From NCBI GenBank assembly GCA_002746935.1, contig PDRW01000012.1, forward strand, positions 1 through 43,734: 43,734 bases of DNA, written 5' to 3'. This stretch comes from Rhodobacterales bacterium (GTDB lineage Bacteria; Pseudomonadota; Alphaproteobacteria; Rhodobacterales; Rhodobacteraceae). Below the pieces are notes generated by a model that saw nothing but the letters and a program-made list of their open reading frames with translations, did not search any database and was not told the DNA's origin. Position numbers and translations under genes: made by a program. Positions within the stretch are counted from its first letter, which is position 1; every line of letters begins with the position of its first letter. Below are positions 1-43,734 of this stretch, piece after piece.

Positions 1-560
1 GTCAGCACCACCTCGTTGTAGCCCGCCCCGACCAGCCGTTTGATCTGCTCCACCACCACCCCCGCGGGCACGCTGCGGGAATTGCCGCGCCCGAAGGGGA
101 TGATGCAGAAGGTGCAGCGATGGTCGCAACCGTTCTGCACCTGCACATAAGCCCGGCTGCGGGTGCCGAACCCGTCGATCAGATGGCCCGCGGTCTCGGT
201 GACCGACATGATGTCGTCCACCCGCACCTTTTCGGTCGTCTGCATCAGCCCCGCCCATGTGGCGGGCTGCATCTTCTCGGCATTGCCGAGCACGAGATCG
301 ACCTCCGCCATCGAAGCGAAGGTCTCGGGCTCGGTCTGGGCGGCGCAGCCGGTGACAATGAGCTTCGCGCCCGGGTTCTCGCGCCTCAGCCGGCGGATCT
401 CCTGACGGGCCTTGCGCACCGCCTCCGCCGTCACCGCACAGGAATTGATCACCACCGCGCCCTCGAGCCCCGCCTCTTCGGCGAGCGCCTTCATCGCCTC
501 GGTCTCGTAGGCGTTGAGCCGACAGCCGAGGGTTGCGAAGACAGGCGGTTTCAGGGCCAT
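1..560 (-). CDS. mtaB: tRNA t6A37 methylthiotransferase MtaB (N-terminal part; runs off the window)
   Basis: Radical-SAM methylthiotransferase that converts t6A37 to ms2t6A37 in ANN-decoding tRNAs. About 186 residues are visible, starting at the ATG at 560-558 ([19 protein letters not shown]); the C-terminal part lies beyond base 1. The N-terminal UPF0004 domain supplies cysteines in [18 protein letters not shown] and VTGCAAQ. The radical-SAM cluster motif CDHRCTFC (CxxxCxxC) follows in [16 protein letters not shown]. The short spacing and the GCRLN opening favour MtaB over MiaB. The start overlaps the end of dapF by 10 bases on the same strand, so the two are probably co-transcribed. No defect is seen in the visible part. 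Confidence 0.9.
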
Positions 561-1393
561 TGGAGCATGTCCAGGAACGGACGGCTGAGGCGGGCGGAGA
601 AGACATAGGTGGTCGGCCCGGTCATCCAGACCCCGTCCTCGCGCCAGTCGAGCGAGAGCCAGCCGCCGTCCATTTGCACCCGGACCTTTCGTCCCGTGAG
701 CCCGCGCGAGGCGGCGGCGACGAGCGTGGCGCAGGCGCCCGAACCGCAGGCCAGCGTGATCCCGGCGCCGCGCTCCCAGACCCGCACCCGGATCTCGTCG
801 CGCGCGCGCACCTCGGCAAATTCCACGTTGGTGCGCGCGGGAAACAGCGGGTGGGTCTCGATCTGCGGGCCGAGGCGCGCGAGGTCCACCGCCCCGGCCT
901 CCTCGACGAAGAACACCGCATGCGGATTGCCCATGCCGACGGCCATCGGGTCGCCCTCGAGCGGCAGATGCGCCGGGTCCGTGCCCGCGGCCAGCGCCTG
1001 CTCCCCGGCGGCCAGTTGCGGCTGCCCCATGTTGACGCTCACCTCGCCCCCGGCCAGCCTGGCCTCGAGCAGACCGCTCCCGGTGCGGATGGTGAGGCCG
1101 GTCTTGCCGGTCTGATCCATGATGTAGCGCGCGGCACAACGGGTGGCGTTGCCACAGGCCTCGGCCCGGGTGCCGTCGCTGTTCCAGAAGTCGAGCGCGA
1201 TGTCGGCCTCTTCGCTCGCGCAAATCTCCGCCAGCTGGTCGAACCCGACCCCGCGGTGCCGGTCGCCCATGCCGCGCGCGATCGCCGCGGTAACGATCGC
1301 CTCGCGACCGCGCGAATCGATGAGCACGAAGTCGTTGCCGGCACCGTGCCATTTCATGAACGGCAGGCCGCTATCTGGGTGCATGTCTGTCAT
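551..1393 (-). CDS. dapF: Diaminopimelate epimerase DapF
   Basis: Cofactor-independent epimerase that interconverts LL- and meso-diaminopimelate for lysine and peptidoglycan synthesis. The protein has 280 residues, normal for the family. The two catalytic cysteines are visible: about Cys80 in ACGNATRC and about Cys216 in [10 protein letters not shown]. The N-terminal substrate region [13 protein letters not shown] is also present. I chose the ATG at 1393 (MTDMHPDSG); an in-frame extension to 1513 is possible but has no family-like sequence. The last bases overlap the mtaB start, indicating a dapF-mtaB operon on the minus strand. It is divergent from the tRNA-Lys gene. Confidence 0.95.
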
Positions 1394-1483
1394 ACTGCCG
1401 ATATAGGCCCGGGCAGCAGGGTTTGCCAACACACCGCGGCCCGGGGCCCCGGCGCAGTTTTCCCCCGGATCGGGAATTTTGTC

Positions 1484-1512
1484 TTGACCCCCCCGCGCTG
1501 CCGTTCTACTCA
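1484..1512 (+). promoter_or_regulatory. Probable sigma-70 promoter of tRNA-Lys
   Basis: TTGACC at 1484-1489 and TACTCA at 1507-1512 are separated by exactly 17 bases. Initiation would fall about 6 bases before the mature tRNA 5' end at 1525. The spacing and the strong -35 fit a stable-RNA promoter. This is inferred from sequence only. Confidence 0.55.
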
Positions 1513-1524
1513 CCCCGCCACAGT

Positions 1525-1600
1525 GGGCCGTTAGCTCAGTTGGTAGAGCAACTGACTTTTAATCAGTGGGTCGCAGGTTCGAATCCTGCACGGCTCACCA
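1525..1600 (+). tRNA. tRNA-Lys (anticodon TTT)
   Basis: A 76-base tRNA with encoded CCA at 1598-1600. The acceptor stem pairs GGGCCGT with ACGGCTC (one G-U pair). The D arm TTAGCTCAGTTGGTAGAGC and the T arm CAGGTTCGAATCCTG are canonical. The anticodon stem ACTGA/TCAGT encloses loop CTTTTAA, with anticodon TTT at 1558-1560. A decayed integrase starts within a few bases of its 3' end, the usual position for a tRNA used as an integration target. Confidence 0.98.
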
Positions 1601-1604
1601 CTTG

Positions 1605-2100
1605 TCATGAATTATCGTTTCCCTGCTTGGGGTTTGTATTGGATTTGGCGAACCTCCTGGCAAGGTTCGCCAAATTGCGCTCGCCATTGGGGCGGGCGAT
1701 CAGTTGCTCAATCGCGGAATTGGCCATGCCTTCGTGGCCAGCGGCCTCGGTGTAGCGCTGCACAAGGGCCAGTGTTTTGTGCCCGGTGACCGCACCGATC
1801 TCGTGCGCGGTGGCCCCAGCCTCGGCCAAGCGGCGCGTGCAGGCCTTGCGCAGGCTTTCCGAAGCCCGTGAGAGGTGCAAGCCGGCAGCTTGGCGCTGTC
1901 GCACCATTTGCGCATGGCGTTGCCCAACCCCTCGGCTGAGCGCGTCTTGCCGCGTGTCGTGGCAAGGAAGGTGCGGTCGTCGGGCAGATCCGCCAGCACC
2001 TCGGCGAAGTCGGGGTGGATCGGGATCGGCACCAGCTTGCCTGTGCTGCGGATCGTCTTTTGCCGCCGGTATTCGAGGCGATCGCCTTTGACCTTGCGCG
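1605..2100 (-). pseudogene. Tyrosine recombinase/phage integrase, truncated and frameshifted
   Basis: Catalytic half of a site-specific tyrosine integrase, read on the minus strand toward the tRNA. The upstream frame carries RLEYRRQKT, then [20 protein letters not shown] and the Arg-box start TSHGLRKAC. The downstream frame carries RKACTRRLAEAGATAHEIGAVTGHKTLALVQRY, in which HEIG, GHK and the terminal Tyr are catalytic-region residues. The two frames join near 1865, where CTTCGGAAAGCCTGC and CTGCGCAAGGCCTGC look like a partial duplication adding about 11 bases. The N-terminal half is missing: similarity stops near 2100, where IS3 sequence on the other strand begins. The gene is therefore broken in at least two ways. 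Confidence 0.85.
1643..1675. repeat. Perfect 13-bp inverted repeat just after tRNA-Lys
   Basis: ATTTGGCGAACCT at 1643-1655 pairs perfectly with AGGTTCGCCAAAT at 1663-1675 around a 7-base loop. It lies 43 bases after the tRNA 3' end, within the last codons of the integrase remnant. It lacks a T tract, so it is not a classical terminator. It might be part of the old attachment region or processing signal; that is inference. Confidence 0.6.
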
Positions 2101-2101
2101 G

Positions 2102-2352
2102 GCGAGCTTTACGGCATCAATGCCCGCGAAAAGATGGAGCATTGGCGCGGAGACGACGACGAGATCAGACCCCACAGCGCGATCGGCTACAACGTCCCGA
2201 TCGGGCGGCACATTGCCGCCAACCTGCGACCGGCCCGTCATCGGGGCAAGAGCCGGGAAATTCCAGCTCCCGGCGGTCCGGGGGGCGGGAGCAACGCAAC
2301 ATCGGTCAGACTCCGGTCGCGGCTGGATGAGGTTTCGGCGGCAGCTCAGGTG
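2102..2352 (+). mobile_element. IS3-family transposase C-terminal remnant
   Basis: Reading from about 2102, the frame gives [29 protein letters not shown]. This is the characteristic IS3 OrfB tail ([13 protein letters not shown]), although the usual Y-N after the D is degraded. After this the reading frame drifts, and an IS-end-like sequence follows near 2300-2350. Only the C-terminal end of the element remains; the catalytic core is absent. It abuts the point where the integrase remnant loses its N-terminus, so the IS, or a deletion next to it, probably removed that part. Confidence 0.75.
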
Positions 2353-2476
2353 CAATCGACAGCTGTGTCAGCCTCTGCACCCACCCGCAGTATTTCCCCA
2401 GGAAAAGTGGTGTTTCTTTGCATCGGGGTCGTTTGAAGCGCTGTTTTCGGGGGCCGGGCGCGTCTATATCACGTGC
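2353..2476. other. Intergenic spacer upstream of yidD
   Basis: Short spacer between the IS3 remnant and yidD with no gene. In related genomes rpmH and rnpA normally precede yidD, but neither is present here. I see no confident promoter. Confidence 0.5.
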
Positions 2477-2722
2477 ATGACACCTTTTGCCTTTGTGCTT
2501 TCCTTGCCCGTGCGCGCCTATCGGATGGTGCTCAGCCCCTGGGTCGGGCATTCCTGCCGTTACCAGCCGACCTGTTCGGCCTATGCGCTGGAGGCGTTGG
2601 AGAAGCATGGCGGGATCCGCGGCGGCTATCTGGCGACGAAACGCATCCTGTCGTGTCATCCGCTGGGCGGCTCGGGTTACGATCCGGTGCCGCCGGCCCG
2701 TGACGCGGATAAGCGGGAGTGA
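2477..2722 (+). CDS. yidD: Membrane protein insertion efficiency factor YidD
   Basis: Small (81 aa) membrane-associated protein that helps YidC/Sec-dependent insertion. The family signature is complete: [35 protein letters not shown], with the paired Cys region CRYQPTCS, then [17 protein letters not shown]. The start is the ATG at 2477 ([10 protein letters not shown]), which gives the usual family length. YidC is encoded 3.2 kb downstream on the same strand. What is odd is the upstream side, where transposon and integrase debris stands in place of the customary rnpA. Confidence 0.95.
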
Positions 2723-2739
2723 CCGGCGGACGGGATCCC

Positions 2740-3237
2740 CTATTTTTTCAGCATCTTGGCCATGCGGTCGACCATATGGGCATGGGCGCTGATCGTCACG
2801 GGCCCAAGGGTCTTGACCGGCAGGAACCCTTCGCGCAGCCAGAAGCCGCGGGCGCCGGTATTGGCCTGGATCACACCGGCGAACAGCCGCTCGGCGCCGC
2901 GGGCGCGCGCCTCCTCTTCCAGCAGCGCCAGCAGGGCCTTGCCGAGCCCTTTCCCGCGCATCTCCGGGGCGAACAGCATCAGCCCGATGTAGCCGTCACC
3001 TGCCTCCGGGTAGCCGAAGGCCATATCGGCAATGCCGATGAGCGCCGCGCCTTCGAACAACCCCACCTTCACCGACCGCGCGATGTCGCATCCCGGTGGC
3101 ACACCCTTGAAGAACCCCGCGACCTGCGCCGGGCCGGCATCGACCCCTTCGGTGAGGCGGACGAAATCGTTTGACTTGAGGAAAAGCCCCGCCACCAGGG
3201 CCGCATGTTTCGAAGGATCGAGTTTTCTCAGTTCCAT
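2740..3237 (-). CDS. GNAT-family N-acetyltransferase
   Basis: A 165-residue acetyl-CoA-dependent acyltransferase of unknown substrate. The GNAT acetyl-CoA loop (R/Q-x-x-G-x-G/A) is seen in [18 protein letters not shown] at about residues 93-110. It is preceded by the beta-strand [10 protein letters not shown] and followed by the motif B helix [14 protein letters not shown]. The start at 3237 ([10 protein letters not shown]) gives a full single domain. It converges with yidD (17 bases apart) and is divergent from ttcA, with about 30 bases between the starts. Confidence 0.85.
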
Positions 3238-3267
3238 ATCGCTTGCTCCCGGGGTGGGCTTGGCCCT

Positions 3268-4125
3268 ATGCACGGCAGCATGTTCGACAATACCGACGAC
3301 ATCCACCCGCTGCTTGCAGATGCGCCTTCTTCGACCGGGTTCAAGAAGCTGCGCAAACGGATCGTGCGCCATGTGCGCGAGGCGGTGGAGGCCTATGGCA
3401 TGGTCGAGCCGGGCGCGAGGTGGATGGTGGCGCTCTCTGGCGGCAAGGACAGCTACACCCTGCTGGCGGTCCTGTTCGAGCTGAAATGGCGCGGGCTGCT
3501 GCCGGTGGACCTGCTCGCGGTCAATCTCGATCAGGGTCAGCCGGGGTTTCCGGCGACGGTGCTGCCGGAATTCCTCGAACGCATGGGGGTACCGCACCGG
3601 ATCGAATACCGCGACACCTATTCCGTGGTGATGGACAAGATCCCCGAGGGGCGGACCTATTGCGCGCTCTGTTCGCGGCTCCGGCGCGGGCATCTTTACC
3701 GGATCGCCCGCGAGGAGGGCTGTTCGGCGGTGGTGCTCGGGCATCATCGCGATGATATTCTCGAAACGTTTTTTCTCAACCTGTTCCACGGCTCGCGCCT
3801 CGCCACGATGCCGCCGAAACTGCTGAACGAAGAGGGCGATCTGTTCGTCTACCGGCCGCTGGCCTTTGTGGCCGAGGCGGATTGCGCCCGGTTTGCCACC
3901 GCGATGGGCTACCCGATCGTGCCCTGCGGGTTGTGCGGCTCGCAGGACGGGCTCCAGCGCCAGCAGATCAAGGCGATGCTCGACCAATGGGAGGCGCAGA
4001 GCCCCGGGCGGCGGCAAAAGATGTTCAAGGCCCTCACCAATGCGCGTCCGTCGCATCTGCTGGACCCGGTGTTGTTCGATTTTGCCGGTCTGGACCGGAC
4101 CGGGAACAAATCGGACAAAAGGTGA
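3268..4125 (+). CDS. ttcA: tRNA 2-thiocytidine(32) synthetase TtcA
   Basis: ATP-dependent, iron-sulfur-containing enzyme that thiolates C32 of tRNA. The protein has 285 residues. The PP-loop [10 protein letters not shown] lies near residues 54-63. Two CxxC motifs typical of Ttc[11 protein letters not shown] and [12 protein letters not shown], hold the Fe-S cluster. [10 protein letters not shown], the conserved metal/ATP region, is also present. I chose the ATG at 3268; an in-frame ATG at 3280 (MFDNTDD) is a close alternative. Together with mtaB it adds a second sulfur modification of the tRNA anticodon loop in this window. Confidence 0.93.
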
Positions 4126-4222
4126 AAATTTCCGCTCCCTGTTAACCGCCGGTTGAAGCTCTCGCCCTATGGTCGCCCTCGTTCGCAGCCGAGCGACACA
4201 ACCCAGCGGTAGGGGATGCACC

Positions 4223-5770
4223 ATGGCCAGAGCCAGCGGAATCAAGTCGGGTACAAGAGCGGCACTGATTCACGATACGCTTGCCGGACCACAGGTGGTG
4301 GCTTTCCTGCCTGCGCTGATGCTCGGCACCTATTGGTTCGGCGGCGAGGGTCTGTTGCTGACGGCTGCGGTCATCTTCCCGGCACTCTTCGCCTTCCTGG
4401 TCGTTGTCGCCCGCCGGGAGGTCCGTGCTGCGGGCCGCGATCCGGTAACCGGGCTGCCGGGACGGGAAAGCCTCATTGATGTGCTCGAGCACTCCCTCAT
4501 GGCGACATTGTGGGAAGACGCCGGGGCGCGGGTCGCCCTGGTGATCGAGATCGACGGGTTCTCGCGGCTGCGCGACCAGTTCGGCGAGGACGGAACAGAG
4601 GCGATCCGGCGTCAGGCCGCCGACCGGCTGATCGGCGTGCTGCGCGAGGGAGACATGGTCGCCGCGCTTGGCCCCGGGCTCTTCGGCCTCGCCCTCGCCA
4701 AGACCCCGCGGGTCGATCTCGAAACCATGATTCAACTGTCTTCGCGCATGCAGGATGCGCTGGCCGACCCGATTTCGCTCGACGGGGCGCGGATACTGGT
4801 GACCGCCTCGGTCGGATTCGCGCTGCCTGCCCGGGTCGAGGATCAGACCGGCGAGGCCCTGCTGGCCGCGGCCGAAAGCGCCCTCGATGAGGCGCGCAAG
4901 GCCGGCCCCGGCGCGGTGCGCGCCTATGCCCGCGGCATGCCCCCCAGAATCACCGTACCCGATGACATGACCCGCGAAGTGGTGCGCGCACTCGACAACG
5001 GCGGCATCCGCCCCTGGTTTCAGCCGCAGATCTCGACCGATACCGGCGCTCTTACCGGTTTCGAGGCGCTTGCGCGCTGGCAGCATCCCGAACGCGGCAT
5101 GATCTCGCCCGGCGCCTTCCTGCCCGCGATCGCCCGCGGCGGGCTGTATGACCGGCTTGGCGAGGTGATGCTCTACCAGTCGCTGACCGCCCTGCGCGAC
5201 TGGGACCGCGCCGGTTTTGACGTGCCCGGCGTCTCGGTCAATTTCTCCGCCGACGAGCTGCGCAACCCGCGGCTGTTCGACAAGGTCCGTTGGGAACTCG
5301 ACCGCTTCGACCTGCCACCGTCGCGGCTTACCGTCGAAATCCTCGAAGACGTGGTGGCCCGCTCCGAAGATGACACCACCACCCGCAACATTGCCGCATT
5401 GTCACGGCTCGGCTGCCCGATAGACCTCGACGACTTTGGTACCGGCCACGCCTCGATCGCCAACATCCGCCGCTTCGACGTCAACCGGATCAAGATCGAC
5501 CGCAGCTTCATCACCCATGTCGATACCGACCGGGACCAGCAGAACATGGTAGCGGCGATCCTGATGATGGCCGAACGGCTCGGGCTGGAAACGCTTGGCG
5601 AAGGGGTCGAGAGCCACGGCGAACATGCGATGCTTGCCCAGCTCGGATGCGGCCATGTCCAGGGCTATTCCATCGCCCGCCCGATGCCGCTTTCCGAAAC
5701 CATCGGATGGATGACCGCACATCGTGACCGGCTGGCCGGACCGCCCGGATTGCCCCGCCAGACCGGATGA
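4223..5770 (+). CDS. Membrane GGDEF-EAL protein: c-di-GMP phosphodiesterase with degenerate GGDEF
   Basis: 515 residues. Two hydrophobic segments (about 24-39 and 43-64) anchor the N-terminus. A GGDEF-like domain follows (about 75-235), but at the signature position it reads LGPGLFGLAL (about 149-158), so cyclase activity is unlikely. The EAL domain (about 255-500) looks catalytically complete: FEALARW at 280-286, VNFS, VEILE, LDDFGTG at 402-408, IKIDRSF, GEGVES and VQGY. The expected activity is hydrolysis of c-di-GMP to pGpG, with the degenerate GGDEF perhaps acting as a regulatory domain. It starts at the ATG at 4223 after AGGGGA, about 100 bases after ttcA. No sensor domain is seen. Confidence 0.9.
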   Translation: MARASGIKSGTRAALIHDTLAGPQVVAFLPALMLGTYWFGGEGLLLTAAVIFPALFAFLVVVARREVRAAGRDPVTGLPGRESLIDVLEHSLMATLWEDAGARVALVIEIDGFSRLRDQFGEDGTEAIRRQAADRLIGVLREGDMVAALGPGLFGLALAKTPRVDLETMIQLSSRMQDALADPISLDGARILVTASVGFALPARVEDQTGEALLAAAESALDEARKAGPGAVRAYARGMPPRITVPDDMTREVVRALDNGGIRPWFQPQISTDTGALTGFEALARWQHPERGMISPGAFLPAIARGGLYDRLGEVMLYQSLTALRDWDRAGFDVPGVSVNFSADELRNPRLFDKVRWELDRFDLPPSRLTVEILEDVVARSEDDTTTRNIAALSRLGCPIDLDDFGTGHASIANIRRFDVNRIKIDRSFITHVDTDRDQQNMVAAILMMAERLGLETLGEGVESHGEHAMLAQLGCGHVQGYSIARPMPLSETIGWMTAHRDRLAGPPGLPRQTG

Positions 5771-5914
5771 TTTCCACTCCACGGCCCTGCATCCCATGCC
5801 CGTTGCGCAACCGGCCGGGCCGGCCGGTTCACAAACCCGCCCGGGAAAACCGCTTGACCTTTGAGGCCCTCCCCTGTTGAACCGGCCTGACCGGAAACTA
5901 CCAGGGCGCGGGCC

Positions 5915-7774
5915 ATGAACAATCAGACATCAAACACCGTGATTGCGCTTGTTCTGAGCTTTCTCGTGATCACCGTTTGGTACATGCTGTTTCCACCGCC
6001 CGAACCGGTGCCGGCCCCGTCTCAGCCCGTTGCCGGGCAGAGTGCCGATGCACCTGGTGCCAGTGGCGTGACCGCCCCCCCGGCAGCCCCGGGCGCTACC
6101 GTGCCGGCCGCACCCACCGCCCCGGCCATTTCCGAAGCCCTCGCAAACAGCCCGCGCATTGCCATCGAAACCCCGGATCTCTCGGGCTCGGTCGCGCTGG
6201 TCGGTGGCCGGATCGACGATCTGCACCTCAAGCGCTACCACGTGACCCAGAAACCCGGTGCCGAGACCGTCACCCTGTTCAAACCCGCAGGCAAGGACCA
6301 CGCCTATTACGCGCTTTACGGCTGGGCGCCTGGCGGCGATCTCGGCCTCGCCGACGTGCCGGGGGCCCTTACGGAATGGACCCTCGAAGCGGGTGAGACC
6401 CTCACCCCCGAAACCCCGGTCACCCTGGCCTGGACCAACAACAGCGGCATGACCTTCCGTCGCACCATCGCGGTCGACGAGAAATACATGTTCACGATCA
6501 GCCAGTCGGTCGAAAACGCTTCCGGGGCCGCGCAACGGCTCCAGCCCTACGGGGTGATCGCGCGCCACGGCAAACCCGACAATCTCAAGGGGTTCTTCAT
6601 TCTGCATGAAGGCATCATCCGCGAGGCCGACGGCGAACTGGGCGAGATCGACTATGACGAGGTCGCCGAGATGGAGCGCGACCCTTACGAAGGCACCCCT
6701 GCCGAGCGGATCGATGTGACCGGCAGCGGCTGGATCGGCTTTACCGACCATTACTGGATGACGGTGCTCGCCCCCCAGGCCGGCCAGGCCTTCACCTCGG
6801 TGGCCAAATACGCCACCGGTTCAGACATTTTCCAGACCGAGATGCGCCTGCCCACGGTCGAGCTTGCCGATGGTGCCAGCACGCAAGTCACCACCCGGCT
6901 GTTTGCCGGCGCCAAGGAATGGGAAACGATCCGCGCCTATGAGGCGAATGACGGTATCACCAATTTCATCGATTCGATCGACTGGGGAATGTTCTTCTTC
7001 ATCACCAAGCCGATGTTCTGGCTGCTTCACAACCTGCACGGTCTGATCGGCAACATGGGCTGGGCGATCATCGGGCTGACCATCGTCATCAAGGTGATCC
7101 TGTTCCCGCTGGCCTACAAATCCTATGTCTCGATGGCGCGCATGCGCGAGTTGCAGCCGGAAATGGAGAAGATCCGCGAACGCGCCGGCGACGACAAGCA
7201 AAGGCAGCAAGTCGAGGTCATGGAACTCTACAAGCGCGAGAAGGTGAACCCCGCCGCGGGCTGTCTGCCGATCTTCCTTCAGATCCCGATCTGGTTCTCG
7301 CTCTACAAGGTGATCTTCGTCACCCTCGAGCTGCGTCACGCCCCCTGGATCGGCTGGATCACCGACCTCTCGGCGCCGGACCCGTCCTCGGTGCTCAACG
7401 GCTTCGGCCTTTTGCCCTTCGCCGCCCCGGGCCCCGAGAGCTGGTTCGCCTTCTTCTCGCTCGGCCTGTTGCCGATCCTGCTCGGCATCTCGATGTGGCT
7501 CCAGCAGAAGCTGAACCCGCCGGCAACCGACAAGACACAGGCGCAGATCATGGCCTGGATGCCCTGGGTATTCATGTTCATGCTCGGCAGGTTCGCCTCC
7601 GGCCTCGTGCTTTACTGGATCTCGAACAACGTGCTGACCTTCATCCAGCAATACTCTATCATGTGGAGCCATGGGGCACGGCCGGATCTGTTCGGCAACA
7701 TCCTGTCGGGCCTCAAGCGCACCAGAACCGAGGGCGCCAAGGACAAGCCAGGCAAGAAACCGGGGAAGAAATGA
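5915..7774 (+). CDS. yidC: Membrane protein insertase YidC
   Basis: 619-residue inner-membrane insertase of the YidC/Oxa1/Alb3 family. An N-terminal TM (TVIALVLSFLVITVWYMLF, about 8-26) is followed by a Pro/Ala-rich linker and the large periplasmic beta domain. The conserved core (about 365-590) contains NMGWAIIGLTIVIKVILFP, the cytoplasmic hairpin MRELQPEMEKIRERAGDD, and NPAAGCLPIFLQIPIWFSLYK. The tail is Lys-rich ([13 protein letters not shown]), as usual for ribosome contact. A TTGACC at 5854-5859 could be a -35 box, but I see no good -10. The stop overlaps the next start (ATGA), so yidC, the MOSC gene and engB are likely one transcript. Confidence 0.97.
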   Translation: MNNQTSNTVIALVLSFLVITVWYMLFPPPEPVPAPSQPVAGQSADAPGASGVTAPPAAPGATVPAAPTAPAISEALANSPRIAIETPDLSGSVALVGGRIDDLHLKRYHVTQKPGAETVTLFKPAGKDHAYYALYGWAPGGDLGLADVPGALTEWTLEAGETLTPETPVTLAWTNNSGMTFRRTIAVDEKYMFTISQSVENASGAAQRLQPYGVIARHGKPDNLKGFFILHEGIIREADGELGEIDYDEVAEMERDPYEGTPAERIDVTGSGWIGFTDHYWMTVLAPQAGQAFTSVAKYATGSDIFQTEMRLPTVELADGASTQVTTRLFAGAKEWETIRAYEANDGITNFIDSIDWGMFFFITKPMFWLLHNLHGLIGNMGWAIIGLTIVIKVILFPLAYKSYVSMARMRELQPEMEKIRERAGDDKQRQQVEVMELYKREKVNPAAGCLPIFLQIPIWFSLYKVIFVTLELRHAPWIGWITDLSAPDPSSVLNGFGLLPFAAPGPESWFAFFSLGLLPILLGISMWLQQKLNPPATDKTQAQIMAWMPWVFMFMLGRFASGLVLYWISNNVLTFIQQYSIMWSHGARPDLFGNILSGLKRTRTEGAKDKPGKKPGKK

Positions 7775-8532
7775 GCGCCTATCTGGCAGAAATCTGGCGG
7801 CACCCGATCAAGTCCTGCGGCCGTGAAACCCTGACCCGGGTGCTGCTCACCGAGAACCGCACCCTGCCGTGGGACCGCCGCTGGGCCATCGCCCACGAGG
7901 TCAGCCGGTTCGACCCGGACAACCCGGAATGGATGCCCTGCGCCAACTTCGCCCGTGCCGCAAAAGCGCCGGAGATGCAGGCGATCACGGCGTCTTGCCA
8001 GATGGATTACGGGACGGTGACCCTGTCGCACCCGAAACTGCCCGATCTCACCATCGACCCCGACAAGCGCAAGGACGCGGAGGAGCTGATCCGCTGGCTC
8101 CTGCCGCTCAGCCCCACCAACCGCGCGTTGCCATCGCAGCTGGTACGCAACGGCCTGCGCGGCATGACCGACACCGATTATCCCTCGATCTCGATCATCA
8201 ACCTCGAATCGCACCGTGCGGTGGAGGCAAAACTCGGCCGGCTGATCTCGCCCGGCCGCTGGCGCCCCAACCTGATCCTCGACGGCCTCGCCCCCTGGGC
8301 GGAGCGCGACTGGATCGGCAAGCGCATCCGGGTCGGCCTTGCGGAGCTTGATGTGCGCGAACACATCACCCGCTGCGCCGCCACCAACGCCTCCGTCGCC
8401 ACCGGCCAACGCGACACCGACATGCTCGGCACGCTGGAGGCAAACTGGGGCCACCAGGAATTCGGCGTCTACGCCGTGGTCACCAAGACCGGCGGCATCA
8501 CCCAGGCCGATACCGTCGAGGTCATCGGGTGA
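7771..8532 (+). CDS. MOSC-domain protein
   Basis: 253 residues. MOSC domains act as sulfur carriers in MoCo-sulfurase-like and molybdoenzyme-associated proteins. The N-terminal beta-barrel part begins [17 protein letters not shown]. The MOSC part contains [34 protein letters not shown] with the conserved Cys, and a typical end [17 protein letters not shown]. The start overlaps yidC by four bases, and its TGA overlaps the GTG of engB. The substrate is unknown. Confidence 0.88.
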
Positions 8533-9188
8533 CCGCCCCGCCCTTGCCCTTTCCCGAGGCCGAACCGCCCGGCGATGCGGCCCGCGAGGCCGGGCGGCTG
8601 CTGTTCGCCGGGCAGACCGGCTTTCTCAAGGGCGTGGTCGCGATGGACGGCCTGCCGCCCGCCGACCGCCCGGAGGTCTGTTTTGCCGGGCGCTCCAATG
8701 TGGGAAAGTCCTCGCTGATCAACGCGCTGACCGGCCGCAAGGGCCTCGCCCGGGCCTCGAACACCCCCGGCCGCACCCAGGAGATCAACTTTTTCACCAC
8801 CGAGGGCGGCCCCTTCCTCGTCGACCTTCCCGGCTATGGCTATGCCAACGCGCCGGTGAAGGTGGTGGAGAAATGGCAGCGCCTGCTGAAAGCCTATCTC
8901 GCCGGCCGCGCCACCCTGCGCCGCGCCTTCGTGCTGATCGACAGCCGCCACGGGGTGAAAAAGGTCGATGAAGAGATCATGGCGCTGCTCGACCGCGCGG
9001 CGGTGACCTTCCAGACCGTCCTGACCAAGGCCGACAAGGTCAAGGAAAAGGACCGCGCAAAGGTGCTCGCCCAGGTGCGCGCCGCGCTTGCGAAACACCC
9101 CGCCGCCTATCCGGAACTGGTGGTGACCTCATCGGAAAAGGGCCAGGGGATCGAAACCCTGCGGGCGCTGATCGCCACCCTGGAGTGA
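8529..9188 (+). CDS. engB: Ribosome biogenesis GTPase EngB (YihA/YsxC)
   Basis: 219-residue TRAFAC-class GTPase needed for 50S assembly. G1 is GRSNVGKSS (about 56-64), G2 lies in [13 protein letters not shown]3 is DLPGYGYA and G4 is TKADK. The start is GTG at 8529, overlapping the MOSC stop, which implies translational coupling. Family length is about 200; here there is a modest N-terminal extension rich in Pro and Ala. Confidence 0.95.
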
Positions 9189-9295
9189 GGCGCGCCATCG
9201 CCACCACCGGCGGCCGCCCACGGCCCGGAAAGCGCCGCCCTTGGCAGCGCCCCCCGGAAAGCGCTACAGATTGTCCGCGCAGCCCGGAGACCGCC

Positions 9296-10159
9296 ATGAG
9301 AACGCAAACCACCAACCGCGACTGGATCGCCACCGCCCGCACCCTCAACGAGGCCCTGCCCTACCTTCAACGCTACGAGGGCGCCACGGTGGTGGTGAAA
9401 TTCGGCGGCAATGCGATGGGCGACCAGGACGAGATGGCGCGTTTCGCCCGCGACATCGTGCTGATGCGGCAGGTGGGGGTAAACCCGGTGGTGGTGCATG
9501 GCGGCGGCCCGATGATCAACGAGATGCTCGCCCGGCTCGGCGTCGAAAGCCGGTTCGTCGACGGCAAACGCGTGACCGATGCGGCGACCATGGAGGTGGT
9601 CGAGATGGTGCTCGCCGGCCGGGTCAACAAGCGGATCGTCCAGGCGATCAGCGATGCCGGCGGCCGCGCGGCCGGGCTCACCGGCAAGGACGGCAACCTG
9701 ATGGTCTGCGAACAGACCAACCCCGATCTCGGCTTTGTCGGCACGCCCACGGAGGTGGACCCCGCGATCCTGCGCAAGTTGTTCGAGGCGGAGGTCATCC
9801 CGGTGATTGCACCGATCGGCATGGGGAAGCAGGGCGAGACCTTCAACATCAACGGCGACACCGCCGCGGGTGCCGTGGCCGAAGCGCTCGCCGCCGACCG
9901 GCTGCTGCTGCTGACCGATGTCGCCGGGGTCAAGGATGCGGATGGCACGGTGCTTACGGAACTGGTGAGCCACCAGGTGCGCGAGATGACCGCGACGGGT
10001 GTGATCGCAGGCGGCATGATCCCGAAAACCGAGACCGCCGTTCACGCGGTGGAAAACGGCGTGCACGCCGTGGTCATCCTCGATGGGCGCGTGGCCAATG
10101 CGACGCTGCTGGAATTGTTTACCGCCCATGGCGCGGGCTCGCTGATCCGCTGTGGCTGA
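9296..10159 (+). CDS. argB: Acetylglutamate kinase ArgB
   Basis: Phosphorylates N-acetyl-L-glutamate, the second step of arginine synthesis. 287 residues. The Gly-rich ATP/phosphate loops VVKFGGNAM (about 32-40) and [10 protein letters not shown], the NAG-binding motif [26 protein letters not shown] and [10 protein letters not shown] are intact. The N-terminal helix (about residues 8-23) resembles that of hexameric, arginine-sensitive forms; arginine feedback inhibition is inferred. The start ATG at 9296 is preceded by GGAGACCGCC. It follows engB by 107 bases. Confidence 0.96.
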
Positions 10160-10273
10160 ACCGCCGGAGCCACGGCTTCTGACTGGACTTCAGCGGCGCG
10201 CTTGTCCGATCACCACCCGTTACGGCACAAACAAGGCACAATCCCGTTTCCGGAAGCGAGCGTTTCACCCGTC

Positions 10274-10777
10274 ATGAGCCTGCGCCTGATCCTCACCCGC
10301 CACGCCAAGTCGTGCTGGTCAGACCCCTCGATGGAGGACCACGCCCGCCCGCTCAACAGGCGCGGCGAAACATCGGCCGCCGCGATCGGAAAATGGCTGA
10401 CAGCGCGGGGATATGTGCCCGAAGTCGCGCTGGTGTCATCGTCAGAACGGACGAAACAGACCTGGGAGCTGGTCTCGCAGGCCTTCGACGCGCCGCCGCA
10501 AGCCAGGTTCCTTGACGCGCTGTTCCATGCCGAACCGGATGTGCTGATGGACCATCTGCGCCGCGCCGGGGCCGGATGCGTCATGTTGATCGCGCATAAC
10601 CCGGGCATTGCCTTCCTTGCCCGGGGGCTGGTGCGGCAATTGCCAGAAGATGCACGGTTCGAACGCTACCCGACCGCAGCGACCGCGGTGATTGACTTCA
10701 GGGCCGAAGACTGGGGAAAGGTCGGCTGGAACAGCGGCGAGGTCACCGACCTCGCCTTTGCGCGCGATTTGATCTGA
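10274..10777 (+). CDS. SixA-like histidine phosphatase
   Basis: 167-residue small member of the histidine phosphatase (phosphoglycerate-mutase-like) superfamily. The catalytic RHAKSCWSD starts at Arg9-His10. The second phosphate pocket is supplied by SSSERTKQTW, and the second His by LIAHNPGIAFL. SixA proteins dephosphorylate phosphohistidine on signalling or PTS proteins, but the substrate here cannot be read from sequence. The start ATG at 10274 (MSLRLILTRHAK) gives the correct family N-terminus; an upstream in-frame ATG at 10202 adds 24 unrelated residues. Confidence 0.85.
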   Translation: MSLRLILTRHAKSCWSDPSMEDHARPLNRRGETSAAAIGKWLTARGYVPEVALVSSSERTKQTWELVSQAFDAPPQARFLDALFHAEPDVLMDHLRRAGAGCVMLIAHNPGIAFLARGLVRQLPEDARFERYPTAATAVIDFRAEDWGKVGWNSGEVTDLAFARDLI

Positions 10778-11081
10778 AGCCCTCGACCTCTTGGAACAGA
10801 GCATCATGGGCCGTCGGGAATGTCCAGTAGTCCGGAATTCCGGACAAATGGACCTTTGCAAGAGCCAGCCCGTCATGCTCCTTGCGGACCTCCGCGGATC
10901 AGCGGATCACTGGCCACAAATCCGCACCTTGCGGCATGGCGTGATCATGTCGCCGGAGCTTGCGCGATCTCAGCGATCCGGGGCGCCGTTGAGTGATGCA
11001 GCAAGCGGCAGATCCGTTCCGGCGCCCAACTTGCTGCGGACAAGCCGCCTGCTGCCTGCTCCGTGTCCGGAGACAGAAAGA
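10778..11081. other. Gene-free region between the SixA-like gene and torA
   Basis: About 300 bases with no protein I can recognise on either strand. It holds a 16-bp perfect palindrome (10830-10845, listed separately) and short repeats of GCGGATCA type near 10903-10917. The two flanking genes converge, so it is a 3'/3' region, and the torA terminator closes its right end. Confidence 0.6.
10830..10845. repeat. 16-bp perfect palindrome
   Basis: GTCCGGAATTCCGGAC is fully self-complementary. It lies about 53 bases after the stop of the SixA-like gene, between convergent genes, and is flanked by further TGTCC/GGACA half-sites (10821-10825 and 10842-10846). It may be a protein-binding dyad or a scar; no evidence decides. 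Confidence 0.7.
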
Positions 11082-11104
11082 GGCGGCCGGATTGTCCGGC
11101 CGCC
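11082..11104 (-). terminator. Rho-independent-type terminator of torA
   Basis: GGCGGCCGGA and TCCGGCCGCC form a perfect 10-bp GC-rich stem around TTG, 33 bases beyond the torA stop. Read on the minus strand it is followed by TCTTTCT, a short T-rich tail. It could also stop transcripts arriving from the left, since the flanking genes converge. Confidence 0.75.
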
Positions 11105-11136
11105 CCGTTTGGGTCACAACGTCTTGCTTCGACGCC

Positions 11137-13806
11137 CTATTTCGGCGCATCCGCCGCGTTGGCCATCAGATATTCCATGACCAGCGCGCGTTCGTCTTCA
11201 TCGAGCCCGGCGCGTTCGAACATCGACGGCACGATGCCTTTCCACTGCTGCTGCGTGTAGTGGGTCACTTCACGCGGGGCGTGGCAGACGGTGCAGCGCT
11301 CGAAGAACATCTTCTCGCCCGGGGTCATGTCAGCATAGAGCTTCTCGGTCAACGCTTCGAGCCGGTCGAGGCCGAGCAGGTCTTCGTCGATCTCGGCGAT
11401 CTCCATGTCTTCGATGATCGCCGGCTTCTCGTAGGCCATGTTCGGACCTTCCGGGTCTTCGCACTTGCGCATCTCGACCAGCACCGTGTTGGCGGTGGTG
11501 GCTTCGGACAGGCCCGACGAGCGCTGGGTGGAGGTGACGAAATTCACCAGCCCGGAGTTGTCGCGGCCCTTGCTGTCGAGCTGTGGCCAGCAGCCTTCAT
11601 AGAGCGACACCACGCCCGGCATGATCTCGTCGCTCACCACCGCGCCGACGATCACCGTGCCGCGCTCGTTGTAAAGCTCGACCAGATCGCCGTCTTCGAT
11701 ACCACGCTCGGCGGCGTCCTGCGCGTTGATGCGCACCGGTTCACGGCCCTGGATCGTATAGAGCTCACGCAGACGCTCGGAGTTGGCCATCTGGCTGTGC
11801 AGCCGGAACCACGGGTGCGGCGAAACCACATGCAGCTGGCCGGGCCTGGCGTTGCCGAGATATTCGTGCTTCTCCAGCCACATCGCGGTGCCGGGGCAAT
11901 CGTCGATATCCATATCGGCGATGTCCTGGCAGAACATCTCGATCTTGCCCGACGCGGTGTGCAGCGGGTTGGCTTCCGGGTCTTCGTAGAAGTCGCCGTG
12001 ACGGGTCCACTTGCGGGCCTCGGCCGGGACGGGCATGCGGGCATAGCCCTTTTCCCAGAACTCCTCGAACGGCACCTCTTCGGCCGCCCCCGAAGCCTCA
12101 TAGGCGAGCTTGATGTGATACATCTTCTCTTCGCTGTCGGTGAACTGCGCCCAGAGGCCGAGCTTGTCGGCGAGACCTTCGAAGATCTCGTAGTCCGGCA
12201 GGCTCTCGCCAATCGGTTCGATCACCTTCTTCATCGCGTAGACGCGGTCGTTGGAATAGGTGCCACCGGAGGTGATGTCGTCCTGTTCCAGCGTCGAGGC
12301 GGCGGGGAAGACGATGTCGGCCCAGCGGGTTGCCGCGGTCCACCAGACGTCGACCGAGATGATCGTCTCGACCTTCTTCAGCGCACGGATCAGCCGGTTG
12401 GTGTCCTGCTGGTGCGACATGAAGTTGTTGCCGGAGTTGAAGATCACCCTGATGTCCGGGTAGGTGTTGTTCTGCCCGTTGTAGAAGAACGCCTTGCCGG
12501 GGTTTTCCAGCGCTTCGGTGATGCGCGAGGCGGGCACGATCTTCTTCACGAAGTTGCGGCCCTGGCTCATGCCGACCGGGGTGCGGTTGCCGCCCTGAGG
12601 CATGCCGCCGTTGCCGTAGTGCCAGCTGAAGCCGACGCCCTGGCCCGGCTTGCCGATCTTGCCGAGAAGCGCGGCGAAGTTGATGATCGACCAATAGGCC
12701 ATCTCGCCGTGCTGCGCCCGCTGGATCGCCCAGGAGCCCGCGATGCAGGTGTTGTGGGTGGCCATCAGCTCGCTCAGATCCCTGATCTGCTGCGCGTCGA
12801 TGCCGGTGATCTTCGCGGCCCAGTCCGGGGTCTTCGGCGTGCCGTCGGTTTCGCCCTTCACATAGGCGATCCACTTGTCGGCGCCGACGGTGTATTTGTC
12901 CATATAGGCCTTGTCTTCCCAGCCGTTTTCCAGCGCGTGATAGGCCATGGCGAGGAACAGCGCGGTGTCGGTGTTGGGAATGATCGCGGTGCGCTCGGCG
13001 TTGAGCACCTCGTCGGTCGCGGTCTGCTGCGGGTTGATCGAGATGAACTTCACCCCGGCGTCGCGGATCTCTTCCCAATGGGCATACATGCCGTGGTCGG
13101 CGACGCGGTATTCGATGCGGTTGTTCTTGATCGGGTCACAGCCGACCAGCACGAAGACCTCGCAATGGTCGCGGATGGTCTCCCAGGCGGATTGCGCCGA
13201 ATAGACCTCCATGTCGCCGATGATCCGCGGCAACACGACCTGACCGGCACCGGCCGACCAGTCGCCGGCGGTGTTGGTGCAGCCGCCCATGAGGTTGAGC
13301 AGACGGCCCTGAAGCACGTTGGGCCGGAAGGCGCCGGCGTTGGACCAGCCGCCATAGGACGAGCTGAAGATCGCTTCGTTGCCGTGGTTGGTGGCGGTGT
13401 CCAGCAGCGCCTTGGCGGCGAGCGACCAGGCGGTGTCCCAGTCGACCTTCACCCATTCTTCCTTGCCGCGCAGCTCGGGCTTGGTGTCGCCGGTCTGCCA
13501 GCCTTCGAGATAGGATTTGCGCACCATCGGGTAGTTGATGCGGGTCTTGTCATAGGTGCGGTCCATGACGCCATAGGCCAGCATCTCGGTGGGGCGGGCG
13601 TCGAGCTCCATCATCGTGTTGATGCCCACCAGCTTGCCCTCTTTCACCACCGCTTCGAACGGCCCGTAGTGGGTGGCATGGAAGACACGGCCGGGGAAGC
13701 TGTTGGGGTCGATCGAGGCGAGCGCCGTGGTGCTCCAGAGGCTGGAAAGGCCAACGGCGCCGGTGCCGAGCAGGAAGCCGCGGCGGGTCGGGTTGATCAT
13801 GTTCAT
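11137..13806 (-). CDS. torA: TorA-type TMAO/S-N-oxide reductase with fused C-terminal cytochrome c domain
   Basis: 889 residues. A Tat signal is present: TRRGFLLG at about 7-14, then a hydrophobic stretch ending STTALA (about 30). The body is a bis-MGD molybdoenzyme of the DMSO/TMAO reductase family. Ser155 in YGGWSNAG is the likely Mo ligand, and cofactor motifs include VLVGCDPIKNNRIEY, YNGQNNTYPD and VWWTAATRWADIVFPAAS. After a spacer of about 60 residues the chain ends in a monohaem cytochrome c domain: ERCTVCHAPREV (Cys838, Cys841, His842), with Met in VPSMFERAG a possible sixth ligand. E. coli keeps a similar haem domain at the end of the separate TorC. The fusion suggests direct electron uptake by the periplasmic enzyme. 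The start at 13806 has AAGGAG. No torC or torD is nearby. Confidence 0.9.
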   Translation of the reverse strand: MNMINPTRRGFLLGTGAVGLSSLWSTTALASIDPNSFPGRVFHATHYGPFEAVVKEGKLVGINTMMELDARPTEMLAYGVMDRTYDKTRINYPMVRKSYLEGWQTGDTKPELRGKEEWVKVDWDTAWSLAAKALLDTATNHGNEAIFSSSYGGWSNAGAFRPNVLQGRLLNLMGGCTNTAGDWSAGAGQVVLPRIIGDMEVYSAQSAWETIRDHCEVFVLVGCDPIKNNRIEYRVADHGMYAHWEEIRDAGVKFISINPQQTATDEVLNAERTAIIPNTDTALFLAMAYHALENGWEDKAYMDKYTVGADKWIAYVKGETDGTPKTPDWAAKITGIDAQQIRDLSELMATHNTCIAGSWAIQRAQHGEMAYWSIINFAALLGKIGKPGQGVGFSWHYGNGGMPQGGNRTPVGMSQGRNFVKKIVPASRITEALENPGKAFFYNGQNNTYPDIRVIFNSGNNFMSHQQDTNRLIRALKKVETIISVDVWWTAATRWADIVFPAASTLEQDDITSGGTYSNDRVYAMKKVIEPIGESLPDYEIFEGLADKLGLWAQFTDSEEKMYHIKLAYEASGAAEEVPFEEFWEKGYARMPVPAEARKWTRHGDFYEDPEANPLHTASGKIEMFCQDIADMDIDDCPGTAMWLEKHEYLGNARPGQLHVVSPHPWFRLHSQMANSERLRELYTIQGREPVRINAQDAAERGIEDGDLVELYNERGTVIVGAVVSDEIMPGVVSLYEGCWPQLDSKGRDNSGLVNFVTSTQRSSGLSEATTANTVLVEMRKCEDPEGPNMAYEKPAIIEDMEIAEIDEDLLGLDRLEALTEKLYADMTPGEKMFFERCTVCHAPREVTHYTQQQWKGIVPSMFERAGLDEDERALVMEYLMANAADAPK

Positions 13807-13844
13807 GGGGGTCTCCTTCGGGCAGGTCGAATCTGTCTGGCTCC

Positions 13845-13850
13845 AGTGTA
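13845..13850 (-). promoter_or_regulatory. Candidate -10 element of torA
   Basis: Read on the minus strand this is TACACT, 39 bases before the torA ATG. No good -35 exists 17 bases upstream. Instead the nearest edge of the tandem decamer array begins about 30 bases upstream, overlapping where a -35 would be, as expected for an activator-dependent promoter. This is inference. Confidence 0.35.
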
Positions 13851-13880
13851 GGGGGCGGGTGTGAACCGGTCTTGCTGCTG

Positions 13881-13920
13881 ACATGAACGGCATGTAGGAA
13901 TATGTAACAGGATGTAAACG
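13881..13920. promoter_or_regulatory. Four tandem tor-box-like decamers (putative TorR operator)
   Basis: Four 10-base units stand head to tail with exact 10-bp periodicity (13881, 13891, 13901, 13911). They share a core close to ATGTAAC or ATGAAC; the third unit is TATGTAACAG and the first ACATGAACGG. The E. coli TorR site (CTGTTCATAT, complement ATATGAACAG) is strikingly similar: the first unit matches 8 of 10. The array lies between the divergent torA and torR genes, so a TorR-type regulator binding here could control torA, torR or both. Confidence 0.65.
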
Positions 13921-13927
13921 GGCTGGA

Positions 13928-13960
13928 GAGACGTTGCAGAGACGTTGGAGAAACGTTGCC
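13928..13960. repeat. Three tandem 11-bp repeats upstream of torR
   Basis: Units at 13928, 13939 and 13950 share the core GA(G/A)ACGTTG with 11-bp spacing, i.e. one per helical turn on one face of DNA. They end 23 bases before the torR ATG. The core is unrelated to the adjacent decamers, so a second regulator or an autoregulatory site is possible. Confidence 0.65.
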
Positions 13961-13983
13961 GGACGCCGCAACGAGGGAAGGAC

Positions 13984-14691
13984 ATGAGCCAGCATATCGT
14001 CATCGTGGAGGACGACGAGATCACCCGCCGCCGCCTCGCCGCGTCGCTGAAACAGCAGATGTACCGGGTGAGCGAGGCCGAGGATGCGATGGCGATGGAA
14101 GCGATCCTTGCCCGCGATCCGGCCGACGTGCTGCTGGTCGACATCAACCTCGACGGCAAGGACGGGCTCACCATCACCCGCGAGCAGCGCGCGGCCTCTG
14201 CCGTGGGGATCATCCTGCTCACCGCGCGCACCGACCAGATCGACCGCATCGTCGGGCTGGAGCTCGGCGCCGACGATTATGTCACCAAGCCCTTTGACAA
14301 GCGCGAATTGTTCGCGCGGATCAAGAACCTCGCCGCGCGGGTCGCCGCCTGCCGCGCCGCCCGGCAGGCGCAGGTGCCCGAGGCGGAGGTGTTCGGCCGC
14401 TGGCGGCTCGACCGGGCGCGGCGCCGGCTGGTGGGCGAAGATGGCCGGGTCGAGCCGCTGACCCGCGCCGAGTTCGATCTTCTCGCCGCCTTTGCCGCAA
14501 ACCCCGGGCAGATCCTCAGCCGCGACCGGTTGCTCGACATGATCCAGAACCGGGGCTGGACGCCCGACAACCGCACCATCGACGTGCTGGTGGGGCGGCT
14601 GCGCAAGAAGATCGAACCCGACCCGGGCAGCCCCGAATGGATCATCACCATCCACGGTGAGGGCTACATGCTGGCCGATACCGGCGGCTAG
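13984..14691 (+). CDS. torR: TorR/DorR-type response regulator (OmpR family)
   Basis: 235 residues. The receiver domain (about 1-120) has the acidic pair Asp10/Asp11 (IVEDDE), phospho-acceptor Asp53 (LLVDINLDG), Thr80 (LLTAR) and Lys102 (VTKPFDKREL). The C-terminal winged helix (about 135-233) shows LTRAEFDLLAAFAANPGQILSRDRLL and the recognition region DNRTIDVLVGRLRKKIE. The name rests on its divergent position next to torA, the tor-box-like array and family resemblance. No sensor kinase (TorS/DorS) or periplasmic TorT is encoded in the window, so its partner must lie elsewhere. RBS GGGAAGG precedes the ATG. Confidence 0.8.
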   Translation: MSQHIVIVEDDEITRRRLAASLKQQMYRVSEAEDAMAMEAILARDPADVLLVDINLDGKDGLTITREQRAASAVGIILLTARTDQIDRIVGLELGADDYVTKPFDKRELFARIKNLAARVAACRAARQAQVPEAEVFGRWRLDRARRRLVGEDGRVEPLTRAEFDLLAAFAANPGQILSRDRLLDMIQNRGWTPDNRTIDVLVGRLRKKIEPDPGSPEWIITIHGEGYMLADTGG

Positions 14692-15143
14692 CAACCGTAT
14701 GTCTCACGCAGGGTGGTATTGAAGGGCGATATTGCCTGCGATCGTCACGGGTTCCCTGCGACAGCTGTCATGATGACGTCATGTGCCTTGCCCGTCGCCT
14801 GAATACGGCCGGCGAAGACCTTCAGGCGCGCTCCCCGCTCCGGCGGAGATGAGCCGGACGACAGTCTGACCTTCGGCGAATGCGCCAGGGGCTTCGGGCC
14901 CCCTGGAGTTCTCCCCACTGCCATGATTGGGCGTGTCATGTCTGTCGGGGTTCCGGTGGGCCGATCGGGTTGCTCGCTGGCATCCATGAGTTTGCGGGAC
15001 GCCCCCTTGAGGACAAGTGCACTCGCCAGTCTCGGCCGGGTCATCCTGCCGTTTCTCATATGCCGCGCCGATCCCCCGGACCTTAGCCGTTTACGCTGCA
15101 CCGAACCCGCTGTAGCGTCGGCGCGACAACAGGAGAATCTCCC
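14692..15143. other. Gene-poor region between torR and the RidA gene
   Basis: About 450 bases. Apart from a possible IS110 tail (listed separately) I recognise no gene. A perfect 10-bp palindrome ATGACGTCAT sits at 14773-14782. The plus-strand reading frame at 14923-15147 has no family resemblance and reads through into the RidA start. Confidence 0.6.
14745..14834 (-). mobile_element. Possible IS110-family transposase C-terminal fragment
   Basis: The last 29 codons of a minus-strand frame read KVFAGRIQATGKAHDVIMTAVA and then stop. IS110/IS1111 transposases have a similar tail (F..RL.A.GK..KV..TAVAR), but here the expected continuation after TAVA is missing. The upstream part of the frame is not recognisable. 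The similarity is short, so this is tentative. Confidence 0.3.
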
Positions 15144-15605
15144 ATGAGCGGTTTCGAACAGCGCCTTGCCGAGCTCGGCGTCACCCTTCCCGATGCCCCC
15201 GCCCCGGCGGCAAATTACGTACCCTGGATCGTGCTTGACGGCATGGTCCATGTCTCCGGCCAGGTGCCGCTGCGGGACGGCGCCTTCGTCACCGGCAAGC
15301 TTGGCGAGGACATGAGCGTCGAAGACGGCGCCGCGGCGGCGAAGCTCTGTGCCATCAGCCTGCTTGCCCAGGTGAAGGCCGCCGCGGGGGGCGATCTCGA
15401 CCGGCTGAAACAGGTGGTCAAGCTCACCGGCTTCGTCAATTCCACCGCCGATTTCGGCGACCAGCCGAAGGTGATCAACGGCGCCTCGGATTTCCTCGTC
15501 GCGGCGCTGGGCGAGGCCGGACGCCACACCCGTTCGGCCGTCTCCGCCGCCAGCCTGCCCTTCGGGGTAGCGGTGGAAATCGAGGGGATTTTCCAGCTCA
15601 AATGA
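15144..15605 (+). CDS. RidA/YjgF-family protein
   Basis: 153 residues. RidA relatives hydrolyse reactive enamine/imine intermediates from PLP enzymes; this belongs to the longer subgroup that begins with a ~20-residue extension (FEQRLAELGVTLPDAPAPAANY). Core motifs are VHVSGQVPLRDG, the central SLLAQVKAAAGGDLDRLKQVVKLTGFVNS, and [23 protein letters not shown] at the end. The active-site Arg is likely the one in HTRSA. RBS CAGGAGAA precedes the ATG. It overlaps the next gene by four bases. Confidence 0.9.
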   Translation: MSGFEQRLAELGVTLPDAPAPAANYVPWIVLDGMVHVSGQVPLRDGAFVTGKLGEDMSVEDGAAAAKLCAISLLAQVKAAAGGDLDRLKQVVKLTGFVNSTADFGDQPKVINGASDFLVAALGEAGRHTRSAVSAASLPFGVAVEIEGIFQLK

Positions 15606-16360
15606 CCCTCCCCGACGCCTTTTTGCGGATCCCCATCGCGCACCGGGCGCTGCATGGGGCCGGTGCCCCCGAGAACAGCCTTGCCGCCGTGCGTGCCGCG
15701 GTGGCGGCGGGTTACGGGATCGAGATCGACGTGCAGCCCTCTTCGGACGGGGTGGCGATGGTGTTTCACGATTATGTGCTCGACCGGCTGACGGCCGAGA
15801 GCGGGCCGGTGGAGGCGCAGAGTGCCGCCGAGCTGGGGGCGATCCGGCTCGATGGCACCGCCGAGGGCATCCCGACGCTGGCCGAGGTCTTGCAGGCCGT
15901 GGGCGGTGCGGTGCCGCTGCTGATCGAGATCAAGGATCAGGACGGGGCGATGGGGCCCGAGATCGGCGGGCTTCAGGCGGCGGTCGCCCGGGCGCTGAAG
16001 GGCTATGACGGCCCGGTCGCGGTGATGAGTTTCAACCCGCATGCGGTGGCCGAAATGGCCAGGCTGGCGCCGGAGATCCCGCGCGGGCTGACCACCTGCG
16101 GCTGGGACCATGGCGCGCGGCGCGCCCTGCCGGCGCAGCGGCGCGACGAGCTGGCGTCGATCCCCGATTACGACCGGGTCGGGGCCTGTTTCATCAGCCA
16201 CAACCGGCACGACCTCACCCGCCCGCGGGTCGCGGAGCTGAAGGCGCGCGGGGTGCCGGTCATAAGCTGGACGATCCGCTCGGAGGCCGAGGAGGCCGAG
16301 GCCCGCAAGCTGGCGGACAATATCACCTTCGAAGGATTTGCCGCCGCGCATCCGGCTTGA
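15602..16360 (+). CDS. Glycerophosphodiester phosphodiesterase (cytoplasmic UgpQ-like)
   Basis: 252 residues, hydrolysing glycerophosphodiesters to glycerol-3-phosphate plus alcohol. GDPD residues are visible: His14-Arg15 (AHRALHG), Glu24 (PENS), Glu41 and Asp43 (IEIDVQ) and His56 (MVFHDY). Further conserved parts are LIEIKDQ and VISWTIRS. There is no signal peptide, so it is cytoplasmic. It is coupled to the RidA gene by ATGA. Confidence 0.9.
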   Translation: MTLPDAFLRIPIAHRALHGAGAPENSLAAVRAAVAAGYGIEIDVQPSSDGVAMVFHDYVLDRLTAESGPVEAQSAAELGAIRLDGTAEGIPTLAEVLQAVGGAVPLLIEIKDQDGAMGPEIGGLQAAVARALKGYDGPVAVMSFNPHAVAEMARLAPEIPRGLTTCGWDHGARRALPAQRRDELASIPDYDRVGACFISHNRHDLTRPRVAELKARGVPVISWTIRSEAEEAEARKLADNITFEGFAAAHPA

Positions 16361-16368
16361 CGGCAGGT

Positions 16369-17535
16369 ATGAGCGGCAACCTCGAAATCCGTCTCCACAC
16401 CTCGCTTGCCGGGATTTCCCCGGACGCGTGGGATGCCTGCGCCGCGCCCGAAGGCGGCGGGCGGGCGGTTGATCCGTTCACCAGCTACCGGTTCCTCTCG
16501 GCGCTGGAACGCTCGGGCTCTGTCGGCGAGGGCACCGGCTGGGCACCGCGTCATCTCACCCTGCATGACGGCGGGGCGCTGATCGCGGTGGCGCCCGGCT
16601 ATCTCAAGAGCCACAGCCAGGGCGAATATGTGTTCGACTGGGGCTGGGCCGAGGCCTGGGAACGCGCGGGCGGGCAGTATTATCCGAAGCTCCAGATCGC
16701 GGTGCCCTTCACCCCGGTGACCGGCCGGCGGCTGCTGGTGAAACCGGGGTTTGAAGCGCGCGGACGGGCCGCGCTCCTGCAAGGGGCGGTGCAACTGGCC
16801 GCCGAGGCCGGGCTGTCTTCGCTGCATGTGACCTTCTGCACCGCGGAGGAGGCGGAGGCAGGCGAGGCGATGGGGCTCATTCACCGGCTCGGCACCCAGT
16901 ATCATTGGCAGAACGCAGGCTACGGCTGTTTCGACGATTTCCTCGCCACGCTTTCGAGCCGCAAACGCAAGGCGATCCGCCGCGAACGGCGGGCGGCGCA
17001 GGGGTTTGGCGGCGAGATCCTCCGGCTCACGGGCGATGCGCTGAAGCCCGAGCATTGGGAGCATTTCTGGGGCTTCTATCAGGATACCGGCGCGCGGAAA
17101 TGGGGCACGCCCTATCTCACCCGCGCGTTTTTCGACATCCTCCAGCAGGAGATGCGCGAGGATGTGTTGCTGGTGCTGGCGATGCGGCAGGGGCGGCCAG
17201 TGGCCGGGGCGCTCAATTTCATCGGCCGCGAGGCGCTGTTCGGCCGCTATTGGGGACAGGCGGAGGTGCATCCGTTTCTACATTTCGAGCTGTGCTATTA
17301 TCAGGCCTGCGATTTCGCCATTGCCCGGGGTCTCGCCCGGGTCGAGGCGGGGGCGCAGGGCGATCACAAGCTGGCGCGGGGCTATCTGCCGCGCCAGACG
17401 CATTCGCTGCACTGGATCGCCGATCCCGGCTTCCGGGCGGCGGTGGCGGATTTCGTGGCGCGCGAGGCGGAGGCGGTGGGCGAGGACATCGGGGCCCTGA
17501 CGGCGATGGGACCGTTCCGGCGCGGCCCCGGTTGA
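16369..17535 (+). CDS. FemAB-like GNAT-fold protein (PF04339, peptidoglycan-type)
   Basis: 388 residues of the family often annotated GNAT or peptidoglycan biosynthesis/recognition. Family features include DPFTSYRFLSALERSGSVG near the N-terminus, GEYVFDWGWAEAWER, YYPKLQIAVPFTPVTG, SSRKRKAIRRERR, GRYWG and HFELCYYQACDFAI. The enzymatic activity is unproven. I chose the ATG at 16369; a TTG at 16357 overlapping the upstream stop is an alternative. It follows the GDPD gene by 8 bases, in one operon. Confidence 0.85.
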   Translation: MSGNLEIRLHTSLAGISPDAWDACAAPEGGGRAVDPFTSYRFLSALERSGSVGEGTGWAPRHLTLHDGGALIAVAPGYLKSHSQGEYVFDWGWAEAWERAGGQYYPKLQIAVPFTPVTGRRLLVKPGFEARGRAALLQGAVQLAAEAGLSSLHVTFCTAEEAEAGEAMGLIHRLGTQYHWQNAGYGCFDDFLATLSSRKRKAIRRERRAAQGFGGEILRLTGDALKPEHWEHFWGFYQDTGARKWGTPYLTRAFFDILQQEMREDVLLVLAMRQGRPVAGALNFIGREALFGRYWGQAEVHPFLHFELCYYQACDFAIARGLARVEAGAQGDHKLARGYLPRQTHSLHWIADPGFRAAVADFVAREAEAVGEDIGALTAMGPFRRGPG

Positions 17536-17587
17536 CCGGAGCGGCCGCGGGCTCCACATTCCCGGCAGTGAATATATGGAGAGCCTC

Positions 17588-17974
17588 ATGAGCTACAGCC
17601 TCGACCGCGCCTTTCCCGGCGCCACATTCGACGAGATCGAAACCCGCACCCGCGCGGCGCTTGTGGCGCAGAATTTCGGGGTGATGACCGAGATCGGCGT
17701 CTCGGAAAAACTGAAGGCGAAGCTGGACGTGGACATGCCCCGCTATCTGATCCTCGGCGCCTGCAAGCCGGCGCTCGCGCAGCAGCTGATCGAGGCCGAA
17801 CCGAAGGTGGGGGTGATGCTGCCCTGCAACGTGGTGCTGCGCGAGGTTGAGGGCGGGGTCGAGGTGTCTGCGGTGGACCCGGTGGCGTCGATGATGGCGA
17901 TCGGCAACCCGGCGCTGGAGGGGATCCTCACGCAGGTGCGCGGGATGCTGGAAGAGATGATCGCGGCGATCTGA
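17588..17974 (+). CDS. DUF302-domain protein
   Basis: 128 residues. A DUF302 fold is suggested by YSLDRAFPGATFDEIETRTRAALVAQNFGVMTEIGVSEKLKAKL, then PRYLILGACKPALAQQLI, GVMLPCNVVLRE and VSAVDP. The function is unknown; such proteins form small alpha/beta dimers. I chose the ATG at 17588, which has GGAGAG 6 bases upstream; the ATG at 17576 is in frame but has no RBS. Confidence 0.85.
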   Translation: MSYSLDRAFPGATFDEIETRTRAALVAQNFGVMTEIGVSEKLKAKLDVDMPRYLILGACKPALAQQLIEAEPKVGVMLPCNVVLREVEGGVEVSAVDPVASMMAIGNPALEGILTQVRGMLEEMIAAI

Positions 17975-17993
17975 ACGGGCTGTGAGCTCCGGG

Positions 17994-18048
17994 CCGGGGG
18001 TTTGCCACCCCCAGACCCCCGGCGAGTATTTGCGCCAGGAAAAAGGGG
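17994..18048. repeat. Intergenic GC-hairpin element, copy 1
   Basis: CCGGGGG and CCCCCGG arms (17994-18000, 18016-18022) are followed by CGAGTATTTGCGCCAGGAAAA and a run of G. A second copy with the same order (hairpin, CGA-GTAT-T, CAG, GAA-AAGGG) occurs at 37802-37858. Both lie directly after a gene, which suggests a transcription-end or dispersed repeat function. Confidence 0.55.
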
Positions 18049-18123
18049 TGCGGGCCGGTGGTGGATCGGCCTTGACCCGGGCGGCCGGGGCGCGGAGGCT
18101 GGTTCGAGACAGGAGGAAGCGCG

Positions 18124-19329
18124 ATGAAGGATGTGGTTGTTGTCGGGGCCGGACAGGCGGCCGCGTCTTTGGTGGCGAGGCTTCGGGCCAAGGGGTTCGA
18201 CGGCGCGATCACGCTGATTGGCGCCGAGCCGGTGCCGCCTTACCAGCGGCCGCCTTTGTCGAAGGCCTATCTCTTGGGCGAGATGGAGCTCGAGCGGATG
18301 TTTCTGCGGCCCGAGGCGTGGTATGCGGAGAATGATGTCACGCTGAAGCTCGGGGCGCCGGTGGAGCGGATCGACCGGGCGGCGCGGCTTGTGGAGTTGG
18401 GCGGCGAGGCTGTGGCTTACGACAAGCTGGCGCTGGCCACGGGGGCGCGGCCCAACCTTTTGCCGGCCGCGATCGGGGGCGATCTTGGCGGTGTCTATTG
18501 TGTCCGCAGTCTGGCGGATGTGGAGGCGATGGCGCCGGAGTTTCGCGCCGGTGCCCGGGTGCTGATCGTCGGTGGCGGTTATGTCGGGCTGGAAGCGGCG
18601 GCGGTGGCGGCGGCGAAGGGGCTGAAGGTGACGCTGGTCGAGGCGGCGGAGCGGATCCTGCAACGGGTGGCGGCGCCGGAGACCTCGGCGTGGTTTCGCG
18701 ATCTGCACCGGCGCCATGGGGTGGATATCCGCGAGGGCGTGGGGCTTCGTCGGTTGCTGGGTGGCCCGCGTGTGCATGGCGCGGAACTGGCGGATGGCGG
18801 TGCGCTGGAGGTGGATTTCGTCATTGTCGGGATCGGCGTGACCCCGGAGGTGGGGCTGGCGGAGGCGGCCGGGCTCGCGCTCGACAACGGCATCGCGGTG
18901 GATGCGGAGGGGCGCAGCTCGGACCCGCATATCTGGGCGGCGGGGGATTGTGCGGCCTTTCCGATGGAGAATGGCAGGGCGCGGCTCGAAAGCGTCGGCA
19001 ATGCGATCGACATGGGCGAGCTGGTGGCCGACAACATGCTGGGCGCGGGCCGGGCCTATGTGCCGAAACCATGGTTCTGGTCGGATCAGTATGATGTGAA
19101 GTTGCAGATCGCGGGGCTTTGTGGCGCGCAGACGGAGGTTGTGGCGCGGCAGGGCGCGCGGGCGGTGAGCTTCTGGTACTATGCAGGTGACAGGCTGATC
19201 GCCATCGACGCGATCAACGATCCGCGGGCCTACATGGTCGGCAAGCGGCTGATCGAGGCGGGCCGGAGCGCCGACAAGGCGCTGGTGGCGGACCCGGAGG
19301 CGGATCTCAGGCCGCTGCTCCGGGCGTGA
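18124..19329 (+). CDS. FAD-dependent NAD(P)H:ferredoxin reductase family protein
   Basis: 401 residues. The FAD-binding Rossmann motif VVGAGQAAASLVARL is at about 6-20 and the NAD(P)H motif IVGGGYVGLEAA at about 143-154. VYCVRSLADVEA, VIVGIGVTPEVGLAEAAGL, IWAAGDCAAFP and a C-terminal reductase domain (WFWSDQYDVKLQIAGL) complete the fold. These match rhodocoxin/putidaredoxin-reductase-type flavoproteins that reduce small ferredoxins for monooxygenases. No ferredoxin or P450 gene is adjacent, so the partner is unknown. The TGA overlaps the rsmD GTG. Confidence 0.9.
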   Translation: MKDVVVVGAGQAAASLVARLRAKGFDGAITLIGAEPVPPYQRPPLSKAYLLGEMELERMFLRPEAWYAENDVTLKLGAPVERIDRAARLVELGGEAVAYDKLALATGARPNLLPAAIGGDLGGVYCVRSLADVEAMAPEFRAGARVLIVGGGYVGLEAAAVAAAKGLKVTLVEAAERILQRVAAPETSAWFRDLHRRHGVDIREGVGLRRLLGGPRVHGAELADGGALEVDFVIVGIGVTPEVGLAEAAGLALDNGIAVDAEGRSSDPHIWAAGDCAAFPMENGRARLESVGNAIDMGELVADNMLGAGRAYVPKPWFWSDQYDVKLQIAGLCGAQTEVVARQGARAVSFWYYAGDRLIAIDAINDPRAYMVGKRLIEAGRSADKALVADPEADLRPLLRA

Positions 19330-19886
19330 GGATCATTGCCGGAGAGTGGCGCGGGCGCCCGCTGGCCGCGCTGGGCAAGGGGGATGCGGGGGCGCATCTG
19401 CGTCCGACCACGGACCGGGTGCGCGAGAGCCTGTTTTCGATGCTTTCGGGCGGACGCTTCGGCGATCCGGTGACCGGTCGGCAGGTGCTCGATCTGTTTG
19501 CGGGCACCGGGGCGCTGGGGCTGGAGGCGCTGTCGCGCGGGGCGGCGGGCGCCACCTTCGTCGATGACGGAAGGGTCGCCGGGCGGCTGATCCGGGAGAA
19601 TATCGCGCGGCTCGGGGCCGGGCAGCGGGCACGGCTGCTGCGGCGCGATGCGCTGCGGCTCGGGGCCTGTCGCGGCGCGCCGGCGGGGCTGGTCTTCTGC
19701 GATCCGCCCTATGGACGGGGGCTGGGTGAGCCGGCGCTGGCGGCGGCGCTGGCGGGCGGCTGGGTGGCGCCGGGGGCGCTGGTGGTCTGGGAGGAGAGCG
19801 CCAGGGTGGCGCCGGTGGACGGGCTGGCTCTCCTCGATGAGAGGCGCTATGGCGACACCGTGATTCATGTTCTGGAGGCGGAATGA
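19326..19886 (+). CDS. rsmD: 16S rRNA (guanine966-N2)-methyltransferase RsmD
   Basis: 186 residues. The N-terminal MRIIAGEWRGRPL and RPTTDRVRESLF are characteristic of RsmD. SAM motif I is DLFAGTGALGLEALSRGA (about 56-73). The catalytic motif is DPPYGRG. Start GTG at 19326 overlaps the flavoprotein stop. Its stop overlaps the next gene (ATGA), so four genes here are tightly coupled. Confidence 0.93.
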   Translation: MRIIAGEWRGRPLAALGKGDAGAHLRPTTDRVRESLFSMLSGGRFGDPVTGRQVLDLFAGTGALGLEALSRGAAGATFVDDGRVAGRLIRENIARLGAGQRARLLRRDALRLGACRGAPAGLVFCDPPYGRGLGEPALAAALAGGWVAPGALVVWEESARVAPVDGLALLDERRYGDTVIHVLEAE

Positions 19887-20416
19887 ACGAGATTACCTTG
19901 GCGCTCGACTGGAGCGAGGTCGACGTGAAACGGATAGGGGCCGAGCTGAGCAAAAGGTTCCACGGCCGTTGGGCCGGGGTTCTGACCGTGTTTCTGTTTG
20001 TTTTTGCGACCGTGGTTACGTTTGGCGTGGCCGAAACCGTGTCACCGGAAACGGGCTCATCCAACGGCATTTGGGCGTTGTTTGTCGGGGCTCTGGTTTT
20101 CAGCCTGCGCGCCCGGCAGATGAACCGGAAGCTGATGAAGGCGTTCCACGCCGCACCGGTCCGGCAGGAGGTCAGCACCATCACCCTCAATGCCGAAGGC
20201 ATCACCGCACCCGGGGCGATGATCGCCGGGCAGATGCCGTGGCGCTGGATCACCGAAATCGTCGAGCGGGAGGATGCGCTGTTGCTGCTGTTTTCCCCGG
20301 TCGAGTTCATTCCGCTGCCCGACAAGGGGTTGCCGGAGGGAATGACCCGCGCGGCGCTGAAGGCACAGCTCGAGACATGGCACGCGGCCGCGAAAACGGA
20401 GGCGGGCGCGGCGTGA
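19883..20416 (+). CDS. Two-TM protein with YcxB-like C-terminal domain
   Basis: 177 residues. Two hydrophobic segments are visible (about 29-52 and 62-75, the second WALFVGALVFSL). The C-terminal part VSTITLNAEGITAPGAMIAGQMPWRWITEIVEREDALLLLF resembles YcxB-like cytosolic domains. The function is unknown. It sits between rsmD and a HAD gene, overlapping both by four bases. Confidence 0.75.
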   Translation: MNEITLALDWSEVDVKRIGAELSKRFHGRWAGVLTVFLFVFATVVTFGVAETVSPETGSSNGIWALFVGALVFSLRARQMNRKLMKAFHAAPVRQEVSTITLNAEGITAPGAMIAGQMPWRWITEIVEREDALLLLFSPVEFIPLPDKGLPEGMTRAALKAQLETWHAAAKTEAGAA

Positions 20417-21069
20417 CCCCGCAGGCGGTGCTGTTCGATTGTGACGGGGTGATCGTCGACAGCGAGCCCGTCGGGCTGGCCCATATCACCAGGGCACTTG
20501 CCGCGCTTGGGCTCGATATGGCGCCGGAGGCGGTGGCGCGGCTCTTTATCGGCAAGACCTTGCCGGGCGTCGCCGGGATGTTGCGCGCCGAGGGGCACAG
20601 GATCCCCGAAGGCTGGGAGCGCGCGACCTATGACGCGCTCTACGAGAAGCTCGCGGAGGGCACGCCGCTGATCCCCGGGATCGAGGCGGTGCTGGATGCG
20701 CTGGATGCGGGCGGGATCCGCTATGCCATTGGCTCCAATGGAGAAATGCGCAAGATGGAGATCACGCTGGGGCAGCATCCCGGCGTCTGGGCACGGGTGA
20801 AAGACCAGCTCCATTCGGCGCGGAAGACAGGCGCGCCCAAGCCCGATCCGGCGGTCTATCTGCGCGCGGCGGAGGCGCTCGGGGTGGCGCCCGGGGCTTG
20901 CGTGGTGGTGGACGACAGCCCGTCGGGGTGCCAGGCAGGCGTCGCGGGCGGGATGCGCACGCTGGGCTTTGCCGCCGGGTTCCACAGCGCGGCGGCGCTG
21001 GCGGCTGTCGGTGCCGAGGTGTTCAGCGAGATGCGGGATTTGCCGGGGCTTTTGGGACTGGCGCCTTGA
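20413..21069 (+). CDS. HAD-superfamily hydrolase (phosphatase/phosphomutase type)
   Basis: 218 residues with start GTG at 20413. HAD motif I is LFDCDGVIVDSE (about 7-18), motif II IGSNGEM, motif III K in GAPKPDP and motif IV VVDDSPSG. A helical C1 cap lies between I and II. The substrate cannot be assigned; beta-phosphoglucomutase-like and sugar phosphatases are close families. Confidence 0.88.
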   Translation: MTPQAVLFDCDGVIVDSEPVGLAHITRALAALGLDMAPEAVARLFIGKTLPGVAGMLRAEGHRIPEGWERATYDALYEKLAEGTPLIPGIEAVLDALDAGGIRYAIGSNGEMRKMEITLGQHPGVWARVKDQLHSARKTGAPKPDPAVYLRAAEALGVAPGACVVVDDSPSGCQAGVAGGMRTLGFAAGFHSAAALAAVGAEVFSEMRDLPGLLGLAP

Positions 21070-21163
21070 GGGCATTGCGGGCGGGGGAGACGGTTCTCTG
21101 AAGAGCCGGTCAACGCGGTGTCACAAGGGCGCCCGCGTTAGCCCCCCCAAGCGCGGGAGCGTA

Positions 21164-21964
21164 TTATCCCCACGTCGGGTAGAACTTGCCTTCCGGGCTC
21201 AGGGTGAAGATCTCGCAGCCGGTCGCGGTCACGCCGAGAGAATGTTCGAACTGTGCCGAGAGCGACTTGTCGCGGGTCACGGCCGTCCAGTCGTCGGCGA
21301 GGATCTTGGTTTCGGGCCGGCCGAGGTTCACCATCGGCTCGATGGTGAAGAACATGCCCTCCTCCAGCACCGCGCCATGGCCCGCGCGGCCGTAATGCAG
21401 CACGTTGGGGGGGGCGTGGAACACCTGTCCAAGCCCATGGCCGCAGAAATCGCGCACCACGCTCATGCGGTTCTTCTCGACAAAGCTCTGGATCGCGTGG
21501 CCGATGTCGCCGAAGGTGTTGCCGGGTTTGACCACCTCGATCCCGCGCATCAGCGCCTCATGGGTGACGTCGATCAGCCGTTCCGCCTTGCGCGACAATT
21601 TGCCCGCGACATACATCCGGCTGGTGTCGCCGAACCAGCCGTCAACGATGACGGTGACGTCGATGTTGAGGATGTCGCCGTCGTGGATCACCTTGTCAGA
21701 CGGGATGCCATGGCAGACCACATGGTTGATCGAGATGCAGGTGGCGTGTTTGTAGCCCTTGTAGCCGATGGTCGCCGAGGTGGCACCAGCCTCGTTGACC
21801 ATGTCTTCCACCAGCTTGTCGATCTCGGCGGTGGTCCTGCCCGGCTGGATATGCGGGATGATCCTGTCGAGGATCTCGGCGGCGAGCCGCCCGGCTTTGT
21901 GCATCCCCGCGAAATCCGCGTCTTCGTAGATGCGGATACCGTCTTTCGTGACCCGGCCTCGCAT
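21164..21964 (-). CDS. map: Methionine aminopeptidase type I
   Basis: Removes the initiator Met from nascent proteins. 266 residues from the ATG at 21964 (MRGRVTKDGIRIYEDADF). Metal ligands are seen in NIDVTVIVDGWFGDTSR (two Asp), GHGLGQVFH (His), FTIEPM (Glu) and QFEHSLGV (Glu). The upstream in-frame ATG at 22018 would add 18 residues of unlikely sequence. GGAGA precedes the chosen start. It is divergent from the next gene. Confidence 0.95.
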   Translation of the reverse strand: MRGRVTKDGIRIYEDADFAGMHKAGRLAAEILDRIIPHIQPGRTTAEIDKLVEDMVNEAGATSATIGYKGYKHATCISINHVVCHGIPSDKVIHDGDILNIDVTVIVDGWFGDTSRMYVAGKLSRKAERLIDVTHEALMRGIEVVKPGNTFGDIGHAIQSFVEKNRMSVVRDFCGHGLGQVFHAPPNVLHYGRAGHGAVLEEGMFFTIEPMVNLGRPETKILADDWTAVTRDKSLSAQFEHSLGVTATGCEIFTLSPEGKFYPTWG

Positions 21965-22097
21965 GGCGATCTTGTCTCCCGTTTTTGGCGCCTCCCTAGA
22001 TAGGACATGCAAGGGCAAGACGCCAGAGGGGCCAGATCATGGCCCTATTCTCGCCGGAATGCCTTGCCATGACGGGAGAACCAACAAGGACAAGCAG

Positions 22098-22853
22098 ATG
22101 TTTTTTCGCAAGAAGAAAAAGAAACCGGAACCTCCGCGTGACCCGCAGACCAGCCCCGGCGTCGAGGCGATGAAACGCACGATTGCCGAGCGGGAGCGCG
22201 ACGACCCCTTGTTGCGCGCCCATGTCACGCAGATGGACATCGTTCTGAACCTCTCCGAATGGCTGAAGGACGAACGCGGCTTGCGCGTCGAAACCATTCT
22301 GGGGGCGCTAGGGGCGCTCGCAGGTTTTGCCGCCGTGGTCGAGGTGTCAAACGCCGTGAAATCCGGGAAACTGGCGATGGAAATGCCCGATGTGGTGATC
22401 CTGACCACCGGGCGCGGTGAAAAGCTGTGGTTCGGCAACCGGATCAATCACTATGTGGCCGAAGACAAATACTCGCTTTGGTCTTTGGTCGCCGGGAAGG
22501 CGCAGCACATGGGCGCCACGCTGCCCGATATCAGAGAGATATTCGAGCACACGGCCGCAGTCGGCGGCACCGATGATTTTGCCGTGCCCCGTCTGCCCGC
22601 GGAACACATGCCGGGGCACTCTCCAGTTGCATTTGCCAAACACCTCTATCCCCAGATCCTCCCGATCCTGACCCGCTATGATCTGCCGCCACAGCAGCAC
22701 ACGCTCGCCCTGGCCATTGCGGCCTGTGACATCATGGATCAGGCAAAGGGCCATCTGGACCCGGGGCTGATGACCAGAATCGTGATGGAATGCGCGATCC
22801 CGGCCTCCAAGCTGGACCCCGATCAGCTGTTGGGCTCGACCAAAGCGGCCTGA
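22098..22853 (+). CDS. Hypothetical protein with basic N-terminus
   Basis: 251 residues; I do not recognise a family. The start MFFRKKKKKPEPPRD is strongly basic. The rest appears globular, with a weakly hydrophobic stretch TILGALGALAGFAAVVEVSNA (about 74-94). RBS AAGGACAAG precedes the ATG. It lies convergent with sfsA (15 bases apart). Confidence 0.7.
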   Translation: MFFRKKKKKPEPPRDPQTSPGVEAMKRTIAERERDDPLLRAHVTQMDIVLNLSEWLKDERGLRVETILGALGALAGFAAVVEVSNAVKSGKLAMEMPDVVILTTGRGEKLWFGNRINHYVAEDKYSLWSLVAGKAQHMGATLPDIREIFEHTAAVGGTDDFAVPRLPAEHMPGHSPVAFAKHLYPQILPILTRYDLPPQQHTLALAIAACDIMDQAKGHLDPGLMTRIVMECAIPASKLDPDQLLGSTKAA

Positions 22854-22868
22854 GGGTCAGGTCTCGTT

Positions 22869-23594
22869 TCAGACCTCGTGTCGGGCCTCGTATCGGGCCA
22901 CCGGCAGGCACGGCCCCAGCCATATGCCCTCGGGCGTGATCCGCGTGCCATGGGCGATGACCTCGACCCCGGCGGCGCGGGCGGCGTCGAAGGCCCGCGC
23001 ATAGGCCGGGTCGAGGTCTGCGGCGAGTCGCACCTCGCGCGCATCGGTGCGCTGGACGAGAAACAGCACCGCGGCCCGGTGGCCCTGGCGCGCCATCTCT
23101 GCGAGCTCTGCCATATGGCGGGCGCCGCGTGCGGTCACGCTGTCGGGGAATTCGGCCAGTCCGGGCTGGCGGCAGAGGGTGACGGATTTGACCTCCACAT
23201 AGGCGTCGGGAAGGCCCTCGGCGGAGAGCAGGAAATCGACCCGGCTTTTGTCGCCGTATTTCACCTCCGGCATGACGCGATCATATCGCGCGAGCGCGGG
23301 AACGTCGCGGGCCTCGAGCGCGGCTTTGAGCAGCCGGTTGGGCAGGGCGGTGTCGATGCCGGTGAAATGGCCGTCAGAATGTTCGACCAGCCGCCAGCCC
23401 CAGTCGAGCTTTTTCTTCGGGTCGTCATTGGGTTCGAGCCAGACCCGGGTGCCGGGCGCAGCAAGGCCGAGCATGGAGCCGGGATTCGGGCAATGGGCCG
23501 TGATGTCGGTGCCGTCGCCAAGGCGGCAATCGGCGAGGAAGCGTTTGTAGCGTCGGATGAGCGTGGCGGGGACGAGCGGGGTGAGGAAGTCCAT
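22869..23594 (-). CDS. sfsA: DNA/RNA nuclease SfsA (sugar fermentation stimulation protein)
   Basis: 241 residues with family motifs RRYKRFLADCRLGDG, HCPNPGSMLGL, YVEVKSVTL and ARGARHMAEL. The family name comes from stimulation of maltose use; the restriction-enzyme-like VEVKS motif suggests nucleic-acid binding or cleavage. The start ATG at 23594 (MDFLTPLVPATLIRRY) has the family N-terminus. Bases 22880-22920 contain small GGGCCTCGT-like repeats in the 3' end. Confidence 0.93.
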   Translation of the reverse strand: MDFLTPLVPATLIRRYKRFLADCRLGDGTDITAHCPNPGSMLGLAAPGTRVWLEPNDDPKKKLDWGWRLVEHSDGHFTGIDTALPNRLLKAALEARDVPALARYDRVMPEVKYGDKSRVDFLLSAEGLPDAYVEVKSVTLCRQPGLAEFPDSVTARGARHMAELAEMARQGHRAAVLFLVQRTDAREVRLAADLDPAYARAFDAARAAGVEVIAHGTRITPEGIWLGPCLPVARYEARHEV

Positions 23595-23929
23595 TGCGGG
23601 TAGATGCGGCGCGGGGGCACGATTGTCCAGCGGCGTTTGGGGGCTGCATCGTTGGCAGGCTCTGCCCCCACCCACACGATCCCTGGGTGGCTTTGCCCGC
23701 ACGCGCCCATCCTTGGGGGCGCTGCCTCCCGACACAGCTTACAATTGCCGGTTTCCGGAGAACCTTTCGGCGAACAGGGCTGGAGCCCCCGCGAACAAAA
23801 GCCAACCGCTTGGGATCAGTGAGGATCTGAGCGGTGTGGGCATCCGGGTCGGGTGTGAGCCGGATACTTCGGTACACGACTCGCTGCATTTTCAGATCAT
23901 CTTGTGGGCTCGTCTCGGGCATGTACTCA
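23595..23929. other. Intergenic region between sfsA and the IS4 remnant
   Basis: About 335 bases. It has GC-rich inverted segments (for example GGGGGC...GCCCCC near 23640-23725) but no recognisable gene. The minus-strand frame starting at 23934 overlaps sfsA antisense and looks spurious. Confidence 0.55.
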
Positions 23930-24277
23930 TCCATGCCTGGAGCGCACGGCCCGGGCGATGGATGATCCGGTTTCGCAGAGCGTCGAGGCCTGTTCGGAAC
24001 CAGGACTTTTCGCGCCTTCCGTGTCCTTTTCTCCGAATGGCGCCTCGTCCGACAACGCGTGTTGCGCGGCGGCAGGCCTATGTGACGGCGAAGGCGACGG
24101 ACTGGGTCGACAGCTTGTCGGGGTCAGTGATGTGCTGTCTTCACTGTTGAGCCCGCCTGTCTTTGTGTCAGCGAACATGCATTCAATCCGCCACCGCTTG
24201 CAACAGAGAACAAGGCCACGCCCGGCATGATCCAGGTTGGTGGCAACGACGAGCCGTTCTCCGCTCCTGATGCGCAT
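23930..24277 (-). mobile_element. IS4-family transposase remnant
   Basis: Minus-strand frame: MRIRSGERLVVATNLDHAG, then RWRIECMFADTKTGGLNSED, the conserved IS4-type C-terminal region (W.IE..F...K..GL..E). After SED the frame is lost; in the next frame fragments resembling RRKGHGRRESPGSEQA and a C-terminal tail remain. Several frameshifts mean no active enzyme. The N-terminal half is missing, and where it would begin the sequence switches at 24277 to a palindromic repeat. Confidence 0.7.
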
Positions 24278-24377
24278 AGAGCTTGCCCGCGCAAATCGGC
24301 ATCGGTTTTGCGCATTTCGACATGCGAAAACAAACGATAGAGCATGTGGCGTGCATGCGAATGAACGCGACACGCTC
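24277..24377. repeat. Dispersed palindromic element, copy A
   Basis: About 98-100 bases running from GAGC (24279) to GCTC (24376). The core is CGGTTTTGCGCATTTCGACATGCG, followed by ACAAACGATAGAGC and GCATGCGAATGAACGCG. It matches copy B at 29716-29817 over the whole length, including TTTCGACATGCGA, ACAAA, ATGC-AATGAACGCG and GCTC. It abuts the IS4 fragment and was read by chance as the transposase N-terminus. Confidence 0.7.
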
Positions 24378-24600
24378 CACCGGTGCAGTGCAGTCGGTTG
24401 TCAGGCGAGGCATCCATGCCCGTGATCCTTGTGGCAGAGAATCTTCGAAATCGAATCCGGATCGCCCCTCAACGCAACTGCGTCGTGTCCCGCGACCGGG
24501 GCGTTTGTTCCGCGGTCCGACCTCGATATCCTGTTCCTCGGGGCCATCGGCGAACGCGGCGGATGACGGGCGCGGGGAGCGGCCTTACTATTACCGCATT
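24378..24600. other. Non-coding tract in the transposon graveyard
   Basis: No gene recognised. It is probably further decayed IS sequence, but the similarity is too weak to name a family. It ends at the 18-bp direct repeats at 24601. Confidence 0.45.
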
Positions 24601-24637
24601 TTTCTGAAATGAGTGTTGGTTTCTGCAATGAGTGTTG
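24601..24637. repeat. Two 18-bp direct repeats, 19-bp period
   Basis: TTTCTGAAATGAGTGTTG (24601-24618) and TTTCTGCAATGAGTGTTG (24620-24637) differ at one base. They sit at the border of the IS debris, 37 bases before the small zinc-finger gene. They may be part of an old IS end or an operator. Confidence 0.7.
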
Positions 24638-24674
24638 AACCGCCTGCCGTTCGCCTCAGCCTTCGGATGCCGCC

Positions 24675-24905
24675 ATGTCTCACAAAGTCCTCCCCCGGAA
24701 ACCCTCGCCACAAGCCGGCCACATCAAGCGCCGCTGCCATCGCTGCCACGGAACCGGCAGGGCGCCCTGTCCGATCTGCTCAGGGAGGGGTGAGGTGATG
24801 CAGGGCACGGATGTGAACGGCAGGCCGGCCTTCGGGAAATGCTCGGGCTGCTTCGGGCTGAAGCACGTGCGCTGTTCGAACTGTTCGGGCGAGGGCTGGG
24901 CCTGA
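24675..24905 (+). CDS. DnaJ-type CxxCxGxG zinc-finger miniprotein
   Basis: 76 residues. Four cysteine pairs occur in order: CHRCHGTGRA, CPICSGRGEV, CSGCFGLKHV and CSNCSGEGWA. This is the arrangement of the DnaJ zinc-binding domain (two zinc ions) without the J or C-terminal domains. The third repeat is the least regular. Similar stand-alone proteins are used as zinc-binding adaptors; the partner here is unknown. Start ATG at 24675. It follows decayed IS sequence directly and is convergent with the next gene. Confidence 0.75.
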   Translation: MSHKVLPRKPSPQAGHIKRRCHRCHGTGRAPCPICSGRGEVMQGTDVNGRPAFGKCSGCFGLKHVRCSNCSGEGWA

Positions 24906-24926
24906 CGGGGCGGCGCTCTGGCGCCG

Positions 24927-25550
24927 CTACACCCACTTGTAGTTGAAGCTCACCGAAATCCGCTCCTCGTCGTCGGTGAGGTTGAGCGGCACTTCGTGGC
25001 GGAGCCAGCTTTCCCACAGGAAGAGATCGCCGGGTTTCGGCAGCATGTAGAGGAACATGCGCAGCTCTTCGCGGGCGTCTGCCTTGCGCGGCGGGGCGGT
25101 CATCATCTGGGCGGCGCGCGGGTCTTCGAGCTTCAGCGCCGCGGCGCCTTCGGGGAGCGACACGTAAGTTGTGCCGGAAATCACCGAATGCGGGTGGATA
25201 TGGCTCGCATGGGTGCCGCCTTCGGGCAGGATGTTGATCCAGATATCCTCAAGCTCCAGCCGGCCGCCGCCGAGATCCCAGTCGAGCTCTGCGGCAAAGG
25301 CGGCCACATGTTTGTCGAGCGCCTCCTTCAGGTCGGCAAAGACCGGTGAGCGCCAGGGCAGATCGGCGAGAGAGGCGTAGCTGGTATAGCCCGGATAATT
25401 GTTTTCTTCCGACCAGCGCTGGCCGGCCTCGTCGTCTCCGGCAATGGCGAGGCATTCGGCTTCAAGCTCTTCGGTGGCGACGGCGGGCCCGTGCTCGGAG
25501 AGGCGGGCGCGGTAAAACGGGGTGACGAACAGGTTCTTGATCTCGGCCAT
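24927..25550 (-). CDS. Putative 2OG-Fe(II) oxygenase, TIGR02466 type
   Basis: 207 residues. The start MAEIKNLFVTPFYRARL, then WINILPEGGTHASHIHPHSVISGTTYV (candidate metal His in the HxHPHS region), GDLFLWESWLRHEV and the end RISVSFNYKW match the TIGR02466/2OG-Fe(II) oxygenase-like family. The expected chemistry is Fe(II)/2-oxoglutarate hydroxylation; the substrate is unknown. I chose the ATG at 25550; the longer frame to 25604 adds no family sequence. Confidence 0.85.
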   Translation of the reverse strand: MAEIKNLFVTPFYRARLSEHGPAVATEELEAECLAIAGDDEAGQRWSEENNYPGYTSYASLADLPWRSPVFADLKEALDKHVAAFAAELDWDLGGGRLELEDIWINILPEGGTHASHIHPHSVISGTTYVSLPEGAAALKLEDPRAAQMMTAPPRKADAREELRMFLYMLPKPGDLFLWESWLRHEVPLNLTDDEERISVSFNYKWV

Positions 25551-25665
25551 GGGAGGGTGATAGCGCGGTGGCGCCGGGAGTGCCAGCGCCTTGACATGGG
25601 GCAAAGGCGGGCGGGGGCGGATCTGCCATGATTACGACGACAGAGCCCGCAGGGAGGAAAGCAAG

Positions 25666-26160
25666 ATGCCCGCCGCCACCACCAAGGCCGATCTTCTGAG
25701 CGTCACCCGCAAGGAATATGACAAGCTCGTGAAGGTGATCGACAGGATCCCGGACGCGCTGGCCATGGTCAGGGATGCCGACGATACCTCGGTGAAAGAT
25801 GTGATCGCCCACCGCGCCCATTGGATCGGGCTGTTTCTGGGCTGGTATGCCGATGGTCAGGCCGGCCGCGAGGTGCATTTCCCCGCCGAAGGCTACACTT
25901 GGGGCGATCTCAAGCGCTACAATGCCGATCTCAGGGCGCGTCAGGCGGGGATGGGCTGGGAGGCGGCGAAGGCCGCGCTGGCCGAGGCCCATGCGACGCT
26001 GGAAAGCTTCATTGAGGCCCATGACGAGGCAGCGCTCTACGGCGGGCCGATGAAGGGCGGCCGCAACGCCTGGACCACCGGCCGCTGGGCCGAGGCCTCC
26101 GGCCCGAGCCCCTACCGGTCGGCGGCGAAATACCTGCGCGCGCGGCTCAGGACGGGCTGA
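25666..26160 (+). CDS. ClbS/DfsB-family four-helix-bundle protein (DUF1706)
   Basis: 164 residues. The DinB-like helical bundle is suggested by TKADLLSVTRKEYDKLVKVIDRIPDALA, VKDVIAHRAHWIGLFLGWYADG, PAEGYTWGDLKRYNADL and the end SPYRSAAKYLRARL. ClbS itself inactivates the genotoxin colibactin, but most family members are not tied to any toxin, and no biosynthetic cluster is present here. RBS AGGGAGGA is 6 bases from the ATG. It lies just before the r-protein cluster on the same strand. Confidence 0.82.
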   Translation: MPAATTKADLLSVTRKEYDKLVKVIDRIPDALAMVRDADDTSVKDVIAHRAHWIGLFLGWYADGQAGREVHFPAEGYTWGDLKRYNADLRARQAGMGWEAAKAALAEAHATLESFIEAHDEAALYGGPMKGGRNAWTTGRWAEASGPSPYRSAAKYLRARLRTG

Positions 26161-26297
26161 AAACCCCGCCCGGCACACGGCCGACCCGAAACCCCTTGCC
26201 TTCCCGCCGGAACCCGCGTAGGGAGCAGCCTTCACACGAACTCCACCGGATTCGGCGTGACCCGTACGTTTGCGGCCGGAACATGGCGGCAGACGCG

Positions 26298-26348
26298 TGG
26301 CAGCGGCAGATGCCGCCGGTCATGATTGGCAGCGGCAGATGCCGCCGG
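26298..26348. repeat. Tandem hairpin repeat in the rpmC leader
   Basis: A 22-bp unit occurs twice, identical, at 26298-26319 and 26327-26348 (period 29). Each unit contains GCGGCAGATGCCGC, a perfect 6-bp inverted repeat with a 2-base centre. In the transcript this gives two equal stem-loops ending 38 bases before the rpmC start. It could be a binding site for a ribosomal protein or a transcript-stability element; function inferred only from position. Confidence 0.7.
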
Positions 26349-26386
26349 CCAGGGGGCGCCCCGGTGATGTTGAAAGGAACAGGCGG

Positions 26387-26593
26387 ATGAACGCCAGCGA
26401 ATTGCGCGACAAGACCGCGGACCAGCTCAGGGAAGAGCTGGAAAGCCTCAAGAAAGAAGCCTTCAACCTGCGTTTCCAGCAAGCCTCCGGCGCGCTGGAA
26501 AACACCGCCCGCATCCGCCGGGTGCGCCGCGACGCCGCGCGGGTGAAGACGATCATCAACGAAAAGGCCGCCCAGGCGGCCGGTGCCGAGTAA
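26387..26593 (+). CDS. rpmC: 50S ribosomal protein L29
   Basis: 68 residues. [56 protein letters not shown] is a complete L29. RBS AAAGGAAC precedes the ATG at 26387. It starts the portion of the S10/spc cluster visible here; the genes that normally precede it (rpsC, rplP) are not in the window, since a ClbS-like gene stands upstream. Confidence 0.96.
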
Positions 26594-26607
26594 GGGAGGC
26601 CCGACAG

Positions 26608-26838
26608 ATGCCCAAACGTATCCTGCAAGGCACAGTGACCTCGGACGCCAACGCTCAGACCGTCACCGTTCTGGTCGAGCGCCGCTTCAAGCATCCGCTG
26701 CTGAAGAAAACCGTCCGGCAGACCAAGAAATACCGGGCCCACGACGAGAACGACACGTTCAGGGTCGGCGACAAGGTGCGCATCCAGGAATGCGCGCCGA
26801 AGTCGAAAACCAAGCGCTGGGAAGTGATCACCGCCTGA
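26608..26838 (+). CDS. rpsQ: 30S ribosomal protein S17
   Basis: 76 residues: [59 protein letters not shown]. It is complete and 14 bases after rpmC. Confidence 0.97.
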
Positions 26839-26902
26839 GCGGTTCACATCCCGGTTTGATCGAAACCATGAGAGCAGGCTCTCAAAGGTCAGGAGAAACC
26901 CC

Positions 26903-27201
26903 ATGATCCAGATGCAGACCAATCTGGATGTCGCTGACAACTCCGGCGCTCGCCGGGTGCAGTGCATCAAGGTCCTGGGTGGTTCGTGAAGAAGGGCGAC
27001 GTGCGCAAGGCCGTCGTCGTGCGCACCGCCAAGGAGGTGCGTCGCGAAGACGGCACCGCCATCCGTTTCGACCGCAACGCCGCGGTGATCCTCAACAATG
27101 CGGGCGAGCCGGTCGGCACCCGTATCTTCGGCCCGGTGGTCCGCGAACTCCGCGCCAAGAACTTCATGAAGATCATCTCGCTCGCCCCGGAGGTGCTCTG
27201 A
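26903..27201 (+). pseudogene. rplN: 50S ribosomal protein L14, internal deletion with frameshift as written
   Basis: The N-terminal frame reads [28 protein letters not shown] and stops at 26987-26989. The C-terminal frame from 26986 reads [18 protein letters not shown] and continues through a normal end ([14 protein letters not shown], 71 residues). L14 is normally about 122 residues; 28 + 71 = 99, so 23 residues (the stretch after LGGS, usually K-R-K/R-Y-A ... P-R-G-R) are missing, and the loss is about 70 bases, not a multiple of three. All neighbours are intact and RBS and start are normal. L14 is expected to be essential, so either the sequence is wrong here or another rplN copy exists. 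Confidence 0.9.
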
Positions 27202-27506
27202 TGGCCGCGAAACTGAGAAAAGGCGACAAGGTCGTCGTGCTCACCGGCAAGGACAAGGGCAAGCAGGGTGAGATCACCCAGGTGATGCCGAAGGCCGGCA
27301 AGGCCGTTGTCAACGGGCTCAACATGGCCGTGCGTCACCAGCGCCAGAGCCAGACCGCCCAGGGCGGCCGGCTGCCGAAGGCGATGCCGATCGACCTCTC
27401 GAACCTCGCGCTCGTCGATTCCAACGGCAAGGCCACCCGCGTGGGCTTCCGCGATGAAAACGGCACCAAGGTGCGCTTTGCCAAGACCACCGGGGAGGCG
27501 ATCTGA
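27201..27506 (+). CDS. rplX: 50S ribosomal protein L24
   Basis: 101 residues: [25 protein letters not shown] (KOW motif), then [19 protein letters not shown]. It starts on the last base of the rplN stop and shares its own stop with rplE (TGATG). Confidence 0.97.
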
Positions 27507-28069
27507 TGCTCGATTCTGCCAGCTACACCCCGCGTCTCAAGACGCTCTACAAGGACACGATCCGCGCCGCGCTGAAGGAGGAATTCTCCTACAAGAACGA
27601 GATGCAGATCCCGAAGCTCGACAAGATCGTGCTCAACATCGGCTGCGGCACCGAGGCGGTGAAGGACACCAAGAAGGCCAAATCGGCCCAGGAAGACCTC
27701 ACCAGGATCGCCGGCCAGCAGGCGATGATCACCAGGGCCAAGAAGTCGATCGCCACCTTCCGGCTGCGCGAAGGCCATCCGATTGGCGCCAAGGTGACCC
27801 TGCGCGGCGACCGGATGTATGAATTCCTCGACCGGCTCATCACCATCGCGATGCCGCGCGTGCGCGACTTCCGCGGCGTGTCCGGCAAGGCGTTCGACGG
27901 CCACGGCAACTATGCCATGGGCCTCAAGGAACATATCGTCTTCCCCGAGATCGACTTCGACAAGGTCGACGAGGTCTGGGGCATGGACATCGTCATCGGC
28001 ACCACGGCGCGCAGTGACGCCGAAGCCAGGGCGCTGTTGAAGGCCTTCAACATGCCGTTCAACAGCTGA
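27506..28069 (+). CDS. rplE: 50S ribosomal protein L5
   Basis: 187 residues, starting [22 protein letters not shown] after the first Met and containing [42 protein letters not shown]. It is complete and binds 5S rRNA in the central protuberance. Confidence 0.97.
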
Positions 28070-28090
28070 GCCTCGGGAGGAATTTGCACA

Positions 28091-28396
28091 ATGGCCAAGA
28101 AATCCATGATTGCCCGCGAGGTGAAGCGTCAGAAGCTGGTGGAGCAATATGCCGCCCGCCGCGCCGCCCTCAAGGAGATCATCAACGATCAGGAGCGGCC
28201 GATGGAGGAGCGTTTCCGCGCCTCGCTGAAGCTCGCGAAACTGCCGCGCAACAGCTCGGCAACCCGGCTGCACAACCGCTGCCAGCTCACCGGGCGTCCG
28301 CACGCCTATTATCGCAAACTCAAGGTCAGCCGGATCGCGCTTCGCGACCTCGGCTCGCAGGGGCAGATCCCCGGCCTGGTGAAATCGAGCTGGTAA
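28091..28396 (+). CDS. rpsN: 30S ribosomal protein S14 (zinc-independent form)
   Basis: 101 residues: [31 protein letters not shown], ending [22 protein letters not shown]. The length and absence of CxxC pairs mark the C-minus form. Confidence 0.97.
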
Positions 28397-28409
28397 GGGA
28401 GGGAGCACA

Positions 28410-28802
28410 ATGAACGATCCTATCGGCGATATGCTCACCCGCATCCGCAACGCCCAGATGCGCGGCAAGTCCAGTGTTTCGACCCCGGCGTCGAAGCTTC
28501 GCGGCTGGGTGCTCGACGTGCTGGCCGACGAGGGCTACATCCGCGGCTACGAGCCCGGCAAGGATTCCAACGGGCATCCGACCCTCGAAATCGCGCTCAA
28601 ATATTACGACGGCACCCCGGTGATCCGCGAACTCAAGCGCGTCTCCAGACCAGGCCGCCGTGTTTACATGGGCTCCAGGGAGATCCCGCAGGTCCGCCAG
28701 GGTCTTGGCGTCTCGATCGTCTCGACGCCGAAGGGCGTCATGTCCGATGCAAGCGCACGCAGCCAGAATGTTGGCGGCGAAGTGCTCTGCACCGTGTTCT
28801 GA
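28410..28802 (+). CDS. rpsH: 30S ribosomal protein S8
   Basis: 130 residues: [30 protein letters not shown] and the terminal [10 protein letters not shown]8 is the classical feedback regulator of the spc operon, but a matching site near rplE was not identified. Confidence 0.97.
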
Positions 28803-28812
28803 GGAGGGTCCG

Positions 28813-29346
28813 ATGTCTCGTATTGGCAAGAAACCGGTCGAGCTTCCCGGGGGCGTGAGCGCCACCGTGAGCGGCCAGACCGTGGACGTGAAAGGGCCGA
28901 AAGGCACCCGCAGCTTCACCGCGACCGACGATGTGACCCTCGCGGTCGAAGACAATGCGGTGAAGGTCGAGCCGCGCGGCAAGTCGAAGCGCGCGCGTCA
29001 GCAGTGGGGCATGTCGCGCACCATGGTGCAGAACCTCGTGACCGGCGTGACCGACGGCTTCAGGAAGGAGCTGGAGATCACCGGTGTCGGCTACCGTGCC
29101 CAGATGCAGGGCAAGATCCTGAAGCTGAACCTCGGCTATTCGCATGAGGTCAACTTCGAACCCCCCGAAGGGGTGAGCGTCACCGCGCCCAAGCCGACCC
29201 AGATCGTGATCGAGGGCATTGATCAGCAACTCGTCGGCCAGGTCGCGGCCAATATCCGCGAATGGCGCGGCCCCGAGCCCTACAAGGGCAAGGGCATCCG
29301 CTACAAGGACGAGTATATCTTCCGCAAGGAAGGCAAGAAGAAATAA
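28813..29346 (+). CDS. rplF: 50S ribosomal protein L6
   Basis: 177 residues: [15 protein letters not shown], with the conserved end [18 protein letters not shown]. It follows rpsH by 10 bases. Confidence 0.97.
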
Positions 29347-29357
29347 GGACGCGACCC

Positions 29358-29717
29358 ATGGCAAACAGCAAAAGAGCCCTGTTTCTGAAGCGCCGCCAGC
29401 GCGTTCGGAACAGCCTTCGCAAGGTCAATCGCGGCAAGGCGCGGCTTTCGGTGCACCGTTCGAACAAGAACATCTCGGTGCAGCTGATCGACGACGTCGC
29501 GGGGCGGACCATCGCTTCGGCCTCCTCGCTCGAGAAGGATCTCGGCGTGGTCGGCAAGAACAACGTCGAAGCCGCCGCCAAGGTGGGCGCGGCGATCGCC
29601 GAACGGGCGAAGAAGGCCGGTGTCGAGACCTGCTACTTCGACCGTGGCGGGTTCCTGTTCCACGGCAAGGTGAAAGCGCTCGCCGACGCTGCCCGTGAAG
29701 GCGGGCTGAAGTTCTGA
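29358..29717 (+). CDS. rplR: 50S ribosomal protein L18
   Basis: 119 residues: [33 protein letters not shown] and [27 protein letters not shown]. The stop codon (29715-29717) overlaps the first bases of palindromic element copy B, so the element's insertion supplied or kept the TGA. Confidence 0.97.
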
Positions 29718-29817
29718 GCATGTCGCGGAAAAGCGGGAACCGGTTTTCTCGCTTTTCGACATGCGACCACAAAGACCTGGAGCGCGGGGCGTGAATGCAA
29801 ATGAACGCGTCGGGCTC
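29716..29817. repeat. Dispersed palindromic element, copy B, inside the r-protein operon
   Basis: It extends from GAGC (29716, within the rplR stop) to GCTC (29817). The left part is a strong hairpin: GCATGTCG...GAAAAGCG pairs with CGCTTTTCGACATGC. The right part ends GCAAATGAACGCGTCGGGCTC. It is homologous to copy A (24277-24377) over its full length. It separates rplR from rpsE, which in most bacteria are closely spaced. Confidence 0.75.
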
Positions 29818-29828
29818 TGAACAATTGT

Positions 29829-29848
29829 GGGCGGCGTTCGCGCCGCCC
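29829..29848. promoter_or_regulatory. TTCG-tetraloop hairpin in the rpsE leader
   Basis: GGGCGGCG (29829-29836) and CGCCGCCC (29841-29848) form a perfect 8-bp stem capped by TTCG. No T tract follows, so it is more likely an RNA-stabilising or processing structure than a terminator. It lies about 100 bases upstream of rpsE. Confidence 0.5.
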
Positions 29849-29950
29849 CGATGATCCGGGACCGGGCCTTCGTCGCCCGGCCACCAGGGATCGAGTTTGA
29901 CCGGCGCCCCCGAAACCGGGCCCGCGCCATCCTGAACAAGGAGTGCCAAT

Positions 29951-30523
29951 ATGGCAGAACGTGACCAGCGCCGCGGCCAGCGCCGCGACCGCCGCGACCG
30001 GGACGAAGCGCCCGAATTTGCCGATCGTCTGGTGGCGATCAACCGTGTGTCCAAGACCGTGAAGGGTGGCAAGCGCTTCGGCTTTGCGGCGCTCGTGGTC
30101 GTGGGCGACCAGAAGGGCCGCGTCGGCTTCGGCAAGGGCAAGGCCAAGGAGGTGCCGGAGGCGATCCGCAAGGCCACCGAACAGGCCAAGCGCCAGATGG
30201 TGCGGATCCCGCTCAAGGAAGGCCGCACCCTGCACCACGATGTCGAGGGCCGTCATGGCGCCGGCCGCGTGGTGATGCGCACCGCGCCGGAAGGCACCGG
30301 GATCATCGCCGGCGGTCCGATGCGGGCGGTGTTCGAGATGCTCGGCGTCAAGGACGTGGTCTCGAAGTCGATCGGCTCGCAGAACCCCTACAACATGATC
30401 CGCGCCACGCTTCAGGGCCTCGGCTACATGGCCTCGCCGCGTTCGGTCGCGCAGCGCCGTGGCAAGAAGGTCGCCGACATTCTCGGGGCCAAGCCGGAAG
30501 CCCCGGCCGAAGCCGAAGCCTGA
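29951..30523 (+). CDS. rpsE: 30S ribosomal protein S5
   Basis: 190 residues: [71 protein letters not shown] and [13 protein letters not shown]. The Glu/Ala-rich tail (PEAPAEAEA) is a small lineage extension. It begins 233 bases after rplR because of the element insertion and leader. Confidence 0.97.
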
Positions 30524-30537
30524 AGGAGTAGAGAGAC

Positions 30538-30726
30538 ATGGCCAAAACCATCGTCGTCAAACAGATCGGCTCCCCGATCCGCCGCCCGGCCATCCAGCGC
30601 GAAACGCTGAAGGGCCTCGGCCTCAACAAGATGCACCGCACCCGTGAGTTGGAAGATACCCCGGCGGTGCGCGGCATGGTCGCGAAGATCCCGCATCTGG
30701 TCGAGATCGTCGAAGAGCGCGGCTGA
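30538..30726 (+). CDS. rpmD: 50S ribosomal protein L30
   Basis: 62 residues: [37 protein letters not shown] and [24 protein letters not shown] precedes it. A terminator follows, so it may end a transcript. Confidence 0.97.
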
Positions 30727-30790
30727 ACGTCGGCACGCGCCGACGCCGCTCGCGGACGCGCGTCCGCGAAGGCCCCGAGAAATTGAAATG

Positions 30791-30816
30791 CCCCGGTCGA
30801 TCTGGCCGGGGTTTTT
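30791..30816 (+). terminator. Rho-independent terminator after rpmD
   Basis: CCCCGGTC and GGCCGGGG form an 8-bp stem (one G-U pair) around GATCT, followed directly by TTTTT. It is 65 bases after the rpmD stop and ends the first part of the spc-type cluster before the DUF2585 gene and rplO. Confidence 0.85.
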
Positions 30817-30936
30817 CCGTTTCAGGGCAGGCGTTTCCGGGCAGGATATGGGCCCGGCGGCCGAAACCCCGCCGTTGAGCCCCCTCCGGCGAGGGGTTAG
30901 TCTCCCCGGACAAGTCAAGGAGCCCCCAACCGCCTC

Positions 30937-31545
30937 ATGCCCCTGCGCCTTCTTAATGTCGCTGCCCTTCTGGGCATCCCCGTCATCGGTCTGGTGCTCT
31001 GGGCCTGGGGGCAGCCGATCGTCAGCACCTCGGGGGAGATCCGCCTCTGGGTCAACTCGATCTGGTCGCCGGAAAACTCGCAGCAGGTCGCCGACTGGTA
31101 CACGCTCAGCCATATGGTCCACGGGTTGCTGCTCGGGCTCATTGGCAAGACGCTGTTGCGCCGGAGCGGGTTTGCGCCGGTCTATCTCGTGGCGATCGCT
31201 ACCGGCGTCGGATGGGAGATCATCGAGCATACCCATTGGGTGCTGCACCGTTTCCGGGCGGTGACGCTTTATCAGGGCTATATCGGTGACACGGTGCTGA
31301 ACGCGACCATGGATTATGTGTTCATGATGTGCGGCTTTTTCCTTGCCAGCCGGGTGCGGCCATGGCCGACCTTTGGCGTGATCGTCGCCATGGAGCTTAC
31401 CTCGGGGTTCATGGCGCGCGACAACCTGACGCTGACCACGCTCAACACCCTCTTTCCCAACCCGGCCATTCAGGCCTGGCAAAACGCGATCAACCCGCTG
31501 AGCAAGGCGCCGCCCCCCGAACCGGCCACAGCGGCGGGCAAGTGA
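30937..31545 (+). CDS. DUF2585 (UPF0314) membrane protein within the r-protein cluster
   Basis: 202 residues with about five hydrophobic segments: for example [21 protein letters not shown] near the N-terminus and [18 protein letters not shown] in the middle. Conserved-looking motifs include [11 protein letters not shown] and [14 protein letters not shown], with His/Asp pairs typical of DUF2585. The C-terminal tail is Pro/Ala-rich and cytosolic-like. The function is unknown. It is placed between rpmD, which ends with a terminator, and rplO, where no gene is usually found. Confidence 0.85.
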
Positions 31546-31691
31546 AGCGCCCGCCCTTGCATTGCCCCTCACGCAGGCGTATACGCCCCCGGTGGCCCGT
31601 CAGCCGGGCCATGGCCGCACCCTGGCCACAACCACAACGCCCGTGTCTGTCCCGTTCGCTTCGGGGGCATGTCCGGCAAAGGAGAAGCGAC

Positions 31692-32171
31692 ATGAAACTC
31701 AATGAACTGCGCGACAACGCAGGAGCTGCGCCGAAGAAAAAGCGCGTCGGCCGTGGCCCGGGTTCGGGCAAGGGCAAGACCGCCGGCCGCGGCATCAAGG
31801 GCCAGAAATCCCGGTCGGGTGTGGCGATCGCCGGATACGAGGGCGGCCAGATGCCGCTCTACATGCGACTGCCGAAACGCGGCTTCAACAAGCCCAACCG
31901 CAAGAAATTCGCGGTGGTGAACCTTGGCCTGTTGCAGAAATTCGTCGATGCCGGCACGCTCGACGCCTCCGCCGAGATTACCGAGGATATGCTGGTCGAG
32001 ACCGGCGTGGTCCGCCGCAAGCTCGACGGTGTGCGGGTGCTGGCCAAGGGCGAGGTGACCTCCGCGCTCAGGCTCAGCGTCACCGGCGCGTCGAAACCGG
32101 CCATCGAGGCGGTCGAAAAGGCGGGCGGGTCGCTGACGCTCGTTGCGCCCAGGGCACCGGCGGCCGGGTAA
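31692..32171 (+). CDS. rplO: 50S ribosomal protein L15
   Basis: 159 residues: [57 protein letters not shown]. It is complete. RBS AGGAGAAG precedes the ATG at 31692. Confidence 0.97.
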
Positions 32172-32286
32172 GGCGTAAGGCGCTTGTCCGGGGCCGCGCG
32201 GTCCCTTACATGAGCCAATAGATTTCCTCAAAGCGCCGCCAGGTCGGAAATCGGCCCTGGCGGCGCTGGTTTGAACAGGGGGCCTC

Positions 32287-33666
32287 ATGGCATCTGCTGC
32301 GGAACAAATGGCGTCGAACCTCTCCTGGGGGGCGCTCGGCAAGGCGACAGAACTGCGCCAACGGATTTTCTTCACCGTCGGCCTGCTGATGATCTACCGG
32401 CTCGGCACCTACATCCCGGTGCCGGGGATCGACGCGGGCGCGCTTCAGGATTTCATGGAGCAGGCCTCCGCCGGGATCGGCGGGATCCTGTCGATGTTCA
32501 CCGGCGGTGCGCTGGGGCGGATGGGGGTGTTTGCCCTTGGCATCATGCCCTACATTTCGGCCTCGATCATCGTGCAGCTGCTCGCGACCATGATCGAGCC
32601 GCTGAAGCAGCTCAAGAAAGAGGGCGAGCAGGGCCGGCGCAAGATCAACCAGTATACCCGTTATGGCACCGTGGCGCTGGCGACCGGCCAGGCCTTTGCG
32701 CTGGCCAACTCGCTTCAGGCGGGCGACCTCGCGCATTCGCCGGGGATCTTCTTCGTGATCTCGGCGGTGGTGACGCTGGTGGGGGGCACCATGTTTCTGA
32801 TGTGGCTCGGCGAACAGATCACCGCGCGCGGCATCGGCAACGGCATCTCGCTGATCATCTTCGTCGGCATCGTTGCGGAAATCCCCGCGGCTCTGGTGCG
32901 GTTCCTGAGCCAGAGCCGTGCGGTCGCGGCGAGCCCCGCGGTGATCATCGGCGTGCTGGTGATGGTCGTGGTGGTGATTTGCTTCGTGGTGTTCATGGAG
33001 CGGGCGCTCAGGAAGATCCACATCCAGTACCCGCGCCGTCAGGTGGGCATGAAGGTCTATGACGGCGGGTCGTCGCATCTGCCGATCAAGGTCAACCCCG
33101 CGGGCGTGATCCCGGCGATCTTCGCTTCGGCGCTGCTGCTTCTGCCGACCACGATTTCGACCTTCAACACCGCCGGCACCACCGGCCCGGTGATGTCGAC
33201 CATCCTTGCCTATTTCGGCCCCGGCCAGCCGCTCTATCTGCTGTTCTACGCCGGCATGATCATGTTTTTCACCTTCTTCTACACCAGGGAGGTGAGCTTC
33301 AAGGTCGACGAGGTGGCAGAGAACCTCAAGAACCAGAACGGCTTCGTTCCCGGTATCCGCCCGGGCAGGAAAACCGCCGAATATCTCGATTATGTTGTCA
33401 CCCGTATCCTGACGCTGGGTGCGATCTATCTGGCCGCCGTCTGTCTGATGCCCGAGATCTTGCGCTCGCAATTCTCCATCCCGTTCTATTTCGGCGGTAC
33501 TTCGGTGCTGATCGTCGTGTCGGTGGCCATGGATACGATCAACCAGGTGCAATCGCACTTGCTTGCCTATCAGTATGAAGGTCTGATCGAGAAGTCGCAG
33601 CTGCGCGGCAAGCGCGGGGCGGCGTCGAAAAAGGCGAAGAAAAAGAAGGGACCGGCGCGTCGATGA
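32287..33666 (+). CDS. secY: Protein translocase subunit SecY
   Basis: 459 residues with ten TM segments. Characteristic parts are [16 protein letters not shown] in TM1, the plug/TM2 region [38 protein letters not shown]-like [31 protein letters not shown], and [34 protein letters not shown]. The C-terminal tail is Lys-rich ([12 protein letters not shown]), for ribosome binding. The stop overlaps the adk ATG. Confidence 0.97.
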
Positions 33667-34238
33667 ACATCATTCTGCTAGGACCGCCGGGTGCCGGGAA
33701 GGGCACCCAGGCTCAGAGGCTCACCGAACAGCGGGGCATGATCCAGCTTTCCACCGGCGACATGCTGCGCGCGGCGAAAAGCTCCGGCACCGAAATGGGC
33801 CGGAAGGTTGCCGCGATCATGGACGGCGGCGGGCTGGTGACCGACGAGATCGTCATCGGGCTGATCGAAGAGCAGCTCGGCGCGAACCCGCAGGGCTCGT
33901 TCATCTTCGACGGTTTCCCGCGCACCCTGCCGCAGGCCGATGCGCTGGGGGCATTGCTCGAGAAACACGGCAAGGGGCTCGACGCGGTGATCGAGATGCA
34001 GGTGGATGACGATGTGCTCGTCGGCCGCATCGTCGGCCGTGCCGAAGAGGCCCGCAAGGCCGGCCAGCCCGTCCGCGCCGACGACAACGAGGAAAGCCTC
34101 CGCGTGCGGCTGATGGAATATTACAAGAAGACCTCGCCGCTGATCGGCTATTACTGGGCCAAGGGCGATCTGAAATCCGTCAATGGCCTCGGCACGATCG
34201 ACGAGGTGGCGGGCGAGATCGCCGACATCCTGGGGTAA
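33663..34238 (+). CDS. adk: Adenylate kinase, short-LID type
   Basis: 191 residues. P-loop [11 protein letters not shown] at about 7-17, NMP-binding [10 protein letters not shown] and FDGFPRT. Between GRIVGRAEE and RLMEYYKKT the LID is short and has no zinc cysteines, unlike the long form. It is coupled to secY by ATGA. Confidence 0.96.
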
Positions 34239-34255
34239 GGCCGGGGCCCACCGCT

Positions 34256-34278
34256 CCGGAGCCGGAAAGCGGCTTCGG
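34256..34278. terminator. Stem-loop after adk, possible terminator
   Basis: CCGGAGCCG (34256-34264) pairs with CGGCTTCGG (34270-34278), with one G-U. It lacks a T tract, so termination is uncertain. It starts 18 bases after the adk stop. Confidence 0.45.
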
Positions 34279-34476
34279 GGCAACGCTTCCGGGTACCACT
34301 GATGGTTGAATGTCCTGCTCTTGCGCAGCCCACTTGACGCGGGCGGGAATCCCTCGTACAGCACCCCATCCTGCAATGGGAATCGGTGCATTCGGGGGGG
34401 CTTGCTCCTCTACACCAGATCAGACTTCAGCTGCGGCCCGCGGGGAGGATCCCGGCGGGCTTACGTTGTGAAAAAA

Positions 34477-34496
34477 GGTTCCGGAACTACGGAACC
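34477..34496 (+). promoter_or_regulatory. Hairpin in the rpsM leader
   Basis: GGTTCCG (34477-34483) pairs with CGGAACC (34490-34496), 22 bases ahead of the TTG start. The leader from 34239 (279 bases) holds no gene. The hairpin sits immediately before the GAAAGGA Shine-Dalgarno and could affect translation of the rpsM-rpsK-rpoA-rplQ unit. Confidence 0.55.
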
Positions 34497-34517
34497 GCAA
34501 CGAAAGGACATATCGAC

Positions 34518-34886
34518 TTGGCACGTATTGCCGGCGTGAACATCCCGACGCACAAGCGCGTCCCGATCGCCCTCACCTATATCCACGGAATCGGCCACAC
34601 CTCCGCGAAAGCGATCTGCGAGGCCGTGAACATCGACGCCACCCGCCGCGTCAACGAGCTTTCCGACGCCGAAGTGCTGGCGATCCGCGAATTCATCGAC
34701 GCCAACCACCTGGTGGAAGGCGACCTGCGCCGCGAGACCCAGATGAACATCAAGCGCCTGATGGACCTCGGCTGCTACCGCGGCCTGCGCCATCGTCGTT
34801 CGCTCCCGGTGCGCGGCCAGCGCACCCACACCAACGCCCGCACCCGCAAGGGCCCGGCGCGGCCGATCGCCGGCAAGAAGAAATAA
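34518..34886 (+). CDS. rpsM: 30S ribosomal protein S13 (TTG start)
   Basis: 122 residues: [25 protein letters not shown] and [35 protein letters not shown]. No ATG exists before ARIAGV; a TTG at 34518 follows GAAAGGACATATC, so TTG is taken as start. A rare start codon may keep expression low or allow regulation. Confidence 0.96.
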
Positions 34887-34898
34887 GGGGAACGGACA

Positions 34899-35288
34899 AT
34901 GGCTCGTGACAAGCGCGCTCCCAAGCGCAAGGAACGCAAGAACATCGCCGCCGGCGTGGCGCATGTGAATTCCTCGTTCAACAACACCAAGATCCTGATT
35001 TCCGACGTGCAGGGCAACGCGATCTCCTGGTCGTCGGCCGGCACCATGGGCTTCAAGGGCTCGCGGAAATCGACCCCCTATGCCGCCCAGATGGCCGCCG
35101 AAGACGCGGGCAAGAAGGCGCAGGAACATGGCGTCAAGACCCTCGAGGTCGAGGTTCAGGGCCCGGGGTCGGGCCGCGAATCGGCGCTGCGCGCGCTGGC
35201 CGCGGTCGGGTTCAACATCACCTCGATCCGCGATGTGACCCCGATTGCCCACAACGGCTGCCGCCCGCCGAAGCGGCGCCGGGTCTGA
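34899..35288 (+). CDS. rpsK: 30S ribosomal protein S11
   Basis: 129 residues: [57 protein letters not shown] and PPKRRRV at the end. It is complete. Confidence 0.97.
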
Positions 35289-35394
35289 CCTGGTTTTCAA
35301 ACCCGGGCCGGGGGACGCTCCGGCCCGGTTTCGTCAATTTACCTCGGGCGTTCCGCTTTTTGGACATGGAGGCGGGACAGGAATGGAGGGACGC

Positions 35395-36411
35395 ATGATC
35401 CACAAGAACTGGGCAGAACTGATCAAGCCGACGCAGCTGGAGGTGAAGCCGGGGGCCGATCCTTCGCGCCAGGCCACCGTCGTTGCCGAACCGCTGGAAC
35501 GCGGCTTCGGCCTGACGCTGGGCAACGCGCTGCGCCGGGTGCTGATGTCTTCGTTGCAGGGGGCGGCGATCACCTCGATCCAGATCGACAACGTGCTGCA
35601 TGAGTTTTCCTCCGTGGCCGGGGTTCGCGAGGATGTCACCGACATCGTGCTCAACATCAAGGGCGTGGCGATCCGCATGGATGTCGAGGGGCCGAAGCGG
35701 CTGTCGATCTCGGCCAGGGGGCCGATGATCGTGACCGCGGGCGATATTTCCGAAAGCGCAGGAATCGAGATCCTCAACAAGGATCACGTGATCTGCCACC
35801 TCGACGACGGCGCGGATCTGTTCGTCGAACTGACCGTCAGCACCGGCAAGGGCTATGTCGCCGCCGATCGCAACCGTCCGGAAGATGCGCCGATCGGGCT
35901 GATCCCGGTGGATGCGATCTATTCGCCGGTGAAGAAGGTTTCCTACGACGTGCAGCCGACCCGCGAGGGCCAGGTGCTCGATTACGACAAGCTGACGCTG
36001 AAGGTCGAGACCGACGGTTCCGTCACCCCGGACGACGCCGTGGCCTATGCCGCGCGCATCATCCAGGATCAGCTGTCGATCTTCGTGAATTTCGAGGAGC
36101 CCGAAACCGCCGGCCGCGAAGCGGAAGACGACGGGCTGGAATTCAACCCGCTGCTGCTCAAGAAGGTCGACGAGCTGGAGCTTTCGGTGCGTTCGGCCAA
36201 TTGCCTCAAGAACGACAATATCGTCTATATCGGCGATCTGATCCAGAAGACCGAAGCCGAGATGCTGCGCACCCCGAACTTCGGCCGCAAGTCGCTCAAC
36301 GAGATCAAGGAAGTGCTCTCGGGCATGCAGCTGCACCTCGGCATGGATGTCGAGGAATGGCCGCCGGAAAACATCGAAGAGCTGGCGAAGAAGTTCGAAG
36401 ACCAGTTCTGA
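35395..36411 (+). CDS. rpoA: RNA polymerase alpha subunit
   Basis: 338 residues. N-terminal dimerisation domain [41 protein letters not shown]-terminal DNA-binding domain (about 255-338) [40 protein letters not shown]. Start MIHKNWAEL at 35395 gives the usual length and has GGAGGG upstream; the in-frame ATG at 35383 is the alternative. Confidence 0.97.
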
Positions 36412-36557
36412 GGAGCGGGGCCGCCGCGGTGGCCCCGACATGCCCGCGCTGGCGGGGAAACCGGGCAATCACGCCCCCCCCGGGCATTCATGCCCCAAGG
36501 AGAGCGGCTCACACGCATGGGCCGCCGGACAAAGCATAAAACCCGAAAGGAAGACAG

Positions 36558-36983
36558 ATGCGTCACGCAAGAGGCTACCGCCGCCTGAACCGCACCCACG
36601 AGCACCGCAAGGCGCTGTTCGCCAATATGTCGGGCTCGCTCATCGAGCATGAGCAGATCAAGACAACCCTGCCGAAGGCGAAGGAGCTGAAGCGGGTGAT
36701 GGACAAGCTGATCACCCTCGGCAAGCGCGGCGATCTCCATGCCCGCCGTCAGGCCGCCGCCCAGCTCAAGCAGGACAAACACGTCGCCAAGCTGTTCGAG
36801 GTGCTGGGCCCGCGCTACGCCGAGCGCAAGGGCGGTTACACCCGCGTGCTGAAGGCCGGCTTCCGCTATGGCGACATGGCGCCGATGGCGATCATCGAGC
36901 TTGTCGACCGCGACGAGAGCGCCAGGGGCGCCGCCGACAAGGCCCGTGTCGAGGCCGAAGAAGCCGGGCTCGACGAGGCATAA
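36558..36983 (+). CDS. rplQ: 50S ribosomal protein L17
   Basis: 141 residues: [58 protein letters not shown]. It is complete and ends the alpha-type operon. Confidence 0.97.
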
Positions 36984-37007
36984 GCCGCCGGCTGAATGAG
37001 TTCAGGA

Positions 37008-37037
37008 AGGCCTCGCCGGCATTTCGGCGCGGGGCCT
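37008..37037 (+). terminator. Possible terminator after rplQ
   Basis: AGGCCTCGCCG and CGGCGCGGGGCCT arms form a long, slightly bulged GC stem beginning 25 bases after the rplQ stop. A T tract is absent. Confidence 0.5.
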
Positions 37038-37115
37038 CCACTTGGCATTGGTAGCGGTCTGTTACCGATGCCGCTTTCCGGGGTGCGATTGTTTCCCTTG
37101 GGGCAAGACCGCCGG

Positions 37116-37140
37116 ATTTGCCCGGATTTGCCAGGCAAGT
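37116..37140. promoter_or_regulatory. Imperfect dyad upstream of the LuxR gene (candidate operator)
   Basis: ATTTGCCCGG (37116-37125) and CCAGGCAAGT (37131-37140) match as inverted arms at 8 of 10 positions around ATTTG. CGGATTTGCC also occurs twice as a direct repeat (37114, 37124). It ends 34 bases before the start codon, a plausible autoregulation site, although it is 25 bp, longer than a typical 20-bp lux box. Confidence 0.45.
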
Positions 37141-37174
37141 GTTGTCCCGGGGCTTCGACTGGTGAGGGGTTGGA

Positions 37175-37786
37175 ATGACGGAAATGCTCGGGCTGGAACA
37201 GGGGCTGGCCAAGCTGTCGGACCTTGCGCCGCGGGGATATGCGCTCGCGCTGCATATCCGCTTTGCCGCCGCGCATCTGATGATCCAGACCTACGACCCG
37301 CGCTGGACGGAGATTTACACCGAAAACGGCTATATGCTGGCCGATCCGACGGTATTCTGGGGCTTTGGAAATGATGGGACGATCCGCTGGTCGGAGATCG
37401 ACTTGCCAGACCAGCAAGGGATTCTCACACAGGCCGCCGAGTTCGGGCTGAAATACGGGGTGGCAGTGGCCTTTGGTCCGACCTCGTCGCGCACCATTGG
37501 CGGGTTTGCCCGCGATGACCGCGAGTTTGCCGACGACGAGATTGCCAGAATCTCCGAAATCGTGGCCCGGTTGCACGAGGCCTCGACCCCTCCGGAGCAG
37601 CTGACCCCGGCTCAACGCATGGCCCTGCGGCTCATCGCCCGCGGCAACCGCTACGCCGAGGCCGCTGCCCGGCTCGGCATATCCGAAAGCGCGCTCAAGG
37701 CGCGGCTGCGCTCGGCGCGGGAGCGGTTGTTCGTGCGCACCACGGCAGAGGCCGTGCAGCGGGCACAGGAATACAAGCTGCTTTGA
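37175..37786 (+). CDS. LuxR-family autoinducer-binding regulator (solo)
   Basis: 203 residues. An N-terminal acyl-homoserine-lactone-binding domain (about 15-130) keeps key residues: W and Y in RWTEIYTENGYMLADP, the Asp-Pro, and W in IRWSEI. The C-terminal LuxR helix-turn-helix (about 140-200) reads LTPAQRMALRLIARGNRYAEAAARLGISESALKARL. No luxI synthase lies in the window. RBS GAGGGG precedes the ATG. It sits between the rpoA-rplQ unit and rarA, possibly linked to neither. Confidence 0.88.
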   Translation: MTEMLGLEQGLAKLSDLAPRGYALALHIRFAAAHLMIQTYDPRWTEIYTENGYMLADPTVFWGFGNDGTIRWSEIDLPDQQGILTQAAEFGLKYGVAVAFGPTSSRTIGGFARDDREFADDEIARISEIVARLHEASTPPEQLTPAQRMALRLIARGNRYAEAAARLGISESALKARLRSARERLFVRTTAEAVQRAQEYKLL

Positions 37787-37801
37787 GTGCAGGCGCCCGT
37801 G

Positions 37802-37858
37802 CCGGGGGATTTTGCCCCCGGCCCCCCTCGAAGGTATCTTCAGAACGAAGAAGGGCGC
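37802..37858. repeat. Intergenic GC-hairpin element, copy 2
   Basis: CCGGGGG (37802-37808) and CCCCCGG (37815-37821) form a perfect 7-bp stem. Then follow CCCTCGAAGGTATCTTCAG and GAAGAAGGGC, the same order as copy 1 at 17994. It begins 16 bases after the LuxR stop. Confidence 0.55.
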
Positions 37859-37895
37859 GCTGGCGAAGAGGGGCCGGCGAGACTAGATTGGTCCC

Positions 37896-39221
37896 ATGGC
37901 CGATCTGTTTGACAAACTCCCCGGTGACACCCCCGAAACCGAGACCGCGCGGCGCCCGCTCGCGGACCGTTTGCGGCCACGGAGCCTTGCCGAGGTCATC
38001 GGGCAGGACGAGATCCTCGGGCCGGACGGCCCGCTCGGGACCATGCTCGCCGCCGGCTCGCTCGGCTCGCTGATCCTCTGGGGGCCGCCCGGCGTGGGCA
38101 AGACCACCATCGCCCGGCTGCTGGCCCGCGAGACCCATCTGCATTTCATCCAGATCAGCGCGATCTTTTCCGGGGTGCCGGAGCTGCGCAAGGTGTTCGA
38201 GGCGGCGAAGCACCGGCGGGCAAACGGCGAGGGCACCTTGCTGTTCGTCGACGAAATCCACCGGTTCAACAAGGCGCAGCAGGATGGCTTCCTGCCGCAT
38301 ATGGAGGATGGCACCATCCTGCTGGTGGGGGCGACCACCGAAAACCCGTCGTTCGAGCTTAATGCCGCGCTTCTGTCGCGGGCGCAGGTGCTGGTGCTCA
38401 AGCGCCTCGAACCGTCCGATCTGGAGCGGCTGATCCAGCGCGCCGAGCAGGAACTCGGCCAGGCGCTGCCGCTCGACGGCCCGGCGCGCGACGCGCTGAT
38501 CGAAATGGCCGATGGCGACGGGCGCGCGGTGCTCAACCTCGTCGAGCAGGTGATGGCGTGGCAGAGCCGGGGCAAGCTCACGGGCAAGCTCGATCGCGAC
38601 CAGCTCGCGACCCGGCTGATGCGCCGTGCGGCGCGCTACGACAAGTCGGGCGACGAGCATTACAACCTGATTTCGGCGCTGCACAAATCGGTGCGCGGCT
38701 CCGACCCGGACGCGGCGCTCTACTGGTTCGCGCGGATGCTGGCGGGCGGCGAAGACCCGCGCTTCCTTGCCCGGCGCCTGACCCGGATGGCGGTGGAAGA
38801 CATCGGGCTGGCAGACCCGCAGGCCAACGGCATCTGCCTCGATGCGTGGCAGAGCTATGAGCGGCTCGGCAGCCCCGAGGGCGAACTGGCGCTGGCGCAA
38901 GCGGTGATCTACCTCGCCCTCGCGCCGAAATCGAACGCCGGTTATGGCGCCTACAAGGCGGCGCGCCGGGCGGCGAAGAAGACCGGCAGCGCGCCGCCGC
39001 CGAAACATATCCTCAACGCGCCGACGAAGCTGATGGAAGATCAGGGCTATGGCGCGGGCTATGTCTATGACCACGACGCGGAAGATGCCTTCTCGGGGCA
39101 GAACTACTTCCCCGACGGGATGAAACGCGGGGTCTATTATGTGCCGGTGGAGCGCGGGTTCGAGCGCGAGCTGAAACGCCGGGTGGCGTATTTTGCGGGG
39201 CTGCGCGCGAAACGCGGCTGA
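37896..39221 (+). CDS. rarA: Replication-associated recombination protein A (RarA/MgsA)
   Basis: 441-residue AAA+ ATPase of the clamp-loader family, acting at stalled forks. Walker A GPPGVGKTTIARLL (about 65-78), Walker B LLFVDEIHRFNKAQQD, sensor 1 VGATTENPSFELNAALLSR. The C-terminal tetramerisation part GYVYDHDAEDAFSGQNYFPD is intact. Confidence 0.95.
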   Translation: MADLFDKLPGDTPETETARRPLADRLRPRSLAEVIGQDEILGPDGPLGTMLAAGSLGSLILWGPPGVGKTTIARLLARETHLHFIQISAIFSGVPELRKVFEAAKHRRANGEGTLLFVDEIHRFNKAQQDGFLPHMEDGTILLVGATTENPSFELNAALLSRAQVLVLKRLEPSDLERLIQRAEQELGQALPLDGPARDALIEMADGDGRAVLNLVEQVMAWQSRGKLTGKLDRDQLATRLMRRAARYDKSGDEHYNLISALHKSVRGSDPDAALYWFARMLAGGEDPRFLARRLTRMAVEDIGLADPQANGICLDAWQSYERLGSPEGELALAQAVIYLALAPKSNAGYGAYKAARRAAKKTGSAPPPKHILNAPTKLMEDQGYGAGYVYDHDAEDAFSGQNYFPDGMKRGVYYVPVERGFERELKRRVAYFAGLRAKRG

Positions 39222-39314
39222 AGGGGCGGGCGGGAGGCCGGGGGGCGCGAAAAGCCGGGCCCCGGGCGCCGCAACGCTTGACATCCGCGCGCCCGGGCCG
39301 CAGTCACACGCGTC

Positions 39315-39692
39315 ATGATACCTGTTTTGCAAGTTGCCCTCGGCGGCGCCATCGGCGCTTCGGCCCGTTACCTGACCAATGTCGGGGTGATGCGGCTGAT
39401 CGGCCCGGGCTTTCCCTTCGGCACGATGCTGGTCAACGTGCTCGGCTCCTTCCTCATGGGCGTGCTTGTGGTGCTGCTCGCCCGCAAGGGCGGCACGGCC
39501 TATGCGCCGCTGCTGATGACCGGGATGCTCGGCGGCTTCACCACCTTTTCCGCCTTTTCCCTCGACGCGCTGACGCTGATGGAACGCGGCGAGACCTATC
39601 TCTCGGCGCTTTACGTCATCGCCTCGGTGGTGCTGGTGCTGGGGGCCATCGTCGCCGGCATGTGGGCCGCACGCATCGTGGTGCCGCTGTGA
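39315..39692 (+). CDS. crcB: Fluoride channel CrcB/Fluc
   Basis: 125 residues and four TM helices. Conserved GGAIGASARY, MLVNVLGSFLMG and GMLGGFTTFSAFSLD (the Phe-box and central sodium region) are present. Fluc channels work as dual-topology dimers exporting fluoride. TTGACA occurs at 39278 but without a clear -10. No fluoride riboswitch was seen in the short leader. It overlaps the next gene (GTGA). Confidence 0.94.
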   Translation: MIPVLQVALGGAIGASARYLTNVGVMRLIGPGFPFGTMLVNVLGSFLMGVLVVLLARKGGTAYAPLLMTGMLGGFTTFSAFSLDALTLMERGETYLSALYVIASVVLVLGAIVAGMWAARIVVPL

Positions 39693-40741
39693 GCCGGGTG
39701 CAGATCGTCGAAGTCGCCGCGGGCGAGGGTGGACAGCGGCTCGACCGCTGGTTCCGCCGCCGCTTCGCGCATGTGTCACAAGGGCGGATCGAGAAGATGT
39801 GCCGCAAGGGCGAGATCCGTCTCGATGGCGGGCGGGTGAAGCCCGCCACCCGGCTCGAAGAGGGCCAGAGCTTGCGCATTCCGCCGCTGCCGGAGCCGGG
39901 CGAGGTGCCGAAGCCGAAGCCCACGCCGCGGATCTCCGAGCGCGACGCGGCGATGATCCGCGACGCGGTGATCTGGCAGGATGAGCACATCATCGCGCTG
40001 AACAAGCCGCCGGGTCTGCCGGTGCAGGGCGGCTCGGGGCAGGGCGGGCGCCATGTGGACGCGCTGGCCGAGGCGTTGCGCGCGGGTGGCGACAAGCCCC
40101 GTCTGGTGCACCGGCTCGACAAGGACACCTCCGGCGTGCTGCTGCTGGCGCGCAGCCGGGCCGCCGCCAAGGCGCTGACCGATGCGTTCCGCGCCCGCGA
40201 CACCCGCAAGATCTACTGGGCGCTTCTTGCCGGTGTGCCTGTGCCGCGCATGGGCACGGTGAAATGGGGTCTGGTGAAGGCCCCGGGCCATGGCGGCGGG
40301 GGCGAGGCGGAGAAGATGCGCTGCATCCATCCCGACGCCATCGCCACCACCCCGGGTGCCAAACGCGCGGTGACCGATTATGCGGTGATTCAGGCGCTGG
40401 GCCAGCGGGCGTCCTGGGCGGCGCTGGTGCCGGTCACCGGCCGCACCCACCAATTGCGCGCCCATATGGCCGAGATGGGCCATCCGATCGTCGGCGATGG
40501 CAAATATGGCGGCTCGGGTCAGGAAAACCTCGGCGACGGCTGGGGCGCCTCGCTCGGCGGCGAAATCAGCCGCAAGCTGCATCTCCACGCCCGTTCGATC
40601 CGTTTCGACCACCCGTTCACCGGCCAGCGCCTGACCCTCACCGCGCCGCTGCCCGAGCACATGGCGCGGAGCTGGGCGGCGCTGGGGCTCGATGCGCGCG
40701 ACGCGCCGGAAGATCCGTTCGAGGAGGAGGCATGGGGGTGA
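39689..40741 (+). CDS. rluC: RluC-type 23S rRNA pseudouridine synthase
   Basis: 350 residues with start GTG at 39689. The N-terminal S4 RNA-binding domain QRLDRWFRRRFAHVSQGRIEKMCRKGEIRLDGGRV (about 16-50) precedes the RluA-type catalytic domain with HRLDKDTSGVLLLAR (Asp144 nucleophile). VTGRTHQLRAHMAEMGHPIVGDGKYG follows. RluC modifies 955, 2504 and 2580 of 23S rRNA; exact sites here are inferred from the family. Confidence 0.85.
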   Translation: MSRVQIVEVAAGEGGQRLDRWFRRRFAHVSQGRIEKMCRKGEIRLDGGRVKPATRLEEGQSLRIPPLPEPGEVPKPKPTPRISERDAAMIRDAVIWQDEHIIALNKPPGLPVQGGSGQGGRHVDALAEALRAGGDKPRLVHRLDKDTSGVLLLARSRAAAKALTDAFRARDTRKIYWALLAGVPVPRMGTVKWGLVKAPGHGGGGEAEKMRCIHPDAIATTPGAKRAVTDYAVIQALGQRASWAALVPVTGRTHQLRAHMAEMGHPIVGDGKYGGSGQENLGDGWGASLGGEISRKLHLHARSIRFDHPFTGQRLTLTAPLPEHMARSWAALGLDARDAPEDPFEEEAWG

Positions 40742-41406
40742 ACCATGACCTGACCCTCGTGGTGTTCGACATCGACGGCACGCTGGTCGACAGCCAGGGG
40801 ATGATCCTCGACGGGTTCACCCGCGCCTTCGCCGCCATCGGCCGCGAGCGGCCCGCGCCCGCCCGGCTGCTCGCGCAGGTCGGGCTGTCGCTGCCGGAAG
40901 TGATGGCGCGGCTGTTGCCGGAGGCCGATGCCGAAACCCGCGCCCGCGCCGCCGGGGCTTATCGCACTTACGCGCTCGGGCTGAAGGCGGCACCGTTGTT
41001 TGACGGCGCGGCCGCGCTGATTGCCCGCCTTGCCGCCTGCGATGACGTGCTGATCGGCGCGGCCACCGGCATGTCGCGCCGCGGGCTCGATCAGCTGCTC
41101 GATGCCCACGGGCTGGCGCGGCATTTCGTGACCCGGCAGACCGCCGATGCCCATCCGTCGAAACCGCATCCCGCCATGCTCGAGGCCGCTCTGGCCGAGA
41201 CCGGCGTGGCGCCGGGCCGCGCGGTGATGGTGGGCGACACCACCTATGACATCGAGATGGCGGGCCATGCCGGGGTCCGCGGCATCGGGGTGAGCTGGGG
41301 GCATCATCCGCGCGACGCACTGATGGCCGCAGGCGCGGGCGCGGTGGTCGACAGTTTCACCGCGCTTGCGGCGGAGATCGACGCCATCAGGGGAGCGGCG
41401 CCATGA
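40738..41406 (+). CDS. HAD hydrolase, phosphoglycolate-phosphatase-like
   Basis: 222 residues. Motif I VVFDIDGTLVDSQG, motif II AATGMSRRG, motif III KPHP and motif IV VGDTTYDIEMA. The start is probably GTG at 40738, 7 bases from GAGGAGGAGG; the in-frame ATG at 40732 is too near the RBS. The substrate is unknown. It overlaps both neighbours, in line with a rluC-HAD-ATP12 operon. Confidence 0.88.
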   Translation: MNHDLTLVVFDIDGTLVDSQGMILDGFTRAFAAIGRERPAPARLLAQVGLSLPEVMARLLPEADAETRARAAGAYRTYALGLKAAPLFDGAAALIARLAACDDVLIGAATGMSRRGLDQLLDAHGLARHFVTRQTADAHPSKPHPAMLEAALAETGVAPGRAVMVGDTTYDIEMAGHAGVRGIGVSWGHHPRDALMAAGAGAVVDSFTALAAEIDAIRGAAP

Positions 41407-42116
41407 GCGGTTGGAAGGTCAAACGGTTCTGGAAAGAGACGGCCGTGGCCGAGGCGGAGGGGGGCTTCACCGTTACCCTCGACGGAAAGCCGATCCGCAC
41501 CCCGGCCAAGGCCCCGCTCACGGTGCCGACGCGGGCCTTCGCCGAGGCGATCGCGGAAGAATGGGCGGCGCAGGCGGATGAAATCCGCCCCGAAACCATG
41601 CCGCTCACCCGCTCCGCCAATGCCGCCATCGACAAGGTCACGGCGCAGTTCGACGAGGTGGCGGCGCTGATCGTGGCCTATGGCGAGACCGATCTTCTGT
41701 GCTACAGGGCCGAGGGCCCCGAGAGCCTTGTGCGCCGTCAGGCCGAGGCCTGGGATCCACTGCTCGACTGGGCCGCCGGGGCGCTGGGCGCGCGGCTGCA
41801 CCCGGTCGCGGGGATCATGCACCAGCCGCAGGAGGCCGCCGCACTCGCCGCGCTCACAGAGGCGACCCGCGCATTCAGTGCTTTCGAACTCGCGGCGTTT
41901 CACGATCTCGTGGCCCTGTCGGGTTCCCTGATTTTGGCCTTTGCTGCCGCGCGTGGTGCCCGCCGCCCGGAGGCGCTTTGGGAGGTGTCACAAGTCGACG
42001 AGGAATGGCAGGCCGGGCAATGGGGCAAAGACGACCAAGCCTGTGCAAATACAGCATTGAAAAGACAGGCGTTTCTTGATGCCGCGCGGGTCTTCTCCCT
42101 GCTCGGGCAAAGCTGA
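41403..42116 (+). CDS. ATP12-family F1 ATP synthase assembly chaperone
   Basis: 237 residues: MSGWKVKRFWKE, FTVTLDGKPIRTPAKAPLTVPTRAFAEAIAEEWAAQ, MPLTRSANAAIDKV, YGETDLLCYRAEGPE and VDEEWQAGQWGKDDQA. The mitochondrial counterpart protects F1 alpha; alphaproteobacteria have the ancestral form. It is coupled to the HAD gene by ATGA. Confidence 0.92.
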   Translation: MSGWKVKRFWKETAVAEAEGGFTVTLDGKPIRTPAKAPLTVPTRAFAEAIAEEWAAQADEIRPETMPLTRSANAAIDKVTAQFDEVAALIVAYGETDLLCYRAEGPESLVRRQAEAWDPLLDWAAGALGARLHPVAGIMHQPQEAAALAALTEATRAFSAFELAAFHDLVALSGSLILAFAAARGARRPEALWEVSQVDEEWQAGQWGKDDQACANTALKRQAFLDAARVFSLLGQS

Positions 42117-42322
42117 GCGCCGCTCCCTCGCCGGGGATGATGGCCTACCCGAAAGACAGCCGGCAAATCGGTCGGGAGCGGCGGGCCGAACGCAGACTTG
42201 ACCCTGCCGGAGGAATCCGCCCAAACTGCCGCGGCGAGCGGAAACCCGCCTTAATGACTGCACGGAGCCCTGTATCCGGCGACAAGAGCCCTGCAAAGGG
42301 GCGGAATCAGGAAGAGGATAAC

Positions 42323-43345
42323 ATGAAAACAACCGTACTTTTCGGGGCTCTGGTCGCGGTGGCCTTTGCGGCCGGCTCCGCGTCGGCGGCAACGCTCGAC
42401 GACGTGAAAGCCCGCGGCAAGCTGAACTGCGGCGTGAATCCCGGATTGGTCGGTTTTGCTGCGCCCGATTCCAACGGTCGCTGGGAAGGGTTTGATGTCG
42501 CCATCTGCCGCGGTGTCGCCGCTGCCGTGCTGAAAGATCCGGAAGCGGTTGAGTTCATACCGGTTTCCACCAGGACCCGCTTCACCGCCCTGGCCTCGGG
42601 CGAGATTGATTTGCTTGCGCGCAACACCACCTGGACGTTTCAGCGCGATGTCGACCTCAAGGTGGAGTTCGCCGGTATCAACTATTACGACGGTCAGGGC
42701 TTCATGGTCCCGAAGGCGCTTGGCGTTTCCTCGGCCAAGGAGCTTGACGGCCAAACGGTCTGCATTCAGGCCGGCACCACGACCGAGCTCAACCTTGCTG
42801 ATTTCTTCCGGTCGAACGGCCTCACCTATGAGCCGGTTCCGATCGAGGATAACGACGAAGGTCAGGCCGAATACCTTGCCGGTGCCTGCGATGTCTATAC
42901 CGCCGACGTTTCCGGCCTCGCCGCAACCCGGGCGGCCTTCGAGAACCCGGCCGCCCATGTAATCTTGCCCGAGATCATCTCCAAAGAGCCGCTCGGCCCG
43001 GCTGTGCGGCATGGTGACGATGAGTGGAAAGATGTCGTCCGCTGGACCCTCAATGCGTTGATCGCCGCCGAAGAGCTTGGCGTGACCTCGGCCAACGTCG
43101 CCTCGCTCGCCGAAGCCGCCAATCCCGAAACCCCGGAAGTCAACCGGCTGCTCGGCACTGAAAGCAAACTCGGCGAGATGCTCGGCCTCGACGATGCCTG
43201 GGCCGCCCGGGTGATCGGTGCGGTTGGCAATTACGGCGAGGTCTTTGCGACCAACATCGGCGAAGACACCCCGATCGGTCTCGCCCGCGGCCTCAACGCC
43301 CTGTGGCAGGACGGCGGCCTGCTCTACACGCCGCCGTTCCGCTGA
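42323..43345 (+). CDS. aapJ: General L-amino acid ABC transporter substrate-binding protein (AapJ/BztA type)
   Basis: 340 residues. Signal peptide MKTTVLFGALVAVAFAAGSASA, cut before ATLDD. The periplasmic binding domain starts VKARGKLNCGVNPGLVGFAAPDSNGRWEGFDVAICRGVAAAV, followed by RFTALASGEIDLLARNTTWT and ends NALWQDGGLLYTPPFR. Such proteins feed glutamate, aspartate and other amino acids to an AapQMP/BztBCD complex. These permease/ATPase genes normally follow but are not here; hairpins and an IS630 element follow the stop instead. RBS GAAGAGG. Confidence 0.92.
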   Translation: MKTTVLFGALVAVAFAAGSASAATLDDVKARGKLNCGVNPGLVGFAAPDSNGRWEGFDVAICRGVAAAVLKDPEAVEFIPVSTRTRFTALASGEIDLLARNTTWTFQRDVDLKVEFAGINYYDGQGFMVPKALGVSSAKELDGQTVCIQAGTTTELNLADFFRSNGLTYEPVPIEDNDEGQAEYLAGACDVYTADVSGLAATRAAFENPAAHVILPEIISKEPLGPAVRHGDDEWKDVVRWTLNALIAAEELGVTSANVASLAEAANPETPEVNRLLGTESKLGEMLGLDDAWAARVIGAVGNYGEVFATNIGEDTPIGLARGLNALWQDGGLLYTPPFR

Positions 43346-43398
43346 AGCGTTATGCGAAAACCTGAATCACCTAACGCTGCCTGAAATCATGGATTTCA
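43346..43398. repeat. Double hairpin between aapJ and the IS630 element
   Basis: AGCGTTA (43346-43352) pairs with TAACGCT (43372-43378), starting on the base after the aapJ stop. A second stem TGAAATC/GATTTCA (43382-43388, 43392-43398) follows. It may be a terminator-like repeat or a piece of the IS border. Confidence 0.55.
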
Positions 43399-43419
43399 AC
43401 GCGTTGGAGCACCTTGCGT

Positions 43420-43734
43420 TTAATCGGTTCTGTATCCTGCGGCTTTGAAGAAGTTGAAGCATTCTTTGTCGGAAAGGAGATTGCAGACGTGGCCGAGGGC
43501 ATGCCAAAGGTCTTCGTAAGTGCGCGCGGCGGCTTTTCGTATCAGCGTCTTGAGCTTTGAAAATGCCATCTCACTCATTGGCCGGCAGGGCATTGCGCAT
43601 GCAATGTCCCGAGAGGTGGGGTTCAGATCGGGTGGGTATGGCGGCAAAAACAGGAACCATGCGCCCACATCGTGCAGCACCTCGGCGGCACGCGGGCTCT
43701 TGTGGCTGGACAGGTTATCCAGGATCACGACATC
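43420..43734 (-). mobile_element. IS630-family transposase C-terminal part, with in-frame insertion
   Basis: Only the C-terminal ~105 codons are in the window; the rest is beyond base 43734. MILDNLSSHKSPRAAEVLH (D-N) and FLPPYPPDLNP are the DDE core. In family members DLNP is followed directly by I-E-M-A-F-SKLK; here 15 other residues (about TSRDIACAMPCRPMS) stand between DLNP and EMAFSKLKTLIRKAAARTYEDLW. The catalytic Glu is kept. The extra DNA (about 42 net bases, near 43573-43619) has an inverted repeat GGGCATTGC/GCAATGTCC. The tail CNLLSDKECFNFFKAAGYRTD is normal. Confidence 0.85.

Follow-up and report, generated by a model that had tools for sequence, protein, structure and literature searches.

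A 70-nt gap that breaks the frame of rplN in a draft Rhodobacteraceae genome is very likely a local misassembly

In intact form, bacterial rplN, which encodes ribosomal protein uL14 (L14; PF00238), is flanked by rpsQ and rplX within the spc operon and has a single open frame over PF00238 positions 1-122. In model bacteria the gene is essential. Yutin et al. surveyed 995 genomes and counted 44 of 56 bacterial r-proteins as strictly ubiquitous; the excerpted text of that paper names some exceptions to ubiquity, and L14 is not one of them (PMC3353972). All 40 of the solved uL14 sequences listed match over a stretch spanning residues 29-51.

In the window (the whole 43,734-nt stretch of DNA that was analysed), rplN has the same place between rpsQ and rplX, the same start, residues 1-28 and 52-122, and the stop of PF00238 uL14; by contrast, it is without residues 29-51 and one further base, which breaks the frame (Table 1). 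The start codon, ATG 26903, lies shortly downstream of an AGGAG-like stretch. Instead of one open frame there are two: from GTG 26986 the L14 frame continues, sharing one base with the first ORF and running in the -1 frame for 71 residues to TGA 27199-27201. The PF00238 model matched the first piece with an E of 8.4e-10 and the second with an E of 2.5e-31, leaving 23 profile positions missing between them. ORFs and profile thus agree with an earlier note on this DNA, which had N-terminal L14 running to a stop at 26987 and the 71 C-terminal residues in another frame from 26986. Compared with the five same-genus genomes having the gene (G001, G002, G004, G005 and G006), the DNA was alignable to the left and right of the junction, and exactly 70 nt were absent between, where the earlier note had estimated about 70. 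The frame shift and the 23 absent codons of its "23-codon deletion" stand, while its size needs correction: one base is lost in addition to the 23 codons, and it is for this reason that the frame shifts.

Table 1. Coordinates of the rplN pieces, their junction and the adjacent genes in the window
Feature	Position	Strand	Evidence
rpsQ (S17), intact, upstream of rplN	26608..26838	+	ORF; Pfam match
rplN 5' piece, L14 residues 1-28, then TGA stop 26987-26989	26903..26989	+	ORF reading; PF00238 profile positions 1-28
rplN junction, 70 nt of same-genus relatives absent; breakpoint ambiguous by one base	26985..26986	+	DNA alignment
rplN 3' piece, L14 residues 52-122, -1 frame, then TGA	26986..27201	+	ORF reading; PF00238 positions 52-122
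rplX (L24), intact, downstream of rplN	27201..27506	+	ORF; Pfam match

The genes around rplN (rpmC, rpsQ, rplX, rplE, rpsN, rpsH, rplF, rplR and rpsE) are all open frames, and the six that were scanned (rpsQ, rplX, rplE, rpsN, rpsH and rpsE) matched Pfam models, which bears out the claim that the neighbours are intact. From ~24.9 kb onward in the window, the order of similar stretches agrees with that in G001, G004 and G005. Stop-to-stop ORFs of at least 100 codons from these three genomes were compared with the window over the part similar to them, ~24.9-37.8 kb, and the first 24 kb were inspected as ORFs only. Many hits were split, and rplN was the sole broken gene in the compared stretch; the other split hits were judged by inspection to be antisense or shadow frames or run-on into neighbours.

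Six other genomes of the same genus were searched, and rplN was found in the five named above; the sixth, G003, which is 74% complete, gave no rplN match. Named loci were collected through the neighbour gene rplX, blind to the state of rplN, and the best 80 of at least 525 confirmed relatives were used. Among the matches listed, the top named match to the rplX of the window was Rhodobacteraceae bacterium UBA9292 (88% identity). A 122-aa L14 was present in 78 of these best 80 loci, and the other two (L050 and L061) lie too near a contig end to judge rplN. The two-frame arrangement was therefore not conserved: rplN is single-frame in 5/5 same-genus matches, all of which carry the 70 nt, as well as in those 78/80 named loci.

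In a family-wide search, L14 was matched in 374 of 394 genomes and in 337 of the 346 good-quality ones (≥90% complete, ≤5% contaminated). Nine good-quality genomes gave no L14 match (G025, G060, G099, G107, G114, G117, G159, G212 and G276), among them four rated 100% complete (G060, G099, G107 and G212); assembly gaps are the likely cause. Two L14 matches were obtained in 6/374 genomes (the window's own, G028, G109, G208, G289 and G336), the second being a fragment or weak in several. G109 has two full-length matches and G289 one good and one divergent match, and contamination of 2-3% may explain both.

We screened the 374 matching genomes for broken rplN, taking a best E per genome weaker than 1e-50. 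Seven genomes were retained: G000, which is the window's own assembly, G028, G143, G177, G188, G198 and G359. In G143, G188 and G198, rplN appears to be cut at a contig edge; the match in G143 begins at the first base of its contig, and the G188 and G198 loci are without one flank. G359 has 36 N across the N-terminal part of the gene. Mid-contig breaks were present in the window, G028 and G177, whose assemblies are 83.9, 85 and 73% complete, respectively. In G028 the frame changes after about L14 residue 17, and a further L14 fragment (positions 49-90) lies at the end of another contig. In G177, on one contig (L133, around 600 and 1000), the rpsQ stop is joined straight to about L14 codon 18 and rplX is without an internal piece. 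At the 1e-50 threshold, mid-contig breaks thus occurred in 3/37 matching genomes outside the good-quality set (window included) versus 0/337 inside it, in a comparison that was made post hoc and is blind to breaks near the ends of rplN. The window shares with G028 and G177 a mid-contig rplN break in a fragmentary draft of low completeness; by contrast, the places and sizes of the breaks differ, that in G028 looking like a small indel and that in G177 taking parts of both rplN and rplX. These two breaks would be artefacts as well. The number of contig ends that fall inside rplN was also considered as demonstrating an assembly hot spot and rejected, because it is near a rough, hand-made chance estimate.

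The window is contig 24 of an assembly of 2.81 Mb in 94 contigs that is 83.9% complete with 1.47% contamination, and that is probably a metagenome bin. The second rplN that the earlier note had allowed for did not turn up there: a profile search of the 83.9%-complete assembly detected no second rplN and no copy of the missing segment elsewhere (E ≤ 0.001), and a DNA search of the same assembly with the intact rplN of G005 returned the two window pieces only (E ≤ 0.001). Bacteria require RNA polymerase. Profile searches for rpoB and rpoC nevertheless gave zero matches in the 94-contig draft, although each family matches in 14/14 control genomes and is above its cut-off in 10/14, and an unassembled region is the likely cause. 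Because rpoB and rpoC are missing too, the absence of an essential gene from this draft says little about the organism. The secA gene is whole (positions 1-786 of 787).

In comparison with each of five relatives, 0 nonsynonymous and 1-4 synonymous differences were counted over the 27 complete N-terminal codons that precede the junction codon. The C-terminal part differs nonsynonymously at 2-5 codons and synonymously at 16-19, with dN at 0.026-0.049 and dS at 0.38-0.49, i.e. dN is about one tenth of dS. Judged by these codon differences, the two remnants resemble a functional gene under purifying selection. The relaxed selection expected of a pseudogene was not found in the remnants, and a very recent break would give the same picture. 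Because the remnants show no decay, the break is either very recent or absent from the organism.

The 5' end of rplN has longer k-mers in common with relatives than the remainder of the operon tested. We counted k-mers over rpmC-rpsE in 84 relatives (the 80 named loci together with G001, G002, G004 and G006), some loci covering the operon only partly. The 41-mers of the rplN 5' end were common to up to 20/84 relatives, the next best in rpmC-rpsE reaching 6 (rpsE), and the 51-mers to up to 7/84, the next best reaching 2. At k=31, rpsH and rpsE reach 26/84 and rplN 22/84; the lead of rplN is therefore limited to longer k. The longest exact run, 84 nt (26902-26985), is common to the window and Oceanicola sp. 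22II-s10i (L094), followed by runs of 77 nt with UBA9292 (L046) and of 71 nt each with Defluviimonas (L119) and Haematobacter (L099); that these relatives belong to other genera rests on their names. Since the window lacks the 70 nt that follow, any exact run reaching the junction necessarily ends at it, so that only the length of such runs is informative. The first 83 nt of rplN are almost identical between species, even between named genera. Across the junction, 31-mers were found in 0/84 relatives, and a degenerate 31-mer for the junction was absent from genome_contigs, a collection in which the window's own record is possibly not included. The break therefore adjoins sequence common to many genomes, as expected of an assembly artefact, an agreement that we take as suggestive only.

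In total, we consider it very likely that the rplN break is a local misassembly in the draft genome and that, very probably, the organism itself has an ordinary 122-aa L14. That assembly produced the break, and that it did so because of shared k-mers, are both inferred. A near-identical rplN 5' end across co-occurring species would provide shared k-mers and hence an ambiguous assembly graph, in which an assembler or gap closer could join the flanks wrongly with the loss of 70 nt. Conserved stretches that occur in several genomic contexts, such as resistance genes and rRNA, have been described to give branched graphs that some assemblers misassemble; in the excerpted text of the same study, the ambiguity usually ends in splitting into short contigs, and metaSPAdes rarely misassembled in the test (PMC11479545). 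A false join at 26985/26986 is accordingly plausible and not proved, since shared stretches do branch graphs, yet split contigs are the usual outcome in that text. Some points speak against misassembly. Errors are not dense here, because only rplN is broken in the compared stretch and secA is whole; fragmentation is commoner than a false join, given that splitting is the usual finding in the excerpted part of PMC11479545; and misassembly gives no reason for the loss of precisely 70 nt.

A recent, real deletion would make this copy a fresh pseudogene, with an intact second copy in the ~16% of the genome that is unassembled. We regard this as unlikely. The incomplete assembly does leave room for another rplN, and G109, another member of the family, yielded two L14 matches of full length, though at 2% contamination. 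Against this, a single rplN is the rule, two matches having been found in just the six genomes mentioned, the remaining sequence is undecayed, and it is the broken copy that occupies the usual operon position. A real deletion could also have been present in a minority of cells, as a dying or mixed-strain variant, and been taken into the consensus. Such a variant would leave the remnants undecayed, as found; however, a consensus normally tracks the majority, a lethal allele would be rare, and nothing in the present data supports it, so that we hold this explanation to be very unlikely.

A junction that is both real and fixed would mean ribosomes with the product of a second, possibly divergent rplN from the unassembled part of the genome or with a split or shortened uL14 without residues 29-51, and we judge this to be highly improbable; should the junction be real, it would be remarkable for a bacterium to do without a normal uL14. 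Least credible of all, and very unlikely in our estimate, is that -1 recoding, or a restart at the overlapping GTGA, yields a functional L14 that is short or split. The stop codon that ends the first piece does overlap a GTG in frame with the second, but this GTG is simply the conserved Val52 codon. Moreover, a slippery heptamer of the form X XXY YYZ is missing from the junction codons GGT TCG TGA, the predicted fold of the junction region is no more stable than those of shuffled sequences (z +0.55, DNA parameters), and with either recoding or restart the 23 residues 29-51 would still be missing, whereas no examined relative is without just those residues and every listed solved uL14 spans them. 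The order in which the earlier note had ranked its explanations, with an artefact first, a second copy next and recoding less likely, is therefore supported by the negative searches of the assembly for a second copy, the rpoB and rpoC missing from it, the selection on the remnants, the breaks in other drafts and the lack of a slippery site. With local misassembly as the preferred explanation, an essential gene that is seemingly broken in an 84%-complete draft is poor ground for biology before a read check, and the rplN 5' end, being so alike across Rhodobacteraceae, is a plausible place for short-read metagenome assembly to fail.

Two mechanisms for a deletion in the DNA itself were considered and rejected. 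Deletion between direct repeats finds one shared base only at the breakpoint when compared with G005; a 21-mer reaching one base past the breakpoint is common to 11/84 relatives, and the overlap at the breakpoint could be two bases. A hairpin-driven deletion was given little weight, because the breakpoints do not bracket the stem: a 101-nt stretch of G005 that includes the missing part has a somewhat more stable fold than its shuffles (z -2.1, 5/200 as good), and a 51-nt part of it folds like shuffles (z -0.11).

Finally, the window holds several further genes in and around the operon. Downstream of rplQ, 37175-37786 (+) encodes a regulator of 203 aa that combines an autoinducer-binding domain with a sigma-70 region 4/HTH-like C-terminus, and DNA resembling this gene also follows the operon in G001 (77.8% identity). 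A DUF2585 protein is encoded within the spc operon, directly 5' of rplO (30937-31545, +). Directly upstream of rpmC, 24927-26160 contains a 2OG-Fe(II) oxygenase gene on the minus strand and a DUF1706/DinB-like gene on the plus strand; oxygenase-like DNA is found upstream of rpmC in G001, G004 and G005 as well.
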